This document shows, piece after piece, positions 1 through 52,478 of a stretch of 52,478 nucleotides of DNA. The translations under genes were made by a program, and so were the position numbers. The notes under the pieces were generated by a model. It was not told the origin of the DNA. It was given only the letters and a program-made list of their open reading frames with translations, and did no database searches. The DNA comes from Candidatus Peribacteraceae bacterium (GTDB lineage: Bacteria > Patescibacteriota > Gracilibacteria > Peribacterales > Peribacteraceae). The stretch covers positions 1 through 52,478 of the forward strand of contig JASMHZ010000005.1 of assembly GCA_030750465.1 (NCBI GenBank). The letters are read 5' to 3'. Numbering within the stretch: the stretch's first letter is position 1; each line of letters begins with the position of its first letter.

Positions 1-1
1 G

Positions 2-478
2 GAGGAAACTGGAGCAACTTTTCAGGAGAATGCTATTCAGAAAGTTAAGCACTTCCACGGACTTGGAGGAATGCCAACAATATCGGAAGACTCCGGAATA
101 ATCGTTGACGCTATAGAGAACGAACTTGGACTTCACACAAGAAGATGGGGGGCAGGACGCTCTGCATCTGATGAAGATTGGATTGAGTATTTTCTTAAGC
201 GCATGAAAAACGAATCAAACAAGAAGGCTGCCTTTATGTGCCATCTTGCTTACTTAGATCCAAACGGAGATCTCCATTTGTTTGAAGGAGAGTGTAAAGG
301 AGTGATAACCGAGGAATTGGAAGCTGATTATTTGCCAGGGCTACCAATCTCCGGATGCTTCCGTCCGGAAGGATTTGATAACGTGTTTTCTGCCTTAAAT
401 CTTGAACAAAAAAATAGTACAAGTCATAGGGGTAGAGCTACGCAAAAACTTAGGTTCCACCTTGAATCCTCAATGTAG
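2..478 (+). CDS. rdgB: RdgB/HAM1-like non-canonical purine NTP pyrophosphatase (5' truncated)
   Basis: The reading frame is open from base 2, so the gene begins outside the window. The visible part has the family order: a TGATFQENA-type segment (substrate loop), the D-S-G motif in SEDSGIIVDA, a GCFRPEGFDNVF segment equivalent to the GFGYDPIF region, and EKN-x-SHRGRA near the C-terminus (here EQKNSTSHRGRA). Known members hydrolyse dITP/XTP to the monophosphate and pyrophosphate, cleaning the nucleotide pool in the cytoplasm. The GYDP segment is poorly conserved (CFRPEGFDN), so specificity may differ. It ends at TAG and is followed by a strong hairpin shared with the convergent TrmB-type gene. 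Confidence 0.8.
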   Translation, partial: EETGATFQENAIQKVKHFHGLGGMPTISEDSGIIVDAIENELGLHTRRWGAGRSASDEDWIEYFLKRMKNESNKKAAFMCHLAYLDPNGDLHLFEGECKGVITEELEADYLPGLPISGCFRPEGFDNVFSALNLEQKNSTSHRGRATQKLRFHLESSM

Positions 479-481
479 GTT

Positions 482-520
482 GTATGTACATTGCCTGCCT
501 GCCGGCAGGCAGGTACATAC
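482..520. terminator. nested palindrome between convergent genes
   Basis: GTATGTAC (482-489) pairs with GTACATAC (513-520), and inside it lies the perfect palindrome CCTGCCTGCCGGCAGGCAGG (494-513). It sits between rdgB (+) and the TrmB gene (-), so it probably terminates both. The inner palindrome recurs, with its centre changed, inside a coding region at 27.6 and 27.95 kb. Confidence 0.6.
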
Positions 521-522
521 AC

Positions 523-1347
523 TTATTTCTTGTCTGATTTTTCTTTTTTAGAAATCAATTCATCGTAGTTCTTAATTCCATGCCTCTTGCCATATTTTTC
601 AGCTGCTTCAAAACTCATATCAAAGAACACTCGCATAGCATCAGCAATTTCTTCACTTTCTATAATTATCCCCAGTTTGTCTTTCCAGGATGCAATATTA
701 ACCTTGTTGTCATACACCTGTATCTCTGGCGTCCAGTAAAACTTATCAGCAGGAACAAGAGCGGAATCCCTGAGTTCGGATTCATCCCTGTTTGTGATAT
801 CTTTAGCTGACCCGGTATCCGGATGAATGGATTGCATGGGAATACCATTCCCTGCACGCCTTTTAAAGTATGTTTGAAAGTAATCAGGCATAGCTTCCAA
901 CATGTCATCTGTTGAAGCCCACGATTTCAAACCGCTTTTAGCAGTTAGAGTATCTTCGTAGACTTTCTCCAGTCCGTCGGTGCCTTCATAAAAAGTAATT
1001 TTTGGACGAGACTGAGCCCAATGCCTTGCAGACAACTCATCTCCATAAGCTTCCAACAAATCAATCTGCTGATCGATCTCCTCCTCCATTTTCATTCTCT
1101 TATGCTTCAAAGCTCTAATTAGATTCTCCTTCTTTTCAGTCGAATAGTACTGTGTATTAGCTCTCCTAGTCTTAACCATCAGCCCTTTCTTAACCAGTCC
1201 ATCTAGGATGCTTCTAACTGTGTTCCTAGGCATCTCGCATACGCGGGCTATGTTCGAAGCAGGCTGAGAGCCAAGTTCAAGCACCTTCAAAAAGATCTTG
1301 GTTTCCTTGGCTGTAAATCTGAAAGATTTGAGCAGATTAGTAATCAT
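523..1347 (-). CDS. TrmB-type transcriptional regulator
   Basis: This 274-residue protein begins with a winged helix-turn-helix (about residues 1-75; LTAKETKI-like start, ASNIARVCEMPRNTVRSILDGL recognition region, then a wing with NTQYYS). A Lys/Glu-rich coiled linker follows (75-105). The C-terminal half (about 110-250) resembles the TrmB effector domain (KITFYEGTDGLEKVYEDTL, then IASWKDKLGIIIES). Family members sense sugars or other metabolites and repress or activate nearby genes. The gene is divergent from a radical SAM gene, and two copies of TGACGA-N7-TCGTCA lie between them, next to its own -10 (TATAAT), which points to autoregulation and control of the neighbour. The ligand cannot be told from sequence. 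Confidence 0.8.
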   Translation of the reverse strand: MITNLLKSFRFTAKETKIFLKVLELGSQPASNIARVCEMPRNTVRSILDGLVKKGLMVKTRRANTQYYSTEKKENLIRALKHKRMKMEEEIDQQIDLLEAYGDELSARHWAQSRPKITFYEGTDGLEKVYEDTLTAKSGLKSWASTDDMLEAMPDYFQTYFKRRAGNGIPMQSIHPDTGSAKDITNRDESELRDSALVPADKFYWTPEIQVYDNKVNIASWKDKLGIIIESEEIADAMRVFFDMSFEAAEKYGKRHGIKNYDELISKKEKSDKK

Positions 1348-1377
1348 TTTTATTTATGTTACACATATATTATATAC

Positions 1378-1396
1378 TGACGAAAACTGATCGTCA
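1378..1396. promoter_or_regulatory. operator-like inverted repeat 1
   Basis: TGACGA (1378-1383), 7-nt spacer, TCGTCA (1391-1396). It lies directly upstream of the TATAAT -10 of the TrmB-type gene on the minus strand. It is identical in both arms to the second site, and the centres are 28 bp apart. Confidence 0.6.
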
Positions 1397-1405
1397 AACA
1401 TATAT

Positions 1406-1424
1406 TGACGAAAATAGTTCGTCA
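1406..1424. promoter_or_regulatory. operator-like inverted repeat 2
   Basis: TGACGA (1406-1411), 7-nt spacer, TCGTCA (1419-1424). It has the same arms and spacer length as site 1. The 28-bp centre spacing would allow cooperative binding or looping by a dimeric winged-helix regulator. A short AGCGA/TCGCT inverted repeat follows at 1426-1440. Confidence 0.6.
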
Positions 1425-1537
1425 TAGCGATTTTTTCGCTTAGATAAGACTTTTTGGCTCATACTTACTATTCACAATATTTGACTTATGTCGTTTTTGT
1501 AGTGCTGTAATTTGGTGATCTATTACCAATCAGTACT

Positions 1538-2944
1538 ATGAAAAGCATATCTTTCTTACAGTCCAGACACTCATACGCTCCTCCAGAAGGGCAAGGCCAC
1601 GTCTATACAAACACTTCCCTTTGGACAGCTGCTTCAAGAGTTATAGAAGCAGGCGGAGACGTAGCACAAATTTGCGACGAGAACTTAAGATATTGCGAGC
1701 CTGAAGGAGACGCAGTTGGAATCAATCTCCTTGGAGCACCTTATATACCAACTGTTCGTAGCAAAATTGAGAGCCTTCTAGGTAAAAGGCCAATTGTAGG
1801 AGGCCAGATTGTTAACGGACTTGCAGAAGTTCAAACTCTAATTGGGCAACAAGGCTCACAGCTTCAAACACTTTTCGGACAAAATGTCGTTAATGGGAAC
1901 AATGATACAGAGCTTTGTGCATATCTTGGAATAGACCCAGCCAAAATGCCTGACGTTTTGGAAACTTCTCTTATTCCAGCTTATGAACGAATATCGGATG
2001 AAGATATGTATGAATATCTATCCCGTGAAATATCTTTCTTCCTTTCCAGAGGATGTGCAAAAAGATGTAACTTCTGCGCCGCTCAATGCGGAACTAAAGA
2101 AGAATACCGCGACTTTAATGTATCTGAAAAAGATCTTAGATATCTTGTTAGAAGAGCACAGAGTCTTGGCCTTAAAGAACTTGATATGTATTTAAGCAGC
2201 CTAGACATAATGCAGACTCCTGACAAACTAAAAAGATTCGCATTGATAGTTCAAAGAATAAAAAAAGAGAATCCGGATTTCGAAATAAAAATGCGAGGAC
2301 TTGCAGGTGCGCCATACTTTGTGAAAGCAAATAGAAAGAACCCCGATGCAATCAGAGAAATTGTAAAAGCTGGACTTTATTCAATTGGGTTTGGAGTCGA
2401 CGGTGGCACACCCGAAGTATGGAAAAGGGAAAGAAAAGGCAATACGGAAGATGACTGTATCGACTCGATACTTCTAACAAGAGAAAAATACGGCATAACT
2501 CCAGAGATACTGATGGTATTTGGACACCAAAAAGAAACTGAAGAATCTCTTAAGGCTGCTTTGGATTTCACCAAAGAAATGAATGAGAAGTATGATGCAG
2601 TCCCACGTCCGCACATTGCCAAGGATATTGTACCCGGAAGCAGATATTGGGCTAATAATTTGAAGGATAATGAGACAACGGATGAAGAACGCGCAGATAG
2701 AGCAATGAGAATAGCAGTGCTTATGAACGATCCTGACTATTTCTTGACATTGGATTTTGCAAGGCTCCCTTCAAGTGTCAGTCATTCTGATCCTATACTG
2801 CGCAGACTGATAGATAAATATGCCAAGTCAATCGCAGAACTTCCTGGAAACACTACGCAACTTTTGGACCCAATAGGACCTGAATTTAGTAATGCAAAAT
2901 TCATAGAAACCCTGAGAAATGACATTGGAAAATTCGATCGATAA
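1538..2944 (+). CDS. radical SAM protein with N-terminal B12-binding-like domain
   Basis: Residues about 150-400 form a radical SAM core: the cluster motif is C-x3-C-x2-C in SRGCAKRCNFCAAQCG, with two further Cys just after it. It is followed by ELDMYLSSLDIM and YSIGFGVDGGTPEVWKRERKG, both typical barrel-strand motifs. The first ~130 residues look like the Rossmann-type cobalamin-binding domain that precedes many such enzymes (DAVGINLLGAPYIPTV), but I see no clear DxHxxG, so cofactor binding is doubtful. The substrate is unknown. It is divergent from the TrmB-type gene across a doubled operator, so it is the likely target of that regulator. Its stop abuts the stop of the convergent helicase (TAATTA). 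A TTGACT box at 1481 may be its -35. Confidence 0.75.
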   Translation: MKSISFLQSRHSYAPPEGQGHVYTNTSLWTAASRVIEAGGDVAQICDENLRYCEPEGDAVGINLLGAPYIPTVRSKIESLLGKRPIVGGQIVNGLAEVQTLIGQQGSQLQTLFGQNVVNGNNDTELCAYLGIDPAKMPDVLETSLIPAYERISDEDMYEYLSREISFFLSRGCAKRCNFCAAQCGTKEEYRDFNVSEKDLRYLVRRAQSLGLKELDMYLSSLDIMQTPDKLKRFALIVQRIKKENPDFEIKMRGLAGAPYFVKANRKNPDAIREIVKAGLYSIGFGVDGGTPEVWKRERKGNTEDDCIDSILLTREKYGITPEILMVFGHQKETEESLKAALDFTKEMNEKYDAVPRPHIAKDIVPGSRYWANNLKDNETTDEERADRAMRIAVLMNDPDYFLTLDFARLPSSVSHSDPILRRLIDKYAKSIAELPGNTTQLLDPIGPEFSNAKFIETLRNDIGKFDR

Positions 2945-5932
2945 TTAATCTAATGGACTAAAATCCAAGGCTTGAATCTTACTCCAAACGCTCTTAACGA
3001 CTTCCTTCAACTCATCAATGTCTGACTGAGTGATTGCAAAAGTTCTGGTAACAGGATGATCGCTATTCTCTCCTATAAACTCCAATACATATGCTTGCGG
3101 ATCGATTGGAAGATTCTTGCATTCCAAGAGCAAAGCATAAAAGCTAAGTTGTCTGAAATAATTTCCATCGTCCTTGATCTGCTTATCGGATTTAGGCCTG
3201 CCTGTTTTAAAATCGATAACCGATGCGATAGACGAGTCGGGTGCAGTTAAATCAATTCTATCTATCTTTCCTTTAATAGGAATATCGTCCAGATAAGATC
3301 TAACGTCATACTCAACTTTATATATAAACGGCCTGCCTTCGCTTAAACGCTGACTAAAATATCTGGGAAGCGCTTCTTCTCCTACTTTTTTTAGTCCCCT
3401 TCTCTCACTTTCAGTCAAAATTTCCCTTTCATCCAAATACTTTATAAATTCTCTGACGAATTCTTCCGAACTTAGTGGTTTACCACTTTGAACGGAGAGT
3501 CCCCACTTCTTCATAGCTTCATGTACGGCATTACCATAAACAAGACTGGGCTGATTGGCTTGAGGAACTCTGAGGAGATCGATCTCCAGAAACATCTGAG
3601 GATCTTCGAGAAAATGATTCAATGCAGTAACCGACAGAGCGTAATCCTCCAGTTTTTCCTTAAGGAATGCTTTCATTTCTGAATCCAAATCTCTTTTAGG
3701 TTCACAGAGCAGCAATGAAACTGACGAAGGATCACGCAGTTTATGCATCTCCTCACGTAAGTTCCCAGCCTCTGCAAAAAATGAAGATGGCGATACCTCT
3801 CTGGATTTATCACCCGAAGTTAGTTCCTTTGGACAAGTGAATATGACTTCTTCCTTTGCACGCGTCATAGCAACATATCCAACCCTCCTCTCATCTTGAT
3901 TCTTTTCATACAACTTTTGATCCTTTTTCCATCCAAATAGTAAATCTTCAGGAATAGAAACCGATGAAGGATTCCTCCTTTTATCCCAATGCCCTTCGCG
4001 GAAGTTTGGAATGATCACAGTCTTAAATTCCAACCCCTTGCTTTGATGGGCTGTCATAAGTTGTACGCCCGATTCAGTTAGATGCGGAAGAGAATAACTT
4101 AAGCGCAAGTCGGAATAATCTGGATTCTCATAGAAACTTAAATCATCCAGGAAAGATTCGAATGAAAAGTTAGGCTGCTCGTATGCGCGCTGTTTTATGC
4201 GATCAAAGAACTCCTGAAGAGCTGCAAATTCTATAGGGTCATCTAAATCACTAACAAATTTTAATAATCCTGACTCTTTTAATAAGGCTTCGAGAGTATC
4301 TATAACCGTTCTGCTTGCAAGCTTGTTATGAAGATCTAAAATCAAATAAAATGCGCTCATCAATTCATCTTTACGTATCAAAGGAGGAGGGTCCGGATCT
4401 TCATCCATCAAAAGCAATACTTCAAAAAGGGTAAGCTCAGATCTAAATCGAATCATAAAAGCTCTGCCAAGATCCGCAGGATGACATCCAAAACAATCAC
4501 AACCCAAAGCTCCTGCCAAACTCGCGCTGTTCTTTGGTTTTTGTATTGCTCTGAGTATTGCGATCGCTTGGCTGACTGAAGGATGACTAAGCAGATCCAT
4601 TTTGCCTGTCATCTGTACCGGAATTCCTGATGCACTTAGAACATCCAAAATCGGCCGAAGCTCTTTGTTTGTCTGAACAAGTACCGCAATTTCCTCTGCG
4701 TCAATTCCAGATTTAAGTTTGTTCTGCACTATCTCCGCAATGCACCAAGGTTCCGTCATATCGCTTTCGGCAAAGATCAACTTAGGCTCTATACCAACTT
4801 TCTTACTAGATGAAGATAGGGTTTTTTCCAATCCTTCAACTTTCCCAACTAATCGTTCTGTATTCTTTTCTATAAGTGATCCTGCGGCATCCAAAATACT
4901 CTGAGTACATCTGAAACTCTCTGTGAGAGTAATTACAGGAGCTTGAGAGAATCGATCTCTGAACGAAAGAATATTTGTAAGATTTGCACCTTGAAATCTG
5001 TAGATAGCCTGATCGTCGTCCCCAACGACAAACAGATTCGGTTCATGATCCACATTGGAGTAGCTTGTAAGAAGCTCGACCAATCTATATTGAGCCCCGT
5101 TTGTATCCTGAAACTCATCAACCAAAACGTACATGTATCTTTCCTGCAAACTACTAAGCAGCCAATCCTCTTCTTCAAGAGCCTTAATTACATACAAAAT
5201 CATATCTTCGTAATCGTATCTTTGAGTTTTTTTGAGCATTTCCTGATATTTAAAAAACACTTCCAAAAACTCCCTGAACTTTCTGGCGGAAAGCAGATTC
5301 TTTTCGTGTGCCTTGGTCCCCTCTTTACTTTTTGTTGCCATCTTGGCTTCATATTCGTCTGCAACTTGAAGGAGTTCTTCTTTATCCGTTTTACCCTCTC
5401 GTTTAAGCTGAGATATTCTGCCTATTATCTGACGCGTTCTTGAGTACGGCGATTTGCGATTTATGAGTTTTATATCAGGCATAAGCTGATCTAATATTTT
5501 ATTCACTTCTCTTGTTCTTTCTACATCGCTTATCTGTTCCAGTGCCGACCATTCATCAAATACTGCCGGATGTTCCTGGATTAGCTCATTGCAGAAAGCA
5601 TGGAAATTTTTGATGGTAACACCGTACGCATCAGGACCAATAAGAGATCTGAGTCTTTCCCTCATCTCCGTTGCAGCATTTACGGAAAATGTAAGGCAAA
5701 GGATATTACTTGGCCTCATTTGCGTTTTCCTTAGGATATTTGCAGTCCTAAGTGCAACCGTATGTGTCTTGCCTGTTCCAGGGCCTGCAACAACCATCAC
5801 AGGACCTTCGATTAAATTTACTGCTTCTTTCTGTGAAGAATTAAGACGTGCATAAAGAGCATCAAAGAGTTTTGAACTCTTTTGCTTGGAAGATTCCGCT
5901 GATTTCTTCGATGTGGCAGTTATTTTTGGCAT
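2945..5932 (-). CDS. UvrD/PcrA-like superfamily 1 helicase with C-terminal RecB-like PD-(D/E)XK nuclease
   Basis: About 995 residues. Helicase motifs in order: Walker A AGPGTGKTH, motif II LVDEFQDTN, motif III VGDDDQAIYRFQGA, motif IV-like ESFRCTQSIL, motif V TAHQSKGLEF, motif VI YVAMTRAKE. The last ~230 residues form a Cas4/RecB-type nuclease: GNAVHEAM, then KGKIDRIDL, then VIDFKTGRP and QLSFYALLLE, giving the catalytic D, E/D and K set. Such fusions act in double-strand-break processing (AddA/RecB-like) or recombination repair. The start MPKITATS is chosen because a TATACT -10 lies 9 nt upstream (5942-5947); the longer reading frame to 5983 would run through that promoter. No AddB partner is seen. 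Confidence 0.85.
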   Translation of the reverse strand: MPKITATSKKSAESSKQKSSKLFDALYARLNSSQKEAVNLIEGPVMVVAGPGTGKTHTVALRTANILRKTQMRPSNILCLTFSVNAATEMRERLRSLIGPDAYGVTIKNFHAFCNELIQEHPAVFDEWSALEQISDVERTREVNKILDQLMPDIKLINRKSPYSRTRQIIGRISQLKREGKTDKEELLQVADEYEAKMATKSKEGTKAHEKNLLSARKFREFLEVFFKYQEMLKKTQRYDYEDMILYVIKALEEEDWLLSSLQERYMYVLVDEFQDTNGAQYRLVELLTSYSNVDHEPNLFVVGDDDQAIYRFQGANLTNILSFRDRFSQAPVITLTESFRCTQSILDAAGSLIEKNTERLVGKVEGLEKTLSSSSKKVGIEPKLIFAESDMTEPWCIAEIVQNKLKSGIDAEEIAVLVQTNKELRPILDVLSASGIPVQMTGKMDLLSHPSVSQAIAILRAIQKPKNSASLAGALGCDCFGCHPADLGRAFMIRFRSELTLFEVLLLMDEDPDPPPLIRKDELMSAFYLILDLHNKLASRTVIDTLEALLKESGLLKFVSDLDDPIEFAALQEFFDRIKQRAYEQPNFSFESFLDDLSFYENPDYSDLRLSYSLPHLTESGVQLMTAHQSKGLEFKTVIIPNFREGHWDKRRNPSSVSIPEDLLFGWKKDQKLYEKNQDERRVGYVAMTRAKEEVIFTCPKELTSGDKSREVSPSSFFAEAGNLREEMHKLRDPSSVSLLLCEPKRDLDSEMKAFLKEKLEDYALSVTALNHFLEDPQMFLEIDLLRVPQANQPSLVYGNAVHEAMKKWGLSVQSGKPLSSEEFVREFIKYLDEREILTESERRGLKKVGEEALPRYFSQRLSEGRPFIYKVEYDVRSYLDDIPIKGKIDRIDLTAPDSSIASVIDFKTGRPKSDKQIKDDGNYFRQLSFYALLLECKNLPIDPQAYVLEFIGENSDHPVTRTFAITQSDIDELKEVVKSVWSKIQALDFSPLD

Positions 5933-6053
5933 GAGATTCAGAGTATACACTATGAATAAAGCAATATTTTTCGTCTTCATCAAGCCAAGTCTTCTTTTTA
6001 AATGATAGACTTACAAGAAGTTCTTCTCTTTTGAAACTTTCCCCCTTCATCTT

Positions 6054-6254
6054 ATGAAAGGACTAGGACCAATTGCTCGCATTCTACTTCTCGTTGGAGG
6101 CCTAAATATGGGTCTTGTTGGAGTTGGAATGCTCGTAAGCAACGACCTAAACGTAATAAACATGGTCGTCGGTGGATTACCGGTTTTGGAAGCAGTAGTT
6201 TATGTTCTCGTTGGACTATCTGCGTTGTTTGTTATATTCAACAAAAAAGCATAG
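6054..6254 (+). CDS. DUF378-type small membrane protein
   Basis: A 66-residue protein with two hydrophobic segments (about 9-29 and 40-62). GGLNMGLVGVG and VYVLVGLSALFVIF match the pattern of DUF378 proteins (GGLNWGLVG and YVLVGLAAL). Members are two-helix membrane proteins of unknown role. It stands alone between the helicase (divergent) and rpoD (convergent). The downstream boundary to rpoD is a word-built inverted repeat. No Shine-Dalgarno sequence precedes the ATG. Confidence 0.7.
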   Translation: MKGLGPIARILLLVGGLNMGLVGVGMLVSNDLNVINMVVGGLPVLEAVVYVLVGLSALFVIFNKKA

Positions 6255-6264
6255 CTTTTTTGTT

Positions 6265-6347
6265 GGAGTATTAGAGTAATGGAATATTGGAATATTGGAA
6301 CTTTGTAATCCCATTATTCCAGTATTCTAATATTCCAGTATTCCAAA
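6265..6347. repeat. ATATTGGAA-word inverted repeat
   Basis: The left arm is built of GGAATATTGGAATATTGGAA-like units and the right arm of CCAGTATTCTAATATTCCAGTATTCC-like units. The arms can pair into one long imperfect stem between the convergent DUF378 gene and rpoD. It probably acts as a two-way terminator. Confidence 0.55.
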
Positions 6348-6372
6348 TCTTATCAGTTCTTCAACTCATCGA

Positions 6373-7848
6373 TTAACCTGCAAGTTCGTAGGCGCAGTGA
6401 TCGCACTTCATATACTTTCTTCCTTCGCGTACAAGTTCAATCATACTGCCACGCCTGCATTCCGGACACAGCTTGCCCTGGCTGAAAGCATGAACTGCAG
6501 AGAATCCAACTCGTTTTGGAACACCGCCCTGTTCTCTGATAGTCATTGAACGCGGATGATCCCTCATCTTTTGAAGCACCTTTGCTTCTATTTGTCGGAT
6601 TCGCTCTCGAGTAACACCGAATTCCTTTCCAACTTCTTCCAACGTATGTCCGATTCCATCTTTAAGCCCAAATCGCATTTCGATAATCTTTCTTTCGCGA
6701 GGAGTTAGGAATTCCAGCATCGCATGAACATTCTCTTTCCTAAGCTGTCTATTTGTCGCATCAAACGGATTGATTGCTTCTTCATCCTCGATAAAATCAC
6801 CCAGCTTGCTGTCTTCTTCTGAACCTACGGGTGACTCGAGTGAAATAATATCCTGGCTGATCTTTTGTATATGCCTGACTTTCTTTATATCCATTTCCAT
6901 TTCCACGGCCAATTCCTCGACAGTAGGTTCGCGTCCAAGTTCCTGAACCAGACGGCGCTGAGTATGTGTGAGCTTATTAATTGTTTCCACCATGTGCACA
7001 GGAATCCTGATTGTTCGGGCTTGGTCCGCAATCGCTCTGGTGATTGCCTGCCTGATCCACCACGTCGCATAAGTGGAAAACTTAAATCCCCTCTCTGGAT
7101 CAAACTTCTCAACAGCACGAAAGAGTCCTATGTTTCCCTCCTGAATCAGATCCAAGAAACTTAAGCCTCGTCCAATGTATTTCTTTGCAATGGAAACAAC
7201 CAGCCTCAGGTTTGCCTCGGCTAATTGTTGTTTTGCAGACGCATCGCCCTTTCTTATTCTTCTTGCAAGCTCAACTTCTTTCTTCGCATCGATAAGAGGT
7301 ACTCGTCCAATCTCAGATAAGTACATTCTGACCGAGTCGTTGGAGATTTCCAGAAGATCAACTTCTCTTTCTCGCCTTCTTTTTGTCTTCTCTTCCTCGG
7401 TTAAATCCTTTTCATCGATTGCAATACCGGCAGTAGCAATAACATCCAAAGCTTCTTCATCGTCCTTCCCCACTTTCGATACGGCACTTTCTGTAGCCTT
7501 TCCGCTTTCCTCATCATCCTCCTCCGCATCGTCACCATCGCCAAAGGAAGCTACTTCCGTTAGATCCTGAGTTGGTTCCGGTATATCCAGCGCCTGTTTT
7601 CCCTGCTTCTCCCATATAAGAGCATCTTTAACATCAATGACCTGGATGCCCAGATCTACCAGAAGCGTGTAGATATCATCGAGCAAATCGATATTTTCTT
7701 CTGCTGTTGGGACTGCTCCCATCACCTCCTGATGCGTTACATATCTCTGTTCTCGGCCTTTCTTAATAAGATGTGTTACAGCATCTGGGAATTTTTTTAG
7801 GTCATCATCTGTAGGTTGTACGATGAATTTGCGCGGATGTGAAGCCAT
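6373..7848 (-). CDS. rpoD: primary sigma factor RpoD with C-terminal zinc ribbon
   Basis: 491 residues from the chosen ATG. Region 1.1-like segment at the N-terminus ([20 protein letters not shown]), an acidic linker (about 105-135), region 2 with [27 protein letters not shown] and [15 protein letters not shown], region 3, and region 4.2 with [19 protein letters not shown]. After region 4 there is an extra ~55-residue tail ending in a zinc-ribbon-like C461-x2-C464 and C482-x2-C485. That tail is not part of the usual RpoD layout. The start MASHPRK is set by a TATACT -10 at 7857-7862, only 8 nt before the ATG, with TTGTTG 16 nt further up. The longer frame to 7884 would cover that promoter. dnaG lies upstream, preserving part of the classic rpsU-dnaG-rpoD order. 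Confidence 0.95.
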
Positions 7849-7899
7849 ACTGGAGGAGTATAGGCATATTTTAGCTAACAACAAGCGTTACTTTGAAAA

Positions 7900-8018
7900 A
7901 AGCAAAAGAAACAGAAGAGTCAGAGGAAGCAGAAGAAGCAGAGGGCTATATCAAAACAGAATCAGAAGATTTACTCTTCTGGTTCTTCTGTTTCTTCTGA
8001 TTCCTCTGCTTCCTCTCA
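7900..8018. repeat. polypurine/polypyrimidine inverted repeat (copy 1)
   Basis: The left arm has units such as GAAACAGAAGAGTCAGAGG and GAAGCAGAAG, and the right arm TTCTTCTGATTCCTCTGCTTCC. The centre is AT-rich. It lies between dnaG and rpoD on the same strand. Six further copies of the family occur in the window. Confidence 0.75.
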
Positions 8019-9767
8019 ATTGGCCATTTTCGCAAGCTTAAGTACTTGGCTGTACTGATTCATAAGTGCCGCAGCATCGCTTTCTTTGCCTTCGCGATTT
8101 GCAATTAGAAGCAGCGCGGTTATTTCCTTTTGTTTACGCTTAACAGTTTCCTGATTGGCCCTAATTAAATTCGAATGTAACTCGCGAGAAGCCAAGCCAT
8201 CCGACCACTCTGTAAGTCCATGGTGCTCGCAAAAAAGTAGAAGTATTCCGGTTCTTTCTTTTTCTTCCTCAGGTAAATCCAAAGTTTCCAGAGAAATGTC
8301 TTTTGTGTTCTCCGGAATTTTTTTGATAGCTTCGTAAACCGATTTTGCGAAACCAGCATCTGGAGGTATAAGTTCGGAAAGATACTCTCTGTGTTCTGGA
8401 TAAATAAGAAATAATCCAAGTGCAATTTCCATTCTGGAAAATATTTCGGGCTTATGTTCACCTTGCTCCAACGGGGCAGAAGCTTCTGTTAACTTATTTT
8501 GGGCTGAGAATTTTTCCAAATCTTCTTTGAAAGTTGAAGGAGTTGCTCCCAAAGCATTTGCCGAACGTTTCATCTCATGCTCTTTCTCAACAGCGCTTTT
8601 TATAGAATCAAGCAAAGGCAAAAGCCTTTTAAGCCCATCGTGCTTTCCTTCTGCAGAAGTTACATCCAGTTTTTTTATATCATCCAATACGGCATCCATG
8701 TATGGCATGCCTCCATCTGATAATGACTTTTTAAGACCCTTAGGATCCTTATTTGCCGCTTCGTCCGGATCTTTGTAATTAAGCATTACTGAATTAATCT
8801 GCAGTTCTTGTATTTTACAAAGCATGAACGATCTCTCCGCCGCATCTTTGCCGGCCCGATCTTGATCCAGACATAAGATGATTTTTTCTGCGTAACGCCT
8901 GAGCATTTTTGCATGTTCTTCGGTAAGCGCTGTGCCACTAACCGCCACAGTATTCTTTACTCCAATCTGATGACATGCAATCACATCGAAGTAACCCTCT
9001 ACGAGTACTACTGCCTTGGACTCTCTGATTGCTTCCTTGGCGTGATAAAGCCCATAAAGAACCCGAGATTTGTTGTAAATGGGACCTTCTGATGAATTTA
9101 TATACTTAGCATCATCTTCACCGATGGTTCTGCCACCAAATCCGACTATGTCTCCTCTGTGATCTATTATGGGAAACATAATTCTGTTTCTGAATCGATC
9201 GTAGATTTTTCCCTCTTTTAAATCTTTCTGTATTCCAAGACCAGCATCCAGAATTTCTTTTCTACTGAATTCTTTTTTAAGCAAGTGCTGGTAAGTGTCG
9301 GAAAATGAGTCAGGCGCGAATCCAACTCCGAATTCTTTTGCAAGTTTTGGATCCATCTTGCGAGACTTAAGATACTTAACCGCAATTTCGGATTCCTTCA
9401 ATTTTTTAATATAAAAGGCCTGAACTTCTTTTAAGCAATTTTTCAACCTATCTTTCTCGTCTTTCTTTACAGTCTCCCCTTTTTGGAAACCTTCTAATGT
9501 AACTCCTGTTTTCTCGGCCAAGTCTTTTATAGCCTGACGAAAATCGCACCCTTCGATGGCCTGATAAAAACTGAATATGTCTCCTCCGGTCTGGCATGCG
9601 AAGCAGTAAGCAATTCCTTTGTCCGGCGAAATCTGCAAACTTGGCTTTGTATCGTTGTGGAATGGACAAAGCGCAACAAACTGACGTCCTTTTTTCTTAA
9701 CTTGGCAGTATTGGCCTACTAGCTCTTCTATCGGAAGCCGAGCTTTGATATCGGTTACTGGATCCAT
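8016..9767 (-). CDS. dnaG: DNA primase
   Basis: 583 residues, a usual DnaG length. The CHC2 zinc finger is C34-x2-H37 and C55-x2-C58. The RNA polymerase core contains YDRFRNRIMFPI and GFGGRTI. The TOPRIM part has VLVEGYFDVI (E257) and CLDQDRAGKDA. The C-terminal ~150 residues are the poorly conserved helicase-interaction region. It makes RNA primers for replication. A TATAAT lies 15 nt upstream of the ATG, giving only a very short leader without a ribosome site. The stop lies inside the right end of the word-repeat element. Confidence 0.95.
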   Translation of the reverse strand: MDPVTDIKARLPIEELVGQYCQVKKKGRQFVALCPFHNDTKPSLQISPDKGIAYCFACQTGGDIFSFYQAIEGCDFRQAIKDLAEKTGVTLEGFQKGETVKKDEKDRLKNCLKEVQAFYIKKLKESEIAVKYLKSRKMDPKLAKEFGVGFAPDSFSDTYQHLLKKEFSRKEILDAGLGIQKDLKEGKIYDRFRNRIMFPIIDHRGDIVGFGGRTIGEDDAKYINSSEGPIYNKSRVLYGLYHAKEAIRESKAVVLVEGYFDVIACHQIGVKNTVAVSGTALTEEHAKMLRRYAEKIILCLDQDRAGKDAAERSFMLCKIQELQINSVMLNYKDPDEAANKDPKGLKKSLSDGGMPYMDAVLDDIKKLDVTSAEGKHDGLKRLLPLLDSIKSAVEKEHEMKRSANALGATPSTFKEDLEKFSAQNKLTEASAPLEQGEHKPEIFSRMEIALGLFLIYPEHREYLSELIPPDAGFAKSVYEAIKKIPENTKDISLETLDLPEEEKERTGILLLFCEHHGLTEWSDGLASRELHSNLIRANQETVKRKQKEITALLLIANREGKESDAAALMNQYSQVLKLAKMAN

Positions 9768-9854
9768 GGCGGGTGGACAGCGATTATAGATCTATTCCAC
9801 TTCCAATGGTACTGCTATTTCCTCGCAGTTTTACAAGCATGCTTATTCAAATTA

Positions 9855-9882
9855 TTGACTATTAACATTTTAATAGTATTTT
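9855..9882 (+). promoter_or_regulatory. promoter of the methyltransferase-like gene
   Basis: TTGACT (9855-9860), 16-nt spacer, TATTTT (9877-9882), then 7 nt to the ATG. The predicted transcript starts at the start codon. Confidence 0.5.
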
Positions 9883-9889
9883 AGTACAG

Positions 9890-10624
9890 ATGCGACTTCG
9901 CCCTCCAGAAACAGCAAGCCTCGATACCCCAGGCCTGCATAGCAGTGCTCTCAATAACCTTGAACAAATGTTGGACGATGTACTTGCATTAATAAGACAA
10001 ACCAAACATTCACTAACTATTCTTGATTTCGGAAGCGGTAATGAAGGAGTATCACGATCCCAGCTTCCTTATAAACTCCGTAATTTCGACAGTCTTCATC
10101 TTTTTGACAAAGAACCTATTGCCAAACCCTCCATTGATTTCGGAGTTAGTATTGTGCAAGCTTCCAACATCTATGGTCATACACGGGCAATATATGACCT
10201 GATCAATATTTCTTATGTTTTGTGCCTCATGGAACCAGAGCAGGCAATAGAAACTCTAGATCGCCTAAGGCAAGAGCAGCATGAAGCAGTTGTAGCTGTA
10301 ACTGATTACACTCTTCAAACATTTCCACCTGGAGATTTTCTAGGTACATTCAATTGCAACCTAGAAAGAAAATGGTGCGAAGCACATGGCCACAATAAAT
10401 TCTATCGTACGCGTGCGCGCTTCTCACCGCAGTCTCTTGCAGAGTTAGTTCGCGATGCAGGCTACATTGTTCCGGAGGAAAACGCTCAACCCCTAGATGC
10501 AAAAAGATACCGTAGCGCAGTCATTGCATATCCATCGCAAACCGTTAAAGAACAATATATTTCACCGGGTGCAAATGATAAACGATATCCGATTCCAGAT
10601 CTCTCTCAATTCATTGCCCCCTAA
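9890..10624 (+). CDS. class I SAM-dependent methyltransferase-like protein
   Basis: 244 residues. LTILDFGSGNEGV (about 44-56) is motif I, the SAM-binding glycine loop. LHLFDKEP is the acidic motif II strand, and YDLINISYVLCLM corresponds to motif IV. The C-terminal part (about 165-244) is less clear; it has a Cys-His segment (KWCEAHGHNKF) and a basic stretch. Substrate unknown. The gene is leaderless in appearance, divergent from dnaG and convergent with leuS, whose stop codon directly abuts its own (TAATTA). Confidence 0.65.
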   Translation: MRLRPPETASLDTPGLHSSALNNLEQMLDDVLALIRQTKHSLTILDFGSGNEGVSRSQLPYKLRNFDSLHLFDKEPIAKPSIDFGVSIVQASNIYGHTRAIYDLINISYVLCLMEPEQAIETLDRLRQEQHEAVVAVTDYTLQTFPPGDFLGTFNCNLERKWCEAHGHNKFYRTRARFSPQSLAELVRDAGYIVPEENAQPLDAKRYRSAVIAYPSQTVKEQYISPGANDKRYPIPDLSQFIAP

Positions 10625-13033
10625 TTAAACAACAAAACTCACCAGCTTCCCTTCGACGTAAATCTCTTTCTTGATTTTGTTACCTTCAATAAATCTTTTT
10701 ACGTTCTCTACTGCCTTAGCCTGAGAAATAGCGTCCTTTTCCAAAATTCCTGAGCCTGCTTCGAAGTCTCCCCTAAGCTTCCCATTAACCTGAACTGCGA
10801 TAGTAACCATGTCTGACTGAATCAACTTAGGATCAAACTTTGGCCATTCCTGTTCAACAACAAATCCTTTGCCACCTAAATTTTCCCAGAGCTCTTCTGC
10901 CAGGTGCGGAGCTAATGGTGCCAAGAGTTTTACAAAAGTTTCAGCTGAGTCTTTATCAATCCCCTCTTTCTCGGTCAGATTGAGGAACTCCATTAGTGAC
11001 GATATTGCCGTGTTGAACCTGAGTGCTTCCATCTCTTCTGTACATTTCTTGATAGTCCTGTTTAGCCCTACAGTTAGCGCCTTACTCTGTTCACCAAATT
11101 TACTCTGAATAATTTTCTTATACGCCTTTTTGGCAAACCTATCCGGCCCCTTTATCCCTGTATCATTCCAGTCTCCTCCATCTGCAAACGGACCCATAAA
11201 CATCATGTAAAGACGAAAAACATCAGATCCATACTTCTCTACAAAATCATCCGGACTTACAACATTATCTTTGCTCTTGCTCATTTTGGCACCTTTGTGG
11301 GTAATAAGTCCCTGATGAAAAAGTTTCTGGAATGGCTCATCAACCGAAACATGACCCATGTCTTTAAGAGCCATCGTAACAAATCGCGCATATATCAAAT
11401 GCATGCATGCATGCTCCGGTCCGCCGATGTACATATCAACCGGCATCCATTTCTTTTCAACCGTTTTTGGAACTAGTTCTTTTTGGCCGTTCTCTGCAAG
11501 GAATCTGAACTGATAAAAACTCGAACATACAAACGTATCCATTGTATCTACTTCCGGAGTCCAGCCTTTTCCAAATATCTTTTCGACTCGCTTTTTAAGT
11601 TCTTTGGACTCAGCAATAGGTGAAGTTCCCGTTGGCTTAAATTCTACATCAATTGGAATTTTCCAAGGCAAGTGTTCCTCGGGAACAGGGTGTGCTTTTC
11701 CATCCGGATCATAAACAATTGGAATAAGGGAGCCCCAGTATCGTTGGCGGGAAATAGTCCAGTCCCGGAGTCTGTACTGAACCACAGGATATCCAATCCC
11801 CTCTTTTTCAATATATTTAATGATGTCCCCTCGAACTTCGCCCCATCGTCTTCCCTTAAATTCTTCCGGTTCCAACATTATTCCGTCAGGATCTTTGGTA
11901 AAGCAGTATTCTAGGTTCTTGACCTTCTTTGCCTCTTTTTCATCCTCTGGAACCATAACTACATGCAACGGAATATCATATTTCTTTGCAAACGCAAAGT
12001 CGCGCTCATCATGGACTGAACAATTAACAATACCTGTCCCGTAATCCATCACAGCAAACGAGGCAACCCACAGAGGCAAATCTCCAGTTACAAACTCCAC
12101 GTAACGACCGGTGAATACTCCTTCTAAATCTTCTTCAAAGTTATACTTCTTCGTTGCCTTCTTCTTTTTTACACGCTCTATGAAATCTAATACTTCCTGT
12201 TCATTTTCTTGGCCTTTTATAAGTTCAGTTAGAAGCGGATGTTCCGGCGCAATAACCGCAAATGTTTGTGCGCGGAAAGTCTGAGGAACAGAGTCGTATA
12301 CTTCAAATTCAACATCACTGTCTTTTACTTTGAATTTAAAATTCATACCTTCGCTACGCCCGATCCAATTTTTCTGCATAATCTTCGTTTTCTCCGGCCA
12401 ATCCAGTTCTTCTAAATTATCAAGTAGCTTCTGAGCGTATTCTTTTGTCTTCCAGTACCACTGAGTCATGGGCTTCAAAATGATATCGGTGTCGCAGCGC
12501 TCACACTTTCCTTCCCAAACCTGCTCGTTGGCAAGAACTGTCTTACAGCCCGAACACCAGTTCACATTGGCATCCTTGCGGTATGCCAGATCCTTCTCGA
12601 ACATTTTGAGGAACAACCATTGAGTCCATTTGTAATAATCAGGCTTGGAAGTATTTAGGGTTTTGCTCCAATCGTACATGCATCCCATGCGCTTGAACTG
12701 TTCAATCATAACCCCAACATTACCCTCAGTTGATTCTGCAGGAGGTGTTCCTGTACTAATTGCGAAATTCTCTGCAGGAAGCCCAAAAGCATCAAATCCC
12801 ATTGGATGAAAAACATCCTTGCCCCTCATTTTCTGGAATCTGCTGAATGAGTCCGGAACGCTGTACATGTACCAATGCCCTACGTGAAGACGTGCTCCGC
12901 TTGGGTATGGGAACATAACAAGACAGTAATACGGATCCTTGGCCTTTTTGAAGTCCATTTCATACACCTTCTTCTCTTCCCACTTCTTCTGCCATTTGGC
13001 CTCTATTTCTGATGGGTTGAATTCGGGTTGCAT
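10625..13033 (-). CDS. leuS: leucyl-tRNA synthetase
   Basis: About 802 residues from the chosen ATG, with a class I catalytic core: the HIGH-like motif in PSGARLHVGHWYM and the KMSKS motif in GAKMSKSKDN. Between them lie a zinc-knuckle-like CSGC...CERC and the CP1 editing domain (LPLWVASFAVMDYGTGIVNCSVHDERDF). The C-terminal anticodon-binding and LeuRS tail (VAVQVNGKLRG) is present. It charges tRNA-Leu. The start MQPEFNPSEIEAKWQ is typical for LeuS and is preceded by TGTAAT ending 9 nt upstream. The in-frame extension to 13069 would run through that promoter. Confidence 0.97.
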   Translation of the reverse strand: MQPEFNPSEIEAKWQKKWEEKKVYEMDFKKAKDPYYCLVMFPYPSGARLHVGHWYMYSVPDSFSRFQKMRGKDVFHPMGFDAFGLPAENFAISTGTPPAESTEGNVGVMIEQFKRMGCMYDWSKTLNTSKPDYYKWTQWLFLKMFEKDLAYRKDANVNWCSGCKTVLANEQVWEGKCERCDTDIILKPMTQWYWKTKEYAQKLLDNLEELDWPEKTKIMQKNWIGRSEGMNFKFKVKDSDVEFEVYDSVPQTFRAQTFAVIAPEHPLLTELIKGQENEQEVLDFIERVKKKKATKKYNFEEDLEGVFTGRYVEFVTGDLPLWVASFAVMDYGTGIVNCSVHDERDFAFAKKYDIPLHVVMVPEDEKEAKKVKNLEYCFTKDPDGIMLEPEEFKGRRWGEVRGDIIKYIEKEGIGYPVVQYRLRDWTISRQRYWGSLIPIVYDPDGKAHPVPEEHLPWKIPIDVEFKPTGTSPIAESKELKKRVEKIFGKGWTPEVDTMDTFVCSSFYQFRFLAENGQKELVPKTVEKKWMPVDMYIGGPEHACMHLIYARFVTMALKDMGHVSVDEPFQKLFHQGLITHKGAKMSKSKDNVVSPDDFVEKYGSDVFRLYMMFMGPFADGGDWNDTGIKGPDRFAKKAYKKIIQSKFGEQSKALTVGLNRTIKKCTEEMEALRFNTAISSLMEFLNLTEKEGIDKDSAETFVKLLAPLAPHLAEELWENLGGKGFVVEQEWPKFDPKLIQSDMVTIAVQVNGKLRGDFEAGSGILEKDAISQAKAVENVKRFIEGNKIKKEIYVEGKLVSFVV

Positions 13034-13142
13034 GCAATAAAGATTACATCTTAGGGTGGGTCCATACAAATAGTTTTAATTTATAAAGGAGATAAGAGAG
13101 GTAAAAGAGACCCTTTTAACCCATAAATTCCCATCACAATCA

Positions 13143-13171
13143 TTGCGTAAACGACCTGATCGTGCGACAAT
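13143..13171 (+). promoter_or_regulatory. der promoter
   Basis: TTGCGT (13143-13148), 17-nt spacer, GACAAT (13166-13171) with an upstream TG, then 10 nt to the ATG at 13182. It argues against the TTG start at 13143, which is the first base of the -35. Confidence 0.55.
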
Positions 13172-13181
13172 GACCTTCTCA

Positions 13182-14522
13182 ATGGCCAGACTACCTACAG
13201 TTGCTATCATTGGACGACCTAATACAGGTAAATCTACACTATTCAATCGCCTTGTGGGGCATAGAAAGGCGATAGTTTCTGACGTGCCGGGAACCACTAG
13301 GGATCAGGTAGCAGGCAGAGTTGAGACTGACCAGTTGGACTTTTTGCTTATTGATACTGGTGGAATGGGTGGAGGATCCAAAGATCATGAGTTTGAAGAT
13401 GACGTTCAGGTGCAATCCACAATAGCTCTGGAGAATTCTGATTTGATTTTGTTTACAATCAATTCACGAGAAGACTTAACCTCAAGTGACTTTGAAATAA
13501 TCGAGGACCTGAGGAAAAAAAGGCAATCGCATGTGCCTGTGATAATCGTTCTTACCAAGTGTGATGATACTTCTACTATCGATGAGATATTGCCGGAGTA
13601 CTATGCACTTGATATTGCAGATGAGATAGTTCCAATAAGCGCCATGCACGCTATGGGAGTTGAGGAGCTTAAGAATATTGTTATAGATAAATTAACTGAG
13701 CTTAACTTCAGCAACCAAGAAAACGAACAACCTACAACCTACAACCTACAACCTAAAATCGCAATTATAGGCAAACCCAATGTTGGCAAAAGTTCCCTGA
13801 TAAATGCGTTTATGTCCGAAAAACAACAAACAACTTCTCAGCTTCTTGTTTCGGAAGTGCCGGGAACCACGCGCGATGCAGTTGATACCTCGATTAAATA
13901 TCACGATCAGGAATATATCTTTGTAGACACTGCAGGAATTAAAAGAAGGAAAAGCACAGACAAAGGAATCGAAACATATGCTTATCTGAGGAGCATACAA
14001 TCACTGGAACATTCTGATATTGCCGTGCTGGTGATTGACGCTACTGACCCTGTTAGCAAACAGGATAAAAGAATCGCTCGACTTGCGATTGAGGAGGGCA
14101 AAGGATTGATCGTACTTCTGAATAAATCCGATAAGCTTTCCGGCTCGGAAAAGGAGCTTGCCATGCAGAATGCCAGATCAGAACTCTCCTTTTGTAAGTT
14201 TGCTCCATTTCTTTGCGTTTCTGCAGAAACCAGAAAGGACCTGCTTAAAATCTTTGATCTTATAGAAATGGTAAATCAAAGCAGAACAAGAAGGATTGCA
14301 ACTAAAGCATTAAATGATTGGTTCAGAAAGGAGGCATCCAGTAAAAGCCTTTCTTCCTCCAAACTTATAACTCAGGCAGAAGACGTGCCTCCAACATTCG
14401 TTCTGTTTTCCAAAAATCCGAAAAAGATCCGCCTAAATCAACTTAAGTCTTTGGAAAAGAGTTTGAGGAGCACTTTCGGATTTGATGGCTCTCCAATCAG
14501 ATGGATTACAAAGAACAGTTGA
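13182..14522 (+). CDS. der: ribosome-assembly GTPase Der (EngA)
   Basis: 446 residues with two GTPase domains. G domain 1 has the P-loop GRPNTGKST, DTGG and TKCD. G domain 2 (from about residue 192) has GKPNVGKSS, DTAG and NKSD. A KH-like C-terminal domain follows. Der helps assemble the 50S subunit. The linker between the G domains is encoded by a tandem word repeat (ACCTACAACCTACAACCTAC-type, around 13729-13755), which gives NEQPTTYNLQPK. This resembles the word elements seen between genes. The start MARLPTV is supported by the promoter 10 nt upstream. Confidence 0.95.
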   Translation: MARLPTVAIIGRPNTGKSTLFNRLVGHRKAIVSDVPGTTRDQVAGRVETDQLDFLLIDTGGMGGGSKDHEFEDDVQVQSTIALENSDLILFTINSREDLTSSDFEIIEDLRKKRQSHVPVIIVLTKCDDTSTIDEILPEYYALDIADEIVPISAMHAMGVEELKNIVIDKLTELNFSNQENEQPTTYNLQPKIAIIGKPNVGKSSLINAFMSEKQQTTSQLLVSEVPGTTRDAVDTSIKYHDQEYIFVDTAGIKRRKSTDKGIETYAYLRSIQSLEHSDIAVLVIDATDPVSKQDKRIARLAIEEGKGLIVLLNKSDKLSGSEKELAMQNARSELSFCKFAPFLCVSAETRKDLLKIFDLIEMVNQSRTRRIATKALNDWFRKEASSKSLSSSKLITQAEDVPPTFVLFSKNPKKIRLNQLKSLEKSLRSTFGFDGSPIRWITKNS

Positions 14523-14526
14523 CACA

Positions 14527-14548
14527 CCCCGCTTGCGCGGGGCTTTTG
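14527..14548 (+). terminator. der terminator
   Basis: CCCCGC (14527-14532), TTGC loop, GCGGGG (14537-14542), then CTTTTG. A compact GC hairpin 4 nt after the der stop. Confidence 0.75.
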
Positions 14549-14646
14549 ACAATTAACTCCTCATATTTTCAGAATGATGAAGTTGTCAATTGTTAAAAGC
14601 GAAGTCTCGCAAAGCGAGACTGAGCGTGTCAATTGTCAATTGTTAT
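14546..14646. repeat. TTGACAATTG-word inverted repeat with inner palindrome
   Basis: Units of TGTCAATTG/CAATTGACA flank a perfect small palindrome GTCTCGC-AAA-GCGAGAC (about 14604-14620). It separates der from the convergent SLOG gene. The same word recurs at 17.63 kb and 32.5-32.6 kb. Confidence 0.6.
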
Positions 14647-15263
14647 CCCTTATGCTGCGGCTTATGTCTGTCCTTGACTCTTCCATCTTCATGAATTGGA
14701 AGAGGAAATTCTTTAATAACTTCTTCCAGCTTATCCAAAAGTTTCGCGGGATCGTCATCCATAACCATATTAGGAGGAATTTTTCTAAGGCATAGCTCTT
14801 CGATTACATGAGGTACGGCATTGCTTATGCCTCCAGTATTAGTTAAAACTCCGTAAGGCCTTCCCTCATCATACGCAATTGTAAGTTCATTTAAAGTTCC
14901 TACTCCCCCTCCAACAAACACAACACCATCGGACGATCGGATGTTGATTATATCTCGCTCCATGAATCCCTGTCCCGTATAGATAATCATGTCATGCTCA
15001 TGCGGAGAATTGTACTCGTGCATGTGCTCATAAAATGAGAAAGCAGGAGATATTCCCACAGTGAAAGCACCTGTTTCTTTTGCTCCCAATAATGAATCAT
15101 TTGGAAGTCCCGGACATGCTCCATTTATGAAGATGTGTCCTCGTTTTCCAATCTCTTTTCCAAGCTCACGCGCCATTTCACGAGCATGAGGATCTTCTAT
15201 CTGAGGTCCGCTTGCACTTCCCATTACTCCGATTTTTAGCTTGTGATTGTGATGGTCTGTCAT
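14643..15263 (-). CDS. SLOG/LOG-family protein (TIGR00725-like Rossmann protein)
   Basis: About 206 residues. IGVMGSASGP at the start and VFVGGGVGTLNEL in the second half match the SLOG fold. The latter is the variant of the PGGxGTxxE nucleotide-binding motif (VGGGVGTLNE). Relatives include cytokinin-type phosphoribohydrolases (LOG) and DprA-like sensors. The precise activity is not clear, and the older label lysine decarboxylase-like is misleading. The C-terminus is His/Lys-rich. The start MTDHHNHK is chosen because TACAAT (15271-15276) ends 7 nt upstream. Confidence 0.7.
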   Translation of the reverse strand: MTDHHNHKLKIGVMGSASGPQIEDPHAREMARELGKEIGKRGHIFINGACPGLPNDSLLGAKETGAFTVGISPAFSFYEHMHEYNSPHEHDMIIYTGQGFMERDIINIRSSDGVVFVGGGVGTLNELTIAYDEGRPYGVLTNTGGISNAVPHVIEELCLRKIPPNMVMDDDPAKLLDKLEEVIKEFPLPIHEDGRVKDRHKPQHKG

Positions 15264-15295
15264 AGTAAGTATTGTAATTGAATTGGGTTTAACTA

Positions 15296-15499
15296 TCACT
15301 CATCATCGCCCGCATCATCCGAAATTATCACAGTCGAATCATCGTCTTCGAATCTGCTCATGTCCACCTCCATCTGCATGTATTGATCACCTGATTCAAA
15401 CTCAACATTGACTGCCGGATACTTGCTCATTCCTTCCGGAGGAACAACTGCGACCCAAATAAAGAGGCCGAGGAATAGGAAGAATGTTGGATACTTCAT
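15296..15499 (-). CDS. small secreted acidic protein, unknown
   Basis: 67 residues from the ATG that has a perfect TATAAT (15507-15512) 7 nt upstream. An N-terminal hydrophobic segment (about 4-20: FFLFLGLFIWVAVV) is followed by a short region and a very acidic tail (EDDDS, DDAGDDE). It is likely exported or membrane-anchored with the acidic tail outside. I recognise no family. It lies 32 nt upstream of the SLOG gene on the same strand, but that gene has its own promoter. Confidence 0.55.
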   Translation of the reverse strand: MKYPTFFLFLGLFIWVAVVPPEGMSKYPAVNVEFESGDQYMQMEVDMSRFEDDDSTVIISDDAGDDE

Positions 15500-15550
15500 T
15501 ACTAATATTATACCATATAATGAGTGATTGGACAATATTGACCAAATTAC

Positions 15551-15648
15551 CAAAGAAACAGAAGAATCAGGGGAAACAGAGGTTTCAGAGGATTTATCGT
15601 TATTACTCTTCTGGTTCTTCTGGTTCCTATGTTTCTTCTGCTTCTTTC
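15551..15648. repeat. polypurine/polypyrimidine inverted repeat (copy 2)
   Basis: The left arm is AAAGAAACAGAAGAATCAGG-like and the right arm CTTCTGGTTCCTATGTTTCTTCTGCTTC-like, with a TTATCGTTATTA centre. It lies between divergent genes, so termination alone does not explain it. Confidence 0.7.
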
Positions 15649-15699
15649 AACTATCTCTAAAACTAGCCAAAATATCCACACAACCCTAAACTGCATCCA

Positions 15700-16536
15700 A
15701 TGTGGTTTCCACTAGCCCTAGGATCGGCAGTCCTGTACTCATCTATGTGGCTCTTTGCAAGAGCCAGCAAAGGACTGCCGTCATCTGTAGTAACAGCTCT
15801 TAACTGTTGCTGGGGGCCAGTACTACTTCTTTGCTTCCTGCCATTCGTCGAGTTTCCGTGGGATCAATGGTGGTGGTATGCATATCTAATACTTCCATGG
15901 GTTTTGCTGCCTCTTTCGGCCTGGGTGCTTACGCATGCCTGCCAAAGGATAGATGTAACTGTGATCAATCCCCTATCGGCACTTTCTACAATTGCAACAC
16001 TTTTAACTGCCGTCGTTCTGTTTTCAAGATCATTTGAGCAAATTCATATTCTTGGAATAGTAATAATCACATCCGGACTCCTGTTCTTGTATCACAACAG
16101 ATGGCATACATGGAAAACAACATGGCTTTGGCTATCAATCCTTGCGGTTATTATCATGGGTATTAACGCCTCTATATTAAAAGAGGTAATCTCGCTGTTC
16201 CCTCACCCAATTGCAATATTGGCCATTGGGGAAACAGGTTCGTTTTCTTTTCTAGTTTTGGTTTCTGCAAGAAAAGACTGGAAGCAAGTTAATTGGACCA
16301 AGAGAAATATTTTGCTTGTGAGCACTTTTTCTTTCGTAGTCTTTGCACAAGCGATTTTGATTTTCTTGGCTCTCGCTCTCGGTCCCGCACCGCATGTAAT
16401 TGCTATCAAGAGAACTTCTATACTTCTGACTGCACTTGGAGGTTATTTGATTTTTAAGGAGAAGGATCAGTCGATTTTAAGGCTCGTGACTTCGTGTGTC
16501 ATTGTGGTGGCCGGAGCAATTCTTCTTAATTTATGA
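15700..16536 (+). CDS. EamA/DMT-superfamily permease
   Basis: 278 residues with about ten hydrophobic helices in two repeats of five, the EamA layout. Examples are LALGSAVLYSSMWLFARASKG at the start of repeat 1 and WLWLSILAVIIMGINASILKEV at the start of repeat 2. Such permeases exchange or export metabolites across the inner membrane; the substrate is not predictable. TAAACT (15687-15692) ends 7 nt before the ATG, so it appears leaderless. It ends in TGA and is followed by a word-repeat element shared with mltG. Confidence 0.75.
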   Translation: MWFPLALGSAVLYSSMWLFARASKGLPSSVVTALNCCWGPVLLLCFLPFVEFPWDQWWWYAYLILPWVLLPLSAWVLTHACQRIDVTVINPLSALSTIATLLTAVVLFSRSFEQIHILGIVIITSGLLFLYHNRWHTWKTTWLWLSILAVIIMGINASILKEVISLFPHPIAILAIGETGSFSFLVLVSARKDWKQVNWTKRNILLVSTFSFVVFAQAILIFLALALGPAPHVIAIKRTSILLTALGGYLIFKEKDQSILRLVTSCVIVVAGAILLNL

Positions 16537-16600
16537 TTTAAAGGATATAAATGATATAAAAGATAATCCTTTATCTCCTTTATATCCTTTATTTCCTTTT
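16537..16600. repeat. AAAGGATATAAA-word inverted repeat
   Basis: The left arm AAAGGATATAAATGATATAAAAG is mirrored by CCTTTATCTCCTTTATATCC on the right. It lies between the convergent DMT permease and mltG and is likely a bidirectional terminator. Confidence 0.55.
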
Positions 16601-17603
16601 ATTTAATATAATCAATCCTATTCAAATTATGCTCATTATTTGTCTTGGCATAATGAATCTTCCCATCGTTTCCATGAAGGTAATACCAATACTCTGAGTC
16701 TTTCGGGAAAAGCGCAGCACGCATACTTTTCTCCCCCGGACTGGCGATAGGCCCCGGCGGAAGGCCTTTGAACTTGCGGGTGTTGTAAGGAGAATTCGTA
16801 TTAAGATCAGCAACAGTAATCGCGCCGGTCGGCTTATCTATTATGTATCTAACTGTGGCATCAACCCCCAATCCCATTCCTGCATCGAACCGCTTCCATA
16901 ATATTCCGGAGATAACAGAGCGCTCATCATCGGATAAAGCCTCTTCTTCTATTAATGAAGCCATTGATATTACTTGATGAAGACTATGCTTGGGATCCTC
17001 GAATTGCTTCGGAAACGCTTCCAATACCCTTCGCCTGAAAGTCGTAAGCATACGCTCAATAAAAAACTTAGAAACGAAATCTTCCACGTCTATGTAATAT
17101 GTCTCCGGAAACAAATACCCCTCCAGCCTTCCTCCCCTCTTTGCTTGACCCTGGCCGGACGGCAGAAATTCAAACGTCTCGAAGTCGCAGTCGCTGGCAC
17201 ACGCAATTATTTCTCCTCCTTCAATAATCCCCTTTTCTGTAAGAAGTTCATCTATGTCTTTGACCGTAAACCCTTCAGGAATTGTTACTATCATCTCCTC
17301 TGCCCTTCCGTCCTGCAAAACTTCCACAATCTCCGCAACATTCATAGATGGCCTTATTACAAATTTTCCCGCTTCCAGATTTTTCTCAACTCCGTGCAAT
17401 TTTGTAAATATCATAAACGCTCTCTTTGACCTGATGAGTTCCAGTTTGTCCAAATGTTCAGAAATAGATCTGACAGACATTCCAGATTCTATCTTTACAG
17501 CCTTCCTATCATCGCTATTTGAATTGACAGGACTAAGTGATAGCTTGTACCAGGCAAAAGCTCCGACACAAACAAAAAGAATGATGATCAATAATTTTTT
17601 CAT
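16599..17603 (-). CDS. mltG: endolytic transglycosylase MltG (YceG-like)
   Basis: 334 residues. A single N-terminal membrane helix (KKLLIIILFVCVGAFAWY) anchors the protein. A LysM-like region follows (VEIVEVLQDGRAEEMIVTIPEGFT). The YceG domain contains the catalytic glutamate region ASLIEEEA and the motif KGLPPGPIASPG. MltG cuts nascent glycan strands and sets their length. It lies in a minus-strand run behind the TraD-like ATPase and ybaB. The start MKKLLII is a typical membrane-anchor start; the extension to 17636 would run into the repeated TTGACAATTG word. Confidence 0.88.
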   Translation of the reverse strand: MKKLLIIILFVCVGAFAWYKLSLSPVNSNSDDRKAVKIESGMSVRSISEHLDKLELIRSKRAFMIFTKLHGVEKNLEAGKFVIRPSMNVAEIVEVLQDGRAEEMIVTIPEGFTVKDIDELLTEKGIIEGGEIIACASDCDFETFEFLPSGQGQAKRGGRLEGYLFPETYYIDVEDFVSKFFIERMLTTFRRRVLEAFPKQFEDPKHSLHQVISMASLIEEEALSDDERSVISGILWKRFDAGMGLGVDATVRYIIDKPTGAITVADLNTNSPYNTRKFKGLPPGPIASPGEKSMRAALFPKDSEYWYYLHGNDGKIHYAKTNNEHNLNRIDYIK

Positions 17604-17628
17604 AACCTGAGAATTGCTAAGAGGCCTT

Positions 17629-17660
17629 ATTGTCAATTGTCAATTGTCAATTGTCAATCG
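17629..17660. repeat. TTGTCAA-word tandem repeat
   Basis: Four near-perfect copies of TTGTCAA in a row between ybaB and mltG. Same word family as 14546-14646 and 32525-32621. Confidence 0.6.
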
Positions 17661-17972
17661 TTATTCACTCATCCCTCTAAGTCCCGCCTCGGTCGGCATC
17701 CCCATATCTCCCATAATCCCCTGCATCTTTTCGGAAGCAACTACTTGCGCCTTATTCAATGCTCGATTTAGAGCGTCTTTGAGTAATTCAGGAATCTTTT
17801 CTCTTGGTACATCATTTCCAATCGTAATAGAAACTATCTCTTGTTCCGCAGTTACGACGACTTTTACGCCCTGAGCTTCTGCTTCTACCTGAATTTTTTT
17901 AAGCTCCTTCTTCATTTTCTTTGCCTGCTTCTGGAGCTTGAACATATCTCTGGCTTGGGATAATGAGACCAT
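17661..17972 (-). CDS. YbaB/EbfC nucleoid-associated protein
   Basis: About 103 residues. A Lys/Gln-rich helix (FKLQKQAKKMKKELKK) is followed by the beta-strand core (VVVTAEQEIVSITIG) and a C-terminal helix with LKDALNRALNKAQ, as in YbaB. It binds DNA as a dimer. The C-terminus has a Met/Gly-rich tail (MQGIMGDMGMP) as in many YbaB proteins. The start MVSLSQARDMF or the next Met (8 residues in) is plausible; the long frame to 18053 covers a word-repeat element and is rejected. Confidence 0.85.
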   Translation of the reverse strand: MVSLSQARDMFKLQKQAKKMKKELKKIQVEAEAQGVKVVVTAEQEIVSITIGNDVPREKIPELLKDALNRALNKAQVVASEKMQGIMGDMGMPTEAGLRGMSE

Positions 17973-17997
17973 AGCAATTAGTTGAAATAGGTAATAA

Positions 17998-18070
17998 TAG
18001 TGAGTAGTGGGTAGTTGGTAGACTAAAGCATAACCTAATTTTCCACTACACACTACTCACTACCCACTTT
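17998..18070. repeat. GTGAGTAGTGGGTAG-word inverted repeat
   Basis: GTGAGTAGTGGGTAGTTGGTAG on the left and CACTACACACTACTCACTACCCAC on the right can pair as a long stem. It separates the TraD-like ATPase and ybaB genes. Confidence 0.6.
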
Positions 18071-18075
18071 TTTTA

Positions 18076-20679
18076 TTAACCACCTATTCCAATCCTATCC
18101 TCGATCTCCTGATCAACGAATACCTTCTTTCGCCCATACTTCATTCTGCTGTATTCCTTAATAAGCTTTGCCAGTTTTTCATTTCGATCTGACTCATCGT
18201 AGATTGTTGTCAATGAAAACGGACGGGACTGGACATTGTTGATATTAAGCTTGGTATAAGCCGAGAAGTTTGGAATTCCAATAACATCCTGCTCGGAAAG
18301 AACCGGAGCATATTCCTTCGCCATGTACTCTGAGTCTTCTGCACCAATCTTGAAGCTCATTATAGTTCCAACGTTACCAAAGATTGCATCCCTCATTTGC
18401 GTACTCGAGTCTCCGTAGCCGGAAGTTTTCCCGACCAATTGTCCTATGTACTGGTGAGCCATAATAAGGGCAAGTTCATACTTTCGGGCTTCGGAAAGTA
18501 TTGTAACGAATGCATCTGTCACGAAGTTTTGGAACTCATCAACATAAAGATAGAAACGTTGTCTTTCTTCTCGTGGTATGTCAGCGCGTGAAAGAGCCGC
18601 CATATTAATCTTGTTAACAAAAATAAGTCCGAGTAACTGGGCATTTGTATCCCCGATTTTTCCTTTGCTCAAGTTCACAAGCAATACTTTCTTATTATCC
18701 ATAATCTCACGAATATTGAACGCGCTCTTTGGTTGGCCGATTATATTTCTCATCGTTGTGTTTGTGATGAACGGTCCGAACTTCGAGCTGAAGTATGGAA
18801 TCATTTCTTCTTTCTCGCGCTGACCCGTTTTTGCCATTTCATGTTCCCAGAAACTTCGGACAACCTTATTTCTGCATTTGGCTACTTTATATTTCTGGAA
18901 CTCTTCATCTACAAACATACGAGGGACATCCAGAATCGTTGCCCCCTCTTCTTCATCATCCATCAAAGTAAGACACCCGTTTCGGAAATAGTGCTGGATT
19001 CGAGGTCCGAATATTTCATTACCAAACAGTTTGATGAAGATTTGCATAGCATCCAAAGATGCTCGGTCTTTTTCTTCTTCGGATTTTACTTCAAGCAAAT
19101 TAAGTCCCATCGGCCTGTTAGCGTCTGCAGGATTAAAGACTACAATGTCTTTGGCTCGCTCCTTTGGAGAATGTGCCAAAGCATCTTCAATCAGATCGCC
19201 ATGAGGATCAACCATGCAAACCCCATCTCCGTTCGCAATATCTTGTCGTGACATGTACGAAAGCAACGTTGATTTACCTGAACCAGATTTTCCTATTACA
19301 TAATGATGACGCGTTCTGTCTTTCGGAAGGAACCTGATATTGGTTTCGACTCCGCGATACTTGTTAATTCCAAGAACAACTCCTTCTTTTGGAACAGATG
19401 GTGGAGGAGGCAAGACTTTGTATGTACTCCACTGAATAATTGGGATCTTGTTGTACCTGCTATCCGGGAAGTGAAAAAGGCCTGCCAACTCTTTCCCTCC
19501 CATCAAACACTCATTGGAAAAATATCCTCCAATTCTGTGCTTCCACAACCTGTGGAAAAACCATGCATTCCACTTAAGAGGCATGAATGGTATGAACATC
19601 CTCTTATTTTCGAGATAATTTCCATAAAGATCCTTATACGCATTGAACGCTACCTGCATGTTATTGGTTATTTCCATGGAACGATCATATGTTTCACTTG
19701 ATGCAAGAATTCTGATCGATGCGTGGTAGAAGTTCATACCTGCCTTTTCTCCCATTCGCTTGTAGAGCTCTTCTTCCGGCTGAAGCATTCGCACATAACT
19801 GTCCCCGCTGGAAGCACCAGGAGCATCTGTAGATGCAACTTTTGCAACTCCGCCAAGAAGTCCCAAGATCGGCCCAATAATTGGAATACCACTTCCCCAC
19901 TTCTCTTTTTCGCCTTTGAACTTTTTGGTTGCATACTGCCTTGCTTTATATGCCCATCTGTTAGAGAAGGACGGAGTCAGCACGACCTGAACTGCCGCTT
20001 TTTCTTCTTCTTTGAGCTTGCTTAGAACGTTTGCAATTCCATTCAAAGGATCATCCTGCATTTCGGTGTAGCACCTGATTGGATAATAGTAGTCTCTACT
20101 GAACGTCATGTGGTAGCCCATCAAAGCTGATCCTTTCGGGCATATATCTGGCGTTTCTTCCGGAGTAACTTCTGCATTCGGATAGTAGGAGGTAACTTGT
20201 TTCTCAACTATCGAAGCAAGACTTGGCTGCGTTACCACAAAAAACATCAATTGGTTTTTTTCCAGAAACATCTCGAAACTCATTATGATGTGACGGAAAA
20301 ACCAAAAGTGAATCATCTGCTGGAAGTTTAAATTTCTAACTTCCCAAAGAGCCCGGAACAGCTGTTCCATAATCGCTATCTTTTCCCTGAAGTCTTTCTC
20401 GGTCCTCTTTTCCTGATCTATCTTGCTGTCTCCTCGCGGGAGAATGACCTTGAGAGTTATCAGCTTCTTTGATTTATACCATTCATAATAGAAACGCCCC
20501 GCATATCTAAACAGTCTATAGAAAATATAAACTGAAAGAATAGTAATTGTGAAACCTACAGGATGTTCCATTATGAACTCACCCATCAACACCCAAGAAC
20601 CCGGATTTATCGCTGTTATTACAACGACGACGAATATCCATATACAAGGCCAGAATGCGTACCTTAGGAAGTTAAACAC
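18076..20679 (-). CDS. TraD/VirD4-like conjugative-type ATPase, membrane-anchored (paralogue 1)
   Basis: 867 residues from a GTG start. Two membrane segments lie near the N-terminus (about 8-28 and 39-57). Residues 90-440 are a CPR-type N-terminal domain. The ATPase follows: Walker A GKSGSGKST (about 463-471), PHGDLIED, FNPADANRPMGLNLLE, and Walker B LYVDEFQNF (about 711-719), then MAHQY. It resembles the TrwB/TraD AAD and DUF87 ATPases that pump DNA or protein in type IV secretion. No relaxase or mating-pair genes are seen. Its paralogue lies at 44.4 kb. With the pilin-like genes at 23.5-26 kb it may form a pilus or DNA-uptake machine; that is inference. A TATAGC box lies 4 nt before the GTG. 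Confidence 0.75.
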   Translation of the reverse strand: MFNFLRYAFWPCIWIFVVVVITAINPGSWVLMGEFIMEHPVGFTITILSVYIFYRLFRYAGRFYYEWYKSKKLITLKVILPRGDSKIDQEKRTEKDFREKIAIMEQLFRALWEVRNLNFQQMIHFWFFRHIIMSFEMFLEKNQLMFFVVTQPSLASIVEKQVTSYYPNAEVTPEETPDICPKGSALMGYHMTFSRDYYYPIRCYTEMQDDPLNGIANVLSKLKEEEKAAVQVVLTPSFSNRWAYKARQYATKKFKGEKEKWGSGIPIIGPILGLLGGVAKVASTDAPGASSGDSYVRMLQPEEELYKRMGEKAGMNFYHASIRILASSETYDRSMEITNNMQVAFNAYKDLYGNYLENKRMFIPFMPLKWNAWFFHRLWKHRIGGYFSNECLMGGKELAGLFHFPDSRYNKIPIIQWSTYKVLPPPPSVPKEGVVLGINKYRGVETNIRFLPKDRTRHHYVIGKSGSGKSTLLSYMSRQDIANGDGVCMVDPHGDLIEDALAHSPKERAKDIVVFNPADANRPMGLNLLEVKSEEEKDRASLDAMQIFIKLFGNEIFGPRIQHYFRNGCLTLMDDEEEGATILDVPRMFVDEEFQKYKVAKCRNKVVRSFWEHEMAKTGQREKEEMIPYFSSKFGPFITNTTMRNIIGQPKSAFNIREIMDNKKVLLVNLSKGKIGDTNAQLLGLIFVNKINMAALSRADIPREERQRFYLYVDEFQNFVTDAFVTILSEARKYELALIMAHQYIGQLVGKTSGYGDSSTQMRDAIFGNVGTIMSFKIGAEDSEYMAKEYAPVLSEQDVIGIPNFSAYTKLNINNVQSRPFSLTTIYDESDRNEKLAKLIKEYSRMKYGRKKVFVDQEIEDRIGIGG

Positions 20680-20783
20680 TTAAGCTATAAGGGAGGGTTA
20701 ATATAATCATACAATCCTTACATTGTAGCAGAAAATCGCTATTCCTGATAGGGCTTGACCTTGAACAACAACTATTGGCTACT

Positions 20784-21830
20784 TCAATTATTGCAATCTC
20801 CAACTATCATCCTCATCTCTCTGATTCTTCCTTCTTTGGTTCCTACAAAAATTTTGTATTCCCCAATCTTTGAAGGTGTAAAGTGAAATCTTTCCTTAGG
20901 ACCTACAAAATCCTGCATTCTGACAAAAAAGCCATCCGGATACTTGATTCCTCTTACTACAAAAAACTTATTGGCACCAAGAGAAACCTGTTTGCCTACA
21001 GTCCAGGTATGTGGAACACCTCTGTGAAAACGAACCTGTTTTGTGATTCTTTTCTGGAATCTTCTTGTTTCCTGAACACATTTGTCCACATACGAATTAT
21101 CACCGAGTCTTTGGAAAGTAGCACTGACCACGCCTTGCCCGAGCGGTGCAATCTCTCTGAATGCAGCCAGGCTCAAATCCATATTCCTGCCGTCGACATA
21201 AGGGCCTCTGTCATTGATCCTAACTGTTACGCTCTTTCTATTATCCACATTAGTTACTTTGACCAGAGTATTGTGAGGCAGTGTTCTATGAGCCGCAGTT
21301 ATATCGTGCATATCGAACGTTTCCCCAAACGCGGTTCCATTTCCATGAAAATCATCTGCGTAGTAGCTTACCAAGTGGACTTGCTCCATCAGCTTCGAAT
21401 CCAATTTGCGCGCAAGTTTTATAACATCGCTCTGGGTTATATGCAGATTGCTGAAGTCATCTTTATATTCAATTATTGGGCACTCAGCAAGCATTCCTGC
21501 AATGTTATCTCTGCCCATTAAAAACAAATCTTCACGAACATTTCTGGATCTAAAGAGCCACAAAAGCGCATCTTCCATGTTTAGTGGAGAATCCGGATCA
21601 AATTTTTTTGCTTCATCAATAATCCCCCGCGTTGTCGCATAAGTTATTTCCGTATAACCATAATCATCTTTCTGGATGTCTCTGAATACGGATTCCCTCG
21701 GTTCAAAAGCTGAGCGTTGTATGCTGTTCCAAATAATAAGGAATCCTTCACGACGAGAAATGTAACCTTCTTCTGCGAAAACAGAAGCGGGTATAGCAAG
21801 CGTAACAATGAACAGAATTATTCTGGGCAT
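20784..21830 (-). CDS. SLH-like domain plus RlpA-like DPBB wall protein
   Basis: 348 residues with a signal peptide (PRIILFIVTLAIPASVFA). Residues about 20-100 look like SLH-type repeats (ISRREGFLIIWN, then VFRDI...YATTRGIIDEAKKFDPDSPLNMEDALLWLFR). Residues about 150-235 are a double-psi beta-barrel of RlpA type: VSYYADDFHGNGTAFGETFD, AHRTLPHNTLVKVTN, VRINDRGPYVDGRNMDLSLAA. The last ~100 residues are a beta-rich domain I do not recognise. RlpA proteins cut or bind denuded glycan. The SLH-like front would tether it to the envelope. Confidence 0.75.
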   Translation of the reverse strand: MPRIILFIVTLAIPASVFAEEGYISRREGFLIIWNSIQRSAFEPRESVFRDIQKDDYGYTEITYATTRGIIDEAKKFDPDSPLNMEDALLWLFRSRNVREDLFLMGRDNIAGMLAECPIIEYKDDFSNLHITQSDVIKLARKLDSKLMEQVHLVSYYADDFHGNGTAFGETFDMHDITAAHRTLPHNTLVKVTNVDNRKSVTVRINDRGPYVDGRNMDLSLAAFREIAPLGQGVVSATFQRLGDNSYVDKCVQETRRFQKRITKQVRFHRGVPHTWTVGKQVSLGANKFFVVRGIKYPDGFFVRMQDFVGPKERFHFTPSKIGEYKIFVGTKEGRIREMRMIVGDCNN

Positions 21831-21856
21831 GGATAAGTAGACTGAAGGCCCAGCTA

Positions 21857-21980
21857 ACAATTATCAATTGACACGATCTCTAGCTTCATTAGCTTCTAGC
21901 TTCATTAGCTTCTGCTAATTGTTATTCAAAGTTACCACAGTAAAAAGCTAATGAAGCTAGAAGCTAAAAGCTAATAAGCC
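21857..21980. repeat. AGCTAATGAAGCTAGAAGC-word inverted repeat
   Basis: TTAGCTTCTAGCTTCATTAGCTTCTGCTAA on the left, and AAGCTAATGAAGCTAGAAGCTAAAAGCTAATAAGC on the right. It lies between two minus-strand genes. The same word recurs at 25.0-25.1 kb. Confidence 0.6.
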
Positions 21981-21981
21981 A

Positions 21982-23373
21982 TTATAAGACTCTCCAACCT
22001 TCTCCTCTAACTCTTCGCAAAGTTGATCTGACTTTTTCTTTTTTTAGAGTATGCAAAGTTTTTGGTCCAACATATCCCGCGCCGGTATCATCGTCTGATG
22101 TAATCAGTCCGCGAGAAATTTGATATTTTCTGACTGCTTCCTTTGTAAGCGGTCCAAAGTAACCACTTATGCGATCGGGCGGGAAAAATCCTTCTGCAGC
22201 CAGACGTTCCTGAAGTCTGCGAACTTCTGACCAGCCTTCTCCTTCTCCCAAGAATCGTTCAAATACTTCTCCTCGATTTGCCAGGACTTCCTCGATTTTT
22301 TGTCGATCCAGAAGCTTATCAACTCGATCGACAACCAAAAGTCTGTTCCATTCTCCTAGCAAGCGCCTGAGAGTTATAGGGCCAATTCTTCCAGCTCCCG
22401 GATCCTGGGCTGTTCCAACCAGAAAGTTTTCTTGTTGGAATTTAAGGATTGATGAAGCAAGTTTGTCCGAGTATTCGCCGTCAGTTTTGCCGTCCCAGTA
22501 TCCCAAAAATCTGAGAATTCTTTGCGCCTCCATTACCGTACTAGGCGCCGACGTCTTGTCCACAAATCCTCCAACCGGATCTCGCGCCTCTTTTCTTTGG
22601 ACAGCCGCAAGAATAAATGCAGCAGTGCGTTCTGTCAGTTGATCGGAGGGCTCATTCAACCTGAAGTCTCTGATGAATGCCATGAGCGATCTTTCCGTAT
22701 CTCTTCCAAAGTAATTAGTCGTACTGCGTCTGAAGTATCCAAGCTTCTTTAAGTACTCCTGCATTCGTCTGACAGAAGGTCCACTGTCATCTAACTTTGG
22801 ACGAACGGCAAGGAAGTTTCCTCCTTCCGGCATATAAAGATTAAGGCGTTCATAGAACGTTGGAATGTTTTCGAAAGCAAACTTTAAATCGGGCTTGCGT
22901 GATGCCAGAGGATACACAGTTCCTGTAATTCTCTGCACTCCGAATGAAAGTGCACGCGCCAATCCCTCTTCTCCATGCCCTACCCAAATATCCAAACGAT
23001 GCACACCGTTTCCGAGATCTTTAATTGCCCCTCCTCTGTCATGAACTTCCAAGACTCCCAAACCCGGTAGACGAACGCGAGTTCCAAAAGCATAACTCGC
23101 AGGCGCTGCTAGCATTCCCGGGAAAACTTTCGTTCCATCAGATGAGGTAAGCCCCTCGCCGTTCAATATCTTGTCAGCTTTTAATCCACCCTTAACATAG
23201 CAACATTGTCCGGGAACGGGAGAATAGTATGCAGTAATAATAAACTCCTGCTCAAAAGCTTGCGTGCCTTTCAAAAGATTTTCCTGGCTAAAAATATCTG
23301 CAGGAGCCGCGAAAGAAATCAGCGCTACTAATCCCAAAATGTGCCGTGGTACTTTTTGCTTTTTTTTGTTCAT
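21982..23373 (-). CDS. 3D-domain wall hydrolase-like protein with peptidoglycan-binding repeats
   Basis: 463 residues with a signal peptide (ILGLVALISFAAPADIFS). Residues about 45-150 form a 3D domain (ITAYYSP, VHDRGGAIK, HRLDIWVG: the three aspartates of the name). Three PF01471-like peptidoglycan-binding modules follow (VRRMQEYLKKLGYF; EAQRILRFLGYWDGKTDGEYS; VRRLQERLAAEGFFPPDRISGYFG...VGPKTL). The protein probably acts as a murein hydrolase or lytic transglycosylase outside the membrane. A TATAAT with TG upstream lies 11 nt before the ATG, giving a leader of a few bases. Confidence 0.78.
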   Translation of the reverse strand: MNKKKQKVPRHILGLVALISFAAPADIFSQENLLKGTQAFEQEFIITAYYSPVPGQCCYVKGGLKADKILNGEGLTSSDGTKVFPGMLAAPASYAFGTRVRLPGLGVLEVHDRGGAIKDLGNGVHRLDIWVGHGEEGLARALSFGVQRITGTVYPLASRKPDLKFAFENIPTFYERLNLYMPEGGNFLAVRPKLDDSGPSVRRMQEYLKKLGYFRRSTTNYFGRDTERSLMAFIRDFRLNEPSDQLTERTAAFILAAVQRKEARDPVGGFVDKTSAPSTVMEAQRILRFLGYWDGKTDGEYSDKLASSILKFQQENFLVGTAQDPGAGRIGPITLRRLLGEWNRLLVVDRVDKLLDRQKIEEVLANRGEVFERFLGEGEGWSEVRRLQERLAAEGFFPPDRISGYFGPLTKEAVRKYQISRGLITSDDDTGAGYVGPKTLHTLKKEKVRSTLRRVRGEGWRVL

Positions 23374-23534
23374 ATTATCGGATAATTATACCACAAAAGC
23401 CGTTTCGTCTCTTTCTGTAAGAAGTGACAAATGTCCTGCTTTTTATTATCAAGAATTATTGTCCAGTAAAGTTATCATGAAACTTGCATTTGATACACAT
23501 AATCATAGACAATGATCCTGACCCACCTCTTCTC

Positions 23535-23870
23535 ATGACTAAATTTATATCTAAAACACTTATAGGGACATATTTTTTCCTTGCCTCAACCTCCAGCGCA
23601 ATCGCTCTCGATTTGGGTGAACCTGGAATTGGAGGCTCAACTGATTTACGCCAGACAATAATTAAGCTTGTAAAAGAAGTTCTTCTCTTTATGGCGCTTA
23701 TCGCAGTCGTAGTAATTGTAATTGCAGGCGTGCGCCTTGTGGTCTCGCAAGGCGAACAGGAGCAAATAGAAAAATCCAAGAAAACAATTATCTATGCGAT
23801 CATTGGGCTGATCGTTATTTTGCTTGCTACGGCAATAGTTAAGTTTGTTGAAATGGCATTGGGACTCTAG
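23535..23870 (+). CDS. TrbC/VirB2-like mini-pilin (paralogue 1)
   Basis: 111 residues. A signal peptide-like start (TKFISKTLIGTYFFLASTSSAIA) is followed by a short exposed part and two hydrophobic helices around a basic/Ser turn: LFMALIAVVVIVIAGVRLVVSQGEQEQ and KKTIIYAIIGLIVILLATAIVKF. This is the layout of CPR T4SS-pilin-like proteins (PF18895-like). Paralogues lie at 25161 and 25535, but this copy is separated from them by an M24 peptidase on the other strand. The start is the ATG after LL at 23535; upstream codons look like spacer. Confidence 0.7.
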   Translation: MTKFISKTLIGTYFFLASTSSAIALDLGEPGIGGSTDLRQTIIKLVKEVLLFMALIAVVVIVIAGVRLVVSQGEQEQIEKSKKTIIYAIIGLIVILLATAIVKFVEMALGL

Positions 23871-24008
23871 TTCGACAATCAACACGGCGCCTCTGGCGCC
23901 TCTCAACAATCGACAATCAACATTGTTCACTAAGTTGACTGTTGACAGTCACGCGTGGTTCGGCTGAGTTCACCACAAGTAAGCGTGACGTGTCGATTGT
24001 TGATTGTC
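23871..24008. repeat. GTTGATTGTCGATTG-word inverted repeat with inner palindromes
   Basis: GACAATCAACACG at the left and CGTGTCGATTGTTGATTGTC at the right pair. Inside sit a GGCGCC-TCT-GGCGCC palindrome and a further GTTGACTGTTGACAGTC stretch. It lies between the convergent pilin and peptidase genes. A second copy is at 48.98-49.09 kb. Confidence 0.6.
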
Positions 24009-25002
24009 ATCTCACTATTATCTCCTCTTCCAATCGAATACCAAACTTCCCGGGAAGATACACGCCAGGTTCTATGGTAATAATTTCGTTTGGTAACAGT
24101 TTAGTCGAACTACCATGTTGACTTAATGATATTCCCTCATGAATGTCCAATCCCACTCCATGCCCAAGCGAATGTGTGCAGTACTCTTCAAGTTCATATT
24201 CAGAAAGAATGTCGCGAGCAATTTTATCCAGCTTATGATTAGTGATTCCTGACCTTACTGACTCAATAGCTTTTTGTTTTGCTTCGGATACTGCATCCAA
24301 AACTTTTTGCTGAAGACTCGTTAGCCGACTTGTGAAAAATACTTGGCTTTGGTCAGAGCAATAACCTTTGTACTTTGATCCAACATCAATTTGTACTATA
24401 TGACCTTTTTTAAGTTTCCGATCCGTAGCATGATGATGCGGACAACTCGAGTGCGTACCGAAGGCAACAATTGGCTCGAAAGCTAATTCTTCAGCGCCAA
24501 GTTCACGCGCCCATTCCTCAAATTTCCAAGCTAACTGTTTCTCTGTGGGACGGGATTTAAGCGCCAATGGAACTCTCCTCAGAAGCTCCTCCGTAATGCG
24601 CTGTGATCGTTTGAATTTCCTTATTTCATCAGGGCCTTTCTGTCTTCTGAAATGCTCAATTATTCCCTTCTTTTGTACAAATTTTGTATTCTTGTTTTTC
24701 CGTTTCAATCTGCGCAATTGTTCGACTGTAACATGCTCAGATTCAAATCCAGTTTCATCAAGCTTTTTAAGTGCCGATCCCATCTTTTCCGGCAAGTGAA
24801 CCTTGATAATCGAATCAGCTTTTTTATCCGCTATTTCCTTGTATCTCCCATCTGCAAAAAGATCATATGAACGTGAAGTTACAAGTAGCACCCCAGAGCT
24901 CATTTTAATACCTGTCAAATATTCAATATTTGTTGGATTAGTGACCAAATAGGACTTAGTATTAGATAACTTGAGGATTTGGTTTGGAGAAGTGGGACGC
25001 AT
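24007..25002 (-). CDS. M24 aminopeptidase P-like peptidase
   Basis: 331 residues. A short creatinase N-domain (TNPTNIEYLTGIKMSSGVLLV) is followed by the pita-bread fold with all metal-ligand regions: VQIDVGSKYKGYCSDQSQVFF (two Asp), HSLGHGVGLDIHE (His), ITIEPGVYL (Glu) and GIRLEEEIIV (Glu). Family members are Xaa-Pro dipeptidases/aminopeptidases using two Mn or Co ions in the cytoplasm. TATAAT (25009-25014) ends 6 nt before the ATG, so the gene looks leaderless. Confidence 0.88.
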   Translation of the reverse strand: MRPTSPNQILKLSNTKSYLVTNPTNIEYLTGIKMSSGVLLVTSRSYDLFADGRYKEIADKKADSIIKVHLPEKMGSALKKLDETGFESEHVTVEQLRRLKRKNKNTKFVQKKGIIEHFRRQKGPDEIRKFKRSQRITEELLRRVPLALKSRPTEKQLAWKFEEWARELGAEELAFEPIVAFGTHSSCPHHHATDRKLKKGHIVQIDVGSKYKGYCSDQSQVFFTSRLTSLQQKVLDAVSEAKQKAIESVRSGITNHKLDKIARDILSEYELEEYCTHSLGHGVGLDIHEGISLSQHGSSTKLLPNEIITIEPGVYLPGKFGIRLEEEIIVR

Positions 25003-25013
25003 AACAACATTAT

Positions 25014-25105
25014 AGCTTTATTAGCTTGTAGCTTCATTAGCTTTCGATTTTCCTTGTGTATTAGAGACACCAGAAGAAGCTAATTAAGCTAAAAGCTATA
25101 AGCTA
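25014..25105. repeat. AGCTTCATTAGC-word inverted repeat
   Basis: TAGCTTTATTAGCTTGTAGCTTC... pairs with GAAGCTAATTAAGCTAAAAGCTATAAGC. It lies between the divergent M24 and pilin genes, where no terminator is needed. Confidence 0.55.
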
Positions 25106-25160
25106 AAATCGGTTTAATGGAACTAGTTAAAATGGATTTATTGTGATAGAATATGTTGAA

Positions 25161-25532
25161 ATGAGTCTAATTCTTCGTCCTTGGCAAACCGCCACTTTAA
25201 CAGCTTCGTTTTGGCTTATTAAGGCCGGAAGCGCTTTGGCTCAAGTCTATTCTGGAGGAGGAGTAAAAGCAGGAGTAAGTGCAGCCTCTGGCACAGGAGT
25301 TAGCGATGTTAGTTTAAAGTCGTTAATCGGAAATATTGTTGATCAGGCATTGCTGTTTGTCTCATTGCTTGCAGTAACTGTAATCATTATTGCAGGCTTT
25401 TATCTAATTCTTGGAATGGGATCAGATAGTTCACGCGAAACAGCGAAGAAGATTATTATTTATGTCTCAGTTGGCCTACTGGTAATTATTCTCTCCAAAC
25501 TATTCGTCAACCTTATTAAATCCCTTGTCTAA
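25161..25532 (+). CDS. TrbC/VirB2-like mini-pilin (paralogue 2)
   Basis: 123 residues. An N-terminal hydrophobic region ends in GSALAQ, a likely signal-peptidase site. A Gly/Ser-rich linker follows, then two helices (LFVSLLAVTVIIIAGFYLILGMGSD and AKKIIIYVSVGLLVIILSKLFV) with the turn DSSRETAKK. It matches paralogue 3 closely in the turn (GMGSD-x-SRE-x-KK). The start MSLILRP is supported by TAGAAT (25147-25152), 8 nt upstream. It is the first gene of a three-gene run. Confidence 0.72.
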   Translation: MSLILRPWQTATLTASFWLIKAGSALAQVYSGGGVKAGVSAASGTGVSDVSLKSLIGNIVDQALLFVSLLAVTVIIIAGFYLILGMGSDSSRETAKKIIIYVSVGLLVIILSKLFVNLIKSLV

Positions 25533-25534
25533 TC

Positions 25535-25963
25535 ATGACAGCAAAAAATCTAAAACAAAAATTTACAAAAGCATTACTTCTAGCTTTTGTTTGCACAGGA
25601 GTAATTTGCATATTGCCTGTACAGTCAGTTGTTGATGTGGCTTTCGATAATCTAATTCCTATTGCTTATGCAGATGCCCTCGGAGATGCATCTGAAATTG
25701 GCGGCATAGACGACTACGGCGGGGGTGACGGAGATACGGTGCGCGACAAAATTCGCGATATAGTTCAGCAAGTTCTTTTATTCGTAGCCCTAGCGGCAAC
25801 AGTTGTCATTGTTATAGCTGGAATAATTTTAATTGTGGGAATGGGTAGCGATGAATCTCGCGAAAAAACAAAGAAGATAATTCTATATGCGATCATAGGA
25901 ATAATCGTGATAGCAATTGCGGAAGCTTTTGTTATATTAGTTACAACAGCTGTTGATAAATAA
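25535..25963 (+). CDS. TrbC/VirB2-like mini-pilin (paralogue 3)
   Basis: 142 residues. It has a long signal region (LLLAFVCTGVICILPV... AYADA), a Gly/Asp-rich spacer (DDYGGGDGD), then the two-helix pilin core LFVALAATVVIVIAGIILIVGMGSDESREKTKKIILYAIIG. It starts 2 nt after the stop of paralogue 2 and is followed 7 nt later by the PKD/proline-rich protein. The three genes are surely one transcript and probably one machine. Confidence 0.72.
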   Translation: MTAKNLKQKFTKALLLAFVCTGVICILPVQSVVDVAFDNLIPIAYADALGDASEIGGIDDYGGGDGDTVRDKIRDIVQQVLLFVALAATVVIVIAGIILIVGMGSDESREKTKKIILYAIIGIIVIAIAEAFVILVTTAVDK

Positions 25964-25970
25964 AAATAAA

Positions 25971-28220
25971 ATGCCCATAAAACAAACAAATCATTATCGA
26001 ACCTTGGTTATCGCAGGACTGGCAATCCTAGTGACCTTCACGACAGGTAGTGCAATTACAGCTCAACTTACTTCATCTTCCGGGAAATTTACTATAAAGC
26101 GTGGATCGATTCTGGAGGTGGTTCCGGTTCACTCTCTGCAAAAACCAAAAACAAGCTGGGTTCTTTCCAGAGATGGAACATTTGTGGAAGCCAAGACGGT
26201 CAAACTTTTTAGGACCAGGTTCATAGAATCCGGTACTTATAAACTGGATTCTGAATTAAAAGAAGGCGATGACTCTAATAGGAACAGAGTAAGCATTAGA
26301 ATCAACATTCCAGAAAAACCTCCCAAGAAGCAAATCCCAAACCAGAAAGAAACAATCGCTACTGTTTATCCCCGTCCGAATGACTCCGGCCACATCATTA
26401 TAAATTCAAATGCAGCAGTAGTTTTGCTTTCTCCATTGCAGACAATAGAAAGAACCATCGTTTTGGACCTGGACGCAACGATCGACCAAAATGGAGATGG
26501 CAATGCGTTAAACGATAATGGAGCAAACGGTACTTATTTCTCTAAAAAAGGAACTCCTATCGCACTTTGGTTCTCGAACCCTTCGGGAACTCACACTCTT
26601 ACGCTATCGACAAAAAATGCTCAAGGAATAACTCAAAAACAAACGGTATTTGTAATGGACAAGAGATCGGAAGAACTGATGCAAAGACAGGAGATTGAAA
26701 AAAGCGCAATAGTTGCAGAAGATTTATCCAAGGGGCGCTTCGCCTTTCATATAGAAGAAAAATTCAATATGCCAATTGTAACAAAATGGGATTTTGGAGA
26801 CGGAATACAAAGTCTTTTGGACAAACCTGTCCACACTTACACACAAACTGGAAGTTTTCGTGTTAACGCAGAGATTATTGAGATTCGCAGTGGCAAGGTG
26901 CTAAAGGAAGCTTCGAAAACTGTTAAGGCAGACTTCTCTGTTAAACCGCATATTGATAATGACGATGAAGATAAGAAAAAAGATAAGTCTTCGAACATTG
27001 GAGGCTTAGTTAAACTGTTACTAAAGATACTTGGAATTGGACTTCTGGCTCTTTTGATAGGAGGCGGAATAGTATTTGGAATATCCAAAGTTGCAAAACG
27101 CGGTCCTTCAATAGAAGATAAGTTGGCAAAAGCCGAAGAGAAGCTCTCTGGCAAGGGTACAGAGAAAGATAAGGCGGATGTTATGGAGATAAAAGATGAA
27201 GAGCCTTCTGAAACCAAAGAACCAAAGAAGATTGAAGAAGCTGAAGTTGTTGACACTAGAAAAGATGAAAAAGAGGTAAAGGAGATAAAAGAATCCAAAG
27301 ACGAAGCTGTAGCTGCGACTCCTGAGTCGCAGCCTGCGCCAAAGGCGCAGCCCGCACCCGAACCAAAGCCTAAGTCCAAACCCGTCGAAGATGCTCCACA
27401 GGGTAAACCAGCCTCTGTACCTCCTCCCAAAAAGGACAAAGGCCCGGTTCCATCTTGGCTGCAACCCAGCGCCGGAGCTCAAGCGACTGGTGCAGGGCAG
27501 CCATCTGCTAGTGCACCTGTCGAAGATGCCCCACAGGGTACAAAGCCTGCACCAACACCTTCACCCACGCCTTCACCTTCACCCACGCCCTCTCCCCTGC
27601 CTGAGCGGCAGGCAGGCACACCACAACCACAAGGAAAAACACCCGACTGGCTTCAGCCTTCCACAACTGCTCCTGCAGTAAGCTCGCCTGAACCAACACC
27701 CTCACCCACGCCCGCACCCTCACCTAAACCTCAAGAGCCAGCACAAGACAAAGTACCAGAAAATAGTGGACCAGACCTGTCCCCCGTAGACAAGAATTCT
27801 CGAGGTGAAGCCCCCAAGAAATCAGGGAACGACTCCGATATTGCGAAGGGGGAAGGGCCGATGCCAGATTGGCTAAAATCTAATAACAACGCCTCACCCA
27901 CACCCGCGAGCCCCGCGAAGCTCGAAGAGCGAAGTGGGGAACCAACACCCCTGCCTGACCGGCAGGCAGGCGCACCTACTTCTGAACCAAAGAAAAACGA
28001 CGATAGCACTGTTGCGTACTTAAAAGCAGAAGGAATCAGTAAGCAAAAGTCCGAAAATCAAAATCAACCCAAAAAGGATAATGGGAATAATAACAACGGA
28101 AGAAACCGTAATAATCGAAACAAGAGTAGAAAGAATGGCAATAATGGGCCCAGGCCTCCTCAGAATCAGAATAATCAGCCTCCTCCTAAAAACAATCAAC
28201 CGCCTCCACAAAACGCTTAA
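25971..28220 (+). CDS. large membrane protein: PKD-like ectodomain, TM, proline-rich tail with WL motifs
   Basis: 749 residues. TM1 or signal at about 11-31; a beta-rich ectodomain follows and includes a PKD-like module with WDFGDG (about residue 273) and HTYTQTGSFRV. TM2 lies at about 345-368 (LLKILGIGLLALLIGGGIVFGI). The tail (about 375-749) is Lys/Glu-rich, then Pro-rich, and ends in an Asn/Gln/Pro/Arg-rich basic stretch. Three copies of P-(S/D)-W-L-(Q/K) occur in the tail (about 494, 557 and 632). If TM1 is retained, the tail is cytoplasmic and the WL motifs could be docking sites. Short palindromes are embedded in the tail's coding sequence. It is in an operon with two pilins and is a candidate assembly or scaffold protein. 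No family name is claimed. Confidence 0.65.
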   Translation: MPIKQTNHYRTLVIAGLAILVTFTTGSAITAQLTSSSGKFTIKRGSILEVVPVHSLQKPKTSWVLSRDGTFVEAKTVKLFRTRFIESGTYKLDSELKEGDDSNRNRVSIRINIPEKPPKKQIPNQKETIATVYPRPNDSGHIIINSNAAVVLLSPLQTIERTIVLDLDATIDQNGDGNALNDNGANGTYFSKKGTPIALWFSNPSGTHTLTLSTKNAQGITQKQTVFVMDKRSEELMQRQEIEKSAIVAEDLSKGRFAFHIEEKFNMPIVTKWDFGDGIQSLLDKPVHTYTQTGSFRVNAEIIEIRSGKVLKEASKTVKADFSVKPHIDNDDEDKKKDKSSNIGGLVKLLLKILGIGLLALLIGGGIVFGISKVAKRGPSIEDKLAKAEEKLSGKGTEKDKADVMEIKDEEPSETKEPKKIEEAEVVDTRKDEKEVKEIKESKDEAVAATPESQPAPKAQPAPEPKPKSKPVEDAPQGKPASVPPPKKDKGPVPSWLQPSAGAQATGAGQPSASAPVEDAPQGTKPAPTPSPTPSPSPTPSPLPERQAGTPQPQGKTPDWLQPSTTAPAVSSPEPTPSPTPAPSPKPQEPAQDKVPENSGPDLSPVDKNSRGEAPKKSGNDSDIAKGEGPMPDWLKSNNNASPTPASPAKLEERSGEPTPLPDRQAGAPTSEPKKNDDSTVAYLKAEGISKQKSENQNQPKKDNGNNNNGRNRNNRNKSRKNGNNGPRPPQNQNNQPPPKNNQPPPQNA

Positions 28221-28258
28221 AGTTGTTTGACTTCCAGGAATCCTAGGTTATTATCTCT

Positions 28259-28387
28259 GCACATATGCAGTGTGACACTTTCAAGTCGCAGGTAAACCTA
28301 ATTACTCCACCACCTGGAGCGAGGTTGCGTATGTAAGTTTTTCTTGAACTTCATTTCCAACCTCACGCAAAGGAGGTTGTTTTTTTA
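28259..28387 (+). ncRNA. candidate structured leader RNA or attenuator upstream of the ProB-like kinase
   Basis: A promoter (TTGACT 28227-28232, 16 nt, TATTAT 28249-28254) precedes a ~125-nt stretch with a closing stem ACATATGC (28261-28268)/GCGTATGT (28327-28334), inner hairpins AGTG/CACT (28269-28279) and CTCCA/TGGAG (28305-28319), then a terminator AACCTC (28359-28364)/GAGGTT (28373-28378) plus T-run. GAGGTT at 28321-28326 can pair with the same AACCTC, making an antiterminator. I do not match it to a known riboswitch class. Confidence 0.45.
28359..28387 (+). terminator. intrinsic terminator before the kinase gene
   Basis: AACCTC-ACGCAAAG-GAGGTT followed by GTTTTTTTA. It lies 22 nt before the kinase ATG, so it either ends the upstream transcript or acts as an attenuator. 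Confidence 0.7.
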
Positions 28388-28408
28388 TATATGTAACTAA
28401 ATATTCTC

Positions 28409-29185
28409 ATGGAATCTGATAATGAAATCATTGTAATTAAAGTCGGAACGGACACCGTTACCGAAAACAGCCACTTGAACGGCGTGGTTATGGCCCGTAT
28501 TGCCAAACAAATTTCTGAACTGCGGGAGCAAGGCAAAAGAGTCATACTTGTCTCTTCCGGAGCTGTAGGAGCCGGCAGATCATTATTACCTGACGGAGTG
28601 GATGAAGGCGTTAACGATATGAAACAAGGGCTTTCCAGCATCGGGCAAACAATGCTCATGGATGAATGGATGCACCACTTCAGGCGACATAAAATAATGT
28701 GTGCTCAGGGACTTGTGAAAGAAGGAGATTTTGAAAACGGAGAAGGAACCGAGAACATGCAACGTGCACTCGAAGAAATTCATGCGATCGAAACAGCTAC
28801 CAAACAGGCTATAGTTCCTATTGTTAATGGAAATGACTTTGTAACACATGGTGCTATCGATTATGACAATGACCATATCGCAGGACTGATCGCAGAAACT
28901 GTGGGAGCCACTAGGGTTGTATTCTTAACGGATGTGGACGGCCTATATGACAGAGATCCTGAAGAAGAACAAGCGCAATTAATTCGCGAAGTGCATGCCG
29001 GAGTAGATGACTGGTCAAAGTATATTGTGCAAAAAGGAGAATCCGATAATCACATGGGATCTAAATGTGAAGTGTCCGAGCGCCTTGCAATTGCAGGAGT
29101 TGATGTGAATATCGGTAATGGATCTGTTGAAAACGCCATTCATCAACTGCTTAACCACGAGATTGGGACGAGGTTTTATGTTTAA
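28409..29185 (+). CDS. proB: ProB-like glutamate 5-kinase (amino acid kinase family, no PUA domain)
   Basis: 258 residues. It has the amino acid kinase motifs VIKVGTDTV, VSSGAVGAGRS, SIGQTMLM, VNGNDFV, NDHIAGLIAE, VVFLTDVDGLYDRDP and NHMGSKCEVSERLAIAG (the GMxxK lysine region). These match glutamate 5-kinase, which makes gamma-glutamyl phosphate for proline. The PUA domain of longer ProB proteins is absent, as in some families. No proA or proC is nearby, so the pathway is not proved, and a related kinase role is possible. A TAACTA box lies 9 nt before the ATG. A candidate attenuator lies upstream. Confidence 0.75.
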   Translation: MESDNEIIVIKVGTDTVTENSHLNGVVMARIAKQISELREQGKRVILVSSGAVGAGRSLLPDGVDEGVNDMKQGLSSIGQTMLMDEWMHHFRRHKIMCAQGLVKEGDFENGEGTENMQRALEEIHAIETATKQAIVPIVNGNDFVTHGAIDYDNDHIAGLIAETVGATRVVFLTDVDGLYDRDPEEEQAQLIREVHAGVDDWSKYIVQKGESDNHMGSKCEVSERLAIAGVDVNIGNGSVENAIHQLLNHEIGTRFYV

Positions 29186-29305
29186 GAATTATTTTCTGGG
29201 GATAGCGATGGCTTAGGTTACTTTTTGTTCAGCTTCAACTTGCCCATTAATTTCTTGGGTAGAAACCAGCACACAAATAAACCTACTTCAGTATGATATC
29301 TAAAT

Positions 29306-29575
29306 CTACTTACTCGGATGCTTGTGCATTGCCTGTAATACACCTAAAGCCGCAGCTCTTGCTTCAGTTGCAATCTCGGGTGGCAAATCATCAGGCAATT
29401 CAAGAACAACGTCGTCAGTATACTCACTTACTGTATTTCCTTCGTCATCTAGACAAGAAATGCCTCCATCGTGACCTTTAAGCACATCATTGAGCTTATC
29501 GACAGCTTTATCAACTTCAGGATTTACTCCTGTAGAGCGGTATTTTGTATCGTAGCCAGGTAGTTGTTCTCTCAT
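29306..29575 (-). CDS. small acidic protein of unknown function, under a palindromic operator
   Basis: 89 residues from the ATG at 29575. No membrane segment. Acidic (LDDEGNTVSEYTDDVVLELPDDLPPE) with a C-terminal helix rich in Ala (TEARAAALGVLQAMHKH). I recognise no family. The promoter TTGCAA-N17-TATAAT is near-consensus, and its -10 lies inside a 31-bp palindrome. The gene is therefore probably tightly controlled. Its -35 abuts the 3' end of a degenerate tRNA copy. Confidence 0.5.
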   Translation of the reverse strand: MREQLPGYDTKYRSTGVNPEVDKAVDKLNDVLKGHDGGISCLDDEGNTVSEYTDDVVLELPDDLPPEIATEARAAALGVLQAMHKHPSK

Positions 29576-29581
29576 AATATG

Positions 29582-29612
29582 ATTTGGTATATATGTGTAT
29601 ATTATACCAAAT
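29582..29612. promoter_or_regulatory. 31-bp palindromic operator
   Basis: ATTTGGTATA (29582-29591), 11-nt spacer, TATACCAAAT (29603-29612): two perfect 10-bp arms. It covers the -10 and transcription start of the minus-strand gene at 29306-29575, so a bound protein would block transcription. Confidence 0.6.
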
Positions 29613-29629
29613 AATATTATATCTTGCAA
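29601..29629 (-). promoter_or_regulatory. promoter of the small acidic protein gene
   Basis: On the minus strand: TTGCAA (29629-29624), 17-nt spacer, TATAAT (29606-29601). Predicted leader about 19 nt, without a ribosome site. Confidence 0.6.
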
Positions 29630-29711
29630 TGGGGCGAGAGATGGGTTGGCAACCCTAAGACCTGCCGGACTCTGACCCGAGCCGCTCTAACCAACTGAGC
29701 TATTCTAAGAA
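29630..29711 (-). pseudogene. degenerate tRNA-His-like copy
   Basis: It shares long identical blocks with the tRNA-His at 29802-29879: the 3' acceptor end plus CCA, the D-arm (TAGCTCAGTTGGTTAGAGC) and the CCGGCAGGTC segment. The 5' acceptor (CTTAGAA) cannot pair with the 3' acceptor (CTCTCGC), the T-stem has two mismatches and the T-loop lacks TTC-R-A, and the anticodon stem is broken with a 2-nt insertion. It looks like a decayed duplicate rather than a working tRNA. Confidence 0.6.
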
Positions 29712-29801
29712 GTTTATTTCTGGGGCGAGAGATAGATCTTCTTCGCAAGCTTCGAAGATCACACAACCCGAGACGCACTCTACGAAGCTTGCGTAGTAGA
29801 G

Positions 29802-29879
29802 TGGGGCGAGAGATGGGTTTTGAACCCACGACCTGCCGGACCACAACCGGCCGCTCTAACCAACTGAGCTACTCCCGCC
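29802..29879 (-). tRNA. tRNA-His (GTG)
   Basis: Cloverleaf with G-1 opposite C73, as in bacterial tRNA-His. Acceptor GCGGGAG pairs CTCTCGC with one G-U, the D-arm is GCTC...GAGC, the anticodon arm is GCCGG-TTGTGGT-CCGGC (anticodon GTG), and the T-arm is GTGGG-TTCAAAA-CCCAT. CCA is encoded. Thirteen bases of its 3' end are repeated twice more downstream (29721-29733 and 29630-29642). hisS lies 1.3 kb away. Confidence 0.92.
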
Positions 29880-29946
29880 ACGATGCACACATATTAAAGG
29901 AAAATATCGACCATATAAACTATTTCTATTCCTATCTTACTTTAGC

Positions 29947-31110
29947 TTAAAAAGCCTCCCTCCTCTTATTTCCATCAAACACCAGCAAAACCCCTCCAAC
30001 CAAAATCATCAGATTCCTCAAGTTCAATATCAAAGTAAACTTGAGTCCCTCCTGAGCTAGCAGCTTGTCGTAATAAAGAGGCCCTAGCCACTGTCTCGCC
30101 ACTCCCATTAGAACCAAACTTATAATCAGGCCCAAGGTGAATATGCTGGTCTGACGATTTCTGAGAGTATCAATGACAATTATTATCAAGATCGGATAAA
30201 ACCACATTACAAACTGCGGGGATAGTATCGGACTTGCAAAAACTATCCACATCATCGTAAGTGGAATCCAAACTGCAGATTTTTCTGACCTCTTCTTCCA
30301 AGCGAAATAATAAATTGCAAGGAGTCCCAAAATAAGAATAATAGTTGAGGCAAATGTAACTGAATTACCAAGTTCTGCATTATGATGCGCAACATGATGA
30401 AGTGCAGTCTCAACTTTTTCTCCGTTCAAGTTTTTAGCAAGCATGTGTATGCCTGACCAAGTACTATCAATTCCCACTCCCCTTTCGGAATGGTACTTGA
30501 GCATGTACTTCACATTCTCAGTTGACTGACTTATCCCCAATGTAAATATTGGAATAAGAACCGAAACAACAATTCCAACAAAAACACCGTAACTTAATCT
30601 TTTCTGGGCATTCTTTGGTGCGAGAATATAAAGAAGTGGAAGAAGTACAATCGGAGTCAGTTTAAGTGCGGATGCAAGTATCAAAAAGAATCCGCTGTCT
30701 TTCCATCTATCATTCAAGCTAGCTCTCCACGACATAAAGATCAGAAGCATTACAACAATATCAAAGCGCGCGACTGAGTAGTGAACTCCAATCAAATAAA
30801 TGGATACAAAAGTTGCAATGATCAGAATTGAAGCATCTTCGGTTTTACAAAATCTGTAAGCATACAGTGCCGCTCCAATCATCATTAGCCCCAAGAATAT
30901 GAGCCAAGCTGTTTCGAAGGAGAAACCTGGCAAGCTAAGAGCATAGAATAATGAGGAAGCCAGTGGCGGATATTCACTTGTACCAACTGACCCCGCAATT
31001 TTCTCGAACACATCAATATCATTAGAAAACTGAACATATGGAAAATATGTTGTAAGAATTGCTAGAAAAGCTATAGCCAGCGTCAGAGCAATAAAAAGAT
31101 GATGTTTCAT
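29947..31110 (-). CDS. GT87-like (DUF2029) membrane glycosyltransferase
   Basis: 387 residues, about ten membrane helices. The N-terminal FSNDIDVFEKIAGS...EYPPL has the acidic loop motif of GT-C enzymes (DIDVF, and YPPL, as in the GT87 family). Positive residues cluster on the cytoplasmic loops. GT87 members use polyprenyl-phosphate mannose to extend outer glycans; the substrate here is unknown. The start MKHHLF is supported by TTGCCA-N17-GATAAT with 6 nt to the ATG. The promoter shares its -35 with that of divergent hisS. Confidence 0.7.
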   Translation of the reverse strand: MKHHLFIALTLAIAFLAILTTYFPYVQFSNDIDVFEKIAGSVGTSEYPPLASSLFYALSLPGFSFETAWLIFLGLMMIGAALYAYRFCKTEDASILIIATFVSIYLIGVHYSVARFDIVVMLLIFMSWRASLNDRWKDSGFFLILASALKLTPIVLLPLLYILAPKNAQKRLSYGVFVGIVVSVLIPIFTLGISQSTENVKYMLKYHSERGVGIDSTWSGIHMLAKNLNGEKVETALHHVAHHNAELGNSVTFASTIILILGLLAIYYFAWKKRSEKSAVWIPLTMMWIVFASPILSPQFVMWFYPILIIIVIDTLRNRQTSIFTLGLIISLVLMGVARQWLGPLYYDKLLAQEGLKFTLILNLRNLMILVGGVLLVFDGNKRREAF

Positions 31111-31116
31111 GGCACT

Positions 31117-31167
31117 ATTATCAACTTGCCAAACCCCCTTGGCAAGAAGACTGAAAGCGTGTACCAT
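31117..31167. promoter_or_regulatory. divergent promoters with overlapping -35 boxes
   Basis: Plus strand (hisS): TTGGCA 31139-31144, 17 nt, TACCAT 31162-31167, 10 nt to ATG. Minus strand (GT87-like): TTGCCA 31145-31140, 17 nt, GATAAT 31122-31117, 6 nt to ATG. The two -35 hexamers share five bases on opposite strands, so RNA polymerase can probably bind only one at a time. Confidence 0.65.
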
Positions 31168-31177
31168 TTTTTTTCGA

Positions 31178-32521
31178 ATGTCCCAACCAATGTTCCGCAC
31201 ACCAAAGGGTACACACGATGTCCTTCCAGAGGATCATCAGTACATGACGTATATAAAAAAGGCCGTTAGGCATCGCGCGAGGCAAGCGGGTTATAAAAGG
31301 ATAGAAACTCCGATGTTCGAAAATAAAGCAATCTTTGAACGTGGAATAGGAGAGCACACCGACATAGTCGAAAAAGAATTGTTCATGATAAGTGGAAAGA
31401 AAAATGACGAGGGTTCAGCGAAGTTCGCCCTAAGACCAGAGTTTACTGCTGGTATTTGTCGGTCTTATATTGAACATGGGATGCATCAGTTTCCACAACC
31501 AGTAGAATTTTATTCCATTGGCCCATGCTTCCGATACGACAGACCCCAAAAAGGAAGATATCGACAATTCCATCAATTCGATATGGAAGTAATTGGACTC
31601 AAAGATCCAAGCATTGATGCACAGCTGATTCTTGTAATTTCAAAAATACTTGCTGACCTCAAAATTAGAGATCGACTGAATCTTCAGATTAATAACATAG
31701 GTACAACTGAAAACCGTCAAGCTTATACCGAAGCAATTAAAGACTTTTTCATAGGCAAGGAGAGAAATTTACCGGAATTAGATCAACAACGGTTGAAAAC
31801 TAATCCAATGAGACTCTTGGATTCCAAAGAAGAAGATACTCAAATAATTTTAAAGAGCGCACCAACAATGGATCAATTCATTGATGATGAAAGTAAAGAG
31901 TTTCACTCAACTCTTCTTGAATATCTCGATGCTCTCGAGATTTCTTATGAAGAGAACAATACTCTCGTGCGCGGTCTTGATTATTACACACAAACAGTAT
32001 TCGAATTCTGTGATGAATCTACGGGTGCGCAGAATGCAGTTGGAGGTGGCGGTCGATACGATGGGCTTATTGAGCTTTTGGGAGGGCGTCCTACTCCTGG
32101 CGTTGGATTTGCCGGAGGTATGGAGCGCATGATATGGCATATGAAGGAAGCTGGAGTTAAAGCTCCATTCAAAGATCAGGTTGATGTTTTTGTGGCACAG
32201 TTGGGACCGGAAGCCAAGAAGAAATGTCTTACTCTGATTTCTGATCTTCGCGATAGAGGAGTTCACACTCTAGGAGCTCTGGGTGAAGCAAGCTTAAAGA
32301 GCCAGATGAGACTCGCAGACAAATTCGGAGCACGTTACACCTTGCTTCTGGGTAAGATGGAAGTAAAAAGCGGAACAATTATTGTTAAAGATATGGAAGC
32401 TGGGAAACAGCAAGAGATTAAATTCAAAGATGCAATTCCAACCATCCTTAAATTTATTGGAGAAAAAAACCTCGACACATACACTCTCAGAGACAAGTTT
32501 GTAGAGGTGGATGAAGACTAA
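31178..32521 (+). CDS. hisS: histidyl-tRNA synthetase
   Basis: 447 residues. Class II motifs: FRTPKGTHDVLP at the start, motif 2 GPCFRYDRPQKGRYRQFHQFDME, His-specific RGLDYYTQTVFEF and VGGGGRYDGL, and motif 3 GFAGGMERMI. The C-terminal anticodon domain is present (VDVFVAQLG...LLLGKMEVKSGTI). It charges tRNA-His, encoded 1.3 kb upstream on the other strand. The start MSQPMFRT is chosen because TACCAT ends 10 nt upstream; the in-frame extension to 31109 would cross the promoter. Confidence 0.96.
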   Translation: MSQPMFRTPKGTHDVLPEDHQYMTYIKKAVRHRARQAGYKRIETPMFENKAIFERGIGEHTDIVEKELFMISGKKNDEGSAKFALRPEFTAGICRSYIEHGMHQFPQPVEFYSIGPCFRYDRPQKGRYRQFHQFDMEVIGLKDPSIDAQLILVISKILADLKIRDRLNLQINNIGTTENRQAYTEAIKDFFIGKERNLPELDQQRLKTNPMRLLDSKEEDTQIILKSAPTMDQFIDDESKEFHSTLLEYLDALEISYEENNTLVRGLDYYTQTVFEFCDESTGAQNAVGGGGRYDGLIELLGGRPTPGVGFAGGMERMIWHMKEAGVKAPFKDQVDVFVAQLGPEAKKKCLTLISDLRDRGVHTLGALGEASLKSQMRLADKFGARYTLLLGKMEVKSGTIIVKDMEAGKQQEIKFKDAIPTILKFIGEKNLDTYTLRDKFVEVDED

Positions 32522-32524
32522 GCT

Positions 32525-32621
32525 AATTGACAATTAACAATTGACAATTAACAATTAACGCAAGCGAAAACAAACTTCGCGCCGCTTTAGAATTGTCAAT
32601 TGTCCATTGTCAATTGTTCAT
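32525..32621. repeat. AATTGACAATTAAC-word inverted repeat
   Basis: The left arm has repeated TTGACAATTAACAATTG words and the right arm TTGTCAATTGTCCATTGTCAATTG. The centre has GCGAAAACAAACTTCGC. It lies between convergent hisS and gyrB. Confidence 0.6.
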
Positions 32622-32622
32622 T

Positions 32623-34692
<2,070 letters not shown>

Positions 34693-34769
34693 TCAATTTA
34701 TCAATGGTATAACCTGGGTCTAATGCCGTTTCGAATACTCGAATATTCGAATATTCGGAAGCGATTTCC

Positions 34770-34798
34770 TTGCAAAGCATCCCTTTGTTCCTTACCCT
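34770..34798 (+). promoter_or_regulatory. rpsU promoter
   Basis: TTGCAA (34770-34775), 17-nt spacer, TACCCT (34793-34798), 8 nt to the rpsU ATG. Upstream at 34733-34757 are tandem CGAATATTCGAATATTCG palindromes. Confidence 0.55.
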
Positions 34799-34806
34799 CC
34801 CTTCAA

Positions 34807-35022
34807 ATGGCAATCTACGCACATCGCAAAGGCTCCGAATCGAATGATGCACTTATGCAGAGATTCAAAAAGCAGGTCCAAAAGACCGGACTTATGAAAC
34901 TACTCAGAACCAGACAAGCCTTTAGAAAGAGTGACTCCAAGCGAGCCACCAGAATGAAAGCTGTTAAGAGAGAAGAGTACAGAGCGAAGAACAGGAAGAA
35001 GCAGTTCTACTCAAACATGTAA
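34807..35022 (+). CDS. rpsU: ribosomal protein bS21
   Basis: 71 residues. AHRKGSESNDALMQRFKKQVQKTG and the Arg/Lys-rich tail (RMKAVKREEYRAKNRKKQFYSNM) match bS21, which helps mRNA-anti-SD contact on the 30S subunit. The ATG at 34807 is set by the promoter 8 nt upstream; the long upstream extension of the frame is spacer. It is divergent from gyrB. Its stop is 3 nt from the stop of the convergent protease gene. Confidence 0.9.
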   Translation: MAIYAHRKGSESNDALMQRFKKQVQKTGLMKLLRTRQAFRKSDSKRATRMKAVKREEYRAKNRKKQFYSNM

Positions 35023-35025
35023 TTT

Positions 35026-36738
35026 CTACCTGAGTAATTCGAGAGCTTTAAGCATCTGCTCATCTCTTTCTGACGTATACTTAACAACCAAGTCCGGCCT
35101 AATTCCATTCTCATCTATTTTTTTGCCATTAGGAGTATGCCATTCTGCAATGGTTACTTTTAGTCCGGATTCGTCATTGAATCTAACAACCTGTTGAACT
35201 GTCCCCTTGCCGAATGTATTTACACCAACGATGGTTGCACGATTGTGGTCTTGAAGAGCCCCAGCAACTATTTCAGAGGCAGAAGCTGACCCTTCGTTAA
35301 CAAGAATTATCAAAGGAATATTTTGACGAATTGTTGGAGAATCGGTTGTAGCATCAACCCGCGTTCTGTCACGGGAAACAATGCTGGCAATATCGGTCCC
35401 CTTTGGAAGGAAATTACTAAGTACAACGTTTGCGGCCTTAAGAAGTCCCCCAGGATTTGAACGCAGATCCAAGATGACGCCGGAAGGATTTTTACTCTGC
35501 ACTTGTGCCATCAAACCTCTTAGCTCATTTTCTGTGGTTTTTCCAAACTGCAGTAGCTTTACAACTGCAATGGTCCCCTGCCATGCGATATCAATCTCTG
35601 GAACTTTAATCTCATCGCGTTTAACCTTAACTTCAAACTCATTTCCATTTCGCCTGATTGTTAAAAGAACCGTTGAACCCTTTGGTCCGCGAACTCTATC
35701 CACGGCTTCCATAAATCCTAAAGTAGTCAGATCAACACCATCAGCTTTTATTATTTGATCTTTAGGCTTTAGGCCTGCAGCCTCTGCAGGTGAGGATCTG
35801 AGTGGAGTGACAATAGTCAGAATCCCATCTTTTTGTTCAACCTGAGCACCAATTCCTGTAACAGTTCCTCTTATTTGAGTCTCTAAATTACTGATTCCTG
35901 CAGGGCGCAGGAATGTTGAATACTTGTCTCCAAGAGAATTCACAAGTGCTTCGGCGGCCATGTAAGCCGCCTTTTCCGGGTCGATATTTTCTTTGTAAAC
36001 AAAATTATCATTGATGTACCGCCATATGGTTTCCAAAATCTGCTGTTTAGGAAGACGTGATGTTGATGCGGTCCCAACTCCAGACAAAGTTACTTTTACA
36101 TATTGCGGTTTATTTTTGTCATTCTCAACCTGAGTCTTTGTTGTCTTTTTAGTTGGGGCAAATGTAGAAGACCTAATCGGCTGAAGCCTCTCGGGGACTT
36201 CTCTGTCGGGAACAACTTCACCTGTAACACGCCTAAGTAAGAGTTTTGCTTCGCTTCCCTTTAGCATCCTTCGAACTCCGAAGTGGCTTCTGCTCTGTGG
36301 AGTCATCCATCCAAGTTTTTGGGACACCGCAATGGCACCTGCTTCCGGTGAATTTTTTCTTACATCTCGAAATCGCACTTGATCATTGCTCTTCAAACTT
36401 TTTATTCTAACAAGAATAACTAAAGCCTGACCTCTGGTGATACCGCGTGCAAGTTGTAAATCATTTCCAAACATATCAAGCGCTCTTCTGTCATGTGCTA
36501 CTTCGACGTATGACCTGAGTGCTTTTGGAATTCTAAGATAAGGAAGTTGCCTTTTGCTTTTGCTTGTCTGAATACCCAGAGCTTTGATTGAAGCTCGCAC
36601 AAAATCACCTCGCGACACAACTTGGTTTTCTTTCGCATTTATATAATCACCCGCATTCCCAATTGCTTGAACTTGCGAGGGGAAAACAACCGTCAGTATA
36701 AAAATTGATAAAAATAGCTTAGATATATATCTGGTCAT
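35026..36738 (-). CDS. S41 carboxyl-terminal processing protease with N-terminal SLH-like modules
   Basis: 570 residues. A signal peptide (LFLSIFILTVVFPSQVQA) is followed by two SLH-like repeats (about 20-165: SRGDFVRASIKALGI...ITRGQALVILVRIKSL; FRDVRKNSPEAGAIAVSQKLGW...LKGSEAKLLLRRV). Then comes a linker, a CTP N-domain, a PDZ domain (GIGAQVEQKDGILTIVTPL, GLKPKDQIIKADG) and the S41 core. The catalytic Ser is in NEGSASASEI and the Lys in TFGKGTVQQ. CTPs trim exported proteins outside the membrane; the SLH part would tether it to the envelope. Confidence 0.88.
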   Translation of the reverse strand: MTRYISKLFLSIFILTVVFPSQVQAIGNAGDYINAKENQVVSRGDFVRASIKALGIQTSKSKRQLPYLRIPKALRSYVEVAHDRRALDMFGNDLQLARGITRGQALVILVRIKSLKSNDQVRFRDVRKNSPEAGAIAVSQKLGWMTPQSRSHFGVRRMLKGSEAKLLLRRVTGEVVPDREVPERLQPIRSSTFAPTKKTTKTQVENDKNKPQYVKVTLSGVGTASTSRLPKQQILETIWRYINDNFVYKENIDPEKAAYMAAEALVNSLGDKYSTFLRPAGISNLETQIRGTVTGIGAQVEQKDGILTIVTPLRSSPAEAAGLKPKDQIIKADGVDLTTLGFMEAVDRVRGPKGSTVLLTIRRNGNEFEVKVKRDEIKVPEIDIAWQGTIAVVKLLQFGKTTENELRGLMAQVQSKNPSGVILDLRSNPGGLLKAANVVLSNFLPKGTDIASIVSRDRTRVDATTDSPTIRQNIPLIILVNEGSASASEIVAGALQDHNRATIVGVNTFGKGTVQQVVRFNDESGLKVTIAEWHTPNGKKIDENGIRPDLVVKYTSERDEQMLKALELLR

Positions 36739-37030
36739 AATAGTTTTGTTGGTAGCCAAGGCATTGTAGGGAAGGTAGGGGTGACTAACAACCAACTACA
36801 GACAACTGACAACTACTTCATTTGTTGTGTATTAACTGTTCCGCTCCGAAGCGGAACGTCTTTTGGGGCTATAGCTAGGTAAAAAGTCTGAGTCGTTAAA
36901 AGTATTTTTTGAAGATGCATTGACTGAGGATTTTTCTCGATCACCATATATAACTACCGCCCCGCCACCCTGAAGCTTAACCCACCCCTGGGGGGAGGGA
37001 CCATCAATATGATGAAAATAAATCAGCTAG
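36739..37030. other. 292-bp gap with hairpins
   Basis: No gene is seen between the protease start and the PrsW-like stop. It holds a perfect hairpin GTTCCGCT-CCGA-AGCGGAAC (36838-36857), a word-like ACAACTGACAACTAC stretch (36790-36820), GGGGC/GCCCC arms (36875/36959) and a CCACCCCTGGGGGGAGGG stem near 36985. On either strand it could be a terminator plus leader of the protease gene. Confidence 0.4.
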
Positions 37031-38659
37031 CTAAGCCCCCACAATCTTCCCCTTAACAAAAGTATCCGTATTAACCAGCCTTCCTCTTTCTTTCATACTC
37101 TCCTGCTTATAAAACAAAGTCGTAAATATCCAGAATCCACCAACAATGTACAGGAACGAAGGAAGAAGAAGTATCGGAACCAAATGAAGAACATTACCGG
37201 AACCAAATCCAAACAGATCGCCGAATGTTTCGGGGTTATTTGGAAGCATATCCGGCAAAGTAACCATAAAGTTAAAGAAGCCGTGCAAGAGCGTCGCAAG
37301 TATTAATCCAACTATCATTACTTGAACTCTGAATGCTTTCTTTGGAGGAATTCTGAATAACCAATAACTCAAGTCGGCAAATAGCGAAGCCTCCCCTCTT
37401 TTGTGCACATCAGTAAGGTATGATTTTGCAAAGATAGAAAGTCCCAGGAAGTATCCGAGCACTCCGGAAGATACTATATGCACCATTGTGGTAAGTATTG
37501 ATCTCCCCGAAACATTGCCCAAGAAAATCCACCACTGTGGCTCACTTGCCTCGGTCAAATATTCTCTTACGAATCCTAGGAAATAGCTCGAATTAAGTAC
37601 GTTTTCCGCAAACGCAAATCCAATTGCCACGATAACTGCCATCTGTATTACGTCATCAATGCTAGAGAAGAAGGATGAACCGCTTTTCTTAAGTACCCAA
37701 AGCTTGGATGATTCTTCGATGATTCCAACAATAATAAAAGATATAAACATCGCAAGTATCGTCGACCTTATGCCTTCCACATAAACCAAAGTGCCGGATA
37801 CAAATGCGTTTGAAGCTCTACTGAAATTTTCCGGAACTATTCTAAACAGAAAGAATTGAAACTCTACTCCCCTTCTGACCAGCGCGTCATAAAAAAGGAT
37901 TGGAGCTGTGGAAAGCATTCCTGCAAAGAACATAAGTAATACAAAACTGAAATGCTGTTTATGGTATTCAAGGAAAAACCAACACCACACAAGCGCAGGT
38001 ACAAGCGCAACTAGAGCAGCTATCAGGTGGGCATACCTTTCACCAGGATCTTCCTTAAATATGGCATGCATTCCAATCCATAGTATGAACGACCCCAATA
38101 CAATCGCCTTGATTCTCGGTGACCATGGCCCGAATAATAGTCTCCAAAGAATAATTGTACATACTATCCCCAGCGCCATTACATACGGATCTTGTTCAAC
38201 TCCTACCTGTAATATTGCATGGGCCAGTCCCATTAGTCCGAACGAAATACCAGATCCCATCAAAACTGCAAATACATAATCTCTTGCCTTCTTCCACTTG
38301 TACTCAGCCGCAACCATCAACCCTCCTGCAACAAAGAAATAAATGAGCATTCTTGCCGGAGTAAGATTGCTGAAAGGAATTACTCCATCGAGAACTTTGA
38401 GGGACAGAATAAATAAGAAGCCTGTCGCAATAACTGTACCAATAACAACTTTCGTAGTTGGAAGATATGGTTTGCGCTTTTTAAATGATTCAGGAGACTC
38501 ATGATCCATCAACATGTGATTGCAGATTCCAACCCACACCCTTGCAAGCCCGCACCCAATCACAGCCCCAAGAGCAACCAATCCAATGATTGTGAGCAGT
38601 TGATCATTCATACCAAATACCTTTTTACTATCCTCGGCAGCTGAGGCTATAAGTGGCAT
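37031..38659 (-). CDS. PrsW-like intramembrane glutamic protease family protein
   Basis: 542 residues from the first in-frame ATG, with about 12 membrane helices. PrsW motifs: GIIEESSKLW (EExxK), DDVIQMAVIVAIGFAFAENV (the ExxE-like and FAEN motif) and LLHGFFNF (H-G). PrsW cuts anti-sigma factors in Bacillus; here the substrate is unknown. The frame stays open upstream and encodes IKRRLPVSILTGILFLG before MPLIASAA, a good signal peptide that would end at SAA. No ATG/GTG/TTG exists upstream in frame, so a non-AUG start (AUC at 38710 or AUA at 38716) or an assembly error is likely; see findings. Confidence 0.75.
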   Translation of the reverse strand: MPLIASAAEDSKKVFGMNDQLLTIIGLVALGAVIGCGLARVWVGICNHMLMDHESPESFKKRKPYLPTTKVVIGTVIATGFLFILSLKVLDGVIPFSNLTPARMLIYFFVAGGLMVAAEYKWKKARDYVFAVLMGSGISFGLMGLAHAILQVGVEQDPYVMALGIVCTIILWRLLFGPWSPRIKAIVLGSFILWIGMHAIFKEDPGERYAHLIAALVALVPALVWCWFFLEYHKQHFSFVLLMFFAGMLSTAPILFYDALVRRGVEFQFFLFRIVPENFSRASNAFVSGTLVYVEGIRSTILAMFISFIIVGIIEESSKLWVLKKSGSSFFSSIDDVIQMAVIVAIGFAFAENVLNSSYFLGFVREYLTEASEPQWWIFLGNVSGRSILTTMVHIVSSGVLGYFLGLSIFAKSYLTDVHKRGEASLFADLSYWLFRIPPKKAFRVQVMIVGLILATLLHGFFNFMVTLPDMLPNNPETFGDLFGFGSGNVLHLVPILLLPSFLYIVGGFWIFTTLFYKQESMKERGRLVNTDTFVKGKIVGA

Positions 38660-38786
38660 TCCTAGGAACAGGATTCCTGTGAGTATGCTTACCGGAAGTC
38701 GTCTTTTGATGCTTATGTATAATGTGGGTATTTGGGTATTATTATAACATAATATTGATGTTTTTGGAAGATGTTGTATGAATTAA

Positions 38787-38889
38787 AAGAAGCAGAAGAA
38801 TCAGAAGATTCAGAGGATTTTATTAAATCAAAATTTCAGATAAGCATTCCTCTGTTTCCTCTGCTTCCTCTGTTTCCTCTGCTTCCTTA
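38787..38889. repeat. polypurine/polypyrimidine inverted repeat (copy 3)
   Basis: Left arm AAGCAGAAGAATCAGAAGATTCAGAGG, right arm CCTCTGTTTCCTCTGCTTCCTCTG repeated. It lies between the divergent PrsW-like and glyS genes. Confidence 0.75.
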
Positions 38890-38921
38890 TCAATGGATAT
38901 TCCTGTACCGTGTTCCCGATT

Positions 38922-40343
38922 ATGCCTGCCGAAACACTCGATCAACTCGTCTCTCTCTGTAAACGCAGAGGTTTTATTTTCCCCGGATCCGAGATTTACG
39001 GAGGGCTAGCTAACACATGGGATTACGGTCCTTTGGGAGCCGAACTAAAGAATAACGTGAAACGCGAATGGTGGAGAACATTTGTCCACAAGAGACCTGA
39101 CGTGATCGGGCTTGATAGCGCTATTTTGATGAATCCCAAGGTTTGGGAAGCAAGCGGTCATTTGGAATCATTTACTGATCCGCTGGTAGACTGTAAGGAA
39201 TGCAAAGAGAGATTTCGAGGTGATCATCTGCTGGAAGCAAAACTGGGAGTAGAAGCTGTAGTCGTTCTGGATCTGGATCAGATTCAACCAATGCTGATGG
39301 CGGAAAAAATTGCATGCCCAACATGCGGAAAGTGCGATTGGACGGAAGCAAAGCAGTTTAATCTGATGTTCAAGACTCAACAGGGTACGACCGATGATTC
39401 TGCGACTGAGATTTACATGAGGCCGGAAACTGCTCAGGGAATATTCACTAACTTCAAGAACGTTCTAAGTACAGAGCGCCCACGCCTCCCGTTTGGAATC
39501 GCACAGATCGGAAAAGCTTTTAGAAACGAGATAACTCCCGGCAACTTTACATTCCGAACCCGTGAGTTTGAACAAATGGAGATCGAATATTTTGTAGAGC
39601 CTAAAAGTTCTCCCGACGCTTTTGAAGAATGGCAAAAGAAAGTTTGGGATTGGTACATGATGCTTGGAATCGATAAGAAAAATTTGCGCATTCGCGAGCA
39701 CGACAAAGATGAACTATGCCACTACAGCTCAAAGACGATTGACATTGAATACAGTTTCCCATGGGGATGGGGCGAACTTTACGGGCAAGCAAACCGCGGG
39801 GACTTCGATCTTTCTCAGCATGAAAAATTCTCGGGTGAAGATCTGAAGTACACAGACCCGGATGATCCGAAAAATAAATTCCTTCCGCATGTAATTGAAC
39901 CGAGTTTCGGTTGCGATAGAACAGTTCTGACTTTCCTTATCGAAGCTTACACAGAAGAGGAACTGGAGAACGGAGATGTAAGAACTGTAATGAAACTCGA
40001 TCCCCGCCTCTCCCCTGTCGATGTTGCAATACTTCCGCTGAGCAAGAAGGAACCTTTGATTGCAAAGGCACAAGAAATTCACAACATGATTTTGGACCAG
40101 ACTGATCTGGTAACGGACTTTGATGTAACCGGATCGATCGGAAAGCGTTACAGAAGGCAGGATGAAATAGGAACTCCAAAGGCAATCACAGTGGACTTTG
40201 GAACAATTGGGGAAGACAAAGAACAGGGCGGGAAGAATACTGTGACCATGCGGGATCGTGATAGTTTGGAACAGATGAGGGGAGGTATTGCCAAGCTAGT
40301 GGAGGAATTGGCTAAGATAAAGCCGAGTGAGAAGGTTTTATAA
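38922..40343 (+). CDS. glyS: glycyl-tRNA synthetase (dimeric, class II)
   Basis: 473 residues. ETLDQLVSLCKRRGFIFPGSEIYGG, then WDYGPLG, NNVKREWW, the zinc-type CKEC...CPTC pair, MRPETAQGIF, QIGKAFRNEI, EFEQMEIEYF and the C-terminal anticodon domain. This is the alpha2 GlyRS type, not alpha2beta2. TACCGT (38906-38911) lies 10 nt before the ATG, so the gene looks leaderless. It starts a plus-strand run with rpsB and tsf, but each of those has its own spacer. Confidence 0.95.
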   Translation: MPAETLDQLVSLCKRRGFIFPGSEIYGGLANTWDYGPLGAELKNNVKREWWRTFVHKRPDVIGLDSAILMNPKVWEASGHLESFTDPLVDCKECKERFRGDHLLEAKLGVEAVVVLDLDQIQPMLMAEKIACPTCGKCDWTEAKQFNLMFKTQQGTTDDSATEIYMRPETAQGIFTNFKNVLSTERPRLPFGIAQIGKAFRNEITPGNFTFRTREFEQMEIEYFVEPKSSPDAFEEWQKKVWDWYMMLGIDKKNLRIREHDKDELCHYSSKTIDIEYSFPWGWGELYGQANRGDFDLSQHEKFSGEDLKYTDPDDPKNKFLPHVIEPSFGCDRTVLTFLIEAYTEEELENGDVRTVMKLDPRLSPVDVAILPLSKKEPLIAKAQEIHNMILDQTDLVTDFDVTGSIGKRYRRQDEIGTPKAITVDFGTIGEDKEQGGKNTVTMRDRDSLEQMRGGIAKLVEELAKIKPSEKVL

Positions 40344-40521
40344 AAACAACTCAAATTCCTTGCATCCCCTCCCCAAAATCCCTTTAATGGGGTCAAGTTC
40401 TTCCTGATTGTCGCAGTCCTAGCGCATAAGCGCTACCCTGAGCCTGTCGAAGGGTGGCCCGCGATTCCTCTGCAAAATGGCAAGATGAAGGAAGAAATAC
40501 CAAGGATAAAGCACAGCTAAT

Positions 40522-40589
40522 AAGTCCTACGCCCTAAGTCTTACGTCCTAATCTCACGTCCTACGTCTTACCCCTTACGTCCTAATCTC
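40522..40589. repeat. CCTACGTCCTAATCTC tandem-word region
   Basis: Tandem words such as TTACGTCCTAATCTC occur twice, with CCTACGCCCTAAG and ACGTCCTACG variants between. It runs up to the rpsB start and holds no inverted partner. A CTTCGACAGGCTCAG-type motif lies upstream at about 40430-40455. Confidence 0.5.
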
Positions 40590-41306
40590 ATGCCTATTCC
40601 AACCGAAAAAGAACTATTCGCGGCCAACTGCCACATCGGCCACAGAAAAGAAAAGTGGAATCCTCGTATCAAACCATATCTATACGGCTCACAACGCGGG
40701 ATTTATATCTTTGACCTTGTGAAAACAAAAGAGCATCTAGAAAAAGTAGTTGCCGAAGTTAAGAAGCTCTACAGCGAAGGCAAGACCATACTCTTTGTTT
40801 CTACAAAACAACAATCAATTGCTCCCGTAGAAGCTATCGGACAATCACTAAATCAACCTGTTGTAACCAAGAAGTGGATACCGGGACTTTTGACTAACTG
40901 GTCCACAATCAAAAGAAGAATTAAATATTATCTGGATCTGCAACAGTCATTCCAAACAGGAGAGATTGAAAAGTATAAGAAGAAGGAACAGCTGATGCAA
41001 AGAAAGAAATTAGCCAAGCTTGATACTGCACTTTCTGGCGTTGCAGATATGACCGAGTTGCCTGATGCAATTTTTGTTATCGATGCAGTGCGTGATAACG
41101 TCGCCGTTCGCGAGGCTCACAAAAAAGGAATCCCTCTTTATGGAATTTGCGACACGAATGCAAATCCCGATGACTTTACAGAGTTCATTCCTGCTAACGA
41201 TGATGCTGTGACTTCCCTTAACGCAATTCTGGACACGCTTGAATCGGAACTTAAAGGAGCATCAACTAAGTCCAAGAAGAAAAAAGAAGAAGTATTAGCA
41301 GCCTAA
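40590..41306 (+). CDS. rpsB: ribosomal protein uS2
   Basis: 238 residues. GHRKEKWNPRIKPYLYGSQRGIYIFDLVKT, FVSTKQQS, WIPGLLTNWSTIK, and DAIFVIDAVRDNVAVREAHKKGIP match uS2. A Lys-rich C-terminal tail follows. It is part of the 30S head. The standard rpsB-tsf pair is kept. The start is the only Met in place. A TACGTC box is 8 nt before the ATG, but that lies in a tandem-word region, so the promoter is uncertain. Confidence 0.95.
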   Translation: MPIPTEKELFAANCHIGHRKEKWNPRIKPYLYGSQRGIYIFDLVKTKEHLEKVVAEVKKLYSEGKTILFVSTKQQSIAPVEAIGQSLNQPVVTKKWIPGLLTNWSTIKRRIKYYLDLQQSFQTGEIEKYKKKEQLMQRKKLAKLDTALSGVADMTELPDAIFVIDAVRDNVAVREAHKKGIPLYGICDTNANPDDFTEFIPANDDAVTSLNAILDTLESELKGASTKSKKKKEEVLAA

Positions 41307-41345
41307 CCCTCACCCTAACCCTAACCCTAATCTAAATCTAATCCC
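41303..41345. repeat. CCTAACCCTAACCC telomere-like tandem words
   Basis: Tandem CCCTAA units, then CTAATCTAAATCTAAT, in the rpsB-tsf spacer. It begins at the rpsB stop. It is likely another word element rather than a telomere. Confidence 0.5.
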
Positions 41346-41372
41346 CCAACTTACCAATTACCCATTTCCACT

Positions 41373-42149
41373 ATGACTCCAATATCCGCCTCCACAGTCG
41401 CTTCACTCCGCCAACGAACAGGTGTCTCTATGATGCAATGCAAGAAAGCATTGGAAGAAGTCGGCGGTGACGAAGAGCAAGCCATAGAAATTCTTAAGAA
41501 GAGCGGCGAAGCTCAAGCAGTTAAAAAGTCTGCACGTGATCAGAAGGAAGGTCTGGTATTTATGGCTCAAGAAGGGAATAAGGCAGCAATTCTACTGCTT
41601 CATTGTGAAACTGATTTCGTTGCAAGGAATGAAGATTTTCAGAAGTTTGGAAACGAACTTGCAGAGAAGCTGTTGAACGAAGGTGAAGATGCAGTTAAGT
41701 CTCATGCAGAAAGTGTAATGAGTGATGTTGTACAGAAGTTGGGAGAAAATATCTCTCTTGGTGAAACAAAGACTGTCGAAGCTCCAGTTCTTGGAAGTTA
41801 CATACACTCGAACTCAAAGATCGCTGTTGCAGTTGGACTTAATGAAGGCGAGCAAGAAATTGCGAAGGATGTTGCGATGCATGCCGCTGCGATGAATCCC
41901 ATATACAAAACACCGGAAGATGTAGAAGACTCTGCTGTTGAAGCGGAAAAGAATATCTGGAAGGACCAGCTTAAATCGGAAGGAAAGCCCGAGGAAATCT
42001 GGGATAAAATTATGATGGGCAAGGAGAAGAAATTCCGTGAAGAGAATGCACTTGTAACTCAGGAGTTTGTAAAAGAGCCCGGCAAATTGATCTCTGAGCA
42101 TCTAGGTGGAGCAACCATCGTTGAATACATCAGAGTATCTGTAGAATAG
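41373..42149 (+). CDS. tsf: elongation factor Ts
   Basis: 258 residues. UBA-like N-domain (VASLRQRTGVSMMQCKKALEEVGGDEEQAIEILKK), the TDFVARNEDF motif (here ETDFVARNEDFQKFG) that contacts EF-Tu, and a C-terminal coiled-coil/dimerisation part (MHAAAMNPIY). It recycles EF-Tu GDP to GTP. TACCCA lies 8 nt before the ATG. The usual pyrH and frr neighbours are missing; an asparaginase follows instead. Confidence 0.95.
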   Translation: MTPISASTVASLRQRTGVSMMQCKKALEEVGGDEEQAIEILKKSGEAQAVKKSARDQKEGLVFMAQEGNKAAILLLHCETDFVARNEDFQKFGNELAEKLLNEGEDAVKSHAESVMSDVVQKLGENISLGETKTVEAPVLGSYIHSNSKIAVAVGLNEGEQEIAKDVAMHAAAMNPIYKTPEDVEDSAVEAEKNIWKDQLKSEGKPEEIWDKIMMGKEKKFREENALVTQEFVKEPGKLISEHLGGATIVEYIRVSVE

Positions 42150-42310
42150 GTTGCCTGCCCTGCCTGTACTGAGCGCAGTCGAAGTAAGCGAGTCCCGAAC
42201 TTGTCGAGGGGCGAGCCGAAGGGTTGAATATGTAAGAATTGCAGTTGAATAGTATTCCATGAACACAAGTTTTTGTTATACCCAAGCCTAAAAGTACGCA
42301 TTGACAAATA

Positions 42311-42339
42311 TTGACTTTATTGTCATAAAACCATATAAT
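42311..42339 (+). promoter_or_regulatory. consensus sigma70 promoter of the asparaginase gene
   Basis: TTGACT (42311-42316), 17-nt spacer, TATAAT (42334-42339). It gives a leader of about 127 nt, unlike the leaderless genes around it. TTGACA also occurs at 42301. Confidence 0.75.
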
Positions 42340-42381
42340 AACATACTTTGCTTTTTCAAATTATTGGCATATTTATTATGT

Positions 42382-42426
42382 AGAGAGGAATCTGTTCCTT
42401 GCTTCCGCAGGGGGCAGATTCTCTCT
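42382..42426 (+). promoter_or_regulatory. long stem-loop in the asparaginase leader
   Basis: AGAGAGGAATCTG (42382-42394) pairs with CAGATTCTCTCT (42415-42426) with one bulged G. The stem continues inward through CCTTGC/GCAGGG to a TTCC loop. No T-run follows. CTGTTCC (42392-42398) can instead pair with GGAACAG (42431-42437), so two folds compete. Confidence 0.5.
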
Positions 42427-42472
42427 ATTGGGAACAGAAAGTCCAGTTAACCCTTTCTATGAGGTATCTTCG

Positions 42473-43783
42473 ATGCGAAACACTACGACCTTTCAGTTGC
42501 CGCAAGTGGCCGCGATTTCCAATGCCTATGTGAACAACATGGGAGGCACATTGGGCATGACCGGACATCCTCTGCGGCCTGCCAAGTCCGCTGCGGATTT
42601 GATCACAGGATTGAACTTCACAAAGAGAGTGCATTTTCGTACGTTGGAGGATTTCCCCAAGCGGGAGGACTCAACAAACGTTCGGCACAAGGCGAGAGTC
42701 AAGGTTGCGGAAATGATCCGCGACCAGTACGCCCGCAACGACTTCTTTGTGATCCTGCAAGGGACGGACAGTCTGGCGGAGACAACCTCCGCATTGTCCA
42801 TGATTTGGAAACAGTCCCTGCAGAAGTCGGTCTTCGTGATTGGGTCCCAAATGACCAAAGACGAAAGCGGTACGGACATGCCCATGCAAATGGAATCCGT
42901 AATGCGAATCGGCCGCGCGTTTCACAGAAACGGTGTGGTCGGAGTTTTCACTCTGAGTGTCGGACAAGTTTGGGACGGCGCACGTGTGCGCAAGAAGAAC
43001 GAATCCGATTTCTTCTCGTTCTACACCCCCGGACGCGAACCAGTCGCATACGCAAGGCCCCACATCATGTTGCAGGAATACCTCCTGCGACGCGTCGACC
43101 CTCAAAGGGTCGCCGAGGGATTGCGAATCGACGGCGAGTTCGAGCCAAACGTCATGACCCTCAAGGTTTCCGCGGATACGCCTCCTTCAGCACTGACCGC
43201 CCACATCGGGGGTAGTATGAAAGGCGTGATCCTGGAAGCAAAGGGTGCGGGCAATATCCCTAACTGCCCGTGGGACGATGGTGAAAGCCACAACGATAGT
43301 ACTGGCGCCAATGATTGGATCAGTGCTATCCGGCAAGCGTCTGAAGCCGGAATGCACGTCGCTGCCTTGTCCCCATTCGACGATGGGCGGATCAACTTGG
43401 ACCGCTACGAGTTGGGGGCGCTGGCAAGGGACGCCGGCATGTACTCCCTCGGGAGTCTGACGCCGGATATGGCGGACTTCAAATTCCGTCAGGCAATCGC
43501 CCGACACGACGAGGATCGAAAGGCTCTGCAATTCTTCCTGACTACAGACATGATTGGGGAAATGCTCCCCGGTCTCGAAATCGAGGAAGACGAGCCAGAA
43601 CCAGATGTCGTCGAAAGGCACATCGCAGCGCTGGACAATTTACAGCTTTTCAACCCAATAGACAAGGGCCTCGCTTTAATTAGCTGGGCCCTTAGGAGTG
43701 CAAAAATTTTTTATTATAACCTTGTCTCACTTTTCATCTTAGTCAAGCTCTCTAATTATTGTACTTACGTCTATTTCCGCTAG
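42473..43783 (+). CDS. L-asparaginase-like protein, probably horizontally acquired; nucleophile Thr replaced by Met
   Basis: Up to 436 residues. The fold motifs are present: NNMGGTLGM (about 21-29), DSTN (66-69), VILQGTDSLAETTSAL (T98, D99), GSQMTKDESGTD, GQVWDGARVRKKNESDFFSFYTPG, and KGVILEAKGAGNIP. In active type I/II asparaginases the first of these is TGGT; here Met23 replaces the first Thr, the nucleophile, so activity is doubtful. Codons are clearly GC-richer than all neighbours. The start at 42473 has GAGGT 7 nt upstream. The last ~30 residues read through a terminator-like hairpin, suggesting a lost stop or a frameshift near the end. Confidence 0.75.
   Translation: MRNTTTFQLPQVAAISNAYVNNMGGTLGMTGHPLRPAKSAADLITGLNFTKRVHFRTLEDFPKREDSTNVRHKARVKVAEMIRDQYARNDFFVILQGTDSLAETTSALSMIWKQSLQKSVFVIGSQMTKDESGTDMPMQMESVMRIGRAFHRNGVVGVFTLSVGQVWDGARVRKKNESDFFSFYTPGREPVAYARPHIMLQEYLLRRVDPQRVAEGLRIDGEFEPNVMTLKVSADTPPSALTAHIGGSMKGVILEAKGAGNIPNCPWDDGESHNDSTGANDWISAIRQASEAGMHVAALSPFDDGRINLDRYELGALARDAGMYSLGSLTPDMADFKFRQAIARHDEDRKALQFFLTTDMIGEMLPGLEIEEDEPEPDVVERHIAALDNLQLFNPIDKGLALISWALRSAKIFYYNLVSLFILVKLSNYCTYVYFR
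43664..43713 (+). terminator. terminator-like hairpin inside the end of the asparaginase frame
   Basis: AAGGGCC (43664-43670) pairs with GGCCCTT (43687-43693), with an inner GCT/AGC, then a purine spacer and a run of T. The coding frame continues through it, which is unusual. Confidence 0.55.
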
Positions 43784-43793
43784 AGTGACACCG

Positions 43794-44180
43794 ATGAAAG
43801 TTGCAAATATCCTCATTGCTGAAGATGATTCGGTCCTTCGTGAAGTATATTCAAAGAAGTTCACAATATCGGGATACAATATAAGAGCGGTTGAAAACGG
43901 CGCAGAAGCAATAAAAGAGGCAATGGAAGTAGCACCTGACATAATGATTATCGATCTGAATATGCCTGTAGTTGATGGATTTGCGGTGTTGGAAAAGTTT
44001 CCTAAGGAAAAGAGGAAATTTCCGATTATAGTTCTAACCAACTTTGGAAATGAGGAAAATCGCGATAGAGCTTTGAAACTGGGCGCTAACGAGTATTTTA
44101 TCAAAAACGAGATGACTATCAGGTCGCTTTTGGAGATGGTGGAAAATTTGCTTAAGGCCAAAGAAATGTGGGATAAATAA
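43794..44180 (+). CDS. receiver-only response regulator
   Basis: 128 residues, CheY-like. ILIAEDDSVLREVYSKKF gives the acidic pair. IMIIDLNMPVVDGFAVL carries the phospho-acceptor Asp. IVLTNFG has the Thr, and YFIKNE the conserved Lys. No output domain. The histidine kinase is not seen. TTGTAC (43759-43764)-N16-TAGAGT (43781-43786) with 7 nt to the ATG supports the start at 43794 rather than the GTG at 43785. It lies just upstream of the second TraD-like ATPase. Confidence 0.88.
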   Translation: MKVANILIAEDDSVLREVYSKKFTISGYNIRAVENGAEAIKEAMEVAPDIMIIDLNMPVVDGFAVLEKFPKEKRKFPIIVLTNFGNEENRDRALKLGANEYFIKNEMTIRSLLEMVENLLKAKEMWDK

Positions 44181-44295
44181 AGGAAACAGAAGAGTTAGAA
44201 GAAACAGAAGAGTCAGAGGATCTTATTAGCATCCGGATCATTGACAAATATTTCAGCCTATCCTCTGCTTCCTCTGTTTCCTCTGTTTCCTCTTC
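44180..44295. repeat. polypurine/polypyrimidine inverted repeat (copy 4)
   Basis: Left arm GGAAACAGAAGAGTTAGAAG and GAAACAGAAGAGTCAGAGG, right arm CCTCTGCTTCCTCTGTTTCCTC. It begins at the response regulator stop and ends about 45 nt before the next promoter. Confidence 0.75.
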
Positions 44296-44353
44296 TACAC
44301 TAAATAATCTATCCATAATAGCAATTTAATGCTAATATAGTATGATACCTCTA

Positions 44354-46834
44354 ATGAATCTACTTCCTGTTATTATCGTTTTGGTCCTACTGGCAGGAGC
44401 TCTGCATATAGCTCTCTGGCTGTCTCGCTTATGGCACGAAAAACGCATGGAGCGAGATCTGGTTTTTCTTCAATTACTAACTCCGAAAAAGGAGAGCAAA
44501 GAGGATAAAGAAGTAGAATCTGAGCAATTCTCTACAGGAAAAGATTTCAAAGAAGTACTAGGTGTGATGGAGCATCTGTTTGAGGCTCTGCATGGAATTT
44601 ATCTGACCAGAATAGAAAGATTTTGGAGGGGCCAACCATTTTTCTCGGTTGAGTATGCAGCACTGGCAGGAGAGATTTTGCTTTACGTAGTTGCTCCAAG
44701 AAAATTCGCACCACTAATAGAAAAACAAATAACCGCATTCTATCCGGACACGATTATAGATGTTGTCGAAGATTACAACATTTTTACAGAGAAATCTGTT
44801 GTATCAGTCCAACCACTTGTACCCAAAAAGAAGTTCACTTCTGTATTCAGAACTTATCAACAACTAAAAAGTGACCCGTTCAATAACATTACGAATGCAT
44901 TTTCGAAACTTAAAACGGCCGAGGGTGCCGCAGTACAAATTGTACTTAAACCTATAAAATCCGGTTGGCAGAAAAACCTCCAAAAAGAAGCAACTCAGTT
45001 AATCAATCCAAAGAAGCAACACGCAAAATGGTGGAATCCAATTTCTTGGGCTAGTGCCGCCTTTAGTATAATTACAGGAGGAGATGATCTTGCCGAATTT
45101 AAGGAAGCCGAACATTCGACCGGAGAACGCGTATCACAAATGGTAGAGGAATACAGCAAATCCATGGACGAGAAGGCCGGACAGGCCGGATTTACATGTA
45201 CCCTCAGGCTTCTTGTATCTACTGATTCTGAAACAAGATCAAAAACTATTCTGGAAACTCTTATCGCTGCTTTCAGACAATTTGATTCTGTCCGGGGTAA
45301 CAATTTTAAAAGACCAAGGATAGTTCAAACTACCGAGATAGTTAATAAATTCATACGCAGGTCTCCCAAACGCACCAAGAAACAATTTTTCATGAGCCCA
45401 AAGATGCTTTTGGGAACGAGTGAACTTACCGGCTTTTTTCATCTTCCAAATATCAAATATAACAAAGTCGAAACCATTAAGTGGCAGAACTTCAAAATTG
45501 CACCTGCACCAAAAGATATTCCGGAAGAAGGATTGTTCCTTGGGAACAATACGCACCGCGGAGAAAAGACCAAGATTTTCCAGAACAATGAAGACCGCTT
45601 CCGTCACTTCTACATCATAGGACAAACCGGTACAGGTAAATCATCCATTATGCAGCTGATGGCTCGTCAGGACTTTCATGATGGAAAAGGCCTCTGCGTG
45701 GTTGATCCTCATGGTTCGCTTGTAGAAGACCTAATGCCATATATTCCACGCGAAAGAGCTGATGATGTAATTTACTTCAACCCAGCTGATGTCGAACGGC
45801 CTATGGGACTGAACCTATTGGAAGGCAATTCTCCGGAAGAAAGAGATCTGATAGCTTTGGATGCTATGAACATGATGGTAAAGATGTTTGGAAACGAGAT
45901 CTTCGGTCCTAGAATTCAGGACTACTTCCGTAATGGATGTCTTACTTTGATGGAAGATGAAGAGGAAGGTGGAGCTATAACTGATCTTGTTAAGCTGTTT
46001 ACAGACGAAGAGTGGCAAAAATACAAAGTATCAAAAGTATCAAATCCGATTGTTAAATCATTCTGGGAAAAACAGATGGCACAGACTGGACAAAGGGAAA
46101 AGCAAGAGATGATCCCCTACTTCGCCGCTAAGTTCGGACAGTTCTACACCAATTCGTTGATCAGAAATATTGTGGGGCAAACAAAGAGCGCCTTTGATAT
46201 TGCCGATTGCATGAATTCGGGAAAGATCCTGCTTGTGAACTTAAGTAAAGGGCTTGTTGGAGACATTAACTCCCAGTTGCTTGGAATGATATTTGTTAAC
46301 AAAATCCAGGTTGCAGCTATGCGCAGACAGCAACAAAGCAAAGAGGAGCGAAAAGACTTCTTCCTGTACATCGACGAATTCCAAAACTTTGTAACTGATT
46401 CAATAGAATCAATTCTTTCCGAAGCCAGAAAATATCGACTTGGCTTAGTACTTGCTCACCAGTACATCGATCAATTGGAGAAGGATGACAAGATGTCGGG
46501 TAAGACGAGCCTTAAGGGAGCAATTTTTGGAAACGTTGGAACGATGATGTTTTATAAGATTGGACCGCAGGATGCAGAAGTATGTGCGAAGGAAATGGCG
46601 CCTGTATTTTCTGAGCAGGACTTGGTTAATATGGATGCCTTCAAAGGCTCGATGAAGCTTTGTATAGAAGGAAAACCCTCCAGACCATTCTCCATTGATG
46701 TGCCCCGCCCATGGCTCGATACCACCTACCCGAAAGACCCTCAGGCAGCCGAGGCATTCAAGCAGCTCAGCAGGCTCACTTATGGTAGACAGAAAGACTT
46801 TGTTGATCGTGAGATTTTGAGGAGAATTGGATAA
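44354..46834 (+). CDS. TraD/VirD4-like conjugative-type ATPase (paralogue 2)
   Basis: 826 residues from the ATG at 44354. One N-terminal membrane helix (LLPVIIVLVLLAGALHIALWL), then a CPR-type N-domain, Walker A GQTGTGKSS (about 423-431), PHGSLVED, FNPADVERPMGLNLLE, RNGCLTLMEDEEEGG and Walker B FLYIDEFQNF. It is collinear with the 18-20.7 kb paralogue but has one membrane helix instead of two, so the two may have different partners. The start is chosen because TATGAT (44341-44346) ends 7 nt upstream, and the ATG at 44342 lies inside that box. It is followed by small anchored proteins. Confidence 0.75.
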   Translation: MNLLPVIIVLVLLAGALHIALWLSRLWHEKRMERDLVFLQLLTPKKESKEDKEVESEQFSTGKDFKEVLGVMEHLFEALHGIYLTRIERFWRGQPFFSVEYAALAGEILLYVVAPRKFAPLIEKQITAFYPDTIIDVVEDYNIFTEKSVVSVQPLVPKKKFTSVFRTYQQLKSDPFNNITNAFSKLKTAEGAAVQIVLKPIKSGWQKNLQKEATQLINPKKQHAKWWNPISWASAAFSIITGGDDLAEFKEAEHSTGERVSQMVEEYSKSMDEKAGQAGFTCTLRLLVSTDSETRSKTILETLIAAFRQFDSVRGNNFKRPRIVQTTEIVNKFIRRSPKRTKKQFFMSPKMLLGTSELTGFFHLPNIKYNKVETIKWQNFKIAPAPKDIPEEGLFLGNNTHRGEKTKIFQNNEDRFRHFYIIGQTGTGKSSIMQLMARQDFHDGKGLCVVDPHGSLVEDLMPYIPRERADDVIYFNPADVERPMGLNLLEGNSPEERDLIALDAMNMMVKMFGNEIFGPRIQDYFRNGCLTLMEDEEEGGAITDLVKLFTDEEWQKYKVSKVSNPIVKSFWEKQMAQTGQREKQEMIPYFAAKFGQFYTNSLIRNIVGQTKSAFDIADCMNSGKILLVNLSKGLVGDINSQLLGMIFVNKIQVAAMRRQQQSKEERKDFFLYIDEFQNFVTDSIESILSEARKYRLGLVLAHQYIDQLEKDDKMSGKTSLKGAIFGNVGTMMFYKIGPQDAEVCAKEMAPVFSEQDLVNMDAFKGSMKLCIEGKPSRPFSIDVPRPWLDTTYPKDPQAAEAFKQLSRLTYGRQKDFVDREILRRIG

Positions 46835-46960
46835 AAAGAGGAAACAGAAGATGCAGAAGAAGCAGAAGATTCAGAGGAGTGGATGTAAACAAACTTGTGG
46901 AAAGTTATATTTGAATATCTTCTGATTCCTCTGATTCCTCTGTTTCTTCTGCTTCCTTTG
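46835..46960. repeat. polypurine/polypyrimidine inverted repeat (copy 5)
   Basis: Left arm GGAAACAGAAGATGCAGAAGAAGCAGAAG, right arm CTTCTGATTCCTCTGATTCCTC. It starts at the ATPase stop and ends 15 nt before the promoter of the first small anchored protein. Confidence 0.75.
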
Positions 46961-46974
46961 CCAGTATACGCATA

Positions 46975-47003
46975 TTGTCCTCCGATCCATTACATGCTAT
47001 AAT
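46975..47003 (+). promoter_or_regulatory. promoter of small anchored protein A
   Basis: TTGTCC (46975-46980), 17-nt spacer, TATAAT (46998-47003). The leader is about 17 nt and has no Shine-Dalgarno sequence. Confidence 0.6.
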
Positions 47004-47026
47004 ATAGATAGTTACAAACAAACACT

Positions 47027-47410
47027 ATGAAACACAGAATTCATACAAAAGGCTTAAGTCTCGGGATAGTTACAGGAATTGCAGTGGGAGCTCTCTCTGT
47101 AGTCGGATCCATTAATTCTTCGACTACTGCTTTTGTTGGAATCGATCCAAATTTCGCGCGCACTGGTGATCCGATAAACCAAAATATTGATATTAATGAT
47201 GAGAATCACAAAAAGAGGGATTTAATTAAGGGTTGGCCTCGTATTCAAGATAGGTTGCAGGAGCAAGGAAGCTACTACTGGAGAAATGGCAGAGGCAAAA
47301 ACAGTATTCCAAAACACTGCTGGGAACTAAGCCATGCCAGCCTTGCAAAATGCGTTGTGGAAGCAAGAGAGGGAAATATATATCGGAAACAGCAAACTCC
47401 AAGAAACTAA
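47027..47410 (+). CDS. small anchored two-cysteine protein A
   Basis: 127 residues. A membrane or signal segment (about 9-30: GLSLGIVTGIAVGALSVVGS) with a small-residue GxxxG-type pattern. AFVGIDPNF follows, then a charged middle part. Two Cys near the C-terminus are 10 residues apart (C-WELSHASLAK-C). I recognise no family. Three paralogues follow. Likely exported and membrane-tethered, with the cysteine pair outside, possibly forming a disulfide. Confidence 0.55.
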   Translation: MKHRIHTKGLSLGIVTGIAVGALSVVGSINSSTTAFVGIDPNFARTGDPINQNIDINDENHKKRDLIKGWPRIQDRLQEQGSYYWRNGRGKNSIPKHCWELSHASLAKCVVEAREGNIYRKQQTPRN

Positions 47411-47435
47411 AACCAATCATCTAACAAACTTTATC

Positions 47436-47783
47436 ATGTTCTTCAATCAGCAAACCAAAGTCGCTCTCCTGGCTGGAGTCGTGGTAGGAGTCGTAGTAGG
47501 AGCAGCGGCAGTAAAAACGGGCTCAACATCAGCATTTATGGGCACAAGACCAGATGAAGCTATTAAAATGGACTCACTCAAATGGATAGATGAGGAAAAT
47601 CCAAAGTACAAACCTGCTGCAATGAAACCACGAGATAACTTTGTTGAGCTTCAACCTTCCTCAATTTGGTTTGGACCAGCAAGATGCAGACAATTTCATC
47701 TTGGACCTAGATATACGAAATGCTTGCTTAGAGATCAACAAGTGGGGCCTACAAAGCTTCCTTATCCAGATAAGAGCCGATAA
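47436..47783 (+). CDS. small anchored two-cysteine protein B
   Basis: 115 residues from the ATG at 47436. The hydrophobic start LLAGVVVGVVVGAAAV is followed by AFMGTRPDEA, equivalent to AFVGIDPNF of A. The C-terminal cysteine pair is C-RQFHLGPRYTK-C (11 between), with RY-x-KC as in C. It lies 25 nt after A without its own promoter, so A and B are one transcript. The longer frame to 47334 overlaps A and is not used. Confidence 0.55.
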   Translation: MFFNQQTKVALLAGVVVGVVVGAAAVKTGSTSAFMGTRPDEAIKMDSLKWIDEENPKYKPAAMKPRDNFVELQPSSIWFGPARCRQFHLGPRYTKCLLRDQQVGPTKLPYPDKSR

Positions 47784-47904
47784 AGAGGAAACAGACGAAA
47801 CAGAGGAAGCAGAAGAGGCAGAAGAGGCAGAGGACTACGTTAAGTTGTTATCTGACATCATCTCTTCTGTTTCCTCTGATTCTTCTGATTCTTCTGTTTC
47901 TTTT
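47783..47904. repeat. polypurine/polypyrimidine inverted repeat (copy 6)
   Basis: Left arm AGAGGAAACAGACGAAACAGAGG with GAAGCAGAAGAGGCAGAAGAGG, right arm CTCTTCTGTTTCCTCTGATTC. It begins at the stop of B and ends just before the promoter of C. Confidence 0.75.
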
Positions 47905-47919
47905 ACCATTTTTAGCATA

Positions 47920-47948
47920 TTGTCTTCAATATCGTTTTGTGCTATATT
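47920..47948 (+). promoter_or_regulatory. promoter of small anchored protein C
   Basis: TTGTCT (47920-47925), 17-nt spacer, TATATT (47943-47948). The spacer ends in TTTTGTGC, like the TACATGC of promoter A. The leader is about 30 nt without a ribosome site. Confidence 0.6.
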
Positions 47949-47985
47949 ATAAATAACAAACATTTACTTCCTAACTGTCCCAGTC

Positions 47986-48387
47986 ATGAACTGCAAGAAC
48001 AAGCATAATGTCGTTGTAGCATCGCTAGTCGGTGTCATCATTGGTGCTCTTATCGGCGCCAGTACTATGCAGTACGCACAGCTAATCGCATTCAAGGGCG
48101 CAAATCCTAACTTCATGAAGAATTCTGTTAATGTACGTGCAGCAGACGGAATCGTTCGCGAGCGTAGCGACGCAGGCGTATTCCAAGTACCTGGCAAAGA
48201 AATTTCTGAGAGAGAAGCAAGGCTCAGGAGAGCAGAAAATGCCGGACACAGCGCTCCTCTCAATTTAGAAGATGAGAGTAAGGGCTGTAATCGGTTTGCT
48301 TTCGGCAGCGCTCGATATGCCAAATGCACAGTCGAAAAGCGCGAAAACGACATCGACTATCAGCAGTGGCCAAGTGTGCCTCATTAA
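47986..48387 (+). CDS. small anchored two-cysteine protein C
   Basis: 133 residues. NVVVASLVGVIIGALIGAST is the membrane segment, with the GxxxG pattern of D (GIVVGTLMGAGT). AFKGANPNF follows. The cysteine pair is C-NRFAFGSARYAK-C (12 between), with RYAKC close to RYTKC of B. The middle part is Arg/Glu-rich. It shares with D the leader words CAAA-ATTTA-TTCCT and the word QYA after the anchor, so C and D look like a recent duplication. Confidence 0.55.
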   Translation: MNCKNKHNVVVASLVGVIIGALIGASTMQYAQLIAFKGANPNFMKNSVNVRAADGIVRERSDAGVFQVPGKEISEREARLRRAENAGHSAPLNLEDESKGCNRFAFGSARYAKCTVEKRENDIDYQQWPSVPH

Positions 48388-48465
48388 GAAGAACCAGAAG
48401 AACCAGATGAGTTAGAGGAACCAGAGGATAATCCTCTGATTCCTCTGTTTCTCCTATTTCTTTTG
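48388..48465. repeat. polypurine/polypyrimidine inverted repeat (copy 7)
   Basis: Left arm GAAGAACCAGAAGAACCAGATG and AGAGGAACCAGAGG, right arm CCTCTGATTCCTCTGTTTCTCC. The arms nearly touch, making a compact stem-loop between C and D. Confidence 0.75.
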
Positions 48466-48478
48466 TATATACATATAT

Positions 48479-48507
48479 TTGCTTTTTTGCGTATATTATG
48501 TTATAGT
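48479..48507 (+). promoter_or_regulatory. promoter of small anchored protein D
   Basis: TTGCTT (48479-48484), 17-nt spacer, TATAGT (48502-48507). The leader is about 33 nt. Confidence 0.55.
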
Positions 48508-48547
48508 ATAACCAATACAAATATTTAATTCCTTCCTCCAAACAGTA

Positions 48548-48916
48548 ATGAAATACAACAGTAATGTTTCAATCGCTGTGCTCGCAGGCATCGTTGTCGG
48601 TACCCTTATGGGCGCCGGTACAAGCCAGTACGCATATGTTGTCGCCAGCAGCTATCATCCTAATGATGCAAAAGCTGGTGCAGTGGAATCTTACCACGCT
48701 GCTCCTAGTGGAGCCACAAGGTACTCCAACACACGTGCACTTCGCTTGAACCTCGACGAAGGTCTTAATGACGGGGCATTTCTTTACAGAAATCCCGATG
48801 TCACTGGACGCGAACGACCTGCCTTCGACGAGTCTAAGTACTCAGAAGTACGTGGTTGCGTTGGCACAAGCGGCAAACGCCGAGCAAGCTGCGAATCGGG
48901 TAATTATGTAAATTAA
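48548..48916 (+). CDS. small anchored two-cysteine protein D
   Basis: 122 residues. SIAVLAGIVVGTLMGAGTSQYAYVVA is the membrane segment. HPNDA replaces the PNF motif. The cysteine pair is C-VGTSGKRRAS-C (10 between), less conserved than in B and C. A terminator follows. No family recognised. Confidence 0.55.
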   Translation: MKYNSNVSIAVLAGIVVGTLMGAGTSQYAYVVASSYHPNDAKAGAVESYHAAPSGATRYSNTRALRLNLDEGLNDGAFLYRNPDVTGRERPAFDESKYSEVRGCVGTSGKRRASCESGNYVN

Positions 48917-48950
48917 TCCCGTGCTTAAGCACTAGCGAATAGACGTCAAT

Positions 48951-48984
48951 AAAAACCTTACGAGTCCAAACTCGTAAGGTTTTT
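48951..48984. terminator. perfect 15-bp bidirectional terminator
   Basis: AAAAACCTTACGAGT (48951-48965), CCAA loop, ACTCGTAAGGTTTTT (48970-48984). A-run and T-run flank the stem, so it works on both strands. It ends the two-cysteine gene group and probably the SLH-sortase gene too. Confidence 0.85.
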
Positions 48985-49088
48985 AACAATCAACACGTCC
49001 GCCTACGGCGAACTGTCAACAATCAACTATTACTAAATATGTTGATTGTCGATTGTTGAGAGGTGCCGAAGGCACCGTGTAGATTGTT
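48983..49088. repeat. GTTGATTGTCGATTG-word inverted repeat with inner palindrome
   Basis: AACAATCAACACGTC at left pairs with GTTGATTGTCGATTGTTG and the end. It encloses the palindrome GGTGCC-GAA-GGCACC. It is like the element at 23871-24008. Confidence 0.6.
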
Positions 49089-50295
49089 ATCTCAAGGCAA
49101 CCGAGCTCACCGGCAATGCATGAATCAGATATCTCTGTGCAATCGAATCTCTGGGCCAACAGGTATATAAAATCAGCTCCTCTCCTCCTCCCTGATCTTG
49201 GAATGGTGTTGTATCGCTAGCCTGAATTGTCTGGTGCCTTGTTACTTCGTATGTGTGTAGCTTTCCGTCATAAGTCACAAATATTCTCGATCCAACTTCC
49301 AAGGTATTTACCGTTCTGAAGATTTTGGTGAACTTGGAAACATCCCAAGGGTAGCTGGAAGAATGCCCGTATATCATAATTTTGCCTCCTGCTCCCGGAT
49401 AACTAAACAGATGACCAAGTCCATGCTGAAGAGGCTGAAGTATACCATCAGGCGTAAAAGGATCGGCCGGATGAGTTACTGTCAGATCTTTAATTCCAAG
49501 AGTAGGAATAGAGACCGCAAAATGCTTCTCGGAAGAATGCTCGGGCAAGGCGGCTATCGAAGACTGGCCCGCAGATATTACTCGAACCTGAGGATTAACT
49601 CTTTGTGGAGCATTGATTCTCTGCTGAGGAGAAATAGGCCCCTGAGGTTCAGAACCGGAATAAGCGATGGCTTCTTCGGCCTGGATTTTATCTAAACGAT
49701 AAACCAAGTCGAAAAATCTTCCACGAGTAATAACTTGTCCAAGCTCCATTCTTCCCTGATGCATAATCAGATTCTTTGCAATTGCATCATTAATATATGG
49801 AGTGAACCACTCACCGTCGCGATTCTGCGCATAAGGAGAAAGCTGCGCACCTCCAGTTACACCCTCAAGCCCGTACGCTCGAAGAGCCATCACAACTGCT
49901 TCCTCAAATTTTAAATTATTGGCAGGCCTGAATGTTCTGTCTGGATAACCTGTGAGTATGTTTGATTCAAATCCTGCTTCAACATAAGGCGTATACCACT
50001 CACCTGATGGAACATCGTAGAATAGTGGAAGTGGCATTACATTCTGTTTGTACCAATCCACTCGATCGGGAACTTTTAATCCTGCAATTACCTTCAAAGC
50101 CTCGGCCCTGTTAAGAGCACTATTAGGCTTTCCCTCTCCTGTTGCATAACCTTGAATAACTCCCTTCGATCTTAGGTATGTAAATGCCGTGTCATAAGGA
50201 GTACCGACTGTATCCGAAAATCCGGCGGCATATGCAATGTGCGCAAATCCCAAAATCGCGAAAAGGCCAGCAAATAGTTGAATCTTTCTATACAT
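49087..50295 (-). CDS. SLH-domain sortase fusion
   Basis: 402 residues. A signal peptide (IQLFAGLFAILGFAHIAYA) is followed by three SLH modules (about 22-195: FSDTVGTPYDTAFTYLRSKGVIQGYATGEGKPNSALNRAEALKVI; FYDVPSGEWYTPYVEAGFESNILTGYPDRTFRPANNLKFEEAVV; DGEWFTPYINDAIAKNLI). A linker then leads to a sortase barrel (about 250-400): IMIYGHSSSYPWD (catalytic H311), LYTCWP (C379) and Arg388 in AQRYLIH. Sortases link proteins with sorting signals to the envelope; SLH modules usually bind wall polymers. A fusion would put the enzyme on the S-layer. TAAAAT lies 13 nt before the ATG. Confidence 0.85.
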   Translation of the reverse strand: MYRKIQLFAGLFAILGFAHIAYAAGFSDTVGTPYDTAFTYLRSKGVIQGYATGEGKPNSALNRAEALKVIAGLKVPDRVDWYKQNVMPLPLFYDVPSGEWYTPYVEAGFESNILTGYPDRTFRPANNLKFEEAVVMALRAYGLEGVTGGAQLSPYAQNRDGEWFTPYINDAIAKNLIMHQGRMELGQVITRGRFFDLVYRLDKIQAEEAIAYSGSEPQGPISPQQRINAPQRVNPQVRVISAGQSSIAALPEHSSEKHFAVSIPTLGIKDLTVTHPADPFTPDGILQPLQHGLGHLFSYPGAGGKIMIYGHSSSYPWDVSKFTKIFRTVNTLEVGSRIFVTYDGKLHTYEVTRHQTIQASDTTPFQDQGGGEELILYTCWPRDSIAQRYLIHALPVSSVALR

Positions 50296-50385
50296 AAGTT
50301 AGTGCAGTATTTTACCTTGTTAAGTGGAGTTGTCAATGGGCAAGGACCCCCATATTTTGCATTAAATCAGCATTTAAAAGCAATA

Positions 50386-50414
50386 TTGCATAAATCTAAC
50401 GAATACCTCAAACT
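50386..50414 (+). promoter_or_regulatory. ychF promoter
   Basis: TTGCAT (50386-50391), 17-nt spacer, CAAACT (50409-50414), 7 nt to the ATG at 50422. Confidence 0.5.
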
Positions 50415-50421
50415 CCCCCCA

Positions 50422-51516
50422 ATGGCCCTCAAAGTCGGCATCATCGGTCTGCCCAATGTGGGAAAATCCACACTTTTTAATGCTCTGACCAAGACGCGCG
50501 GAGCCAATGCTAGCAACTTCCCTTTTTGTACCATTGATCCAAATGTCGGGATTGTGGAAGTCCCCGATGAGAGGCTCAAAAAGATTTCTGATATCGTTAG
50601 CCCGGAGAAAATAGTACCCGCCGCAGTTGAGTTTGTGGATATAGCCGGACTTGTAAAAGGCGCACATAAAGGAGAGGGATTGGGCAATCAATTTCTCGCC
50701 GCGATAAGAGAAGTACACGCACTCTGTCACATCGTCAGATTTTTTGAAAGTTCTGATATCACGCATGTGGAAGGAAGCATAGATCCCAAGCGTGATCGTG
50801 AGACTATCGAGACTGAGCTATGCTTGAAGGATCTGCAAACCGTAACTGATCGGATTGATAAAATGGGCAGCGCAGGAAGAGTCGGAAATAAAGAAAGTCA
50901 GAAGGAGTTTGAAATTCTGGAGAAAATTAAAGACTGCCTAAATAATAGCCTGTTTGCATCAACGCTAAGTTTTACTGATGAGGAGGCTTTAATAGTTAAA
51001 TCATTTTTCCTTCTGACTGATAAGCCTCTTATATATGCAGCTAACGTATCCGAAGAACAAATGCATACTCTCAGCATTGCTGATGCTCGTACTCAACTTG
51101 GAGTGCCTGAAGATACGGAAGTAATTACAGTTTCTGCAAAGATAGAAGAGGATCTTCAAGATTTATCTGACGAAGAGGCAAAAGAATTTCTCGATGATCT
51201 TTCCGTAACTTCATCCGGACTTGATCGACTGATACATGCCGCCTACGCAGCGCTCGGATACATAACATACTTCACAGCTGGTCCGAAAGAGGCGCGTGCT
51301 TGGACGATTCCAAAAGGCGCCCTTGCTCCACAAGCGGCAGGAGTGATTCATACAGATTTTGAGAAAGGATTCATCCGAGCCGAAACTATTGCATATGATG
51401 ATTTTATTGAGTTCGGTGGCGAAGCAGGAGCTAAAGAAAAGGGTAAGATGAGGTCAGAAGGAAAAGATTACGTTGTTAAGGATGGAAACGTAATTTTGTT
51501 TAAATTTAATGTCTAG
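50422..51516 (+). CDS. ychF: redox-regulated ATPase/GTPase YchF (Obg family)
   Basis: 364 residues. P-loop GLPNVGKST, the [19 protein letters not shown] switch region, [20 protein letters not shown], a coiled-coil insert, the (N/T)KxD-like AANVSEEQ, and a TGS-like C-terminus ([31 protein letters not shown]). YchF binds ATP and acts in translation or stress control. The start MALKVGI is chosen over the long frame to 50278, which would overlap the divergent sortase gene and this promoter. Confidence 0.93.
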
Positions 51517-51590
51517 GAAAAGGGTACAAAAGAGATAAAAGAGAAAAAGGAGACAAAGGGGCGCAAGCATGATACGATCGCCTGCTTTAA
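51517..51590. repeat. AAAGGGTACAAAAGAGATAAAAG word arm
   Basis: Purine-rich words (AAAAGGGTACAAAAGAGATAAAAGAG and GGAGACAAAGG) after ychF. They match, in reverse complement, the pyrimidine words at 51960-52085. The four-helix gene sits between the two arms. Confidence 0.55.
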
Positions 51591-51591
51591 T

Positions 51592-51960
51592 ATGAGAAAA
51601 CGTCCCTATCAAGATTTGGTTGTATGGAAAGAAGCAGATGAACTCTGTCTGCAGACCTATAAACTACTTCCACACTTTCCAACTGAAGAGAGATTTGCAC
51701 TTTGTTCTCAGATAAGCAGAGCAGCTACTAGCATCCCCACAAATATTGTTGAAGGAAACTACAGAAGATCCAACAAAGAACGTCTTCGTTTCTTCGAAAT
51801 TGCTGAAGGGTCTTTAGAAGAACTATCTTATCAATTATTCTTAAGTATGAGATTAGGGTACATTACTAATGAACAATTCGAATTACTTGATAATCAGATT
51901 GGCAAAGTAGGATATCTTCTGACAAAATTGAGAAGTGCAATAGTAAAAAAATTGCCTTAA
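51592..51960 (+). CDS. four-helix-bundle protein (23S rRNA intervening-sequence protein family)
   Basis: 122 residues. RPYQDLVVWKEADEL, FALCSQISRAATSIPTNIVEGNYRRSNKERLRFFEIAEGSLEEL and YITNEQFELLDNQIGKVGYLLTKL are typical of the S23/four-helix-bundle family (TIGR02436). The family was first found as ORFs in rRNA intervening sequences, but this copy is free-standing. The role is unclear; some relatives act with mobile elements or diversity-generating systems. The gene lies between inverted word arms (51517-51590 and 51960-52085), as if carried in an element. Confidence 0.85.
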   Translation: MRKRPYQDLVVWKEADELCLQTYKLLPHFPTEERFALCSQISRAATSIPTNIVEGNYRRSNKERLRFFEIAEGSLEELSYQLFLSMRLGYITNEQFELLDNQIGKVGYLLTKLRSAIVKKLP

Positions 51961-52085
51961 CCCTTTTAATCCTTTGCACCCTTTGTCTCCTTTGAACCCT
52001 AATTGGAATTTTACCCTTTGAACCCTTTTTGCCCTTAAGTCATTCTCATCCTTTAAACCCTTTGTGCCCTTTGTCTCCTTTTATC
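51960..52085. repeat. CCTTTGTCTCC word arm
   Basis: Pyrimidine words CCCTTTTAATCCTTTGCACCCTTTGTCTCC repeated, the reverse complement of the arm at 51517-51590. Confidence 0.55.
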
Positions 52086-52367
52086 GCCCGCCAAGAACCG
52101 TTCATATGCGAACACTGCTCAGCTGAAGTCAGCCCTCTTGAAAAAGGAAGTTATCGTAATCACTGTCCTTACTGTTTATTTTCTAAGCATGTTGATCTGG
52201 AAGGACCCGGTGACAGGCAGTCACCATGCGGGGGGCTGATGAGACCGATTTCACTTGACCTGAGTGGTAAGAAGGGATGGGTCATAATTCATGAATGCAT
52301 GATTTGCGGAAAAAAGATTAACAACAAAGCTGCATCGGATGACCGACTCGATACATTTCTTGTCTGA
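52029..52367 (+). CDS. RNHCP-domain protein
   Basis: The domain spans about residues 22-105 of the frame: PFICEHCSAEV, YRNHCPYCLFSKHVD, GDRQSPCGGLM and HECMICGKK. These give the family signature (RNHCP) and a set of Cys/His that look zinc-binding. The function of the family is unknown, likely nucleic-acid related. The first ~20 residues come from CCTTTG word repeats, so the start is uncertain. The true start may be near IARQEPF (about 52083, an ATC codon) or at one of the TTG codons. Confidence 0.7.
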   Translation: MPLSHSHPLNPLCPLSPFIARQEPFICEHCSAEVSPLEKGSYRNHCPYCLFSKHVDLEGPGDRQSPCGGLMRPISLDLSGKKGWVIIHECMICGKKINNKAASDDRLDTFLV

Positions 52368-52393
52368 CCCGCTTGTTTGACCTCACCCCCCGG

Positions 52394-52426
52394 CCCCTCT
52401 CCTGCAAACAGGCAGCAGGAGAGGGG
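52394..52426. repeat. GC-rich palindrome
   Basis: CCCCTCTCCTGC (52394-52405) pairs with GCAGGAGAGGGG (52415-52426), with a 9-nt loop. It follows the RNHCP gene. There is no T-run. This kind of sequence is common in environmental genomes. A C/G-rich stretch continues to the window end. Confidence 0.6.
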
Positions 52427-52478
52427 GGCGCGGGCATTTGGATAGTTGCCCCCCACCACCGCAGCGGGGAGGGGGGTT

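Follow-up and report, generated by a model that had tools for sequence, protein, structure and literature searches.

CPR bacteria live by cell contact, and their surface proteins are mostly unnamed. One contig of a Candidatus Peribacteraceae draft genome (1.0 Mb, 64 contigs) carries four tandem genes for small proteins, here called A to D, between the genes for a TraD-like ATPase and an SLH-sortase. What are these proteins, and does their location say what they do? An earlier note on this DNA suggested that they form a diversified set of surface proteins, possibly stabilized by disulfides, and that they could be substrates of the nearby export or sorting enzymes. We analyzed the stretch of 52,478 nucleotides that contains the genes (hereafter, the window) together with related genomes. 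We hold with moderate confidence that A–D are abundant, disulfide-stapled, membrane-anchored small bitopic surface proteins, and that they belong to a family specific to Peribacteraceae.

Four small genes with a common plan

Gene A (47027..47410, on the forward strand like the other three) encodes a protein of 127 residues with a basic N-terminus, a glycine-zipper transmembrane (TM) helix, the motif AFVGIDPN and a cysteine pair, C98-x10-C109. The product of gene B (47436..47783; 115 residues) has AFMGTRPD and C84-x11-C96, with RYTKC at the second cysteine. Gene C (47986..48387; 133 residues) combines AFKGANPN, an HSAP box and C101-x12-C114, with RYAKC. Gene D (48548..48916; 122 residues) is the most divergent of the four; it has HPNDA, a HAAP box and C104-x10-C115 in the form C.G.S..RR..C. 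All the descriptive details of the earlier note were found again: the coordinates and the lengths of 115–133 residues, an N-terminal membrane segment with GxxxG spacing (one such hydrophobic helix in each protein), AF-x-G-x-x-P(N/D) in A, B and C with HPNDA in D, a C-terminal cysteine pair with 10–12 residues between, RY-(T/A)-KC in B and C, and strongly different middle regions, which correspond to a linker without conserved sequence.

The modules that hold the cysteine pairs lie on the forward strand at 47318..47353 in A, 47685..47723 in B, 48286..48327 in C and 48857..48892 in D. The module of C is predicted to form a helix-turn-helix (pLDDT about 75). That of D reads CVGTSGKRRASC, and this form of the pair recurs in other genera (CPGTSTVRRSRC, CEGQSPVRRSQC).

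Compared with the nearest relative (locus L074), dN/dS is 0.048 for A, 0.127 for B, 0.179 for C and 0.14 for D. Values of 0.05 to 0.18 indicate that A–D are protein-coding and under purifying selection. Among the small genes, dN/dS ranges from 0.05 to 0.25, against 0.03 for the neighboring TraD; on these sequence comparisons, purifying selection on A–D is relaxed relative to the TraD-like ATPase. No sign of positive selection appears in dN/dS at the level of whole genes. The idea of a diversified set holds for the strongly different middle regions, with the qualification that A–D are old paralogues (see below) under relaxed purifying selection.

A family found in Peribacteraceae

Searching with a profile built from A–D gave clusters in each of the four other genomes of the genus and weaker matches across Candidatus Peribacteraceae. 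With neighboring loci and an iterative search added, 65 members were collected. A class-wide search of 353 genomes matched 36 Peribacteraceae genomes and gave one marginal match outside, confined to the TM; in a phylum-wide sample of 380 genomes, matches again fell in Peribacteraceae only, plus one marginal match. Neither search returned a confident homologue in other families of the class (353 genomes) or phylum (380 sampled). A profile of longer paralogues matched 27 of 74 Peribacteraceae genomes, and the union of the A–D-type and long-paralogue lists places homologues in about 43 of these 74 CPR genomes. The profile search of CPR genomes that the earlier note proposed thus returned a family; a complete lack of homologues was what the note had named as a refutation. 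About 40% of Peribacteraceae genomes have no detectable member; either these bacteria can do without the function or their copies have diverged past recognition.

Sequence searches of Pfam, NCBIfam, PHROGs, PADLOC and the PDB gave weak, scattered matches, none of them convincing, in agreement with the earlier failure to recognize a family. A–D were unmatched in PADLOC, and their PHROGs matches were weak and centered on the TM. Isolated sub-threshold matches joined a few members to the Pfam glycine-zipper domains (PF13441, PF13488) and to DUF2613 (PF11021), which have a hydrophobic helix with GxxxG spacing as in the A–D family; for B this similarity was limited to the TM region, and any one family matched at most two of 40 members. 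Foldseek with the model of C gave a best E of 6.6, which is not meaningful.

At 40% identity the 65 members fall into 23 single-linkage clusters. Counterparts from other genomes of the genus cluster with each of A, B, C and D; beyond the nearest relative, the groupings of A and C have moderate support. This grouping points to old paralogues that have kept their order and are older than the species, and recent tandem duplication or gene conversion was rejected on the same grounds. By its TraD locus, the window is closest to Candidatus Peribacter sp. UBA2144, at 98% identity; MAGs of Candidatus Peribacteraceae, also CPR, make up the rest of its near relatives. One related locus, on JAIPIN010000023.1, is deposited as a Kiritimatiellales bacterium; its gene content and 83% TraD identity are Peribacter-like, and it is apparently mislabeled.

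A glycine-zipper anchor and its predicted topology

Members share an architecture of short N-terminus, glycine-zipper TM, variable linker, H/R-(S/G)-A-A-P box and C-terminal C-x(6–14)-R-x3-C helical hairpin. GxxxG occurs in the TM of 94% of members and in 11% of 54 control N-terminal helices; for the longer register GxxxGxxx[GAS], the figures are 83% and 0%. Only one of the 65 members has a second hydrophobic segment. Lysine and arginine average 1.38 before the TM and 0.45 in the 15 residues after it, and the balance favors the N-terminal side in 75% of members and the C-terminal side in 5%. By the positive-inside rule, this asymmetry is consistent with an N-in/C-out topology. From these sequence features we infer that the N-terminus of such proteins is cytoplasmic and the rest is exported; the charge bias and the single N-terminal TM both support the earlier reading of A–D as exported and membrane-anchored.

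Many members carry a juxtamembrane A-F-x-G-x2-P-N motif after the TM. The linker that follows has low AF2 confidence, is probably disordered and is not conserved in sequence. An [H/R]-x-A-A-P-like box occurs in 40 of 64 members, against 4.3 in shuffled sequences, for a pattern that was chosen after inspection. It lies at a median of 13 residues before the cysteine pair, and 47–54 residues before it in the D lineage. Longer paralogues (about 164–246 residues) have an inserted second domain with its own cysteine pair. In two members this second domain is present without the C-terminal one, which indicates that the parts are modular.

Paired cysteines and a predicted C-terminal hairpin

The number of cysteines after the TM is two in 44 members, four in 20 and zero in one, and never odd (n = 65). 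The extra cysteines of the longer members are paired too. Control proteins that are encoded at these loci and lack an N-terminal TM divide into 475 with odd and 439 with even counts, and exported-like controls lean toward even counts (28 even versus 16 odd). Of 65 homologues, 62 retain the C-terminal pair and 59 have C-x(6–14)-R-x3-C at the C-terminus; the chance of such a pair in a random 45-residue tail is about 1.2% at the cysteine frequency of neighboring genes. Since the members spread over 23 clusters, the evenness of their cysteine counts is not one inherited accident, although the clusters are nonetheless related. The sole cysteine-free member (L138:15281-15613) has lost both C-terminal cysteines together; it retains the TM and a tyrosine-containing tail.

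AF2 models were obtained for two divergent members, C of the window (35 sequences; pLDDT 55.5; helices 6–36, 100–103 and 109–121; C101/C114) and a member from locus L085 (29 sequences; pLDDT 62; C99/C110). Both begin with an N-terminal helix and end in a helix-turn-helix (pLDDT 75–79) that has one cysteine on either side of the turn; the stretch in between is of low confidence. The structure prediction that the earlier note called for thus places the pair within one C-terminal helix-turn-helix, but in models of low overall confidence (pLDDT 55–62, pTM 0.24–0.27). Given even counts in 65 of 65 members and the joint conservation and joint loss of the pair, a disulfide between the C-terminal cysteines is very probable, and the earlier wording, "possibly disulfide-stabilized", can be strengthened to that extent.

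In favor of a disulfide, the window's genome encodes two DsbA-like CxxC proteins, extracytoplasmic and anchored, with the motifs CPFC and CPAC. On the other side, VKOR was not found in this genome, and it exceeds the cut-off in only 8 of 74 Peribacteraceae genomes. One disulfide-formation protein and cysteine-rich exported proteins have been reported for Peribacteria (PMC4736985). The latter, in Ca. Peribacter riflensis, are large (1,655 residues on average, 7% cysteine) and mostly carry a signal peptide, and cysteine-dependent rigidity or attachment was proposed for them (PMC4736985). The A–D family resembles them in lineage and export; unlike them, its members have about 100–246 residues and two or four post-TM cysteines.

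Promoters and leaders

Gene A, and B with it, has a promoter at 46975..47003 (TTGTCC-N17-TATAAT); B, which starts 25 nt after A, has no convincing promoter of its own. The promoters of C (47920..47948, TTGTCT-N17-TATATT) and D (48479..48507, TTGCTT-N17-TATAGT), likewise on the forward strand, follow the same TTG-N17-TATA plan, as had been claimed for A, C and D. The leaders of C (37 nt) and D (40 nt) have no Shine-Dalgarno sequence, and that of C is pyrimidine-rich before the ATG. An intrinsic terminator follows D (48950..48985, forward strand), a perfect 16-bp hairpin with a T run at its end.

These signals are shared by the wider family. Its promoters are alike across genera and chromosomal locations, and a Shine-Dalgarno-like sequence is present in none of 48 members. 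The leader is at least 70% pyrimidine in 73% of these 48, against 24% of controls; among relatives, the same leader type is found for 86% of rpsB, 93% of tsf and 4% of response-regulator genes. Mean pyrimidine fractions are 0.77 for the family, 0.80 and 0.81 for rpsB and tsf, 0.47 for the response regulator and 0.55 for a general control. The pyrimidine tract persists in front of promoterless members inside several operons. The Peribacteraceae rpsB and tsf genes (at 40590 and 41373 in the window) have pyrimidine-rich leaders across 37–41 genomes, nearly all without a Shine-Dalgarno sequence. A pyrimidine-rich leader may be a translation signal that highly expressed genes share across the lineage. 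Strong promoters combined with leaders like those of rpsB and tsf suggest high expression and translation of the family, whose products would then be abundant.

A candidate set of envelope proteins

We propose that the N-terminus, which is short and usually basic, remains cytoplasmic, and that the glycine-zipper helix crosses the membrane and may pack on its own copies or on a partner. The exported part would be a flexible, variable linker with a small helical hairpin at its C-terminal end, held closed by one probable disulfide. With a few lineages kept in parallel, each cell would carry a set of different anchored tips. Such tips most likely have a structural or adhesive role in the envelope, in contact with other cells, phages or the outside, although no adhesive or structural domain is recognizable in the family and the helix could instead be a cleaved signal peptide. 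Peribacteraceae thereby gain a defined, searchable family, with glycine-zipper anchor, variable linker, AAP box and cysteine hairpin. In metaproteomes, its members offer specific candidates for abundant proteins of the envelope, and they allow a direct test of disulfide formation in Peribacteraceae envelopes.

Type IV (class III signal) pilins resemble the A–D family in that their N-terminal helix is hydrophobic and their C-terminal region contains a disulfide. Unlike type IV pilins, the family shows no GFTLIE-type prepilin-peptidase motif, has a glycine zipper in its helix and is predicted to have no beta-rich head.

One could envision a more specific scenario, in which highly expressed stapled proteins with interchangeable linkers form a host-contact or phage-exposed coat, and the cysteine-closed tip is possibly released at the H/R-x-AAP box. 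We regard this scenario as rather doubtful. Weighing the evidence on each side, we rank four further explanations below the reading of A–D as abundant surface proteins.

The proteins may instead be precursors. In that case, a cut in the TM helix or at the H/R-x-AAP box would release a disulfide-closed peptide of about 30–45 residues that acts as a signal, is bacteriocin-like or is directed at a host. The over-representation of the box and its usual position just before the cysteine pair are compatible with this, as is a conserved C-terminal module behind a probably disordered linker. However, the TM keeps its glycine register much more strictly than a signal peptide would require, the box of the D lineage lies far from the pair, and the AAP pattern was picked with the data already in view. 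We saw no dedicated gene for a protease, a transporter or immunity traveling with the family, and we consider a precursor role unlikely.

Alternatively, A–D could be bitopic envelope regulators that bind a partner through the glycine zipper and sense redox state through the cysteine pair. Such a function would suit small proteins with one TM, whose packing face is conserved, and with a thiol pair outside the membrane. In the window's genome, moreover, a glutaredoxin-domain membrane protein is encoded beside a four-cysteine paralogue, and ORFs matching it in size lie near that paralogue in genomes G001–G004 and G015. Yet no membrane partner is conserved across the different loci, and regulators of this kind seldom have several paralogues or expression signals this high; we accordingly give this reading little credence.

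The TraD–sortase neighborhood as a cargo slot

Two further explanations draw on the location of the genes. Pfam matches of both flanks confirm that A–D lie between a VirD4/TraD-like ATPase (44342..46834, forward strand; PF10412 6.7e-11, PF02534 4.5e-10) and an SLH-sortase (49087..50295, reverse strand; PF00395 2.2e-16, PF04203 1.4e-15), which served as synteny anchors and are outside the family. TraD proteins of other genera are 76–84% identical to the window's copy. In the synteny comparison that the earlier note suggested, the adjacency itself held, with the SLH-sortase after TraD in 55 of 66 Peribacteria loci, but small genes (1–4 copies) occupy only 13 of these 55, and 14 of the 66 overall. 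The other 42 sortase-adjacent loci have none, and in 17 of them the gap is at most 200 bp. Family members also occur at several other chromosomal locations, for example beside PurP-like genes. Adjacency without the family, other cargo in the same place and the family elsewhere together mean that the shared location says little about shared function. The TraD–sortase neighborhood is a cargo slot, and functional evidence drawn from it is weak; coupling to TraD or the sortase was rejected as a primary reading because the content of the slot is variable. Conserved adjacency alone, as this case illustrates, should not be equated with function.

By analogy with VirB2-like arrays, A–D may be accessory or pilin-like parts of a CPR type IV secretion apparatus that act with the VirD4/TraD-like ATPase, and in 15 loci, the window included, a VirD4-type ATPase gene does lie upstream of the family. 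We find this improbable. VirB2-like pilins have two TM helices; the A–D family has one TM and a cysteine hairpin. Neither TrbC (PF04956) nor T4SS_pilin (PF18895) matches A–D or any of 40 members. Matches do exist for three further ORFs of the window, VirB2-like T4SS_pilin (PF18895) genes at 23484-23870, 25143-25532 and 25535-25963, among 12 matches in the window's genome, and separate true T4SS_pilin genes were present in 20 of 20 relatives searched. Moreover, 52 of 66 TraD loci are without the family, and some members are in loci without TraD. VirB2/TrbC-like arrays of Patescibacteria are, like A–D, tandem sets of small, divergent membrane proteins in CPR, variable and sometimes near T4SS genes (PMC12102498); they are the nearest analogue of A–D in organization, not in family.

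That A–D are substrates of the neighboring SLH-sortase, a possibility raised in the earlier note, and are attached to the wall is most improbable: despite their place between TraD and sortase in 13 collected loci, LPxT[GAN] occurs in 0 of 65 members, the C-termini are polar and have no membrane anchor segment, 42 TraD–sortase loci do without the family, and many members lie away from the slot.

Several other observations concern these loci. In other genomes the slot is occupied by unrelated genes: Y1_Tnp/RAYT-like transposases lie between TraD and sortase at L087:12648-13277, L090:4421-4981 and L109:12502-13068, called by Pfam in L087 (below the cut-off) and L109 and by resemblance only in L090. 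In L107, L118, L119 and L137, the gene downstream of TraD encodes a different exported-looking protein of about 185–225 residues with four C-terminal cysteines; the two of these that were tested had no Pfam match. Two tandem PurP-like (DUF1246/DUF1297) genes at L049:4914-7182 lie near a long four-cysteine paralogue, and likewise in L041. Within the window, the pilin gene at 25535-25963 directly precedes a gene for a PKD-domain protein.

Rfam matches in the region were set aside, as they join long hairpins to microRNA models far below the gathering score. GA-rich intergenic repeats were likewise rejected as part of the A–D system; they occur genome-wide and are abundant in two of the five genomes of the genus. 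In the window, these dispersed inverted repeats lie at 7905-8015, 15552-15647, 38786-38888, 44180-44292, 46838-46958, 47785-47903 and 48388-48465. Each is built of tandem nonamers (GARGAANCA), with a purine arm, a short spacer and the reverse complement. The pattern has 42 matches in the window, against 0.17 expected, and 113/111 genome-wide. Its abundance in the window's genome and in G003, and near absence from the other three genomes of the genus, probably reflect a recent expansion.

Follow-up and report, generated by a model that had tools for sequence, protein, structure and literature searches.

A conserved sortase of Peribacteria carries S-layer homology modules, probably in place of a membrane anchor

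The window analysed here is an entire contig (C55, 52,478 nucleotides) of a Candidatus Peribacteraceae genome of 1.0 Mb that is 82% complete and consists of 64 contigs. It contains a gene whose product combines S-layer homology (SLH) modules with a sortase domain, hereafter the SLH-sortase (Table 1). A reading made from the sequence alone had placed a signal peptide, three SLH modules and a sortase with His, Cys and Arg in position in one protein, and this description held. The frame is intact, and both domains pass their Pfam cut-offs. The SLH match, on which the sequence-only reading had staked its claim, scores 60 bits and is thus well over the cut-off of 20.8 (E 2.2e-16), and the sortase match scores 57.5 bits (cut-off 26.6, E 1.4e-15); up to E 1 there is no further Pfam domain. 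Two SLH modules were called by profile and the third is backed by the predicted fold, and His311, Cys379 and Arg388 are invariant (64/64) in the window protein and its 63 relatives described below. The AlphaFold2 model has a mean pLDDT of 86.7, and its sole segment under 50 is formed by residues 227-247 of the linker, a region whose length varies among the relatives.

Table 1. The SLH-sortase gene and its parts in the window
Feature	Coordinates	Strand	Remarks
SLH-sortase gene	49087..50295	(-)	402 aa, ATG to TAA, single intact frame
Signal peptide, residues 1-23, AYA↓A site	50227..50295	(-)	read from sequence
SLH pseudo-trimer, residues 24-203	49687..50226	(-)	Pfam profile and predicted fold
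SLH module 1, profile call, residues about 26-66	50098-50220	(-)	profile search
SLH module 2, profile call, residues about 92-133	49897-50022	(-)	profile search
SLH module 3, residues about 150-203		(-)	by predicted fold alone; no separate profile call
Linker, residues 204-254 (51 residues)	49534..49686	(-)	alignment and model
Sortase domain, residues 255-402	49090..49533	(-)	Pfam and model
His311 codon (YGHSSSYPWD)	49363..49365	(-)	invariant 64/64
Cys379 codon (LYTCWP)	49159..49161	(-)	invariant 64/64
Arg388 codon (QRYLIH)	49132..49134	(-)	invariant 64/64

With two narrow peptide patterns, a genome_contigs scan picked out 63 relatives (L047-L109); the titles of almost all their records name Peribacteria or Peregrinibacteria. 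Candidatus Peribacter sp. UBA2144 (L047) has an ortholog that is 96% identical. SLH and sortase profiles made from the window protein and these 63 relatives match 63/63 of the relatives; Pfam, run over the 64 sequences, called the sortase in 64/64 and SLH in 62/64 (SLH at E 0.001). The usual gene order, which we take to be ychF, the divergent SLH-sortase gene, a convergent TraG/VirD4-like ATPase gene, a response regulator gene, tsf and rpsB, was derived from 60 of the 63 loci, the SLH-sortase genes of the other three having been missed by the simple gene finder. The ATPase cluster is present in 52/63 loci and the YchF cluster in 51/63. In the window, the ATPase that most relatives have as a fixed neighbour of the SLH-sortase is encoded at 44342-46834, and Pfam marks it as TraG/VirD4- or HerA-like. 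Such a fixed chromosomal place fits the vertical inheritance of a core gene. A second ATPase of the window (18076-20679) is likewise large and of similar make-up. Four tandem small ORFs of 122-149 aa, alike in their N-terminal hydrophobic segment, occupy 47027-48916, and a family like them adjoins the SLH-sortase in 11 of the 63 related loci (19 copies); no significant NCBIfam match was obtained for the ORFs at 47986-48387 and 48548-48916, nor any Pfam match for the former. One record titled Kiritimatiellales bacterium (L050, JAIPIN010000023.1) holds a Peribacter-type locus with a 65% identical SLH-sortase and the same neighbours, and is probably mislabelled or misbinned.

The fusion is no isolated oddity: SLH and sortase share a single frame, unbroken as the sequence-only reading expected of related genomes, in 70 of 74 genomes of the family to which the window belongs (Peribacteria), where the gene is a core gene, and the fusion is found in three families of the class. 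The family count was made by architecture because some of the matches, which cover 74/74 genomes, are other SLH proteins; the 63 relatives overlap with the 74 genomes, as matching lengths of contigs indicate, so the two sets are not independent. Among family genomes with a completeness of at least 90% and a contamination of at most 5%, 55/57 carry the SLH-sortase. The gene is truncated at a contig end in G040 and absent from its usual place beside the ATPase ortholog in G029 (100% complete). In G031 (75% complete) and G032 no SLH-sortase gene was found, the locus being missing or, in G032, situated at a contig end. Beyond the family, samples of the phylum (379 genomes) and of the class (353 genomes) were searched. 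Among the matches listed, the fusion also occurred in family f10 and in one genome (G582) of family f164, and the further families of the class gave SLH-only matches; more cases of the fusion may exist there. In f10, 18 genomes of the class sample matched; 12 were read from the DNA, and SLH and sortase form a single frame in 12/12. The G582 gene (L239, G582:C1:3500-6800) has the same domain order with one in-frame TAG in its SLH part, and TAG is also the codon with which it ends; the gene is either broken or affected by a sequencing error. The genome_contigs scan also returned 10 SLH-less sortases, from Bacillota and Actinomycetota. As its patterns were narrow and missed family f10, fusions may also exist outside the class. 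Of 72,556 plasmid records 20 matched, none over 80% or more of the query, and the 15 matches listed were SLH-only or sortase-only.

An unrooted maximum-likelihood tree was made from a chosen subset of 65 sortase domains: 23 SLH-sortases of the window's family, 10 of f10 and 1 of f164, together with 15 and 6 sortases of two membrane types and 10 from other phyla. All SLH-sortases (34/34) fall into a single clade (96/89), in which the window's family and f10 each form a clade of their own, and which is separate from the two membrane sortases of the genome and from the sortases of other phyla. The tree is therefore compatible with one origin of the fusion. A very long branch carries one of the short membrane-type sortases (L136).

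The predicted model was then compared with known structures. In VIA-align, its sortase part matched the class C sortase 3re9 with a Z score of 17.4 (130 residues, rmsd 2.3), 5cuw with 16.4, and class E and A sortases with about 15 to 16; the 50 Foldseek matches listed were sortases only. The general NCBIfam sortase model TIGR01076 was passed narrowly (39.7 against 39.35 bits, +0.35). It was the only one passed, and the protein fits none of the class models tested (C 38.4/160, D 40/165, E 19.8/160 and GN 25.8/158.25 bits). A sortase fold working as a wall protease, which trims surface proteins without joining them, would be in keeping with this lack of a class and with the Trp that follows Cys379 in 64/64 SLH-sortases. 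We nevertheless hold such a protease to be quite improbable, as the triad and the predicted fold match those of transpeptidase sortases and, in the second family, a protein with an LPQTG tail is linked to the SLH-sortase gene (see below). Strong purifying selection acts on the sortase part. A single pair of sequences, the window gene and its 96%-identical ortholog, was compared by a simple Nei-Gojobori count; dN/dS is 0.11 overall, and 0.20, 0.12 and 0.04 for the SLH part, the linker and the sortase part, respectively.

The N-terminus, MYRKIQLFAGLFAILGFAHIAYA↓AGF, reads as a signal peptide with an AxA site. A hydrophobic signal-type N-terminus is possible from a start codon in 63/63 genome_contigs relatives, whose start codons were picked with such an N-terminus in mind. 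If this segment remained uncleaved, the protein would be a sortase held in the membrane in the ordinary way, and its additional SLH foot would place it beneath the S-layer. Sortase A is indeed described as membrane anchored in PMC3297441, and 15 of the 64 sequences have no strict AxA in residues 15-42, all 15 having a looser signal-peptidase-type site. However, A-x-A is rightly placed in 49/64, the segment of the window protein ends in AYA↓A, and the genome's membrane sortases are anchored in other ways, which makes the uncleaved form unlikely. A second hydrophobic segment (19-residue window, hydropathy of at least 1.6, after residue 40) was not found in 63/64 SLH-sortases, and the lone borderline protein reaches 1.62. 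The two membrane sortases that the genome encodes besides the SLH-sortase, of 417 aa (C5:1697) and 278 aa (C5:33541), have a sortase domain, as the SLH-sortase does, but differ from it by hydrophobic spans (1.78 and 2.62), by the lack of SLH modules and by their separate tree branches; the span follows a long N-terminal part in the former and lies near residue 8 in the latter. Since both have such spans and the SLH-sortase has no later one, the anchor seems to have been swapped. The same difference holds for the sortases of PF04203 (classes A-F and GN), which share the fold and the His/Cys/Arg triad with the SLH-sortase and have a membrane anchor in the place of its SLH modules. We conclude that the SLH-sortase is probably an exported, catalytically competent sortase in which the SLH modules replace the membrane anchor. 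Another PF04203 match of the genome (C11:51034) was set aside, being by the look of its frame an M23-type peptidase without sortase identity.

The SLH part is well matched by wall-binding domains of known structure. Predicted residues 24-207 superpose on the three-module SLH domain of Sap (3pyw) with a Z score of 19.7 (175 residues, rmsd 2.7), and the SpaA-SLH structures gave scores of 16.5 to 18.7, including complexes with pyruvylated ManNAc (6cwh, 18.7). Sap, SpaA, SLH-amidases and SLH-pectinesterases have the same three-module pseudo-trimer and signal peptide, and in the amidases and pectinesterases, as some plasmid matches are annotated, an enzyme is parked on the wall, as we propose here. 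The SLH-sortase differs from these S-layer proteins and wall enzymes in that the attached enzyme is a sortase and that its module 2 lacks the cationic residue of the ITRAE motif. PMC3297441 reports these cationic residues as necessary for S-layer incorporation. Arg63 of module 1 is kept in 64/64 sequences and Arg191 of module 3 in 62/64; in module 2 the corresponding position, 130, is mostly V. Some SLH-sortases are missing a large portion of module 1 or module 3, L103 retaining 28% of the module-3 columns. With module 2 lacking its cationic residue and other modules eroded, wall binding is perhaps weak in those members. A pyruvyltransferase-family gene (PF04230) is present in the genome and in 70/74 family genomes, PF04230 being a family broader than CsaB that also matches 8/14 control genomes, E. 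coli among them. Seven further frames of the genome have SLH matches. These frames and the pyruvyltransferase-family gene fit binding to the cell's own wall and speak against a docking of the modules on a partner (host) cell, or on wall material that has been shed, where the enzyme would act in trans during attachment. Although the Peribacteria genome paper (PMC4736985) infers that these bacteria live symbiotically and may have attachment proteins, we give such docking very little credence. In the window, SLH modules had also been suspected by eye in an RlpA-like protein (20784-21860) and in an S41 protease (35026-36795); Pfam gave no SLH call in either.

We then considered the candidate substrates. 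No LPxTG-type protein had been seen in the window, and the tail scan of its frames of at least 80 aa agreed, giving one match, without an LPxTG tail. The TIGR01167 match at 30844-30918 was rejected as a sorting tail; it sits within a polytopic membrane protein. The puzzle of the missing substrate was nevertheless an effect of the window, for sorting-type tails are present elsewhere in the same genome: two clear GDTGP tails on contig C13 (C13:309-401 and C13:6696-6794), and one NTGP and one LPDSG tail on contig C8. The classic anchor motif PF00746 stays below its cut-off in this genome (best 13.6/20 bits). Across the family, tails read by eye are of two kinds. The first is LPxTG, mostly following DUF11 domains; the second, 'P-x-GDTGPAAVAVIGAGAAAG...RRKKRK', lies at the end of long Cys-rich proteins that contain repeats of DUF4215 or TIGR02232. 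A conserved C-terminal GDTGPAA[VI]AVIGAGAAAG...RRKKRK was noticed on long Cys-rich proteins at L044, L179, L191, L200, L201 and other loci. This GDTGP tail has the look of a sorting signal of non-canonical type. PMC4736985 describes large, cysteine-rich proteins that are exported and, apart from these, a sortase A and S-layer genes. A GDTGP profile (A3) built from 11 rows matches 68/74 family genomes at E 0.01, with up to 14 matches per genome, a count that includes the source genomes and weak matches; five genomes that have the SLH-sortase (G005, G015, G026, G035 and G059) gave no GDTGP match at E 0.01. The membrane sortases could also process these tails. TIGR01167 is over its cut-off in 45/74 family genomes and in 9/14 control genomes. 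Because of this lack of specificity, 30 loci were read by eye, which gave 9 LPxTG or MPKTG tails, 2 LPASG, 10 [DE][TS]GP, and 9 others or chance matches.

A link between the SLH-sortase and one of these tails comes from the second family. In the window's family, no sorting-type gene turned up next to the SLH-sortase gene when its flanks were scanned for motifs. In 6/10 loci of f10, a secreted fn3 protein, orthologous from locus to locus and with LPQTG at its end, is encoded 3-8 kb from the SLH-sortase gene; of the other four loci, two reach the contig end first. In the L262 copy the N-terminal side is cut by the end of the stretch, so that its tail was judged by alignment alone. As far as the tails indicate, the substrates are most likely LPxTG-type proteins, with LPQTG in f10 and an LPDSG-like motif in the window's genome, and the Cys-rich proteins with a GDTGP tail are possibly further substrates. 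A broader proposal, that of a class of wall-docked sortases that assemble the surface of a CPR lineage from proteins tailed by LPQTG-type motifs in one family and by a new GDTGP motif in the other, and that perform the covalent step in the wall and not at the membrane, is put forward only tentatively, and we regard it as doubtful in this full form.

Sortase biology rests on membrane-fixed enzymes placed beside lipid II and their substrates. The conserved fusion, the lack of a second hydrophobic segment, the SLH fold and the pyruvyltransferase-family gene make a tether to a wall polymer, and not to the membrane, the most probable reading for the SLH-sortase. The protein would be secreted by Sec, and its signal peptide would be removed. 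As its fold and retained residues suggest, the SLH pseudo-trimer would bind a secondary wall polymer, probably pyruvylated. The flexible linker would leave the sortase domain mobile with the SLH part still bound, and this domain may thus reach the C-terminal sorting signals of exported proteins waiting in the membrane. By analogy with the sortase family, Cys379 would cleave the sorting signal with the aid of His311 and Arg388, and an amine, belonging to the wall or to a further surface protein, would resolve the acyl-enzyme. A wall-fixed sortase, if confirmed, would call for a different geometry and perhaps a different acceptor. The joining of the sortase to SLH modules suggests that a step of surface assembly takes place in the cell wall. 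These tiny bacteria are uncultured, and little work has been done on their cell surface, which presumably mediates attachment to other cells; the SLH-sortase gene and the associated tails are concrete, testable parts of their surface assembly. A sortase domain with an unusual recognition signal could also prove useful for protein ligation. The architecture is apparently undescribed so far: among the matches listed from the open-licence literature, no title or abstract reports an SLH-sortase fusion. Sortases of such lineages form the CPR family fam000526 (PMC6744442), and a 'sortase A' of Peribacteria is known from PMC4736985. The accessible parts of both sources mention no SLH fusion, and they may concern the same proteins.

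One genome bears on the division of labour among these enzymes. In G029, the sole sortase found is a 257-aa membrane type, and there is no GDTGP match. On the stretch G029:C1:43500-53500 (L248), this short membrane-type sortase lies 4.7 kb from a DUF11 protein that has LPETG at its end. This single genome hints that the short membrane sortase serves the DUF11-LPxTG proteins, the LPQTG and perhaps the GDTGP tails being left to others.
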